The notes under the pieces were generated by a model. The model was not told where the DNA came from, did no database searches, and worked only from the letters and a program-made list of their open reading frames with translations. Both the position numbers and the translations under genes were made by a program. Positions 1 through 30,726 of a DNA stretch of 30,726 bases are shown here, one piece after another (position 1 is the stretch's first letter; every line of letters begins with the position of its first letter). The stretch is from IMG/VR virus record IMGVR_UViG_3300037993_000227, positions 1 to 30,726 of that record. The stretch is one strand, 5' to 3'. This stretch comes from a virus.

Positions 1-182
1 TCGATGCGATTGATGTGGCGCTGCGTCCCGACCCAGCCACGGGAAGGTTGGCGCTCAAGGACGCGAACGGAAACGAAATCGCCGTGGATTGCAGGTTTTC
101 AGGTTCAGGCGCAAAAGACCCAGGGTACCAGAGCGGAATCGGTGTGGCAGGCATTCGCATCGACATCATCACCACAGCTTAA
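1..182 (+). CDS. C-terminal end of an unknown phage virion protein (partial)
   Basis: The reading frame starting at base 3 is open from the window edge and ends at a TAA at 180-182, giving 59 residues that finish with GIRIDIITTA. No family is recognisable in this fragment. It lies 15 bases upstream of the tail tube gene, where long-tailed phages usually encode head-tail joining or tail terminator proteins, so a structural role is likely by position only. The larger open frame starting at base 4 overruns the tail tube start and is arginine-rich, so I read it as a shadow. Confidence 0.6.
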   Translation, partial: DAIDVALRPDPATGRLALKDANGNEIAVDCRFSGSGAKDPGYQSGIGVAGIRIDIITTA

Positions 183-197
183 AGGGAGGGATTTTCT

Positions 198-971
198 ATG
201 TATCTGTTCAACAGTGGCGTATTGGTTTGCACGCCGAACGCTGGAAACCTATCTGCATTCCCGACGCCGCTGGCGCTCGGTGTTCTGCAGGAGGGCAGCA
301 TCGACGTGAGTTTTGAAGTGAAGGAATTGTACGGCCAGGCGCAATTTCCTGTGGACGTGGCGACAGGGAAGGGCAAAGTCACCGGCAAGGCGAAATTCGC
401 CTCCATCACCGGCAAGACTCTGACCGATATCATCTTCGGACAAACAACTGCGGTGGGCTACAACTCGCCAGTGTACAACGAAGGGCCAACGGCAATTCCG
501 GCAACACCGTTCACGATCACGGTGAGCAATGCCACGAACTATATCGCGGATTTGGGCGTGATCAACGCGGCAACGGGCGTTCCCTTCGTTTGCATCAGCA
601 CTGTCGGCGGCGGCACTCCAACCGCAGGACAGTACAGCGTGTCTCTCACCGGAGCCAACAAGGGGAAGTACATCTTCTCCTCAGCGGACAACGTGTCGGG
701 AATCAGTGTCAAGATTTCCTACATCTACTCCGTTGCGGCTTCCGGCCTCTCGATCACGCTCGGCAATCAGCTCATGGGCTATGGCCCAATCTTCGAGGCC
801 GACCTGTTCATTCAGTACGAAGCGCAGGTGGCCTTGACGCGCTGGTTCGCATGCCGCATGACGAAGTGGTCGTTCCCGGCGAAGCAGGGCGACTACCTGA
901 TTCAGGATGTCGAGTTCTCGATGTTCGCCAACGCCGCGGGCAACCTCGCGGAACTGGACTTCAGCCAGTAA
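198..971 (+). CDS. Major tail tube protein
   Basis: This 257-residue protein is probably the subunit that polymerises into the tube of a long non-contractile tail. It precedes the tail assembly chaperone and tape measure genes, the standard order. The N-terminal 100 residues and the C-terminal 80 look like a tube fold, with alternating short beta strands. Between them, at about residues 103-178, sits an extra beta-rich module containing GTPTAGQY and a YIFSSAD motif. Versions of this module recur twice in the tail tip protein encoded at 5579. The ATG at 198 follows an AAGGGAGGG ribosome site at about 182-190. A strong terminator follows the gene. The tube assignment rests on position and general appearance, not on a catalytic motif. 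Confidence 0.75.
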   Translation: MYLFNSGVLVCTPNAGNLSAFPTPLALGVLQEGSIDVSFEVKELYGQAQFPVDVATGKGKVTGKAKFASITGKTLTDIIFGQTTAVGYNSPVYNEGPTAIPATPFTITVSNATNYIADLGVINAATGVPFVCISTVGGGTPTAGQYSVSLTGANKGKYIFSSADNVSGISVKISYIYSVAASGLSITLGNQLMGYGPIFEADLFIQYEAQVALTRWFACRMTKWSFPAKQGDYLIQDVEFSMFANAAGNLAELDFSQ

Positions 972-994
972 TTTTTCCCACGCGGTCACCCCAA

Positions 995-1036
995 GGAGGG
1001 AGAGCGTCTCGCCCCTGCGCTCTCCCTTTTTTATTT
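995..1036 (+). terminator. Rho-independent terminator after the tail tube gene
   Basis: AGGGAGAGCG at 997-1006 pairs with CGCTCTCCCT at 1018-1027 around an 11-base loop, and a T-rich run starts at 1027. It sits between the tail tube and the chaperone, so it could lower transcription of the downstream genes relative to the abundant tube protein. Confidence 0.85.
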
Positions 1037-1056
1037 CGTAGTAGAAAGGACTCTTC

Positions 1057-1458
1057 ATGGCGCTGGAAGAACGCAAGACTGTCGAACTGAGTGGCAGGGA
1101 CTTTGTACTGACCCCGCTGAACCTGCTCGACATGCAATTGCTCGAAAAGATTGGCGTGGATGCGCAGGCTGGAACGATCACCGCGCGCGACTCCATCGTT
1201 CAAACCGCAGAGATTATCTTCCGCTCGGCGCAAGTCGCCAACCCTTCCCTAAAATCTGATGACGTGAAACGCTGCCTCACGCTCCGCAACTTTCCGCGGG
1301 CGATGAAGGCACTATTGCAAGTGTCCGGTCTGGTGGCCGAGGACGCACCGGAAGAACAAAAAAAAACCGAAAGCCCGGCTTCGGAATCGACTGGGACGAC
1401 ATCTACGGAACCATCATCACCGCAACCGGATGGAGTTTCCATTCCGTCGATCTCTTGA
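1057..1458 (+). CDS. Tail assembly chaperone, zero-frame product (gpG-like)
   Basis: This 133-residue protein occupies the usual place between tail tube and tape measure. Its first 100 residues are mixed helix (ELSGRDFVLTPLNLLDMQLL near the start). The tail after residue 103 is low-complexity Ser/Thr/Pro, typical of a stretch used only as the unshifted end. In lambda-like phages this protein binds the tape measure during tail assembly and is made in excess over a frameshifted longer form. The ATG at 1057 follows AAAGGA at about 1045-1050. A run of nine A at 1358-1366 inside the gene provides the slip site for the longer product. Confidence 0.8.
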   Translation: MALEERKTVELSGRDFVLTPLNLLDMQLLEKIGVDAQAGTITARDSIVQTAEIIFRSAQVANPSLKSDDVKRCLTLRNFPRAMKALLQVSGLVAEDAPEEQKKTESPASESTGTTSTEPSSPQPDGVSIPSIS

Positions 1459-1637
1459 CCTGGAAGCAGGTCATGCTCCTGATGAAGTATTGGTCCAACA
1501 ATCCGCCAACGCACATCACTTCCGCTGCTCTAGCGGGCGTCTACCGCAAAGAACGTCTCACGCATGGCGGCGGTGAACCCGCTTCAACTCTAATGTCGAT
1601 GTCTGGCGTCTCGATAAAGCGAAAGAACAATGGCTGA
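1057..1637 (+). CDS. Tail assembly chaperone, -1 frameshift product (gpGT-like)
   Basis: A -1 slip on A-AAA-AAA at 1359-1365 puts ribosomes into a frame open to the TGA at 1635-1637, giving about 193 residues. The shifted part contains IDWDDIYGTI, LLTWKQVMLLMKYW and a C-terminal basic stretch. It looks like genuine protein, while the zero frame beyond the slip is low complexity. The second frame has no convincing ribosome site of its own near its start. Its end overlaps the tape measure start at 1630 by 8 bases, suggesting translational coupling. This G/GT arrangement is established for long-tailed phages; the slip here is inferred from sequence. Confidence 0.75.
1359..1367 (+). promoter_or_regulatory. 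Slippery site for programmed -1 frameshifting
   Basis: Zero-frame codons CAA AAA AAA ACC give a heptamer A AAA AAA followed by ACC, set in nine A residues. After a one-base slip the next codon is AAC, and the frame stays open for 90 residues. Polymerase slippage on the A run is an alternative route to the same product. Confidence 0.75.
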
Positions 1638-3327
1638 CAACATCCTCGAAATTCAGGCGCGCGCTGATTTCAGCGCTCTCTTCGGCGAAAGCCAAGCTGC
1701 GGCCGCCTCGGTAGAAGACTCTTCCAAGCGCATCAAGACCGCGATGGAGAGTGCGGGTGAGGCCCCGAAGAAGATCGAGTATTCTTTGATGGAAGCGCGG
1801 CATGCCGCGAGCGGCTTTGGCGAGGAAATTGGAATCAGGATTCCTCGGGTATTGGGTTCGTTTTTGGCGCAATCCTCCACCATTGGTCCCATCCTCGCTT
1901 CAGCTTTCTCGGTGGTAGCTATCGGCATGTTCATTCAGGTTCTTGCGCAAGTTCCCGAAGCGATCGACAAAATCATCGCCAAGTTCACGGGATGGGACGA
2001 TGCGGCGCGCAAAACCTACAACGACATCATCAGCGACAACAACCGTCTGCTGATGAAGAACGTCGAATTGGCGGACAAACAAGAGGCGCTGAATCTCATC
2101 GGCATTACCGGGTCACAGAAGTATGCGCGCGAAATCCTGAATGTCGTTGATTCGCAGGAACGCTGGGGCAAATTGGGTGAAGTGCTTGCCCAGAAAGCCG
2201 CCGATCTAAACAGACAACTAGAGGCAATAAAGAACAACGCGGCGGCAACCGTTCGCGGCCCAGCGTTTCTCTATAACTGGATAACAGGAATGGACAAGGA
2301 CGCTAAAGCCTTAGAGGAGCAATTGAAGGCCGTCACCAAAGCTCAGGAGGAAGTTGCGGAAAAAGGAGCAGAAAAAGGGCAGCAGGTCCCCGGGCTCCGT
2401 AAGGAAGAACAAATCGCAGTCATTCACGAAACTATGGAGGCGGCCAAGGAAGCGGCCCGATTGCAGCGTGAACAGACTCTTGCGGCATTGAATGATGATG
2501 AAAGGGCCGCAAAAGAACGAACACGCGTCGCCACGGAAGAAGCCAAGGAGAACGAGGCCGCGAACAAGAGCATGGACGCGGAGGAAAAGAAGGGCGCCGA
2601 GGAACTCGCCGCACTGAAGATCAGGCTCATGCGCCAGATCACCGAAGAGAATAACCGCGAAGTGCGCGAGCAGGAACGCATCACGAAGGAACTCGAACGC
2701 CCGTGGGATCAGCTATCTAAGAATATCCAGCGCACCATGACGCATACGACGATGGGATTGATTGAAGGGACGATGACCGTCCAAAAAGCCTTCATCAAAT
2801 TGGGTGACGGCATCCTGCAAATCATGGTGAACGCGCTGGCGAAGGTCCTGGCGCAGCACATCGCGCACGCCATCATGGTGAATGTGGTTGAGAAAAGCCA
2901 GTTGGCGCAGTCGATTGCCGCGTATCTGGGCTACTACAGCACGAAACTTGCAGCGTCAAAGACGGCTGCGGTGGCGCAAGGTACCACGGATGCAGGCCTC
3001 GCGGGAGCTGCGGGCTATGCCTCGGTGATCGAGGCGCTTCCATTCCCGGTCAATATTATGACCGCGCCAGGAGTCGCGGCGGAAGTCATTGCGACAACTA
3101 TGGGCCTGCAATCCTTCGCCGCCGGGACCGATTACGTTCCGAGGACGGGACTGGCACTCGTTCACGAAGGCGAAAAAATCACCCCTGCAGGTCAGACTGA
3201 TGGCGGCGCGATGCATCTACACATTCATGCCGTGGATGCGAGAGGACTTGATGCTTGGTTCGACCAAAATCAGGACAGGCTGACGCGGACGCTGCAGCGG
3301 GGCATGCGCAAGCGAAATGCTTTCTGA
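1630..3327 (+). CDS. Tail tape measure protein
   Basis: This 565-residue protein would fix tail length and be carried inside the tube. Hydrophobic helices lie at about residues 75-115 (ILASAFSVVAIGMFIQVLAQ). A long charged coiled-coil region follows at about 210-350, and a second hydrophobic region at about 380-490. The C-terminal FAAGTDYVPRTGLALVHEGE motif is very common at the end of tape measure proteins. The size implies a fairly short tail by the usual length rule. The start overlaps the frameshifted chaperone end by 8 bases. The middle is rich in Glu, Lys and Ala, as expected for a coiled coil. Confidence 0.88.
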   Translation: MADNILEIQARADFSALFGESQAAAASVEDSSKRIKTAMESAGEAPKKIEYSLMEARHAASGFGEEIGIRIPRVLGSFLAQSSTIGPILASAFSVVAIGMFIQVLAQVPEAIDKIIAKFTGWDDAARKTYNDIISDNNRLLMKNVELADKQEALNLIGITGSQKYAREILNVVDSQERWGKLGEVLAQKAADLNRQLEAIKNNAAATVRGPAFLYNWITGMDKDAKALEEQLKAVTKAQEEVAEKGAEKGQQVPGLRKEEQIAVIHETMEAAKEAARLQREQTLAALNDDERAAKERTRVATEEAKENEAANKSMDAEEKKGAEELAALKIRLMRQITEENNREVREQERITKELERPWDQLSKNIQRTMTHTTMGLIEGTMTVQKAFIKLGDGILQIMVNALAKVLAQHIAHAIMVNVVEKSQLAQSIAAYLGYYSTKLAASKTAAVAQGTTDAGLAGAAGYASVIEALPFPVNIMTAPGVAAEVIATTMGLQSFAAGTDYVPRTGLALVHEGEKITPAGQTDGGAMHLHIHAVDARGLDAWFDQNQDRLTRTLQRGMRKRNAF

Positions 3328-3615
3328 TTACTGGTTGACTCCAATGTAGTGGGCCAACATAAAGAGAAGGCCAAAGACGGTGATAGAGGCGATCACGGTG
3401 AAAAAAATCATCATTGCGCGCATGGATTGGATCGCCTTGCGAATGTCTACGAGAACAGCGTGATCAGTTTCAGTCTCAGCAATCTTTATGGTTTCGGTTG
3501 TTGCTTCCAGAGGACACATAGCGCCGACCTCCGGTCGGATAGTACGCCGGGCATCTAGCATGTGCAACATCATTTTACCGCGCAGTCCTGGCTGGGACGG
3601 GAAGAGTATTGCCAC
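3328..3615 (-). CDS. Antisense single-pass membrane protein in the tail operon
   Basis: This 95-residue protein is read on the minus strand, against every neighbour. It uses a GTG at 3615-3613 preceded, on its own strand, by a near-perfect AGGAGGT. The first 65 residues are soluble. Residues about 68-92 form one strong membrane helix (MMIFFTVIASITVFGLLF) with a short tail outside. It fills almost all of the space between the tape measure and DUF2460 genes, which otherwise abut, so it looks like an inserted moron-type gene. No family is recognised and no clear promoter was found on its strand. The plus-strand reading of the same bases has no comparable ribosome site. Confidence 0.65.
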   Translation of the reverse strand: MAILFPSQPGLRGKMMLHMLDARRTIRPEVGAMCPLEATTETIKIAETETDHAVLVDIRKAIQSMRAMMIFFTVIASITVFGLLFMLAHYIGVNQ

Positions 3616-3656
3616 ATTGACCTCCTGGCAGCAGATAGTACCACTAAACGTCTAAC

Positions 3657-4271
3657 ATGAGTTACGCTATCTTCCCCACGTTCACCGCGACAAATGGCGG
3701 CCCGGCGTGGCCTGTCAAAAAGACGCCATCATTCCGCACCATCGTTCAGATTCCCGCCAACAATCGCGGCGAGAATCGCATCTCGCTGACTCCGTATCCA
3801 ATTTGGAAGTTTGAACTAGTTTTCGACATTCTCAAGGGCGACTACGCGACAGCTTCTTCCGCGCTGCAAACGCTCGCCGGATTCATGGGCAGCGTGCAGG
3901 GCAGCTACCAGAACTGGCTGTACAGCGATCCCTACGACAACGCTGTGACCGCGATGAACTTCGGCACCGGCGACGGCGCAACGAAAACGTTTCAACTCAC
4001 GCGCACCATTGGCGGCATGGTGGACCTGATTCAAAACTTGAACGGTACGCCGACGATCTATGTGAGCGGCAGTCCGGTAACGCCAGCCTCAATCTCGCCG
4101 ACTGGTCTGGTCACCTTCACGAGCGCACCGGCAAACGCTGCGCCGATCACCTGGACGGGCTCGTTCTATTTCCTGTGCAGATTCGAGGAAGACGAATGGG
4201 CTGACCTTGAAGAATTTCTATATCAGCGGTGGCAACTGACCTCGCTGAAGTTCCGTTCGGTTTTACTGTGA
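3657..4271 (+). CDS. DUF2460 minor tail protein (distal tail / GTA gp12-like)
   Basis: This 204-residue protein carries DUF2460 landmarks: an N-terminal ARKTPSFRT-like segment (here VKKTPSFRTIVQ, residues 21-32), a central FGTGDGATKTFQLTRT strand pair (about 101-116), and a C-terminal EFLYQRWQLTSLKFRSV. In gene transfer agents and related siphoviruses it forms part of the hub between the tail tube and the tip. It is followed in canonical order by DUF2163, NlpC/P60 and tip proteins. There is no good ribosome site before the ATG at 3657. This may reflect the antisense gene placed immediately upstream. Confidence 0.85.
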   Translation: MSYAIFPTFTATNGGPAWPVKKTPSFRTIVQIPANNRGENRISLTPYPIWKFELVFDILKGDYATASSALQTLAGFMGSVQGSYQNWLYSDPYDNAVTAMNFGTGDGATKTFQLTRTIGGMVDLIQNLNGTPTIYVSGSPVTPASISPTGLVTFTSAPANAAPITWTGSFYFLCRFEEDEWADLEEFLYQRWQLTSLKFRSVLL

Positions 4272-5146
4272 AAAACCTCGGCTCAACTCTCCTCACGTTC
4301 CTGCAGACCAATAACATCTTCGGCAGAGCTGACCTCTTCGCCATCACCCTTGTAAACGGTCAAGTCCTCCGCACCACCAGTAGCCAGGCTGACATCACCT
4401 ACGGCGGCAACATTTTCTATTCATCGCTCTACGGTGCCTGGCAGCGCGGCGTGCTGAAGATGGAAGCCTCATTCAGCCTCACCGCCAACGACATGCCGCT
4501 GACGGCGATGCTTCCAGCTTCGATTCTTTTCCCTGGTACGAGCATTCCGATGATGCAGTGTTTGACCGCCGGGCTATTCGATGGCGCAGCGGTGACGGTC
4601 TATACGGCGTACTGGGCACCAGGCGAAGCACCGAACACAACTCGCGGCGTGGAAACAAAATTTGTCGGACAGATCCTCGACTTCAAGCAGACCGGGCGCT
4701 CCATCGTGGAGTTCACTGTGGCGGACCTGCTCTATCTACTGAACCTGAAAACGCCGCCGAAACTCATCCAGGCTTCCTGCCGCCACACGCTCTATGACGC
4801 GAACTGCACGCTACTGGCCTCCGCCTTCGGCGTGTCGCGCACCGTGGCCGCGGGTTCGACCACGCAGACCATCAATCTCAGCTCTGCGGTGACCGCGGCT
4901 GTCTACGCCCAGGGATTCATCACTTTCACGTCGGGCGCCAACGCTGGAATCACTATGAGCATCAAGTCACAGCCTTCGACCACGCAGATTGTGCTGGCTG
5001 GATTCACGCCGCTGGCATTGGCCGTTGGCGACGGCTTCACGATGTACCAGGGCTGCAACAAGACGCAGGCGCGCTGCAGCCAACTCGGAAATTTACTCAA
5101 CAATGGGTCAGAGCCTTATGTACCCAATCCAGAGGTAGCGGTATGA
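4268..5146 (+). CDS. DUF2163 / BR0599-type minor tail protein (GTA gp13-like)
   Basis: Reading from the GTG at 4268 gives 292 residues. The N-terminal two thirds match DUF2163-type proteins. The C-terminal part (CRHTLYDANCTL, then GFITFTSGANAG and FTMYQGCNKT) matches the conserved C-terminal domain found with it, including its Cys residues. It is a tail tip hub protein. I prefer 4268 because its GTGA overlaps the stop of the preceding gene and the protein begins with the usual LTFLQ-like helix. A GTG at 4229 would add 13 residues and a 43-base overlap. The stop overlaps the next start as ATGA. Confidence 0.85.
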   Translation: MKNLGSTLLTFLQTNNIFGRADLFAITLVNGQVLRTTSSQADITYGGNIFYSSLYGAWQRGVLKMEASFSLTANDMPLTAMLPASILFPGTSIPMMQCLTAGLFDGAAVTVYTAYWAPGEAPNTTRGVETKFVGQILDFKQTGRSIVEFTVADLLYLLNLKTPPKLIQASCRHTLYDANCTLLASAFGVSRTVAAGSTTQTINLSSAVTAAVYAQGFITFTSGANAGITMSIKSQPSTTQIVLAGFTPLALAVGDGFTMYQGCNKTQARCSQLGNLLNNGSEPYVPNPEVAV

Positions 5147-5577
5147 CGGAAGACGAGTCCCGCGCACGCATTGTGGAAGTCGCAAAGAGTTGGTTGAACA
5201 CTCCGTTCCATGACTGCGCGGGCATCAAGGGTGTCGGCGTGGATTGCGCCTATTTGCCAGTCTGCGTGCTGAACGAATCCGGCTTGAAGTTGATCCCAAA
5301 ACCCCCGGAATACGCTCCGCAGATGATGCTGCACAGCGATGAGGAACTTTACCTCCAGTTGATTTTGCGGTACATGCGGGAGATCACGGAAGCAGAAGTA
5401 AAGCCGGGAGACTTTGTGCTGTATCGCGTTGGGCGCACTTTCAGCCACGGCGCCATCGTTGCCGAGTGGCCAAACTTTGTGATTCATCCGGTGCGCGACC
5501 GCGGCGTGATCGGTTCACACGGCACCGAAGAGGGATTTTTGCGGCGCAGGCCGCGGCGGTACTTCAGTCTTTTCTAA
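5143..5577 (+). CDS. NlpC/P60 family tail tip peptidase (GTA gp14-like)
   Basis: This 144-residue cysteine peptidase probably cuts the peptide stem of cell-wall peptidoglycan during DNA entry. The catalytic Cys lies in GVDCAY (Cys35), the His in FSHGAIV (His102), and a third polar residue is likely His115 (FVIHP). The length is that of the phage tail subset of the family. It overlaps DUF2163 by ATGA and is followed by the tip protein, the order seen in gene transfer agent tail tips. The N-terminal helix (RARIVEVAKSWLNTPF) is also typical. Confidence 0.9.
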   Translation: MTEDESRARIVEVAKSWLNTPFHDCAGIKGVGVDCAYLPVCVLNESGLKLIPKPPEYAPQMMLHSDEELYLQLILRYMREITEAEVKPGDFVLYRVGRTFSHGAIVAEWPNFVIHPVRDRGVIGSHGTEEGFLRRRPRRYFSLF

Positions 5578-5578
5578 A

Positions 5579-8500
5579 ATGGGTTTCGGCCAACCACAGC
5601 AAATCATTCAGAAGTATCATGCGATCCGCACCAACGCTGCCATCCTCGGCATCCCCATCCCCATCTTGTTCGGACAGAACCGCCTTACTGGAAAGCTGAT
5701 CTGGTACGGCGATTTCACCGCGAACAAAGCGAAGCAGCAGGGCGGCAAAGGGCTTGGCAAAGGCGGCAGCCAGTACGTCTACACCGCTTCGATCATGGCG
5801 GCGCTCTGTCATGGGCCTCTGAGTGCCCTCCTAAGTGTGTGGGACAATACCGGGCGCTTTGTCGTCCAGGGCGTCACGGAATCCTACACCGTGGGCTCGC
5901 CTTACACGTATACGCCCACCTACGCCGCTGCATTTGCGGCTGACCAGGGAGTCGCGGCAGTCACAGCCTACAGCTATTCAGGGATCAACGATTATGGCTC
6001 GCCCGGAGCGATCACGCTGGCTGGCAACACGCCAGTCGGCATGACGGCCACCACGGGCACGCCCAGCGCAGGGCAGTACAAAGTCAACCCCGCCACGGGT
6101 GTTTACACCTTTGCGAGCGCCGACGCAGGCAAGAACGTCCAGATTTCGTATGGCTTTTACCGCTACATTCTCGCAACGGAAGAACTTTCCATTGTGCCCT
6201 TTTCCGGTCCCTACACCGTCACGGTGCAGAACTCGGCTACCTTCAACAGCGACCTTGGCGTGAAGTATTACCCCGGAGGGAATGGATTTGTCAAAATCTC
6301 CAGCGGCACGCCCACGGTCGGACAGTACAAAGTCAGTGCTGGCGTCTATACCTTTGCGGCAGCCGATACAGGGCAGGGAATTGTCATCAATTACCAATAT
6401 GCTGACCCAAACACGGACAACAACGCGCCCAGTTCGATCAATCTGACGCTCATCGGCGGTGGGCAAGGTCAGTCGCCGTGGTCCTACCTGACCTCGAAGC
6501 ATCCATCACAAGCGCTGGGATACACGCAACTGGCGATGATCGCATCGTCCCAGCTCTATCTTGGCTATTCGCCGGAACTTCCCAACTACAACTATGAGGT
6601 CGCTGGGGCCTATCAAGTCGGCGGCGGCATCCTCGACGCGAATCCCGCCGACTGCATCACGGCGATTCTTTCTGATCCTGGCTACGGCATCGGATTTCCA
6701 CTCGCCAGCATCGGCGATCTCACGCTCGCGCGAAAATGCTGGACCGCCAATTCGTTCTTTATTTCCCCGGTTCTGGAAAACCAGCAATCCACCGCCAGCG
6801 TAATCGGCGAATGGCTGGAAGCGGGCATGGTCGGGGCCTACTGGTCCGAAGGGCTGCTCAAGTTTGTTCCTTACTGCGATACCTCGGCGGTGGGGAACGG
6901 CGTGCTCTATCAGCCTTCAACAACACCAGTGGCCGGTCTCACTGATAGCGATTTCCTGGTAGACGATAAGGGCGAAGACCCCGTGAAGGTCACGCGAACG
7001 CCTTACATGGACGCTTACAACCGCGTGCCGGTATCTTATTCGGCGCGGGTGAACGATTATAACCCCGAAGTGGTCTATGAACAGGACGATGCCTCGATTC
7101 AGCGCTACGGTTTGCGGAGCGAAGATTCGCAATCCTGGGACTTCATCACGACTTTGCTGGCTGCGCAATACGCGGCTTCCATGCGGCTGCAGCGCAACGT
7201 CTACATCCGCAACACCTACGAGTTCCGCCTTCCTTCTTCCTTCGCGTTCCTCGAACCGATGGATGTCGTCACAATCAACGATTCGATACTGGGCCTAAAC
7301 GCCGCGCCAGTGCGCATCCAAAAGATTGAAGACGACCCGGAAAAGGGTTTGTCCATCGTGGCGGAAGACTTCATCTGGGGCGCGGCTGCGCCGGCTTACA
7401 ACCCCAAGGACACGAACAATCCGCCACCGCCTCTGCCTGGACAGGAAGATCCCGGCAACACGAGTGCGGTAATCTTCGAGGCTCCCTCGCGCCTAGGTCT
7501 GCAGCAAGGCAATATGCTGTTCGGCTTCGTGAACGGCTCCAACGAAAACTGGGGCGGCTGCCACGTCTGGGTGTCATTCGACGGCACTAATTACCAGCTT
7601 CAGGAGACGGTGAACTTCCCGGCGCGCATGGGCACGCTGGTTGCGAATCTGGCCAGTTACGGCGGCGCGAACCCTGACACGGGACATACACTCGGCGTGG
7701 CCATGACCGACAACACGCCGCTCTCCAGCACATCGCCGACCGGCGCGGCATCCAACGTCACGCTCTCAGCTATTGTTAGCGCCGGTCCAGTTCTCGAACT
7801 TCTGAGTTACCAGACAGCAACCCTTGTCGCTGACCAGCAGTACAACCTGACCACGCTCTACCGCGGTATCTACGGCACCACACCTGGTGCGCACGTCACC
7901 GGCGACCTGTTCGCGCGACTGGACGAAGCATCGTTCACGTTCCAGTTCGATCCGACCTACGTCGGAAAGACCATCTGGTACAAATTCACTTCGTTCAACC
8001 TGCTGGGCCAGAACGAACAGTTGCTCTCCAATGTGACGGCTTATTCCTTCACCCTGGCGGGCACGGTGGGCTCAATCGCACTCGACACCGGCGCACTGAA
8101 CATCATGGCGCCGGGCTACGCTAGCTACCAGCCGCTGACGAATCCGCTGACGGCAACGGATGCCGGCTCGAATGCGACGATCAGCATTGCGGCCTTCACG
8201 ATGCAGCTCACGGGCCATGCAAATATCAGCCTGAACTCAGGCTCCATCACGGCCCTTGCTTACAACACGTTGTACTGGGTCTATTACGACGATCCGAACT
8301 TGACCGGCGGCTCAGTGACATACCAAGCGACGACGACGAAGGCCACGGCGCACACCGGCGTCGGGCGCTTCTTCGTCGGTTCGATTGTGACCCCGCCATC
8401 GGGTGGGGCGCCGACGACTGGCAACGGAGACGGAGGAGTCGGAAGCGCTGGCGGGACAGTTACGGGCGGACCTGGCACACAGGTCTACACGACCGCGGGC

Positions 8501-8935
8501 ACGTCGCCGCCGACCTGGACGAATCAGACCAACACGCTTGACGGCAACGTCAACACGTTCGGCGTGCTCACGGGAACAGGAACCTCGCAGATCAAGTCCG
8601 GCACCTACGTCCTCAGCAATTTCAGCACTCCGAGCGATCCGACCTACAGCAGCCTGCAGTTGAACGTGAAGATTGCCGTGCCGACGAACACGCTCAACGG
8701 TGGCACCAGCCATATTACGATTTCCTATTCGTTAGACGCCGGGATCACTTTCACGCAGTTGCGGCAGATTACCAGCGGCAACACGCTTGCCACTACGATC
8801 GACACGGTAACGCTTGCGAAAACGCAGAACTGCGCTGCGATTCAGATACAAGTTCTGCACTCGCAACTGGCCAATGACACGAGCGGCTCCGCGGTACTGG
8901 ACTTCTTCGAGGCTTGGGTCTCGGGGGTGAAATGA
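5579..8935 (+). CDS. Tail tip / host specificity protein (gpJ- and GTA gp15-like)
   Basis: This 1118-residue protein is the baseplate-tip fibre base that contacts the host. The N-terminal region begins with a hydrophobic strand (AAILGIPIPILFGQNRL). Two copies of a beta module follow at about residues 107-196 and 211-275 (GTPSAGQYKV, GTPTVGQYKV, each ending in a YxFxxAD...I.Y pattern). A central part (SILSDPGYGIG-like segment, DAYNRVPVSYSARVNDYNPE, FRLPSSFAFLEPMDVV) matches the phage tail-tip core of the GTA/J family. Fibronectin-like and Gly/Thr-rich parts follow, and the C-terminus (about 990-1118) looks like a carbohydrate-binding beta sandwich. It starts one base after the peptidase stop. 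Confidence 0.88.
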   Translation: MGFGQPQQIIQKYHAIRTNAAILGIPIPILFGQNRLTGKLIWYGDFTANKAKQQGGKGLGKGGSQYVYTASIMAALCHGPLSALLSVWDNTGRFVVQGVTESYTVGSPYTYTPTYAAAFAADQGVAAVTAYSYSGINDYGSPGAITLAGNTPVGMTATTGTPSAGQYKVNPATGVYTFASADAGKNVQISYGFYRYILATEELSIVPFSGPYTVTVQNSATFNSDLGVKYYPGGNGFVKISSGTPTVGQYKVSAGVYTFAAADTGQGIVINYQYADPNTDNNAPSSINLTLIGGGQGQSPWSYLTSKHPSQALGYTQLAMIASSQLYLGYSPELPNYNYEVAGAYQVGGGILDANPADCITAILSDPGYGIGFPLASIGDLTLARKCWTANSFFISPVLENQQSTASVIGEWLEAGMVGAYWSEGLLKFVPYCDTSAVGNGVLYQPSTTPVAGLTDSDFLVDDKGEDPVKVTRTPYMDAYNRVPVSYSARVNDYNPEVVYEQDDASIQRYGLRSEDSQSWDFITTLLAAQYAASMRLQRNVYIRNTYEFRLPSSFAFLEPMDVVTINDSILGLNAAPVRIQKIEDDPEKGLSIVAEDFIWGAAAPAYNPKDTNNPPPPLPGQEDPGNTSAVIFEAPSRLGLQQGNMLFGFVNGSNENWGGCHVWVSFDGTNYQLQETVNFPARMGTLVANLASYGGANPDTGHTLGVAMTDNTPLSSTSPTGAASNVTLSAIVSAGPVLELLSYQTATLVADQQYNLTTLYRGIYGTTPGAHVTGDLFARLDEASFTFQFDPTYVGKTIWYKFTSFNLLGQNEQLLSNVTAYSFTLAGTVGSIALDTGALNIMAPGYASYQPLTNPLTATDAGSNATISIAAFTMQLTGHANISLNSGSITALAYNTLYWVYYDDPNLTGGSVTYQATTTKATAHTGVGRFFVGSIVTPPSGGAPTTGNGDGGVGSAGGTVTGGPGTQVYTTAGTSPPTWTNQTNTLDGNVNTFGVLTGTGTSQIKSGTYVLSNFSTPSDPTYSSLQLNVKIAVPTNTLNGGTSHITISYSLDAGITFTQLRQITSGNTLATTIDTVTLAKTQNCAAIQIQVLHSQLANDTSGSAVLDFFEAWVSGVK

Positions 8936-8942
8936 GGCGGAC

Positions 8943-9212
8943 ATGAAGACGCTTGGAACGATGACGCAGGCTGGTCAGAGCGTGACCGTGACCGCATCCC
9001 AGCGGGATGACGGATCAATTCTGCTTGTAGCGAGCTGCGGCCAAACGACGCGCGAGCACGTCTTCAATCCCGCACCGAGTCTGGACTATACCGAGGACCA
9101 GTTTTTGAGCGACATTGACGCCGCGAAGCAAGCTATTTCCGATGAGGCCGCAGCCTACGAGAGCCAGCGGCTTATGCAGGAAAAATTCTTTTCGGACCAA
9201 ACAACGCCGTGA
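8943..9212 (+). CDS. Small unknown protein after the tail tip
   Basis: This 89-residue soluble protein has an N-terminal beta-rich part (MTQAGQSVTVTASQRDDGSI) and an acidic helical end. The ATG at 8943 follows GAGGCGG. It lies 7 bases after the tip gene and overlaps the next gene as GTGA, so it belongs to the same transcript. No family recognised; it could be a minor tip or chaperone protein. Confidence 0.7.
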   Translation: MKTLGTMTQAGQSVTVTASQRDDGSILLVASCGQTTREHVFNPAPSLDYTEDQFLSDIDAAKQAISDEAAAYESQRLMQEKFFSDQTTP

Positions 9213-9574
9213 AGAAACCCCACTACATCGTCGCAGTCATTCTGTTTTGTCTGATACCCTTTATTTTCCTTTACGCGCAACAGGTCAAAATAAACTCAGA
9301 GCAAACACAGTTCGCGCTCGATAGCCAACGGCTCAGGGCGATTGAGGAGAGACTGGACAAACTGGAAATCCGGCACGAGCTTCATTTCGACAAAGAGCAA
9401 GGGCAATACGATCTCATCACGAATCGTTTGACGGCGCTGGAACTAACGGTGGCTCATCACGAGCAGCTTCTGTGGGTCTTCATCGGCATGGTGCTGCTGA
9501 TCATCACCGAGAAAATTTTAAGCATGGCGTTTCGCAAGAGCAATGCAGTAGAAAAACTCATTGGACGCAATTAG
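9209..9574 (+). CDS. Membrane protein with two end helices and a coiled coil (lysis candidate)
   Basis: This 121-residue protein starts at a GTG overlapping the previous stop. It has an N-terminal membrane helix (YIVAVILFCLIPFIFLYAQ, residues 6-24), a charged coiled-coil middle with a leucine pattern (about 40-85), and a C-terminal membrane helix (LLWVFIGMVLLIITEKIL, about 89-106). It precedes the peptidoglycan peptidase gene, so a holin, pinholin or spanin-like role is possible. The topology differs from a classical holin because the helices lie at the two ends. The last 14 bases overlap the peptidase frame. Confidence 0.7.
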   Translation: MKKPHYIVAVILFCLIPFIFLYAQQVKINSEQTQFALDSQRLRAIEERLDKLEIRHELHFDKEQGQYDLITNRLTALELTVAHHEQLLWVFIGMVLLIITEKILSMAFRKSNAVEKLIGRN

Positions 9575-10061
9575 CCTCACGCGGTTGCAGACCGTTCACC
9601 CGGAACTGCAGCGCCGCATCCTGCAACTCGATCAGCTTCTCACCGCGTCTTCGCCCGCAATCCATCTCCGCGTCACGCAGGCATTGCGTACATGGCCGGA
9701 ACAAGCGGCACTCTATGCCCAAGGCCGCACGGCGCCGGGACCGATCATCACGAACGCGAAGCCCGGAACTTCCATGCACAACTACGGACTCGCCGTGGAT
9801 TGCTGCCCGGACCTGCCCGGCCTTCCGACGTGGCAGCCGGATTGGTCCACGACGGACGAACGGTGGAAGCAATTTCTTGTGCAAGCGCTGACCTTCGGAC
9901 TTGCCGAGGGCGCGACTTGGCGGACATTTGCCGATGCCCCGCACCTTTACCTGCAGGAATTGCCCGCAGACCCCGACGACAACCTGTTGCAGCTTTTGAC
10001 GGACGGCGGCATTCAAGCCGTCTGGGATTGGGTCAATCAGACGTATGGATTCTCATCTTAA
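9561..10061 (+). CDS. M15 family D-alanyl-D-alanine/L-Ala-D-Glu peptidase endolysin
   Basis: This 166-residue protein has the VanY/Ply500-type zinc peptidase signature. SMHNYGLAVD contains His73 and Asp80 as zinc ligands. DAPHL supplies His128 as third ligand and Asp125 as probable catalytic acid/base, the spacing seen in T5 endolysin. QALRTWPEQAALYAQGRT (about 40-57) is the usual preceding region. It should cut peptide bonds of the peptidoglycan stem. It probably starts at the TTG at 9561, which overlaps the preceding gene. No signal peptide is present, so release would need a holin; candidates flank it on both sides. Confidence 0.9.
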   Translation: MDAISLTRLQTVHPELQRRILQLDQLLTASSPAIHLRVTQALRTWPEQAALYAQGRTAPGPIITNAKPGTSMHNYGLAVDCCPDLPGLPTWQPDWSTTDERWKQFLVQALTFGLAEGATWRTFADAPHLYLQELPADPDDNLLQLLTDGGIQAVWDWVNQTYGFSS

Positions 10062-10078
10062 CTAAGGAGGAAGTGGCA

Positions 10079-10795
10079 ATGACCGTTTTCATGCATTTGC
10101 TTTATCAGTTCCTGCTCCTCATTGGTCAGGCAGTCAACCTGTTCGGTGGGATCGTTCCCGCGAAATATCAGCCCCTGGTGGCGTTCGTTCTTGGCTTTTC
10201 CCAGTTGGGCCTTGCGCTTTACAACCACTATTACAATCCCGACGGCACGTCGGCCAAGGTGGCCTACATCGCCAAAGTGGTCATCCTTTGCCTGCTCATT
10301 TCCGGCGTAGCAATGGCGCAGACTACCCCACCGGCACAGATCGTCTCTCAACCGTGGTCTTTGAACACGAATGTTCTGTCGCTGCCTGGCAACCATCAAA
10401 CCATCGCGGCCAGTGACAGCGGCTTGGCGTTCACGCCGACGCCGAGCCTCGATCTTTACGATCGCAATCTGATCAGCACGGACGGGGTGCTGAAGGTCTT
10501 CTCTGGCGGGGTGAATTATCGGCTGGCGTGGTTAAACAAGAAGATCGACAACATCAGTCCTAACGTGAATTTCCTGCGTGTTCAACTTTTTGTCACTGCT
10601 GGCGCCGGCATTGATCAGGTAAGCCTTGCAGGAGTCACCAAAAACCACTACGCCTTCACGGCCGGTGGCGGCGCAAACTACATGCTTAATACGAGCGGTT
10701 CGTGGACGCTTGGCGGCAGCGTCGAGTGGGCCAAGTTTCCTGGCTATCAAAACAACGGCTTGATCGTTAAGTTCGGGCCGACGTTTCACTTCTAG
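10079..10795 (+). CDS. Holin-like N-terminus joined to a signal peptide and outer-membrane beta-barrel domain
   Basis: The ATG at 10079 follows a strong AAGGAGG and gives 238 residues. Residues 1-50 have one or two hydrophobic segments and a KYQPLVAF...LALYNHYYNPDGT pattern seen in small holin-like phage proteins. Residues about 60-81 (KVVILCLLISGVAMAQ) look like a complete signal peptide with an AMA-Q cleavage site. The rest alternates beta strands and ends in GPTFHF, with the terminal Phe used by outer-membrane barrels for insertion. So a holin-like gene seems fused to, or contains an internal start for, a secreted barrel (GTG at 10259 lacks a clear ribosome site). The larger open frame upstream of 10079 overlaps the peptidase and is not needed. 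Confidence 0.75.
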   Translation: MTVFMHLLYQFLLLIGQAVNLFGGIVPAKYQPLVAFVLGFSQLGLALYNHYYNPDGTSAKVAYIAKVVILCLLISGVAMAQTTPPAQIVSQPWSLNTNVLSLPGNHQTIAASDSGLAFTPTPSLDLYDRNLISTDGVLKVFSGGVNYRLAWLNKKIDNISPNVNFLRVQLFVTAGAGIDQVSLAGVTKNHYAFTAGGGANYMLNTSGSWTLGGSVEWAKFPGYQNNGLIVKFGPTFHF

Positions 10796-10796
10796 C

Positions 10797-11141
10797 ATGG
10801 GCGGACTCGTCAGCGGCGCGATCAGCGGCATTGGCGGGCTGATCCTGTCCAAGATCGAGCATGGAGAGATTCAGAACTGGGTGCGCCTGCTTCTCTCCGT
10901 GTTCTTTTCCGCCTTCATCGGTTTCTTCGGGCCCTGCGGCTTCCTGCTTATCGCAGGGAAGCCTTGGGCCATCGCAATCGGCTGGGGCATGGTGTGGATG
11001 ACCGTCTGTGTTTTTTCGCTGCTCCTGCGCGACCCCAGGGGCCGTACCCTCATGCTCGTGGTGCCCCAGTCCATCACCAAAGCCTACCAGCAGGGAATTG
11101 ACGGTACCGGGACTACCGTCATAGAACCGAGTAAAAAATGA
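10797..11141 (+). CDS. Two-helix membrane protein, holin candidate
   Basis: This 114-residue protein has a Gly-rich N-terminus, then two membrane helices at about residues 29-55 (LLLSVFFSAFIGFFGPCGFL) and 58-79 (AIAIGWGMVWMTVCVFSLLL), and a basic/polar C-terminal tail. This is the general shape of a class II holin. It starts one base after the beta-barrel gene stop and overlaps the next gene as ATGA. The lysis role is inferred from topology and from its place near the M15 peptidase. Confidence 0.7.
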   Translation: MGGLVSGAISGIGGLILSKIEHGEIQNWVRLLLSVFFSAFIGFFGPCGFLLIAGKPWAIAIGWGMVWMTVCVFSLLLRDPRGRTLMLVVPQSITKAYQQGIDGTGTTVIEPSKK

Positions 11142-11467
11142 ACGGTCCAGTTACGCCCCTCACTCCTGAGCAGCAAAAACAGGCCGAGGCAAACGTGACC
11201 AAGGAAGGCTATGTCCGCCGGCTGCCGGTTGCGGCGGACATCTTCATCGATGAAATTGCTGGTGGCCCTATGAACGAGACGATCAGCACGCGCTGGGGCC
11301 GCTGGGCGGCGGGCAAGACGGGAGTCCGCGGCTTCGTCGGCCGCATGGGTTGCCGATTCCTGAACCTGTTCCAGAAAAACCATGACGCCCTTGCTGGCGC
11401 TGGCGACGTGGAGCGCAGTAAGGAAGAGATCGCGCGCGTGGAAGCCTCGGGCCTCTTCAAGAAATAG
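11138..11467 (+). CDS. Small unknown basic protein closing the lysis cluster
   Basis: This 109-residue soluble protein has an N-terminal PLTPEQQKQAEANVTKEG helix and a Trp/Arg/Gly-rich middle (RWGRWAAGKTGVRGFVGRMG). It overlaps the holin candidate as ATGA and is the last gene before the repressor region. I recognise no family or catalytic motif. Confidence 0.65.
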   Translation: MNGPVTPLTPEQQKQAEANVTKEGYVRRLPVAADIFIDEIAGGPMNETISTRWGRWAAGKTGVRGFVGRMGCRFLNLFQKNHDALAGAGDVERSKEEIARVEASGLFKK

Positions 11468-11488
11468 GCAGGCGCCCCGATTGCGTCG

Positions 11489-11552
11489 GTTTCCCGCCTC
11501 AGTAGCCCGTTTCCCGCCCTCGAAATTTCCACAAAAAATAGTTGAAAATAGT
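11489..11552 (+). repeat. Direct repeats upstream of the repressor promoter (operator candidates)
   Basis: GTTTCCCGCC occurs at 11489-11498 and 11509-11518, exactly 20 bases apart. AAAATAGT occurs at 11535-11542 and 11545-11552, 10 bases apart. Repeats phased to one or two helical turns just upstream of the promoter at 11555 are what stacked repressor sites look like. No binding can be shown from the sequence. Confidence 0.45.
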
Positions 11553-11554
11553 CC

Positions 11555-11582
11555 TTGACAACTCCTGATTAGTGTTGATAAT
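11555..11582 (+). promoter_or_regulatory. Sigma70-type promoter for the HTH gene
   Basis: A perfect -35 TTGACA at 11555-11560 is followed after 16 bases by GATAAT at 11577-11582. Transcription would begin at about 11589, at the ATG at 11590, predicting a leaderless mRNA. Confidence 0.7.
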
Positions 11583-11589
11583 CGAGGCC

Positions 11590-11784
11590 ATGAGCAGGAA
11601 GCAATCCTTCGGACATAGAGTTAAGGCAGTCAGATTGGACCGGCTTATGACTCAACCGGCGTTCGCTAAAATGATTGGCGTGAGTCTTCCTACCCTTTGC
11701 CGGATCGAACGGGGCTGCAGCGTAAGCCTACTGACACGTCTGCGCGTTGAGAAAATGCTTTCCCTGAAAGTGGAGGCAGCGTAG
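11590..11784 (+). CDS. Small Cro/CI-type HTH repressor
   Basis: This 64-residue protein consists almost only of a helix-turn-helix of the XRE type. QPAFAKMIGVSLPTLCRIER shows the positioning and recognition helices, with the usual hydrophobic core. It has no oligomerisation or cleavage domain, so it resembles Cro or a minimal repressor rather than lambda CI. A GTG at 11572 would extend it by six residues, but the strong promoter ends immediately before the ATG at 11590. It sits between the late genes and the early genes and faces a minus-strand gene, a layout typical of a lysis/lysogeny switch region. Confidence 0.8.
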   Translation: MSRKQSFGHRVKAVRLDRLMTQPAFAKMIGVSLPTLCRIERGCSVSLLTRLRVEKMLSLKVEAA

Positions 11785-11836
11785 AGGATACTATGACCAT
11801 TCTCTGCAACGAGCCTCACTTCGTAGTTAACATAAT

Positions 11837-11856
11837 ATCTGGAGCCCGGCCCAGAT
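11837..11856. other. Hairpin between the HTH gene and the minus-strand gene
   Basis: ATCTGG at 11837-11842 pairs with CCAGAT at 11851-11856 across an 8-base loop. It lies just beyond the stop of the minus-strand gene. There is only a weak T-rich tail, so a terminator is possible but unproven. Confidence 0.35.
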
Positions 11857-11857
11857 G

Positions 11858-12172
11858 CTATCTTGCCAGCCTAAGCCTTTCGTTTTCAACACTTCCCATC
11901 CTGCGGATCCAAACAGGCATTCGCCGCCTCTTCGATTGTGGCATATTAGCCACAATTTGTGCCCTTTCCGGGCAGTGCTCTTGTAGCATCCCCGCAGCCA
12001 GGTCCTCGGCCCGAGTCTCCACGAACTCTTCAATCAGCTCCCTGATGGCTTTCCGAAAATTGGCTGCGCGGTTCAGTCGCGTCAACCGGACCTCCGCGAG
12101 CTGCCCTTTGTTGCAGGCCAAGCAGTACTGGACAAATCTTTTTTCTCTCTCATCGGCTGTATGCGGATTCAT
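11858..12172 (-). CDS. Minus-strand helical protein of unknown function in the switch region
   Basis: The ATG at 12172-12170 gives 104 residues beginning MNPHTADEREKRFVQYCLAC. The protein is predicted mostly helical and charged, with AANFRKAIRELIEEFVETRA in the middle and an Arg-rich end. It might be a small DNA-binding or regulatory protein, but no known family is recognised. An AAAGAGAG ribosome site lies just upstream on its strand. A TTG at 12196 would add eight residues. The plus-strand frame over the same bases is Ser/Cys-rich and lacks helical character. It converges on the HTH gene and diverges from the gene at 12257. Confidence 0.6.
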   Translation of the reverse strand: MNPHTADEREKRFVQYCLACNKGQLAEVRLTRLNRAANFRKAIRELIEEFVETRAEDLAAGMLQEHCPERAQIVANMPQSKRRRMPVWIRRMGSVENERLRLAR

Positions 12173-12197
12173 CGAAGACTCTCTTTGGGGACGCAAG

Positions 12198-12227
12198 AGT
12201 TTACTGCCTTGTTAGCGAAAGAATCAA
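12198..12227 (-). promoter_or_regulatory. Possible promoter of the minus-strand gene
   Basis: On the minus strand TTGATT (12227-12222) is followed after 18 bases by TAAACT (12203-12198). It is 26 bases upstream of the ATG at 12172. The match is moderate. Confidence 0.4.
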
Positions 12228-12256
12228 GTACTTAGGAATGATGCCGAGAAGCAATC

Positions 12257-12469
12257 ATGCAGTACGAAGGCAAAAAAACAGAGCGGGTTTGGCTTCCCCG
12301 GAAGCTGTGCATGGACCCCTTTCTTGCTGCGCGACTGAGGGACCGGGCAGCGGTGAACTGTCGAAAGCTGGAGGACGAGATTCGCTGGCTCATCGTGCGG
12401 GCATTGAACTACGAGGACCAGCAAGAGGGCAAGGGGCCAAGACTCCCATTTAGTGGCATGGGGAACTAG
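12257..12469 (+). CDS. Small ribbon-helix-helix-like protein
   Basis: This 70-residue protein starts with a strand-like segment (KKTERVWLPRKL) followed by two helices (FLAARLRDRAAVN and LEDEIRWLIVRALNYE). That order is the strand-helix-helix of Arc/CopG-type DNA-binding proteins. It is the first gene of the early rightward run and diverges from the minus-strand gene, so an operator-binding or transcriptional role is plausible. The RHH call is from pattern only. It overlaps none of its neighbours and ends 16 bases before the Gp3-like gene. Confidence 0.6.
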   Translation: MQYEGKKTERVWLPRKLCMDPFLAARLRDRAAVNCRKLEDEIRWLIVRALNYEDQQEGKGPRLPFSGMGN

Positions 12470-12485
12470 TACGCAGGAGGGGCGC

Positions 12486-13622
12486 ATGGCGATTATCGGA
12501 TTGACGGTCAGTGAATCAGGCGAGGCGATTCAACGCCTGGCTGTGACAACGAAAGTGGCGATCGGCGAGGTTGTCAGGACGGCGAACGGCACCAGGCCGA
12601 ACAAGCTGGACCACTTCATCTTCCTGCGCAAAAGCACAAAGCTGGAATGGGAACTCGATCAGGAGTTGGTAAAGCACTACGGTCACGAATGCCGTGAGTT
12701 CTGGATCATCCTGCTCGATGACGAGATCGAGAACGTCTTCCGCACCGAATACGCCTGGTGGAGCAGGACGGAGAAAAAGTGCTGGGGCGATGGCAGAGAG
12801 GCCACCCGGCGCACAGAGAAGGCGCCAGAGGGCGAAGATTGGACGCCTTGTGGCGATGCTTGCCCAGATTTGAACGCAGGTACTTGTAAGCCTTCTGGCG
12901 ACCTCTACTTCGTTCTGGCCGAATTTCCACGCCTGGGCGCGCTCTGCCGGCTGCACACGACTTCCTACCGCTCGATCCGGCAGATTCATTCCGCGCTTGA
13001 ACAGATCCGCACCGTGACCGGCGGCAGGCTTGCAGGCATTCGCTGCAAATTGGTCGTGCGTCCCGAGAAGGCCGCGTATATGGACACGGCCAAGGGCAAG
13101 AAAGTCTCCACGACGATCTACGCCCTGAACATCGAACTCTCCGCACAGGACATGAACCGCCTGGTCTCCACGATGACGGAGCACGCCAAGCTGTTCGAGC
13201 AGACAAAGAAGCTCCTCGGCAGTGGCCGGAAGGTTGAGTTGGTCGCCGAAGACGAGCCCGAAACCGAACGCGCGCCGGATGTGGCCCAGGAGTTTTACCC
13301 CGAGAACGAGACTGCTGTGGCGCCGGCGGTGCAACAACCCACACGCAGGTCAGAAGCGGTCACGCCCGAAGTTCTCCCGGCGGCGCAGCCCTTAGCCCAG
13401 TTCATCAATGCCGAACAGCGCCGCGCTTTCTATACGGTTTGCGTCGAGGCGGGATGGGGCAACGAGCAGGTCAGGACCATCCTTCAAGGAACTTGGGGCA
13501 TAAAGTCCAGCGCAGAGATTCCAGTCAGCGTGTACGACGATCTGATACGGCAATTCAAGAGTTGCAAAATTGAAGGCCCAACAGACAAGTTTGAGGCGAG
13601 TAACGAAGATATTCCCTTTTGA
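12486..13622 (+). CDS. Gp3-like protein (recombination directionality factor-like family)
   Basis: The ATG at 12486 after AGGAGG gives 378 residues. The core (about residues 38-215) has the pattern of the phiC31 gp3-type family: a WWSRTEKKCWGDG segment, then a Cys cluster (Cys99, Cys122, Cys126, Cys134) that probably binds zinc, then EFPRLGALCRLHTTSY and GGRLAGIRCKLVV. After a low-complexity linker (about 260-305), the last 60 residues form a small helical domain often seen at the C-terminus of phage recombination and annealing proteins. In phiC31, gp3 turns the serine integrase towards excision. Here it leads a recombination/replication operon, so a DNA-metabolism role is also possible. An upstream GTG-type extension is not favoured. 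Confidence 0.7.
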   Translation: MAIIGLTVSESGEAIQRLAVTTKVAIGEVVRTANGTRPNKLDHFIFLRKSTKLEWELDQELVKHYGHECREFWIILLDDEIENVFRTEYAWWSRTEKKCWGDGREATRRTEKAPEGEDWTPCGDACPDLNAGTCKPSGDLYFVLAEFPRLGALCRLHTTSYRSIRQIHSALEQIRTVTGGRLAGIRCKLVVRPEKAAYMDTAKGKKVSTTIYALNIELSAQDMNRLVSTMTEHAKLFEQTKKLLGSGRKVELVAEDEPETERAPDVAQEFYPENETAVAPAVQQPTRRSEAVTPEVLPAAQPLAQFINAEQRRAFYTVCVEAGWGNEQVRTILQGTWGIKSSAEIPVSVYDDLIRQFKSCKIEGPTDKFEASNEDIPF

Positions 13623-13624
13623 TC

Positions 13625-14224
13625 ATGGTGACCGCATTCCAATTCGTCGAGGAAACGCACACGTACCTGCGTGGCGGCAGAGTCATCCCCTCCGTCACGC
13701 AGGTACTGCAGGAAGTCGGCTTGGTGGATTACAGCCACGTCGATGCGGAAGTTCTGGACGCAAAGGCACGGCTCGGAACGGCGGTACACAAGGCCGCGCA
13801 CTATTTCGATGAAGACGACCTCAATCCCGAGTCAGTTGTGTCGGAAATCGTTCCCTATCTGACTGCATGGATGCGGTTCAGGGAAGAAGCCCGATTCACG
13901 CCGCGCAAGTGCGAGACCCGAGGGATCGCCACGATTGATGGCATGGAGTATGGCTATACCTTCGACCGCGACGGCTTCTTGGGCGAAAAGCCGGTGCTGC
14001 TGGACATCAAGTGTACGGCTGCGATTGAGATCAGTTGGGGGCCGCAGACAGCAGCTTACGAGCACGCGCTGCGCCAGCAGGACGGCATCGTGCGGCAACG
14101 TGCCGCAGTTCATTTGAAGCCAAACGGCACCTACTCGCTGTGCCTGTTCAAAGAGGCACGGGACTACCAAGTTTGGAAGTGGGCCCTGGCGCTCGTTTAC
14201 TGGAAACAATCGAAAGGAAAGTGA
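13625..14224 (+). CDS. RecB/Cas4-like PD-(D/E)XK nuclease
   Basis: The ATG at 13625 gives 199 residues. Motifs in order are GTAVHKAAHY (residues 51-60, the GxxxH motif), FDRDGFL with Asp114/Asp116, VLLDIKC with Asp127 and Lys129 as the DxK active site, and QTAAYEHAL (141-149, the QxxxY motif). This is the order of RecB-type exonucleases used by phages to make recombinogenic ends. It follows the Gp3-like gene almost without a gap; a TTG at 13619 would overlap that gene's stop. A partner annealing protein is not obvious in the window. Confidence 0.85.
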   Translation: MVTAFQFVEETHTYLRGGRVIPSVTQVLQEVGLVDYSHVDAEVLDAKARLGTAVHKAAHYFDEDDLNPESVVSEIVPYLTAWMRFREEARFTPRKCETRGIATIDGMEYGYTFDRDGFLGEKPVLLDIKCTAAIEISWGPQTAAYEHALRQQDGIVRQRAAVHLKPNGTYSLCLFKEARDYQVWKWALALVYWKQSKGK

Positions 14225-14225
14225 C

Positions 14226-14927
14226 ATGGCTACCGCAATCATCACTCCACAGGAAGTTGAGAGGTTGGTCCCTGCGGTTGTGGCGCAGGCGAATCAGATT
14301 GTCGTGAAGGACGCGGAACAGTACGAGTTCGCATGTTCCTTTCTGACGCTGGTGGCGAACCGGAAAAAACAGGTCGCGGATGTCTTCGACCCCATCGTGA
14401 AGAAGGCATACGACACCCACAAGGAAGCGGTGGCACAGAAAAAGAAGTTCATGGAGCCGCTGGAGCAGGCCGAAATTTCCGTCAAGAGCAAGGTGACAAT
14501 TTGGCGGCAGGAAGAGGATCGCAAGCGCCGACAGGAAGAACTGCGGCTGGCCGAAGAAGCACGCAAAAAACAGGAAGAGGACGCACTGGCAGAAGCTGCA
14601 CAACTCGAAGCCTCTGGCGATAAGGAACTCGCTAATCTAGTGCTCGAAAATGCCGCACAAGCGCCCGCGCCGGTCGTGAGTGTTCCGATTTCTGTGCCGA
14701 AGTTCGATGGTGTGGCCAGTCGAACAAATTGGAAGTGGAGGAAGAAGGGCAGCGAGCTAGATGCGATAAAGGCGCTCGTGAAGGCAGCAGCCGCTGACGA
14801 CAGGCTACTTGGATTTCTGCAGTTCAATGAGATGGCGATCGGCTCCGTGGTGCGCTCGCAGAAATCGCTGACGAGCATACCAGGCGTGGAAGCATATTCG
14901 GAGAACTCGGTTTCTGTTCGCGGTTAG
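14226..14927 (+). CDS. Coiled-coil protein of the phage recombination operon
   Basis: This 233-residue protein starts at the ATG at 14226 with AAAGGAAAG upstream. Residues about 75-140 form a long Lys/Glu/Arg coiled coil (EEDRKRRQEELRLAEEARKK). The ends are globular, the C-terminal part beginning RTNWKWRKKGSELDAIKALV. Proteins of this build commonly accompany phage RecB-like or RecT-like genes, but their function is not established as far as I know. It lies 1 base after the nuclease gene, so it is probably co-translated. Confidence 0.75.
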   Translation: MATAIITPQEVERLVPAVVAQANQIVVKDAEQYEFACSFLTLVANRKKQVADVFDPIVKKAYDTHKEAVAQKKKFMEPLEQAEISVKSKVTIWRQEEDRKRRQEELRLAEEARKKQEEDALAEAAQLEASGDKELANLVLENAAQAPAPVVSVPISVPKFDGVASRTNWKWRKKGSELDAIKALVKAAAADDRLLGFLQFNEMAIGSVVRSQKSLTSIPGVEAYSENSVSVRG

Positions 14928-14932
14928 AAGAG

Positions 14933-15008
14933 ATTCCCACGGCGTACTGGGAATAGCGTGACGGCCCGGAGCCTCTGGCCCTGAACGAGTCAAGGTAAGA
15001 CCGGGCCG
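14933..15008 (+). other. Structured intergenic leader with two inverted repeats
   Basis: ATTCCCA (14933-14939) pairs with TGGGAAT (14948-14954), and CGGCCCGG (14962-14969) pairs with CCGGGCCG (15001-15008). No T run follows either stem, so a terminator is unlikely. It sits in the 101-base gap before the gene at 15029 and may be a leader structure. Confidence 0.45.
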
Positions 15009-15028
15009 CACGCGAAAGGTAGGAACGT

Positions 15029-15250
15029 ATGAAAATCACGATTGAGAGCACCACGAAAATAGTCAAGGCGAATGGCATTGATTGCCGCATCTGGGAGGGT
15101 GCTACGGCAGCGGGCGTCAAAGTCCAGTGCCTCATTCCGCGTATCGCAGTGCTCCCTGGCGAAGACACATCAGAGTTCGAGCGCGAATTGAAAGAGCAGA
15201 GAGCGCCATCAACTGAGGCTCAAGCATTTCCACTTCGGATGATTTTATAA
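15029..15250 (+). CDS. Small unknown early protein
   Basis: This 73-residue protein has an N-terminal beta-rich part (MKITIESTTKIVKANGIDC) with a single internal Trp and an acidic helical C-terminus. The ATG at 15029 is preceded by AAAGGTAGGAA. It follows a structured gap and begins a run of small overlapping genes. I see no recognisable family. Confidence 0.6.
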   Translation: MKITIESTTKIVKANGIDCRIWEGATAAGVKVQCLIPRIAVLPGEDTSEFERELKEQRAPSTEAQAFPLRMIL

Positions 15251-15263
15251 AGCGAGGGAAGTG

Positions 15264-15617
15264 ATGGATGGTCTGATTCTTGGATTGGCTCTGATTGCAT
15301 TGAGCGTTTGGCTGCACATCCACCGCCATGCCCCAGTCGGCCGCACCGTCGTTTCCATCCCCATCAAAGAGTCTGTGCTGTGTGCGGAGTGCGAGTGCAT
15401 CACGCCGTCGAAGCATTCCACCTGCCAGGTCTGCGGGTCCACTTCGCTAATTAATCTTGCCCGCGTCTTACAAGCCCGCCAGGCAAAAGTGATAGCACTG
15501 CCGCGGAGCTGGGCCATCGGGCCGAAGACGTCCGCTCAGGTCAGTCTGAGCCGTCAGGACAGCTATTATTTCAGGTTTGATGAGTCCATTCATGACCTCC
15601 GCGGAGGCGGCCAATGA
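15264..15617 (+). CDS. Membrane-anchored zinc-ribbon protein
   Basis: Reading from the ATG at 15264 gives 117 residues (a GTG at 15261 adds one). Residues 2-18 form a hydrophobic anchor (LILGLALIALSVWLHI). A zinc ribbon follows at about 39-58: CAEC near the start and CQVCG about 14 residues later. The C-terminal 55 residues are soluble with basic and aromatic residues. The fold is probably a cytoplasmic zinc ribbon tethered to the membrane. It overlaps the next gene as ATGA, and that gene also encodes a membrane helix. Function unknown. Confidence 0.65.
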   Translation: MDGLILGLALIALSVWLHIHRHAPVGRTVVSIPIKESVLCAECECITPSKHSTCQVCGSTSLINLARVLQARQAKVIALPRSWAIGPKTSAQVSLSRQDSYYFRFDESIHDLRGGGQ

Positions 15618-15910
15618 TCACCGACGCGATCGAGGATTTTGAGGTTTATGTGGGCGAGGAAGCCATACGGGAAGTTCACCTAACGCCGAATTTCAGCCTC
15701 ATGCAGACTTTCGGGGAAGACTGGACAAGCACTCCTATTGTCCAAATCCACCCGCTATCCCCGAGGCAGCAATTGACCGGGACTTCCGCAGCCCCGCGGA
15801 AGTTCCGGCCGCTGCTTGTCAAGCCAGGGATTGAATGGGGCGTGGGCGTGGTCATCGCCATTCTGGCCAGCATTTGCGCTTGGGGCATTCTGAGCATCCG
15901 GTTGTGGTGA
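15614..15910 (+). CDS. Small C-terminally anchored membrane protein
   Basis: This 98-residue protein overlaps the previous gene by ATGA. Residues 1-75 are soluble, and residues 76-97 form a single membrane helix (GVGVVIAILASICAWGIL) ending three residues before the stop. This is a tail-anchored topology. It is co-translated with the N-anchored zinc-ribbon gene upstream and a cytoplasmic zinc-ribbon gene downstream, so the three may form a membrane complex. No family recognised. Confidence 0.65.
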   Translation: MITDAIEDFEVYVGEEAIREVHLTPNFSLMQTFGEDWTSTPIVQIHPLSPRQQLTGTSAAPRKFRPLLVKPGIEWGVGVVIAILASICAWGILSIRLW

Positions 15911-15912
15911 CT

Positions 15913-16116
15913 ATGAAATGCGCTTCCTGCCAAGCCGAGATTACCAGGAGCGACGAAAGCTATTTGGTCGTTCACGGGGAATCCATTTTGCTCCCATGCG
16001 CCGCCTGCCGCGCGAACATCAGGCGGAAGATTCGCGCCTATCCAGGCGGCAACGGAAAGCGAGATTGGCACCCGAGACGTGAACGGGTGGAAGGGAAAAG
16101 ATGGGCTTGGGCCTGA
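15913..16116 (+). CDS. Small zinc-ribbon protein
   Basis: The ATG at 15913 gives 67 residues beginning MKCASCQAEI; a GTG at 15907 overlapping the previous stop is an alternative. CASC at the start and CAAC at about residue 31 make a CxxC...CxxC zinc ribbon. A strongly basic tail (RRKIRAYPGGNGKRDWHPRR) could bind nucleic acid. The larger open frame upstream is only readthrough of the preceding gene in another frame. Confidence 0.65.
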   Translation: MKCASCQAEITRSDESYLVVHGESILLPCAACRANIRRKIRAYPGGNGKRDWHPRRERVEGKRWAWA

Positions 16117-16134
16117 TCAGGTGGAGGTGAACAA

Positions 16135-16449
16135 ATGCATATCGACTTAAACATCAATTTTCTTTCGAGCGATGCTGAGAACAAATTCCAGCAAATTCTC
16201 GAGGCACTCGCTCGAATAGAAAAGAAGGAGCAAATCATGGCAGGTGAACTCGATGCGTTGACTGCCCAGGTGACAAAAAACACGGATGTGGAAGCCTCCG
16301 CTGTTGTTTTGATCCAGGGCATTGCACAAAAACTGGCCGATGCGATCGCCAGCGGCGACCCCGCAAAGCTGACCGCACTCCAGGGACAACTCAGTACCTC
16401 GGCCGATGCGCTGGCGGCTGCTGTTGCCGCCAACACTCCGGCAGCTTAA
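16135..16449 (+). CDS. Small helical protein with a possible internal start
   Basis: This 104-residue protein has two parts. An N-terminal strand and helix (MHIDLNINFLSSDAENK...) is followed by a helical domain beginning MAGELDALTAQVTKNTDVEA at residue 35. The second part resembles small phage proteins that begin at that Met. The internal ATG at 16237 has its own AAGGAG site six bases upstream, so a 70-residue form may also be made. The first ATG follows GGTGGAGGTG. Function unknown. Confidence 0.65.
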   Translation: MHIDLNINFLSSDAENKFQQILEALARIEKKEQIMAGELDALTAQVTKNTDVEASAVVLIQGIAQKLADAIASGDPAKLTALQGQLSTSADALAAAVAANTPAA

Positions 16450-16488
16450 CCCTTCAACCGCGAAGGGCGGCGCGAGCAGTCACCGCCC
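16450..16488 (+). promoter_or_regulatory. Two mutually exclusive hairpins before the methyltransferase gene
   Basis: CCCTTC (16450-16455) pairs with GAAGGG (16462-16467), while the overlapping GGGCGG (16465-16470) pairs with CCGCCC (16483-16488). The shared GGG means only one can form at a time. There is no T run after either. Confidence 0.4.
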
Positions 16489-16500
16489 ATTTCGAGGACC

Positions 16501-17235
16501 ATGAAGCCCTACTACCAACACGCGGGCATCACCATCTACCACGGGGATTGCAGGGAAGTGCTGCCTACGCTCTATAAAGAGTGTGGGATTTGTGCGGGAG
16601 GAGGCTGCGAAAATTGCGGCAAGGGATATTTTGGAGAATTGATGGATGTATTCATTACAGACCCGCCCTATGGCGTAGAACTTGGGACTTCGGATTCTCG
16701 AGGCGACGGTCACGGGCTTGCCCAAATTGGGTATGCAAATTACCAGGATACTTTCGAGCAATGGCATGAAATAGTGCCGACCACGATTGAATGGCTTGTC
16801 GGTGCGTGTGCTCGAGGGTGCTCCTTTGCAGGCAAACATCTGACTTACTTGCCAGCACCATCGTTGTGTGGCGGCATCTACTGTCCTGCTGGAGTTGGCC
16901 GCAATCCTTGGGGTTTCACTAATCTGATGCCTATTTTCTTTTACGGTACTGATCCGCGCTTGCAATTTGGTGCGTCACATACGGTCCTCGAGAGCACTGA
17001 GACATCACAGGTAAACGGGCATCCATGTCCAAAGCCAGAAGGTTGGATGCGCTGGCTGGTGAAACTAGTCAGTCTCGAGGATGAAACTGTGCTCGACCCT
17101 TTCATGGGCAGCGGCACGACGTTACGCGCAGCAAAGGACCTGGGCCGCAAGGCCATCGGCATAGAAATCGAAGAAAAATACTGCGAGATAGCGGCCAAGC
17201 GGTTGAGCCAAGAAGTGCTGGAGTTTAAGCCGTGA
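16501..17235 (+). CDS. DNA methyltransferase (N4-cytosine/N6-adenine, DPPY type) with an inserted zinc knuckle
   Basis: This 244-residue enzyme probably transfers a methyl group from S-adenosylmethionine to an amino group of A or C. Motif IV is DPPYG (residues 54-58). The SAM site is DPFMGSGTT (198-206), followed by GRKAIGIEIEEKYCEIAAKR. The order, catalytic motif first, is that of beta-class enzymes. Between the start and motif IV it has CGICAGGGCENCG (residues 28-40), a CxxC-x4-CxxC knuckle not part of the standard fold. The target sequence cannot be read from the protein. No restriction enzyme gene lies next to it, so it may protect phage DNA or affect gene regulation. Confidence 0.88.
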   Translation: MKPYYQHAGITIYHGDCREVLPTLYKECGICAGGGCENCGKGYFGELMDVFITDPPYGVELGTSDSRGDGHGLAQIGYANYQDTFEQWHEIVPTTIEWLVGACARGCSFAGKHLTYLPAPSLCGGIYCPAGVGRNPWGFTNLMPIFFYGTDPRLQFGASHTVLESTETSQVNGHPCPKPEGWMRWLVKLVSLEDETVLDPFMGSGTTLRAAKDLGRKAIGIEIEEKYCEIAAKRLSQEVLEFKP

Positions 17236-17444
17236 ACGATTCATTGACCATCACGCCATCTCAGTTGCATGTCGAAATCACGCAACTCATCGCTGCAAAA
17301 ACAGGCTGCGAAGCCACGTGGGAACAGCATCAGCAACCGCTCACGTCTGACGAGTTGCGGGAGATTCGATTGGAAATCGAGAAGATGATCGTCCGGCACA
17401 TCGTTTCGGCCTATCTGGCAGAGGCGGGGAGCAAGCAGGGATGA
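17232..17444 (+). CDS. Small unknown helical protein
   Basis: This 70-residue protein starts at a GTG overlapping the methyltransferase stop. It is mostly helical (QLHVEITQLIAAKTG, then ELREIRLEIEKMIVRHIVSAYL) and ends with a short polar tail. No family recognised. It overlaps the following zinc-finger gene as ATGA. Confidence 0.6.
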   Translation: MNDSLTITPSQLHVEITQLIAAKTGCEATWEQHQQPLTSDELREIRLEIEKMIVRHIVSAYLAEAGSKQG

Positions 17445-17668
17445 CGACTTTTCTTTTGAAACTCGTGCGCGGGCCACGCTGCGAAGGATGCGGAGCGGTT
17501 GACAATCGCTTCGTGAGCCGGGACACGCATTTATGCATCGAGAACGGTTGCTGGGGAATCGCGCAGAAGGTAGCCGAGCGCAAAGCAAAACTGGAAGCGA
17601 CCTTGAGCCTGCGCTTCGCCATGCCGATCGAAAAGATTCGAGAGTTTAGGGAATTGTTCGGACGATGA
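17441..17668 (+). CDS. Small Cys-containing protein, zinc-finger candidate
   Basis: This 75-residue protein has CEGCG at residues 14-18 and a second pair of spaced Cys (CIENGC, about 32-37), consistent with a small zinc site. A charged helix (AQKVAERKAKLEATLSL) follows. It overlaps both neighbours by ATGA, so it is part of one translationally coupled run. Function unknown. Confidence 0.6.
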   Translation: MTTFLLKLVRGPRCEGCGAVDNRFVSRDTHLCIENGCWGIAQKVAERKAKLEATLSLRFAMPIEKIREFRELFGR

Positions 17669-17823
17669 CTACCATCCCAAATTCGCCACCTCGGCGGAGC
17701 CGCAATCCAGCGAAGGGCAAATACTGCTGGAAACATCACCGCTGGACTATCGACATCGGCAACCGAAAGCGGTGCTCCGCATGTTGGAAAATTACAGTTT
17801 CACGGCGAAGGAGCCGGGCATGA
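17665..17823 (+). CDS. 52-residue basic zinc-finger protein
   Basis: This gene opens with ATGA overlapping the previous stop and ends with ATGA overlapping the next gene, so it is exactly enclosed. The protein is very basic (SPPRRSRNPAKG and SRRRSRA at the ends). CWKHH and CSACW are spaced about 17 residues apart and give a possible zinc site. The basic tails could bind nucleic acid. Small size explains why it is easily missed. The two flanking overlaps are the main evidence that it is translated. Confidence 0.6.
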   Translation: MTTIPNSPPRRSRNPAKGKYCWKHHRWTIDIGNRKRCSACWKITVSRRRSRA

Positions 17824-18065
17824 GCATCCCGCAAAAGCGCGAAGACTTGGTGGCGATGGGCTACGTCTTTGATGGTGAGGGGCGCTGCAAGGCGTGCGGG
17901 GCCTACATGGAGTGGTGGATCACACCGCGCGGCAAAAAGATGCCGATGAGTGTCGTGGACGTGAAAGACGAAACGAAAGTTTTTCCGCAACCTGTCCTCT
18001 ACACGATTCGCGTGCCGCATTGGGGTGATTGTCCCGAGGCGGCGAGTTTCAGGAGGAAGACATGA
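17820..18065 (+). CDS. Small Cys-rich protein with a single zinc-site motif
   Basis: Reading from the ATG at 17820 gives 81 residues beginning MSIPQKREDLVAMG. CKACG (about residues 23-27) forms half of a zinc site, and the later Cys in GDCPEA with a nearby His may complete it. A WWITPRGKKMPM segment lies between. It overlaps both neighbours as ATGA. A longer frame starting at 17772 would overlap the previous gene deeply and is not needed. Confidence 0.65.
   Translation: MSIPQKREDLVAMGYVFDGEGRCKACGAYMEWWITPRGKKMPMSVVDVKDETKVFPQPVLYTIRVPHWGDCPEAASFRRKT
18042..18057 (+). repeat. Duplicated ribosome-site cassette, copy 1
   Basis: The 16 bases GCGAGTTTCAGGAGGA occur here and again at 18323-18338. 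Each copy lies just before a start codon: ATG at 18062 and GTG at 18343. Each also forms the 3' end of the preceding gene, encoding ASFRR. Confidence 0.75.
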
Positions 18066-18346
18066 AGCACCGAAAGCACGAATTTGTCGGCCAAGAAGAG
18101 GCAGAGCTATGGGCTGCGTGCTTGAACCTAATGCAGTTCCTTTCCGATCGCCAAACGGCTGTTATAGACCAGCTCAAGCGGTGCGTTAAGGCTGACTGTG
18201 ACAGGTATTTCTTTCCTAAGTTTCCAGCGCAGAAGTACTGCAGTATCGTTTGCCAAACGCGCGATTATCAGAACGGTGAAAAATGGAAAGAGCATCGGCG
18301 CCAAAAATGGCAGGCGAGACAAGCGAGTTTCAGGAGGAGAGCGTGA
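18062..18346 (+). CDS. CGNR-like small zinc-finger protein
   Basis: This 94-residue protein starts at the ATG at 18062, preceded by the CAGGAGGA ribosome site of the repeated cassette, and overlaps the previous stop. RCVKADCDRYFFPKFPAQKY then CSIVCQ form a Cys4 zinc site close to the CGNR type, where CxxxxC is followed by CxxxC after about 15 residues. The C-terminus is very basic (RRQKWQARQASFRRRA). In cellular proteins, the CGNR finger is a DNA-binding or regulatory domain. Function here unknown. Confidence 0.65.
   Translation: MKHRKHEFVGQEEAELWAACLNLMQFLSDRQTAVIDQLKRCVKADCDRYFFPKFPAQKYCSIVCQTRDYQNGEKWKEHRRQKWQARQASFRRRA
18323..18338 (+). repeat. Duplicated ribosome-site cassette, copy 2
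   Basis: Perfect second copy of the 16-base sequence at 18042-18057, placed 5 bases before the GTG at 18343. Confidence 0.75.
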
Positions 18347-18606
18347 AGCGCCTGACCCAACGCGAAAAGATCAAGGCCCTGCTGCTGGAACGGCAAGGAT
18401 TTTGGGTACCAGCATATTTGCTCGCGGGTATCGCATTACAGTACGGGACCAGAATACTGGAGTTGCGCCGGGAAGGTTTCGAGATTCTAAACAGCACCCA
18501 ACGCAGGACTGACGGCACGGTGTATTCCTGGTTCATGCATCCCGAGCCGAAGGGCCAGATGAGTTTGCTGGACGTAATTGACCAAAGAGAGCAGGCGAAT
18601 GCCTAA
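18343..18606 (+). CDS. Small winged-helix/HTH protein (HTH_39-like)
   Basis: The GTG at 18343, behind GGAGGAGAG and overlapping the previous stop, gives 87 residues beginning VKRLTQREKIKALLL. The pattern REKIKALLLERQGFWVPAYL then IALQYGTRILELRREGFEI matches the helix-turn-helix domain common in phages with no known target. The C-terminal tail is soluble. The open frame starting at 18283 is longer by 20 residues and lies in the previous gene. It overlaps the replication gene start by eight bases. Confidence 0.65.
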   Translation: MKRLTQREKIKALLLERQGFWVPAYLLAGIALQYGTRILELRREGFEILNSTQRRTDGTVYSWFMHPEPKGQMSLLDVIDQREQANA

Positions 18607-19504
18607 GCGGATCGTGGATGGAGACTCCATAGCGACCTCTCAGAAGCTACGCGAAGTGCAGCCGTTCGCCTACCGCGCGGAATATGCACTTCTCGTGACG
18701 CTGGCGCTTGCCAACGGGTCCTTTGAGTGTTCCCCAGCGCAGATCTGGTCGCGGATGTACAGCTTCAACCGACCAGACGTCTTCCCTGACACCGTGAAAT
18801 CCATCCTCGATGAGTACGAGCGCGTGAAGCTCCTTTTCCGATGGCACGAGCCAGATGGCAAGGAATGGGGCTATTGGGTCGGAATTGAGAAGGAAGGACG
18901 CCTTCCACCACCTAGTCAAAGAATAAAAATGGTATGCGGTAAGACCCCTCCTACTCAACAACTTAGAGAGTTTTTACATCCTAGGACTCTCCTAGGAGCT
19001 GTCCTAGGACAATCCTCACTGGGTTTGGTAGGGGTAGGGTTAGGTTTGGTAGGGAATACGTCAAAACCTGCGGCTGACGCCGCTGTGTGTTCTTCTCCAG
19101 AGAATCTTTTAGCAATCTACGATCAGAAGCGCGGAAGCCTGCCAGGAGTGAGGGAGTTATCCCCACAACGCCTGAGCAAGTGCCGCCAGCGTCTTCTGAA
19201 TCACAAAGTGGAGACGCAAAAGTTCCTGGCGGACTTTGAGCAAAGCGTTGAGCACGCGAGTCGTATTGGCTGGCCAACGTGGACGCCAACGTTCGACTGG
19301 TTTATCGCAAATGACACGAACTATCTGAAGGTGCTGGAAGGAAACTACGACAAATGGGAAGTGACCGGGAGTTCCCCAGTACTTGCCGATGCCAGGGTTG
19401 GAGAAGGAAATCGCAACCCAACTCCCGAGCAGGCAGAGCGAACCCACAGGGAGCTCAAAGAGCTCGAAGCGAAATATCCAGACCTCGCGGGAAAAACGAA
19501 ATGA
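18599..19504 (+). CDS. Phage replication initiator (DnaD/O-like) with an internal origin
   Basis: Reading from the ATG at 18599 gives 301 residues. The N-terminal 100 residues look like a winged-helix DNA-binding domain (YRAEYALLVTLALANGSF, then WVGIEKEGRL). Residues about 127-152 form an odd Gly/Leu/Val stretch (LGLVGVGLGLVG) that is the product of repeat DNA. The C-terminal domain has AIYDQKRGSLPGV and ends with FDWFIANDTNYLKVLEGNYD, the pattern of helicase-loader/DnaD-type ends. This two-domain form with iterons between domains is that of lambda O. It should recruit host helicase to the origin. Confidence 0.75.
   Translation: MPKRIVDGDSIATSQKLREVQPFAYRAEYALLVTLALANGSFECSPAQIWSRMYSFNRPDVFPDTVKSILDEYERVKLLFRWHEPDGKEWGYWVGIEKEGRLPPPSQRIKMVCGKTPPTQQLREFLHPRTLLGAVLGQSSLGLVGVGLGLVGNTSKPAADAAVCSSPENLLAIYDQKRGSLPGVRELSPQRLSKCRQRLLNHKVETQKFLADFEQSVEHASRIGWPTWTPTFDWFIANDTNYLKVLEGNYDKWEVTGSSPVLADARVGEGNRNPTPEQAERTHRELKELEAKYPDLAGKTK
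18979..19054 (+). repeat. Iteron-like repeat array inside the initiator gene (probable origin of replication)
   Basis: TCCTAGGA occurs three times at 18979-18986, 18990-18997 and 19002-19009, spaced 11 and 12 bases. GGTTTGGTAGGG then occurs twice, at 19022-19033 and 19043-19054, 21 bases apart. The repeats lie in the linker between the two domains of the initiator, where lambda carries its origin. The AT-richer stretch at about 18915-18940 and around 18970 may be the melting region. The repeats are perfect although they constrain the protein, suggesting DNA-level selection. Confidence 0.65.
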
Positions 19505-19803
19505 CTGAGCCCGCAGTGGTAGCAAAGCCGAACCTTAATCGCGTGAAGCTCTACGCGGTGCCGGTGGAGGAGCTACTCAAGGTGTTCGTTCACGGCCAGG
19601 AGATTCATTGGATCGTGACCGAAGGTTTCCCGCCGGATGCGAAAGCGCTTCGCACGGCATTCAACCGCGAGCGCGGCATGTTTTTCATTCTCGTTTACAG
19701 CGAGAGTTTCGAGGCGTTGTGGCCGACACCACAAATCCCCGAGGGTCGCGTCCAGGTTGAACCAATTCTGAAGGTGGAACAAAAACAGGAGGCAGGCGCA
19801 TGA
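19501..19803 (+). CDS. Small unknown protein after the initiator
   Basis: This 100-residue protein starts at an ATG overlapping the initiator stop. It has a central alpha/beta pattern (VEELLKVFVHGQEIHWIVTE and RERGMFFILVYSESFEALWP) and a polar C-terminus. I recognise no family. Its tight coupling to the initiator and the J-domain gene suggests a replication role. Confidence 0.6.
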   Translation: MTEPAVVAKPNLNRVKLYAVPVEELLKVFVHGQEIHWIVTEGFPPDAKALRTAFNRERGMFFILVYSESFEALWPTPQIPEGRVQVEPILKVEQKQEAGA

Positions 19804-20393
19804 AAGAGACTCATCCGCTGTTGTGGCCCCAAGGCTGGCCACGCACGCGAATCGCAGATCGTGAGGCGCGGGCCGCGTGGAAGAAGACGGAACGTCAATC
19901 CATAGAAGCACTGGAACTGGAACTTAAACGCTTCGCGGTTCTATCAGCGACTCTTACGCGGAAAGATCCGAGCGACTTTCGCGGCCCGAGCGATCCCAGC
20001 ATCTCCGTGAGCTTCTCGCGGAAGCGTGAAGACGATTTTTCATGGCAGGACGCGCTTGGAATCCACGATCCCGCGCCAAGCCTCGAGGAAATCACGGCGA
20101 TCTACCGCAAACTGGTGGCTCCGCATCATCCGGATCAGGGCGGAGACCCGGAAATGTTCCGCGCGCTCACAACCCACAAGAACAATGCGCTCGCATACGT
20201 CAACCGGCTATCGGGTCAGACTTATGAGTACGCAATCGCATGCGACAAGTTCAAAGAAGCGCGCTGGAATATCACCGCAATCCGCCTTACCGTCCATTCT
20301 CTTCGCCAAATTGAGCGCGATGGTACCTCGGCACTTCTCCAGCAGGCGATGAAGGGATTCGCGGCGATCGCGGAGCACGCGGGACAGGAATAA
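19800..20393 (+). CDS. Phage J-domain protein
   Basis: This 197-residue protein carries a J domain at about residues 83-135: WQDALGIHDPAPSLEEITAI leads into YRKLVAPHHPDQGGDPEMFR, with the HPD motif at His110-Asp112. The HPD tripeptide is what activates DnaK ATPase. The N-terminal 80 residues are basic and charged and the C-terminal 60 are helical, either of which could bind a client. In lambda, DnaJ and DnaK release the helicase from the O-P complex. A phage-coded J protein next to the initiator suggests similar remodelling. It overlaps the previous gene by ATGA. Confidence 0.8.
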   Translation: MKETHPLLWPQGWPRTRIADREARAAWKKTERQSIEALELELKRFAVLSATLTRKDPSDFRGPSDPSISVSFSRKREDDFSWQDALGIHDPAPSLEEITAIYRKLVAPHHPDQGGDPEMFRALTTHKNNALAYVNRLSGQTYEYAIACDKFKEARWNITAIRLTVHSLRQIERDGTSALLQQAMKGFAAIAEHAGQE

Positions 20394-20426
20394 TCCGTGC
20401 AGCGATTACTTGGCAACGGAGCACCG

Positions 20427-20891
20427 ATGGAGCAGGAAGGCCCAGATCCATCTCTGCTTCAGCGGAAGATTGAGCGGCTCGAAGGGGATCTGGAAGACGC
20501 CAGAGAAGAACTCGCAGAGACGAAAGAGCAGCTTGCGGCGGTGTCTCGTGGACAGGCCAAACTGAAGCAGGCGCTGCAGCCGGTTTATGACGGCCTGCGC
20601 ATGATCTTCGGAGAACTGAAGAACGTGGCGGCAGACAATGTTTCTCCATCGCAGTCCAGCGGTCCACTGGATTCGTCTCGATATGAACCGTGGAGGCAGA
20701 AATTTCGAGGGCAGACGGCCAACGCCATAGATGTTCTCGTGAAGTACGAGGCGGGGCTAACACGCAGGCAATTGGCCGGTTTCCTGCGCGTCGAACCGGG
20801 CAGCGGAACAATGTCCCAAATCATTTTCAAGTTGAATAAGGCCGAGTTGATCGAGAAAGACGGCAGCAACATTCGTTTGAAGAAACTCTAA
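20427..20891 (+). CDS. Coiled-coil protein with a C-terminal winged-helix-like domain
   Basis: From the ATG at 20427, preceded by GGAG, the protein is 154 residues; a GTG at 20397 would add 10. An N-terminal coiled coil (LLQRKIERLEGDLEDAREEL) is followed by a Ser/Gly linker. A domain with helix pattern KYEAGLTRRQLAGFLRV then GTMSQIIFKLNKAELIEKDG looks like a winged helix. A dimeric DNA-binding protein is likely. It is the last gene of the replication group and lies 11 bases before the lipoprotein gene. Confidence 0.65.
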   Translation: MEQEGPDPSLLQRKIERLEGDLEDAREELAETKEQLAAVSRGQAKLKQALQPVYDGLRMIFGELKNVAADNVSPSQSSGPLDSSRYEPWRQKFRGQTANAIDVLVKYEAGLTRRQLAGFLRVEPGSGTMSQIIFKLNKAELIEKDGSNIRLKKL

Positions 20892-20902
20892 AGGAGAAAC
20901 AG

Positions 20903-21292
20903 ATGAGCAACGTAACGAGAAAAGAACGTGCGGTGTTCGGGGCCTGCATTTTGTTTTTGCTGGTGTGCCTAGTTGTGGCGATCATCGGTTGCAATCAGAC
21001 GCCGCCGTTGAAAGCGGTGAAGGTGGCGCCAGCGGAAAACAGGATCGCGCCGAAGGAGTTCGTCGAGCAGTGGCAGGAGTTCAAGGCGCTCAGAGACGAA
21101 GTCGCAGCAATCCAGAAAAAAGAGAATCTGACTGCAAAGGTGGACCAGTTGAACGGCATGGCCACGCGGCTACAGGGCCAGGTGCCGCAGGGCTATACGT
21201 GGGAGGAAGAAACTCTTAGCTTCAAACCACAGATCCCCGCGTTGCCGCTAGCAGTTCCTACGCCCACACCGGTTGCGCCCGCGAAGAAGTAG
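20903..21292 (+). CDS. Putative small lipoprotein
   Basis: This 129-residue protein starts at an ATG with AAAGGAGAA upstream. It has a positively charged N-terminus, a hydrophobic segment (ACILFLLVCLVVAI) and then IIGCNQ. This resembles a lipobox whose Cys30 would be lipidated. The mature part is short and polar with a helical region (FVEQWQEFKALRDEVAAIQ) and a Pro-rich C-terminus (PTPTPVAPAKK). It could be a superinfection-immunity or envelope protein. A plain transmembrane anchor is an alternative. Confidence 0.6.
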   Translation: MSNVTRKERAVFGACILFLLVCLVVAIIGCNQTPPLKAVKVAPAENRIAPKEFVEQWQEFKALRDEVAAIQKKENLTAKVDQLNGMATRLQGQVPQGYTWEEETLSFKPQIPALPLAVPTPTPVAPAKK

Positions 21293-21294
21293 CT

Positions 21295-21942
21295 ATGCAA
21301 AGGGCAGCCATCTATGTCAGGACGAGCACACCGGACCAAAATCCGGGGATGCAGCTTGCTGAACTTCGATTGTTCGCGGAGAGAAGGGGCTGGCAAATTG
21401 CAAGTGAGTACCTGGACCTAGGAGTTTCTGGGGCAAAGGAAAAGCGGCCAGAATTGAATCGCCTAATGGCTGATGCTGCCCGCAGAAAAATAGATGTCAT
21501 CGCGGTCTGGAGATTCGACCGTTTCGCACGCAGCCTCAAGCATTTGGTATCTGCACTTGCAGACTTCAACGCCTTGGGAGTTGATTTCGTTTCGCTGACG
21601 GAAGGAATGGACACTTCAACTCCCAGCGGAAAAGTTTTATTCGCCGTCGTAGGGGCGATGGCAGAATTTGAACACGATTTGATTTCCGAGCGCGTCAAGG
21701 CTGGCCTTCGTCACGCTGTCGCCAAAGGGACAAAGCTAGGACGTCCAAGAAACTGTGTTGACGGAGAAAAAGCTGCCACCTTGCATGCTAGTGGGAAATC
21801 ATGGCGAAAGATCGCACGGCAAATGGGTTGCTCTGCGCGAACGGCTAGGAGGGCTTCGGTAGTTTTCGATACAGAAAATGAAGCAGTTATTCAATCCGAA
21901 TCGCACACATGTGCGGAATGTCCAGTTGAGGTAGGTGCTTGA
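21295..21942 (+). CDS. Small serine recombinase (resolvase/invertase type)
   Basis: This 215-residue enzyme has the resolvase catalytic domain: YVRTSTPDQNPGMQ with the catalytic Ser11 and Arg9, then WRFDRFARS with active-site Arg residues. EFEHDLISERVKAGLRHA is the long helix. The C-terminus holds a helix-turn-helix (SWRKIARQMGCSARTARR). It lacks the large C-terminal domains of phage serine integrases, so by length it is a resolvase or invertase. It could invert a segment, resolve multimers or act as the phage's only recombinase; no inversion sites are evident. It abuts the next gene by one base. Confidence 0.85.
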   Translation: MQRAAIYVRTSTPDQNPGMQLAELRLFAERRGWQIASEYLDLGVSGAKEKRPELNRLMADAARRKIDVIAVWRFDRFARSLKHLVSALADFNALGVDFVSLTEGMDTSTPSGKVLFAVVGAMAEFEHDLISERVKAGLRHAVAKGTKLGRPRNCVDGEKAATLHASGKSWRKIARQMGCSARTARRASVVFDTENEAVIQSESHTCAECPVEVGA

Positions 21943-22118
21943 TGGCTGCCCGTCTCATCTGCGGGATCTGCGAACAGACGCTGCGAACAGCACCAGGCCG
22001 CGGCGTCGTGTTCGTGCTCTGTGACCACTGCCGCGAGGAACTGAAAGCGGAAGCGCGCGTGGGCCCAGTGTACGCGAAACTGGAGACGCTGCGCCGGCCG
22101 GCAGAAAGAGCAGCATGA
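21942..22118 (+). CDS. 58-residue zinc-ribbon protein
   Basis: The start overlaps the recombinase stop (TGATG) and the end overlaps the next gene as ATGA. CGIC (residues 7-10) and CDHC (27-30) form a CxxC...CxxC zinc site, followed by a charged helix. The gene is below the usual size cut-offs. Its two precise overlaps argue that it is real. Function unknown. Confidence 0.65.
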   Translation: MAARLICGICEQTLRTAPGRGVVFVLCDHCREELKAEARVGPVYAKLETLRRPAERAA

Positions 22119-22420
22119 GAAGGAAATCGCCCATGCAATTGAGTCTCGAGTATCTGAATAAGCTCGGCTTCACTTGTCAGGTAGTCGAGAAGTGGATTCC
22201 ACGCGCGAACGTGCGGAAAGACCTATTTGATTTCGGGGACATTTGCGCCTACAAACCACAGGTGGCGATTGTGTTGGTGCAAACGACTTCATGGAGCAAT
22301 TTTGCCGCGCGGAAAGCGAAGATTCTCGCGAGTCCTCATCACTATGGATGGAAAAGCTGCGGCGGCAGAATCTTTCTGCACGCACGGGGCGACAAAGGAT
22401 TGCGCGAAGAAGAGCTGTGA
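22115..22420 (+). CDS. Putative small PD-(D/E)XK-like nuclease
   Basis: This 101-residue protein carries RKDLFDFGDICAYKPQVAIV and LVQTTSWSNFAARKAKI. This resembles the short phage nuclease family with a D...D...QxT core related to VRR-NUC and Holliday junction resolvases. Asp in DFGD would be a metal ligand and Gln in VQTTS replaces the usual Glu-x-Lys. Whether it still cuts DNA is not certain. It overlaps the zinc-ribbon gene by ATGA. Proteins of this type often accompany phage replication genes. Confidence 0.55.
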   Translation: MRRKSPMQLSLEYLNKLGFTCQVVEKWIPRANVRKDLFDFGDICAYKPQVAIVLVQTTSWSNFAARKAKILASPHHYGWKSCGGRIFLHARGDKGLREEEL

Positions 22421-22456
22421 GCCAGCGGAGGAGCCGCAAGGCTGAGGAAGGAAGCC

Positions 22457-22939
22457 ATGAATCTCATTGAAGCGTTGCGGGAGTTGGTGGACAACCTTGT
22501 GAATGTGACTACCTGTTCAAAAAGCGCACGGGAAATGTTGCGTAAAGATGCCCACAGTAAATTGGAATCCCTTCTCGCCGCGCATCCCGTGGGGCTAAGT
22601 GAGGAGCAGGTGCCATTTGAAAAGTGGTCACACGCTGTTCTCGTAGCTGAAGGATTGGCAGATTGGAAGGTCGAAGAAGGCGAGCCCTATTGCTGGCTAA
22701 AAAGCAGAACGATTCATTTTCGCGGTGAAGATCCCGTGCTGTTTCTTCACGAAGTCGCCCACGCACTTTATCCCCACATGGAACCAGCGGTAGAAGGCCA
22801 TGACCCAAATTACTATCATGGCGGGAATTGGGCAGCGACATTCGGGAAATTGGTCACTAAGTACATGGGCCTGAACGTCCTTCTTAGCGATTCAGTACTC
22901 AAACAGATTACTGGGCCAGCGGGGAGCAGCACGCGGTAG
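22457..22939 (+). CDS. HExxH metallopeptidase-like protein
   Basis: This 160-residue protein has an HEVAH zinc motif at residues 98-102 (FLHEVAHALYPHM). A downstream H121 in YHGGNWAATFGKLV may act as the third zinc ligand, as in SprT-like folds. The N-terminal half is mixed helix, and RTIHFRGEDPV is a strand before the motif. Substrate is unknown. The ATG at 22457 follows GGAAGGAAG. Its last bases overlap part of the repeated leader described for the next gene. Confidence 0.6.
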   Translation: MNLIEALRELVDNLVNVTTCSKSAREMLRKDAHSKLESLLAAHPVGLSEEQVPFEKWSHAVLVAEGLADWKVEEGEPYCWLKSRTIHFRGEDPVLFLHEVAHALYPHMEPAVEGHDPNYYHGGNWAATFGKLVTKYMGLNVLLSDSVLKQITGPAGSSTR

Positions 22940-22978
22940 GATTTGCGCCTGCTCCCTTAGCCTAAAAGGGGAATGACG
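22922..22978 (+). promoter_or_regulatory. Repeated leader element, copy C
   Basis: GGGAGC (22922-22927) can pair with GCTCCC (22951-22956), followed by TTAGCCTAAAAGGGG and the start at 22979. CCCTT next to the 3' arm can instead pair with AAGGG of the ribosome site. Its 5' arm lies in the end of the preceding gene. Copies A and B are at 24001 and 24450. Confidence 0.6.
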
Positions 22979-23278
22979 ATGAGCGCATTTTTTCGCAACA
23001 AGAACGATGGCAGTGTTTACGAGGCGTTGCAATGGGATGGCAAAGACCCGGAGTTTTTCTCTGAGTGGGCCGCAGGAGTAGCCACCTTCGATGTGACCGG
23101 CAATCTGCATCTGAAGTTTATAGATGGCAGCAATCCTATCGTGCCGCTGGGCTATTGGGTGAAAAAAGATGGCGACAATCTGTTCGGCATGTGGGAGCCG
23201 GAAGTATTCGCGCTGAACTTTGAGCCAATATGGTTTGCTGGTAATCCAATCGCTGACCAGAGAAAGGGAATGACGTGA
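22979..23278 (+). CDS. Small unknown protein behind leader copy C
   Basis: This 99-residue protein starts at the ATG at 22979, the second of two ATGs, because AAAAGGGG is then at normal distance; the first ATG at 22973 is too close. The protein is aromatic-rich and beta-like, with YEALQWDG, then LGYWVKKDGDNLFGMWEPEV. Its last four bases overlap a GTG that starts a broken zinc-ribbon frame. No family recognised. Confidence 0.65.
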   Translation: MSAFFRNKNDGSVYEALQWDGKDPEFFSEWAAGVATFDVTGNLHLKFIDGSNPIVPLGYWVKKDGDNLFGMWEPEVFALNFEPIWFAGNPIADQRKGMT

Positions 23279-23331
23279 AACTGCCGTGTCCTGACTGTGG
23301 TAGTCCCACAAAAGTTGTGGATTCGCGGTAG
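23275..23331 (+). pseudogene. Broken NrdR-like zinc-ribbon gene
   Basis: A GTG overlapping the previous stop opens a frame reading MKLPCPDCGSPTKVVDSR, then a TAG at 23329-23331. The sequence matches the start of an NrdR-type zinc ribbon. The same frame continues past the stop with a basic stretch like the RRRR region of that family. The second Cys pair is missing. The gene appears truncated, and the downstream frame was reused for the gene at 23383. The 18-residue peptide may still be made. Confidence 0.5.
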
Positions 23332-23382
23332 CGGATAAAGCGTCATGTGCTGCGCCGGCGCGGGGCCGAGCGGAGGTGGGAA

Positions 23383-23601
23383 GTGAGCAACTATCCAACT
23401 CAGATGATGACCGCAGAACCTCTCAGATGCCACGGAAATTATCACATTTTCACGAGTCCATGCTATTTATACTGTCAATGTGGTTGGATGCGACAACCGT
23501 ATCGTGAGCACCAACCATTCCCCGCGTACAACAAGCATGACCTTACGTTGGAGCGTTCCGCGCCGAGCGGGAAGGCGAAGGAGAGTGGCGATGAGTCTTG
23601 A
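23383..23601 (+). CDS. Small Cys-rich protein
   Basis: The GTG at 23383 with GGAGG upstream gives 72 residues. CHGNYHIFTSPCYLYCQCGW has four Cys and two His that could hold a zinc ion. The C-terminal tail (ERSAPSGKAKESGDES) is encoded by one copy of the duplicated cassette at 23555-23581. The frame continues that of the broken NrdR-like gene upstream. It overlaps the next gene start by 11 bases. Confidence 0.5.
   Translation: MSNYPTQMMTAEPLRCHGNYHIFTSPCYLYCQCGWMRQPYREHQPFPAYNKHDLTLERSAPSGKAKESGDES
23555..23581 (+). repeat. Duplicated ribosome-site cassette of 27 bases, copy 1
   Basis: The 27 bases at 23555-23581, starting GTTCCGCGCCGAGCGGGAAG and ending GCGAAGG, are repeated perfectly at 23729-23755. 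Each copy is followed after 9 bases by an ATG (23591, 23765). Confidence 0.85.
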
Positions 23602-23950
23602 ATGCAGCGAATGTGAACGAGATTTGCGTGGGGGACATGACCCTTCATGTTCGCGGTACATTAAGCCATGTCCAAAGTGTGAAGCAGAAGAATGCGACGA
23701 AGAATGCAATTGTGAATGCCATACGAAGGTTCCGCGCCGAGCGGGAAGGCGAAGGGAGGGTGAGATGGTTAGACTTGGTGACTTTTCGCTAGGATGGACT
23801 CAGTGGTACCCATTCACTCATTATCTTGGTAAAGAAAAACTCTTTGAGGGGAAACGACGGGATTTGATATTGCAGCATCACGGGAAAACATACCTTCATC
23901 GAGTGCTTACGAGCCAAAGGCAAGCGAAGGAGCAGGGCGAGAGGGATTGA
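23591..23950 (+). CDS. Cys-rich protein joined in frame to a second small domain
   Basis: The ATG at 23591 gives 119 residues. The first 50 contain about eleven Cys (CSECERD, CPKCEAEECDEECNCECH), probably a metal-binding cluster. Residues 47-57 are a basic stretch read through a second copy of the 27-base cassette. Residue 59 is the ATG at 23765, which begins a separate-looking 61-residue domain (MVRLGDFSLGWTQWYPF). The two domains are in the same frame with no stop between them, so this looks like two neighbouring cassette genes that became fused. The larger frame to the left has no reason to be used. Confidence 0.6.
   Translation: MSLECSECERDLRGGHDPSCSRYIKPCPKCEAEECDEECNCECHTKVPRRAGRRREGEMVRLGDFSLGWTQWYPFTHYLGKEKLFEGKRRDLILQHHGKTYLHRVLTSQRQAKEQGERD
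23729..23755 (+). repeat. Duplicated ribosome-site cassette of 27 bases, copy 2
   Basis: Perfect copy of 23555-23581, here inside the gene at 23591 and 9 bases before the internal ATG at 23765. Confidence 0.85.
23765..23950 (+). CDS. Internal start product of the fused gene
   Basis: The ATG at 23765 has the same cassette and the same distance as the start at 23591. A separate 61-residue protein (MVRLGDFSLGWTQWYPFTHY...) may therefore be made from the same frame. The C-terminus (AKEQGERD) is encoded by the front of leader element A. Confidence 0.5.
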   Translation: MVRLGDFSLGWTQWYPFTHYLGKEKLFEGKRRDLILQHHGKTYLHRVLTSQRQAKEQGERD

Positions 23951-24120
23951 GTTCTGTAGTGGCTGCGAGTCGTGGGTAGAATTACGACGAGTCCGATTTG
24001 CAAGCGCGGCCAGTCATTACGGAGGGGCAAGGGGAGTCGTAAGGCGTTAGCCGAGTGTACCGACAGGTATCGCGGCTCCCTTTAGCCTAGCGAGCAGGGG
24101 CGGGGCACAAGGGAGGGATA
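23934..24120 (+). ncRNA. Repeated structured leader element, copy A
   Basis: A 23-base block at 23945-23967 (GATTGAGTTCTGTAGTGGCT and 3 more) recurs at 24312. It is followed by a stem GTCGT (23969-23973)/ACGAC (23984-23988). Then CAAGCGCGGCCAG (24001-24013) and GGGAGTCG (24032-24039) pairing with CGGCTCCC (24073-24080), then AGCCTAG (24084-24090). CTCCCTT (24076-24082) can instead pair with AAGGGAG (24109-24115), which is the ribosome site of the gene at 24121. No coding frame was found here. Confidence 0.6.
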
Positions 24121-24300
24121 ATGGCTATCAAATACATTTATGAATGCGAAGCAGGGCATAAAACGATGATTGTGGCAGAGGTGAACCTTGTTGGCACAGA
24201 GGCTCCACCAACGGTGGAATGTCAAGAACCTAAGTGTAAGAAAGAGGCAAGAGTCGTGGGAGCACAAAATCATCCAGTGTGGGCTGATACGCAAGAGTGA
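24121..24300 (+). CDS. 59-residue Cys/His protein behind leader copy A
   Basis: The ATG at 24121 follows AAGGGAGGG and gives 59 residues. CEAGH near residue 9 and CQEPKCKK near residue 34 give Cys/His pairs of a zinc-ribbon type seen in short phage and FmdB-like proteins. The gene is too short for common cut-offs. Its TGA at 24298-24300 is followed directly by leader copy B. Confidence 0.6.
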   Translation: MAIKYIYECEAGHKTMIVAEVNLVGTEAPPTVECQEPKCKKEARVVGAQNHPVWADTQE

Positions 24301-24546
24301 GCGGGGAGCGAGATTGAGTTCTGCGGTGGCTGCGGCGTGGAAGGACACGCCTGAGGTCAATTGGAGAAGAGGCTGAAATGGGAGTTCTCCACCGGCCCAC
24401 TTAGAAGAAAGGGAACTACCGGGACGCAAACTCTCAGCAGAGCCGCTATCAAGCGCGGCCAGCCATCGCAGGGAAGGCGAGGGAGTCGTGTGATGTTCGG
24501 CAAGCAGTAGCCGAGCGGCTCCCCTCAGCCTAGAAGGGAAATGAAG
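24301..24546 (+). ncRNA. Repeated structured leader element, copy B
   Basis: The block at 24312-24334 matches copy A with two changes. A following stem has different sequence but the same place: GGCGTG (24334-24339)/CACGCC (24346-24351). CAAGCGCGGCCAG is at 24450-24462. GGGAGTCG (24481-24488) pairs with CGGCTCCC (24516-24523), then AGCCTAG (24527-24533) and the ribosome site AAGGG. CCCCTC can pair with GAAGGG of that site with one mismatch. No convincing gene lies in this 246-base stretch. Confidence 0.6.
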
Positions 24547-24774
24547 ATGAGAGAGAAAATGGTGACGATTACTTTTACACCTAAAGAATTGAACTATCTT
24601 GATAGAGCTTTAGTAGCCGACATCAAGTCGTTGGAGTTAGACCCTCTACGGGATGCGGGGAATGTCCCGCACATACGGAGATTTCAGAAAGCACTGACCA
24701 ACAAAATTCGCAGAGCACGCGGTGGGGAACCCCATAACTGGAAAAGTACAATTGCGCGGTGGCGCAAGCCATGA
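24547..24774 (+). CDS. Small basic protein behind leader copy B
   Basis: The ATG at 24547 is chosen over the one at 24541 because the AAGGG ribosome site is then correctly spaced, as at 22979. The protein is 75 residues, basic and mainly helical (TPKELNYLDRALVADIKSLE, then RRFQKALTNKIRRARGG). It may bind nucleic acid. The stop overlaps a 16-residue hydrophobic frame as ATGA. Confidence 0.6.
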   Translation: MREKMVTITFTPKELNYLDRALVADIKSLELDPLRDAGNVPHIRRFQKALTNKIRRARGGEPHNWKSTIARWRKP

Positions 24775-24821
24775 AGCTCTTGCTGCAAATTCTCGGGGCT
24801 GTTGCGCTGGTGCTGCTCTAA
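24771..24821 (+). CDS. 16-residue hydrophobic micropeptide
   Basis: The frame reads MKLLLQILGAVALVLL and stops at TAA. It starts by ATGA overlap with the previous gene and ends at the base before the next ATG at 24822, so it fills the gap exactly. It would be a single short membrane helix. No family is known to me; position is the main evidence. Confidence 0.45.
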   Translation: MKLLLQILGAVALVLL

Positions 24822-25034
24822 ATGCAACACGCCACCAAATGTCCGGCCTGCGCTCATCCAGCATCGAGCACCCTCGATAATACTTACAAGGAACGCGCGG
24901 ATGTCGTGCGGCGCCGCCGGCAATGCAAAAAGTGTGGCAAGCGGTTCACCACCTACGAGATCGCGGCCGGAAGATTGAAGTCCCTCATCGAAGCCCTCAA
25001 AGTGATAAAAAAACTAAAACATGCCAAGATATAG
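24822..25034 (+). CDS. NrdR-like zinc-ribbon protein
   Basis: This 70-residue protein has the zinc ribbon of NrdR: CPACAH at the start, then VVRRRRQCKKCGKRFTTYE. True NrdR proteins are twice this long and add an ATP-cone domain; here only the DNA-binding ribbon and a basic tail (VIKKLKHAKI) remain. Phages carry such truncated forms. It may bind NrdR-box-like DNA or act as a general ribbon. A broken relative lies at 23275. Confidence 0.75.
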   Translation: MQHATKCPACAHPASSTLDNTYKERADVVRRRRQCKKCGKRFTTYEIAAGRLKSLIEALKVIKKLKHAKI

Positions 25035-25052
25035 CGATATTCACGTTTCCGC

Positions 25053-25082
25053 TTGACGCTCCTAGTACTCCTACCCCATAAC
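25053..25082 (+). promoter_or_regulatory. Possible promoter in the gap before the terminase group
   Basis: TTGACG at 25053-25058 is followed after 18 bases by CATAAC at 25077-25082. It lies in a 134-base gap with no gene. The match is moderate. Confidence 0.35.
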
Positions 25083-25168
25083 TCAGTTATCTTCTGACGC
25101 TGCGTCGCCTTGCCGCCCAGCATCATGCAGGGCCAAGCTTGGACTGATTCGGCGTCTCTAAAAATATC

Positions 25169-25549
25169 TTGTCAGCGAAGCTCTACTGTCTCATCCCGCA
25201 CGATTGGACGCTCGCCACACTCAACCTTCATACCTGCTCTGACAATTCCCACGCGCATCTTTCCCGCCAGCAAGCCTCTGATTACACGTCCGTCTGTCTC
25301 GTGGAAATCCTGCGAGAGCCCTTGCGCCGCACAAAACTGAAGGGCGTGCTGCGTCTGATCCGCATGATCTCTGTTCGCGGTTTGAGTGCGCGCGTTGGTG
25401 AGCCCTTGGCCCTTGCGCTCGCTGACAAATATCACCGTGACTGGGCCTCCACCATGCTCTCAGCTATCCAATGCCGACGCGAAACTGCAAGCACTCCGGG
25501 TGTCACCGCCTCGCCTTATCCGGCCACACCCTCTGCTATGTCCATCTAG
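25169..25549 (+). CDS. Unknown protein upstream of the zinc-finger and terminase genes
   Basis: From the TTG at 25169 this open frame gives 126 residues. It contains DNSHAHLSRQQASDY and a helical region (LKGVLRLIRMISVRGLSARV, then LALALADKYHRDWASTMLS) that reads like real protein. The last 25 residues are low complexity and overlap the next gene, and the start codon is weak. A minus-strand frame at 25435-25172 competes but lacks a ribosome site. I favour the plus frame because it matches the direction of its neighbours. Confidence 0.45.
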   Translation: MSAKLYCLIPHDWTLATLNLHTCSDNSHAHLSRQQASDYTSVCLVEILREPLRRTKLKGVLRLIRMISVRGLSARVGEPLALALADKYHRDWASTMLSAIQCRRETASTPGVTASPYPATPSAMSI

Positions 25550-25731
25550 AAAAGTTCGCATGCTACAAAAACGCGAACGGCGACCGCAACGAGTGTGCGC
25601 TGCTTGGGTGCGATCGCCTGGCGATGCGGGGTCATGGGCTCTGCGGGCCGCACCGTGAAGATTTCGAGCAGGGATTTGAACTGGTGTGGCACGGCGGGGA
25701 GCTGCTGCCGCCGATACGAGCGCATGCCTAA
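25471..25731 (+). CDS. Tandem CxxxxC...CxxH zinc-finger protein
   Basis: This 86-residue protein contains the same zinc-binding unit twice: CKHSGCHRLALSGHTLCYVH (residues 6-25) and CALLGCDRLAMRGHGLCGPH. Both share GC-RLA--GH-LC--H, so the protein arose by internal duplication. The unit resembles finger motifs seen near HNH nucleases and in phage packaging regions. There is no HNH active site. It precedes the terminase small-like gene by 28 bases. The long overlap with the frame at 25169 makes that frame's end doubtful. Confidence 0.7.
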   Translation: MPTRNCKHSGCHRLALSGHTLCYVHLEKFACYKNANGDRNECALLGCDRLAMRGHGLCGPHREDFEQGFELVWHGGELLPPIRAHA

Positions 25732-25759
25732 ATCTCACTGAATGTAGTGAGCTCTTGCA

Positions 25760-26191
25760 GTGACTGAAAAAAAAAGACGTTACAACATTGAAAACCTCAA
25801 ATCGTGGAAGCCAGGGCAAAGCGGCAACCCGAATGGCTACTCGCGCAAGCGGCGCATCTATGACAGGCTGTGCGAGATCCTCGACCGGAAGCGCGGCGAC
25901 ACGACGATTGAAGAAGCGCTCTGCGAAGCGGCAGTCGTTGAAGGACTCAACGGCAGCATCCAGCATTTCATCGCCATCCGCGACAGTATTGACGGAAAAC
26001 CTCGACAGTCCTTTGAAGTTTCAGGACCGGAAGGAAGCGCAGTCAGCTTCAATCTTGGCGACATCGACGGCAAAATCGCGGAATATCTCGGACGCGGCCG
26101 CAGTCGCGTATCTGCTTCCCGAGGAAAAAACAGAACTTCTGCAACTTCTGGAACGCCGCGAGTTCCTAAAACAACAGAGAGAACTTCGTGA
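25760..26191 (+). CDS. Terminase small subunit-like protein (DUF5681-type)
   Basis: The GTG at 25760 gives 143 residues. The motif SWKPGQSGNPNGYSRKRR (about 15-32) is the basic segment typical of this family, which sits beside the large terminase gene. A helical part follows (RIYDRLCEILDRKRGDTTIE). Beyond about residue 112 the sequence (GRGRSRVSASRGKNRTSATS) loses protein character and runs in a frame overlapping the terminase gene. So either its real end is earlier or the frame shifts. There is an A9 run at 25767-25775, just after the start. Confidence 0.7.
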   Translation: MTEKKRRYNIENLKSWKPGQSGNPNGYSRKRRIYDRLCEILDRKRGDTTIEEALCEAAVVEGLNGSIQHFIAIRDSIDGKPRQSFEVSGPEGSAVSFNLGDIDGKIAEYLGRGRSRVSASRGKNRTSATSGTPRVPKTTERTS

Positions 26192-27587
26192 TCTTGCATC
26201 TTTCACGCAGCAAGCGTGGCCGATTCTTGAGCCCGGAACGCCACTGAAATGGAATTGGCACCTCGATCTCATCTGCGAATACTTGACGCTGGTCAAGGAG
26301 CGTGTGTGCCGTCGCCTCATCATCAACGTTCCTCCGCAGACAATGAAGTCGCGGCTTGTGAACGTCTTCTATCCCACCTGGTCATGGAGTCAGATTCCTA
26401 CGCGGCGCTTTCTGTCCAGCTCGTATTCTGGCGAGCTGTCCGAAGGCTTCAACATCGAACGCTCGAAGCTGGTGAGTTCGGAATGGTTCCAGCGAATGTT
26501 CCCCGATCAGGTGACGCTGACGCAGGAACGCCAGGACCAGATCGAGAATGCGGTGGGCGGCCGTATGACCGCGACTTCCACTGGTGGCACGGCTACGGGG
26601 AAAGGCAGCCACGACGTGATTGTGGACGATCCGCTGAATCCGAAGCAGGCAGCCTCGGAGGTGGAACTCAAGTCCTCGAATCTTTTCTTCGACGATACCC
26701 TACGCACGCGGCTATCGGACCAGGCGACGGGTGCGTTCGTGGTCATCATGCAGCGCCTGGACATTGCGGACCTCACGGGCCATTTGACGGAAATGAATCC
26801 TGGCGAATGGACGGTCATTTCGCTGCCGATGGAGGCCGAAGATGCTGAAGAGTGGCATTTTCCTATTTCTGGTCGTGTTTATCGCCGTGCCGCTGGTGAT
26901 CTGCTGTGGCCTGCTCGCTTTCCTGAACCTGTGGTTGCGTCGCTTAGGCGTGATGTCCCGAACTATCACGGACAGTACCAACAGCGGCCAAGTCCAAAAG
27001 GCGGCGCCATCATCAAGGAAGAGTGGTGCCAGCACTTCTACAACGTCGTGCCAGATGAAAAGCAATTCGACGAAGTTATCCAGTCCTGGGATATGTCTTT
27101 TGGAAGCAAAAGCGATGAGGCGAGTTTTGTTGTTGGGCAGAAGTGGGGACGTATTGGTGCTCGAAAACTGCTACTTGATGAAGAACGACGACGCATGGAT
27201 TTCGTAGAGACGAAACAGGCACTCAAGTCTTTCTCCGCGCGCCCGCCGTTCGCACACGCCAAATACGTCGAGAACAAAGCCAACGGCCCGGCGATCATTC
27301 AGGAACTCAAAGCCACAGTGGACGGGCTGATCGACGTGCAGCCCGATGGCGACAAGACCGCGCGCATGTTCGCAGTGAGCACGGAATACCAGGCGGGCAA
27401 CGTCGAGTTTCCGGCGCCGGCCATCGCGTCATTCCCGGTGATGGACCACATCCGAGAGATCACGCGATTCCCCATGAAGCCGAACGACCGCGGCGATGCC
27501 GCGAGCCAGGCTCTGAAGATGATGCGACACAGGATGGGCATGCTGGACTACTACGAAAAGTTGGCGCGGAAAGACGAGGAAGTGTGA
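26055..27587 (+). CDS. Terminase large subunit
   Basis: From the TTG at 26055 the frame gives 510 residues, the usual size. The ATPase has a Walker A-like NVPPQTMKS, then WSWSQIPTRRFLSSSYSGEL, and a Walker B HDVIVDDPLNP. The nuclease domain has SWDMSFGSKSDEASFVVG, then VENKANGPAI and a C-terminal RGDAASQALKMM, with the acidic metal ligands of the RNase H fold. It powers DNA packaging into the head and cuts the genome. The frame is open upstream to 25788, but that part is unconvincing. No ATG or GTG lies where clear protein begins (about 26100), so the start is uncertain. Confidence 0.88.
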   Translation: MATSTAKSRNISDAAAVAYLLPEEKTELLQLLERREFLKQQRELRDLASFTQQAWPILEPGTPLKWNWHLDLICEYLTLVKERVCRRLIINVPPQTMKSRLVNVFYPTWSWSQIPTRRFLSSSYSGELSEGFNIERSKLVSSEWFQRMFPDQVTLTQERQDQIENAVGGRMTATSTGGTATGKGSHDVIVDDPLNPKQAASEVELKSSNLFFDDTLRTRLSDQATGAFVVIMQRLDIADLTGHLTEMNPGEWTVISLPMEAEDAEEWHFPISGRVYRRAAGDLLWPARFPEPVVASLRRDVPNYHGQYQQRPSPKGGAIIKEEWCQHFYNVVPDEKQFDEVIQSWDMSFGSKSDEASFVVGQKWGRIGARKLLLDEERRRMDFVETKQALKSFSARPPFAHAKYVENKANGPAIIQELKATVDGLIDVQPDGDKTARMFAVSTEYQAGNVEFPAPAIASFPVMDHIREITRFPMKPNDRGDAASQALKMMRHRMGMLDYYEKLARKDEEV

Positions 27588-30500
27588 AGAACAGACTGAT
27601 CATCCTCGCGTTGTTTCTGCTGACCGCTTTGCCGGCATCCGCGCAGGTTCGCACCACAATTGCCGACCAACTCATCCCGCCACAGAGCGGTACCGTTGTC
27701 GGGCAGTTGACCATCACGACGAATCAGACGTTCACGTCGCTGGATGGTTATACCGTCCTGATCGGTCAGAAAACCTATATCACGCTCGATGCGACTGGCT
27801 CGTTCAGCGTGCAGCTCGTGCCGAACATTGGTGCATCACCTTTTGGCACCAGCTATAGCGTGGATTATGCGACTTCGACCGCCCGCTTTCACGAAAACTG
27901 GGTCGTGCCACTGAGCGGTACCCCAATTCACCTTAGTGGCGTCCGCGTGCTGTGGCCGACGGCGCCTGGCGTCATGGTGCCGATGGCTCAATTGTTGCCG
28001 CCTCCTGGCTGCGTGAACAACTACTTCGCTAAGTGGACCTCAAGCGGTTGGCAGTGCGCGGCGGGATCGGGTGGCAGCGGAGCAGTAAGTTCAGTGTTTG
28101 GTCGCACAGGTGACGTGGTGGCTGCCGGTGGCGACTACACTGCAGCTCAAGTCACGAATGCTTTTGACCTAAGCGCCAACAACAATCTCGGCACGCACTA
28201 TTTCGACATTGGCCACCAGGCTGCACCTGCAAATCCTGCCTCCGGCTTCGGGCGAGTGTACTTCGATTCGGGAAGTGGCCTAATTGGCTGCATCAACTCG
28301 GCTGGCGCGAGTTGCATGCCCACGAGCGGCGGGGGCGGTGCTGTTTCGTCCGTGTTTGGTCGTACTGGGGCGGTCACAGCGACAAGCGGAGACTATTCGC
28401 TGGAGCTGATTACCGCGACGTTCAGTTCGCCTTTGAGTTTTAGCGGATCGGGCGGGAGTGCGACCTTGGCATGCCCTACTTGCGAAGTGACAGGGCACAA
28501 GGGCGCAGTCAGCGGTTACGCTGCCCTGAACAGTAGCGGCTTAGTACCAGCGGCACAACTTGGCGGCGGCACAGCGAACGCAAATACATTTCTTAGCGGC
28601 GCCCAGACTTACGTCACGATCGCATATGCGCAGATTTCAGGGACGCCTGTTGCGCCCGGAAACACCCCCGCAGTCTCGAATCAGTTCATCACAGCCTACA
28701 ATTCGGCCACAGGCGTCTTCAGTCAGGCGCAACCATCGTACTCGAATCTAAGTGGCACACTTCCTCTGTCGGCCACGCCACTGACCACGAATGGCGATCT
28801 GTGGACAGTAAGTGGCGGGATTCTCGCCCGATTGGGGACCGCAACCAGTAGCCAACTTCTGCATGGCACGAACATCTGGGCTCAGGTCAATCTGGCCTCT
28901 GAAGTTACCGGCCTACTTCCGATCGCCAATACTTGCCCGGGAATCACGGGTGCCTCTAGTTCCACTTTCCTTCGCGGTGACTGCACGTGGGCAACGCCAT
29001 CCGGCGCGGGCACAGTCACGAACACGGCTGGCAATCTGACGCTGAATGCGGTGGCGGTGGGCAACGGTGGGGCCGATTTGAAGGTTCTAGGCTCGCTGGG
29101 CACCACAGTGACCGTCCTGCACGGTAATGCCTCAGGCCCACCTACTTTCGGCGCTGTGGCGCTGGGAACCGATGTCTCTGGCACGTTACAAGCGGCGCAA
29201 GAGCCCGGGCACACCGGAAACGTCACGAACTCCGCAGGATCTCTGAGCATGACCGTAGTGGCCATTAACGGCACTGCGGTGCCGACGAACTCTGCCGCTG
29301 ACCAACTCCTGAACACAACCGCGGCGGCTACTGCGCAGTGGGCCACGATTCCTTCCTGCCTCGACTCCTCCGGCAACCACCTGAATTACAGTACCGTGAC
29401 GCATGGCTTCTCCTGCGGCACTACCTCCAGTGGTGGCGCGACGATTCAGGTCAATGGCACGAATACCTCAAACCAGTCGACGATCAACTTCCAGAACGGC
29501 GCGACCGTGACCGGCATCACAATTAATGCATCGAATCCAAGCGTAGGCAACGTGCAGTTCGCCATTTCGGGCACCTTGACCGATGCCGGACTTGGCAGCG
29601 CGTATTCTGGTGTGGGATCTTGCTCTGCAAACCAATGGGTGAACGCACTCACCCGAAACACAAATCCGGGATGTGTCCAACCAGCTTTCTCCAATATCAG
29701 CGGCACACTGAATCTGGCCACGCAGGTCACCGGAAACCTGTCCGTCAACAACTTGAACAGCGGCTCCGGCGCCAGCTCCTCGACGTTCTGGCGTGGCGAT
29801 GGCACATGGTCTGCTCCTTCGGGCACGCTGTCCAGCGGCACGACTTACGGGATGGCCTACTACACCGGCACGACCACAGTGGGCAGCCTGACGCCTCCAA
29901 CGACGAACGGAAATTACGTCTGCGGCTACAACGTCGTGGGTGGCGTGGCGGTCGCGCCCACCTGCACGATTCCAGGCGTGCCCGTCAACGCCTTCGTGGG
30001 AACCTCCGATACGGTTACGTCGGCGATGAATGCCAGTTTGCTCACGACGAGCAATGGATCTGCCACAACCATGACGGGCCCAACGCTTGCCGGAAACATC
30101 GTCTTTAGCTTGTTCAATATCGGCGCTGGGACCGTGACCTACACGCCGGCCTCGGGCTCACAGACCGGATTCGGTAAGCTGCCGCAATATGCTTTCGGCT
30201 TCCAGTACACCGATAACACCAGCACATTTTTCCCGATTATGCCAACGCTGCAGTCCTTCCCCAACTGCGTCACGGCGTCGAGCGCGTTGACGTTTGCGAC
30301 GGCCACAGGCTTGTTCGGTTGCAACTCCATCACCGGGGGGTCAACTGCTCTGCCTTTGACTGTCAGCGGCACGGTCACGTCAGGCGGCGTTCCATATTTC
30401 AACTCGACGGTACAAGAAAGCTCTTCGGCAATTCTGAACACAAACGTGCTGATGCGCGGCGGTGGTGCTGGTGGTGCGCCAAACAATTCAACCGTCACAG

Positions 30501-30726
30501 ACAATGGCACCACGGTCACAACGACAGCGACAGGCGGATTCGTGGGGCCAGCCTTCACAGCGAACGGAGCAACGGCAGGCTACTTCCAATGCACGCAAGG
30601 CTCGGCAAATGGCCATGCAACCGCAAACACCTTCACATTTGAATGTCCCGCTAGCGTGACGGCTTATGAAGTTCTCGTTCCCAGTGCAGCAGCGACGGGG
30701 CTGGTTCTCTGGTCGAACTCTTCCAG
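27584..30726 (+). CDS. Secreted fibre-like repeat protein (partial at the window end)
   Basis: The frame starting at the GTG at 27584, overlapping the terminase stop, stays open to the window edge for about 1,047 residues. The first 21 residues (KNRLIILALFLLTALPASAQ) are a Sec signal peptide, unusual for a virion fibre. A beta-rich domain follows. Fibre-type repeats come next: SVFGRTG...GDY occurs twice (about 28087 and 28347), and SSTFLRGDCTW / SSTFWRGDGTW (about 28957 and 29779) are typical of phage tail fibres. The remainder is a Gly/Thr/Ser/Asn-rich beta repeat region. Cell-surface contact is likely. The 3' end is not in the window. Confidence 0.8.
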   Translation, partial: MKNRLIILALFLLTALPASAQVRTTIADQLIPPQSGTVVGQLTITTNQTFTSLDGYTVLIGQKTYITLDATGSFSVQLVPNIGASPFGTSYSVDYATSTARFHENWVVPLSGTPIHLSGVRVLWPTAPGVMVPMAQLLPPPGCVNNYFAKWTSSGWQCAAGSGGSGAVSSVFGRTGDVVAAGGDYTAAQVTNAFDLSANNNLGTHYFDIGHQAAPANPASGFGRVYFDSGSGLIGCINSAGASCMPTSGGGGAVSSVFGRTGAVTATSGDYSLELITATFSSPLSFSGSGGSATLACPTCEVTGHKGAVSGYAALNSSGLVPAAQLGGGTANANTFLSGAQTYVTIAYAQISGTPVAPGNTPAVSNQFITAYNSATGVFSQAQPSYSNLSGTLPLSATPLTTNGDLWTVSGGILARLGTATSSQLLHGTNIWAQVNLASEVTGLLPIANTCPGITGASSSTFLRGDCTWATPSGAGTVTNTAGNLTLNAVAVGNGGADLKVLGSLGTTVTVLHGNASGPPTFGAVALGTDVSGTLQAAQEPGHTGNVTNSAGSLSMTVVAINGTAVPTNSAADQLLNTTAAATAQWATIPSCLDSSGNHLNYSTVTHGFSCGTTSSGGATIQVNGTNTSNQSTINFQNGATVTGITINASNPSVGNVQFAISGTLTDAGLGSAYSGVGSCSANQWVNALTRNTNPGCVQPAFSNISGTLNLATQVTGNLSVNNLNSGSGASSSTFWRGDGTWSAPSGTLSSGTTYGMAYYTGTTTVGSLTPPTTNGNYVCGYNVVGGVAVAPTCTIPGVPVNAFVGTSDTVTSAMNASLLTTSNGSATTMTGPTLAGNIVFSLFNIGAGTVTYTPASGSQTGFGKLPQYAFGFQYTDNTSTFFPIMPTLQSFPNCVTASSALTFATATGLFGCNSITGGSTALPLTVSGTVTSGGVPYFNSTVQESSSAILNTNVLMRGGGAGGAPNNSTVTDNGTTVTTTATGGFVGPAFTANGATAGYFQCTQGSANGHATANTFTFECPASVTAYEVLVPSAAATGLVLWSNSS

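Follow-up and report, generated by a model that had tools for sequence, protein, structure and literature searches.

Leaders with conserved base pairing precede exchangeable small genes in a group of soil phages

A soil bacteriophage and two of its relatives carry, ahead of small genes, a real, unusual and small family of leaders. In its full form the leader consists of a domain closed by a long stem (P1), then a hairpin of 12 to 16 bp interrupted at one fixed place by a bulge or internal loop, and then the ribosome box. We put at about 0.5 the probability that these leaders are a family of structured sense-strand RNA whose role is that of a translation-start module, movable among the fast-changing small genes of one phage group; the claim of RNA structure as such is fairly strong.

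Genomic setting

The window, by which we mean the whole 30.7-kb stretch analysed (IMG/VR virus record IMGVR_UViG_3300037993_000227), comes from a soil bacteriophage with lambda-like tail genes and a large terminase gene at 25788-27587. By terminase identity its close relatives are the phages L003 (96%) and L004 (90%), and L005 stands at 64%. Among cellular genomes, terminase matches do not exceed about 44% identity; several come from soil Acidobacteria/Terriglobia, which gives a weak hint of the host. The window, L003 and L004 diverge most in the region 22000-25000, where flanks about 85 to 96% alike enclose small genes that have been swapped.

Directly past this variable region and ahead of the packaging genes, window positions 25046-25170 are strongly conserved (from 5539 in L003 and from 6779 in L004) and are possibly a packaging or control site. 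A serine recombinase gene of the DNA-invertase type lies at window 21295-21942, and DNA comparison finds none at the same place in L003 or L004. Within the same variable region, L003 carries at 2630-2748 three tandem noncoding copies of a 38-bp unit (CATGATTCCACGCGACGTGCCAGAGCGGCGAAACATGA).

Layout of the five leader copies

Five copies were found: A, B and C in the window, D at 5259-5355 of L003 and a diverged copy, E, at 6346-6587 of L004, the last two both ahead of an NrdR-type zinc-ribbon gene. All of them have in common a 3' hairpin immediately 5' of the ribosome site. A reading of the window made from the sequence alone (the sequence-only reading) had described GGGAG and CTCCC arms in A, B and C ahead of the genes starting at 24121, 24547 and 22979, with a T-G pair in A and B against C-G in C, and both features are present as described. 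The stem of 5 bp that it drew from them needs correction, since these arms belong to a hairpin of 12 to 16 bp, in which GGC-RAGGGAG-TCG pairs with CGG-CTCCCTY-A-GCC and whose fold z-scores against shuffled sequences are -4.8 (A), -4.2 (B), -2.4 (C), -4.6 (D) and -3.4 (E). In A, B and D the helix is interrupted by a single bulged A, and in C and E by an internal loop at the corresponding position; B also has a bulged C. The spacer between the arms measures about 20 to 38 nt. The ribosome box is typically AGCSTA-(n)AAGGGRAA, a few nucleotides ahead of the start codon.

Copies A, B and E possess a second long stem, P1 (10 to 14 bp), which closes a domain holding an inner hairpin, P2; C and D are without it. 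In A and B, P1 has 14 bp, begins about 75 to 160 nt 5' of the GGGAG arm and is the best uninterrupted helix of the leader, as good a helix being found in 9 of 300 shuffles for A and 1 of 300 for B. The second stems noted in the sequence-only reading, GTCGT/ACGAC and GGCGTG/CACGCC, do sit at the same place relative to a conserved GAGTTCTGNNGTGGCTGCG, but they are an incomplete description, being the inner hairpins of the larger P1-closed domain. The interior of P1 (about 45 to 140 nt) holds little conserved sequence, and neither its length nor its sequence is constant across A, B and E, so that no ligand core is visible in these three copies. Most genes of this phage abut or overlap, and the three long leaders occupy whole stop-to-start gaps of 170 (A), 246 (B) and about 235 nt (E).

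The interval 22922-24546, to which the three window copies had been assigned, also contains several genes; the coordinates that follow are all on the + strand. Leader A spans about 23945-24120, its 5' end overlapping the stop codon of the upstream gene (23948-23950), and comprises the P1 arms TTCTGTAGTGGCTG (23952-23965) and CAGTCATTACGGAG (24011-24024), P2 (23969-23988), a 3' hairpin of 16 bp with one bulged A (GGGCAAGGGGAGTCGT / GCGGCTCCCTTT-A-GCCT, 24025-24088) and the ribosome site AAGGGAGGG (24109-24117). It precedes a 59-aa gene (24121-24300) with several Cys and His and no family match, whose product, judged by eye, is a possible small zinc-binding protein. Leader B (about 24303-24546) spans the gap from the gene ending at 24300 to a 75-aa gene without family match (24547-24774), and contains the P1 arms TTCTGCGGTGGCTG (24319-24332) and CAGCCATCGCAGGG (24460-24473), P2 (24334-24351), the 3' hairpin AGGCGAGGGAGTCGT / GCGGCTCCCCTC-A-GCCT (24475-24531) and the ribosome site AAGGGAAA (24534-24541). 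Copy C is the 3' hairpin alone (22913-22963), overlapping the 3' end of the preceding gene (stop 22937-22939) and followed by the ribosome site AAAAGGGGAA (22964-22973) and a 99-aa gene of unknown function with a weak match to PHROG 1810 (22979-23278). In E, the P1 arms are TTGGTTGCTG and CAGCAACCAG.

Base pairs are kept through sequence change

In a stem-only alignment of P1 from A, B and E, 94% of the cells are paired and 4 of the 12 pairs have changed on both sides; this combination of pairing and double changes was matched by 4 of 500 shuffles, and slid registers gave 17 to 67% pairing. The same treatment of the 3' hairpin in all five copies yielded 92% paired cells and double changes at 4 of 13 pairs, matched by 1 of 500 shuffles. 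These counts lean toward structure, because the alignment of the arms was made by hand and left out the bulges, and they come from five copies in three related phages, with the arms of B and D identical. Within the drawn helices, every cell that is not Watson-Crick is a G-U on the coding strand (five in P1, six in the hairpin), and broken positions in the hairpin are outer ones, three in E and one in C. Since departures that are only G-U on the coding strand favour sense RNA over DNA symmetry, the compensatory and G-U changes together support a sense-strand RNA as read from these alignments. The sequence-only reading had made its proposal depend on compensatory changes in the stems of related phages, and such changes are present in both P1 and the hairpin.

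Folding of whole leaders gives modest z-scores of -1.3 to -2.5, and in the full-length fold of B the CTCCCC arm pairs instead with an upstream GGGGAGC. A coding origin of the conserved GATTGAGTTCTG..., which by eye has the look of a zinc-ribbon fragment, was considered and rejected, as in B the reading frame is lost within about 15 codons while P1 still pairs.

Predicted accessibility of the ribosome sites

The sequence-only reading had proposed that the CTCCC arm can pair either with GGGAG or with the ribosome site of the gene itself, making a bistable translation switch. This second pairing exists as letters, the longest uninterrupted runs being 7, 4, 6, 5 and 3 bp in A to E (6 bp with one mismatch in B), but it stands at background: when tried on 74 other places in the window that resemble ribosome sites, these arms form at least 5 bp at 88%, 23%, 43%, 34% and 3% of them, respectively, because a pyrimidine arm faces a purine-rich ribosome site. 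The alternative pairing is also not kept by compensatory change. Thus the simpler account that had been offered beside the switch, repeated ribosome-site cassettes with chance pairing, holds for the pairing with the ribosome site and fails for the stems.

Ensemble prediction on the full leaders gives about 2 expected pairs between the CTCCC arm and the ribosome site for A, against about 0 for each of the other four copies. The predicted openness of the ribosome site is 0.42 to 0.76 in the leaders and 0.21 to 0.73 (mean 0.49) in other genes of the phage, which is within the ordinary range or just above it. In these models the leader does not generally mask the ribosome site. Leader A has the sole site that pairs well, 7 bp between the CTCCCTT arm and AAGGGAG, and both folds are populated in the predictions, so that A alone could use this pairing; one populated leader out of five is not a conserved mechanism, and the case for a switch is weak.

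Exchange of leaders and genes

Over a stretch of about 100 nt that takes in the ribosome box, copies B and D are 75% alike, but their downstream genes are unrelated (the 75-aa gene and the NrdR-like ribbon gene), which indicates that the module moves between genes. Conversely, D and E precede orthologous ribbon genes and have different arms. The window has the box AAAGGGGAATGACG ahead of the 99-aa gene and a similar box, AGAGAAAGGGAATGACG (about 23259-23275), ahead of a broken NrdR-like gene, as if the 99-aa gene had been inserted at the box. Taken together, these patterns point to leader and gene being exchanged separately; the earlier suggestion of a cassette that spreads with its gene is right in that a repeated leader moves, and too strict in tying it to its gene.

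The broken NrdR-like zinc-ribbon gene (window 23277-23361, with an in-frame TAG) is intact in L003 and L004; in the window its ribosome box is kept and the leader hairpin is absent. L005 and L056 also have NrdR-like genes, without the leader.

Other linkers were seen in the same region. An exact 27-bp repeat, GTTCCGCGCCGAGCGGGAAGGCGAAGG, occurs at window 23555-23581 and 23729-23755, just 5' of two starts; one occurrence falls at the end of a gene and the other within a second gene, and the two are translated in different frames. In L004, a related copy ends a different gene (about 6125-6168). This repeat is a second family of swappable ribosome-site linkers. Another linker, GAGCCAGCGG...AGCCGCAAGGCT, found at window 22418-22457 and L004 4687-4712, 3' of a 101-aa gene, forms a small GCAA-loop hairpin between the stop codon and the next ribosome site.

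Searches for known families and further copies

No Rfam covariance model matched at its gathering score in the window, L003, L004 or L005, in agreement with the earlier statement that no known riboswitch or thermometer family is recognised, and a relaxed E-value gave only two chance matches, to eukaryotic families. Leader homologues were sought in viral contigs, named phages and plasmids, and 297 genomes of one phylum with patterns for the hairpin, the P1 5' side and the ribosome boxes, with neighbouring proteins and with a covariance model, and were found only in the three known phages; the additional pattern matches were chance hairpins or coding sequence. A covariance-model search, the type of check that the sequence-only reading had called for, covered the about 300 genomes of that phylum and likewise found none beyond these phages. 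The covariance model R1, built from A, B and D, scored E weakly (E-value 0.76) and missed C, so both copies are placed by position, layout and box and not by model score.

No terminator-like site (a hairpin followed by a T-run) was found at the leaders, and no tRNA or tmRNA was detected. A HEARO/IscB guide RNA, which resembles the leaders as a structured RNA of about 200 nt ahead of a gene, was rejected: there was no HEARO match here while the same Rfam search finds HEARO upstream of IscB genes as a positive control, the phage records hold no RRXRR protein, and the sequence and layout of P1 differ.

Comparison with start-linked repeats of other phages

Of the elements described so far, the SAS/ESAS of Cluster K mycobacteriophages come closest; in them a recurring ribosome box and an imperfect inverted repeat of variable spacer stand ahead of small genes. 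Their authors judged RNA pairing unsupported, because the departures between left and right halves give little support to a hairpin, and later work places SigA-like promoter hexamers in the repeats (PMC3203893; also PMC11373665, PMC12699233). Like them, the leaders combine a ribosome-site box with an imperfect inverted repeat just upstream and a variable spacer, and precede some of the small non-structural genes, from differing families, in unusually large intergenic gaps. The inverted repeat here has arms of 12 to 16 bp and a spacer of about 20 to 38 nt, where the published spacer is mostly 4 to 13 bp. The boxes are unrelated in sequence (the 13-bp GGGATAGGAGCCC there, AAGGGRAA or AAGGGAGGG here). 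In contrast to SAS/ESAS, pairs are kept here by compensatory and G-U changes, with 4 of 13 hairpin pairs doubly changed; A, B and E add the P1-closed domain; and no sigma-70-like promoter was found in 22400-25200, where 1.8 were expected, although the sigma factors of the host may differ from the sigma-70 consensus.

In Microbacterium phages, cluster EG has start-linked inverted repeats 14 to 22 bp upstream of start codons at variable right ends, and cluster EF has SAS/ESAS-like ribosome-site boxes with a linked upstream motif (PMC7302621). The leaders share these arrangements, but in EG a single short sequence recurs that is almost a perfect palindrome, whereas here the arms vary and the pairing is kept. 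The leaders are thus start-linked phage repeats, of a kind already known in actinobacterial phages, with an added RNA-level signature.

Discussion

We consider that the most likely function of the structured module would be that of an insulating, processing or protein-bound leader. The leader would fold during transcription, and its stable hairpin, preceded in the long form by the P1 domain, may shield the ribosome site from upstream mRNA and also keep it clear of ribosomes coming from the preceding gene, so that each gene swapped in would gain its own independent start. In addition, the 5' end might be cut or stabilised, or a protein might bind at the bulge. A bolder version, that the leaders are a new class of phage structured RNA, carried as a cassette from one small gene to another, unrelated one within a hypervariable region and controlling or insulating translation, possibly via a dedicated RNA-binding protein, is offered only tentatively.

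It is rather doubtful, but worth weighing, that the bulged hairpin is an operator, recognised by a putative RNA-binding protein of phage or host that switches the set of small genes together, as Com of phage Mu does at mom mRNA. The bulge or internal loop always parts the outer from the inner stem at the same place, and several very small proteins resembling zinc ribbons (NrdR-type) adjoin the leaders. The NrdR ribbon family, however, is known for DNA binding, the loops and inner sequence are not conserved, and a hairpin that does not mask the ribosome sites of B to E leaves nothing obvious to open. The likeness to Com/mom lies in an RNA hairpin near a phage start codon with a small zinc protein nearby; the mom start codon is inside the inhibitory stem, whereas start codon and ribosome site lie outside the hairpin here (PMC6483171).

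An RNA processing role, with host RNase III cutting the long stems and separating the small-gene mRNAs, appears less probable than an operator. Long irregular stems between genes, directly 5' of ribosome sites, recall the five early RNase III sites of T7, which are structured cutting signals in polycistronic early phage mRNA (PMC4858673), but the leaders are mobile between genes, their stems are shorter and cleavage is putative. Their uninterrupted stems of 9 to 14 bp are less than two helical turns.

We find it improbable that the element is only inverted-repeat DNA, spread by recombination and kept symmetrical by template switching during replication. Copies do lie at gene junctions, C and D being fused to their upstream genes near a shared GCCAGC, and other short linkers repeat at such junctions. 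DNA drift, however, should yield A-C as often as G-U on the coding strand, which is not what the helices contain, and every copy is oriented toward the downstream gene and terminates at that gene's ribosome site. The bistable switch is very improbable, since the alternative pairing, populated in the predictions for A, has about 0 expected pairs in each of the other four.

Phages constantly swap small genes, and how the newcomers obtain a working, correctly timed start is poorly understood. Start-linked repeats are known from actinobacterial phages, for which RNA pairing was considered improbable. In the present, unrelated group of soil phages, the same layout keeps its base pairs through sequence change, and an RNA-level role thereby becomes testable.
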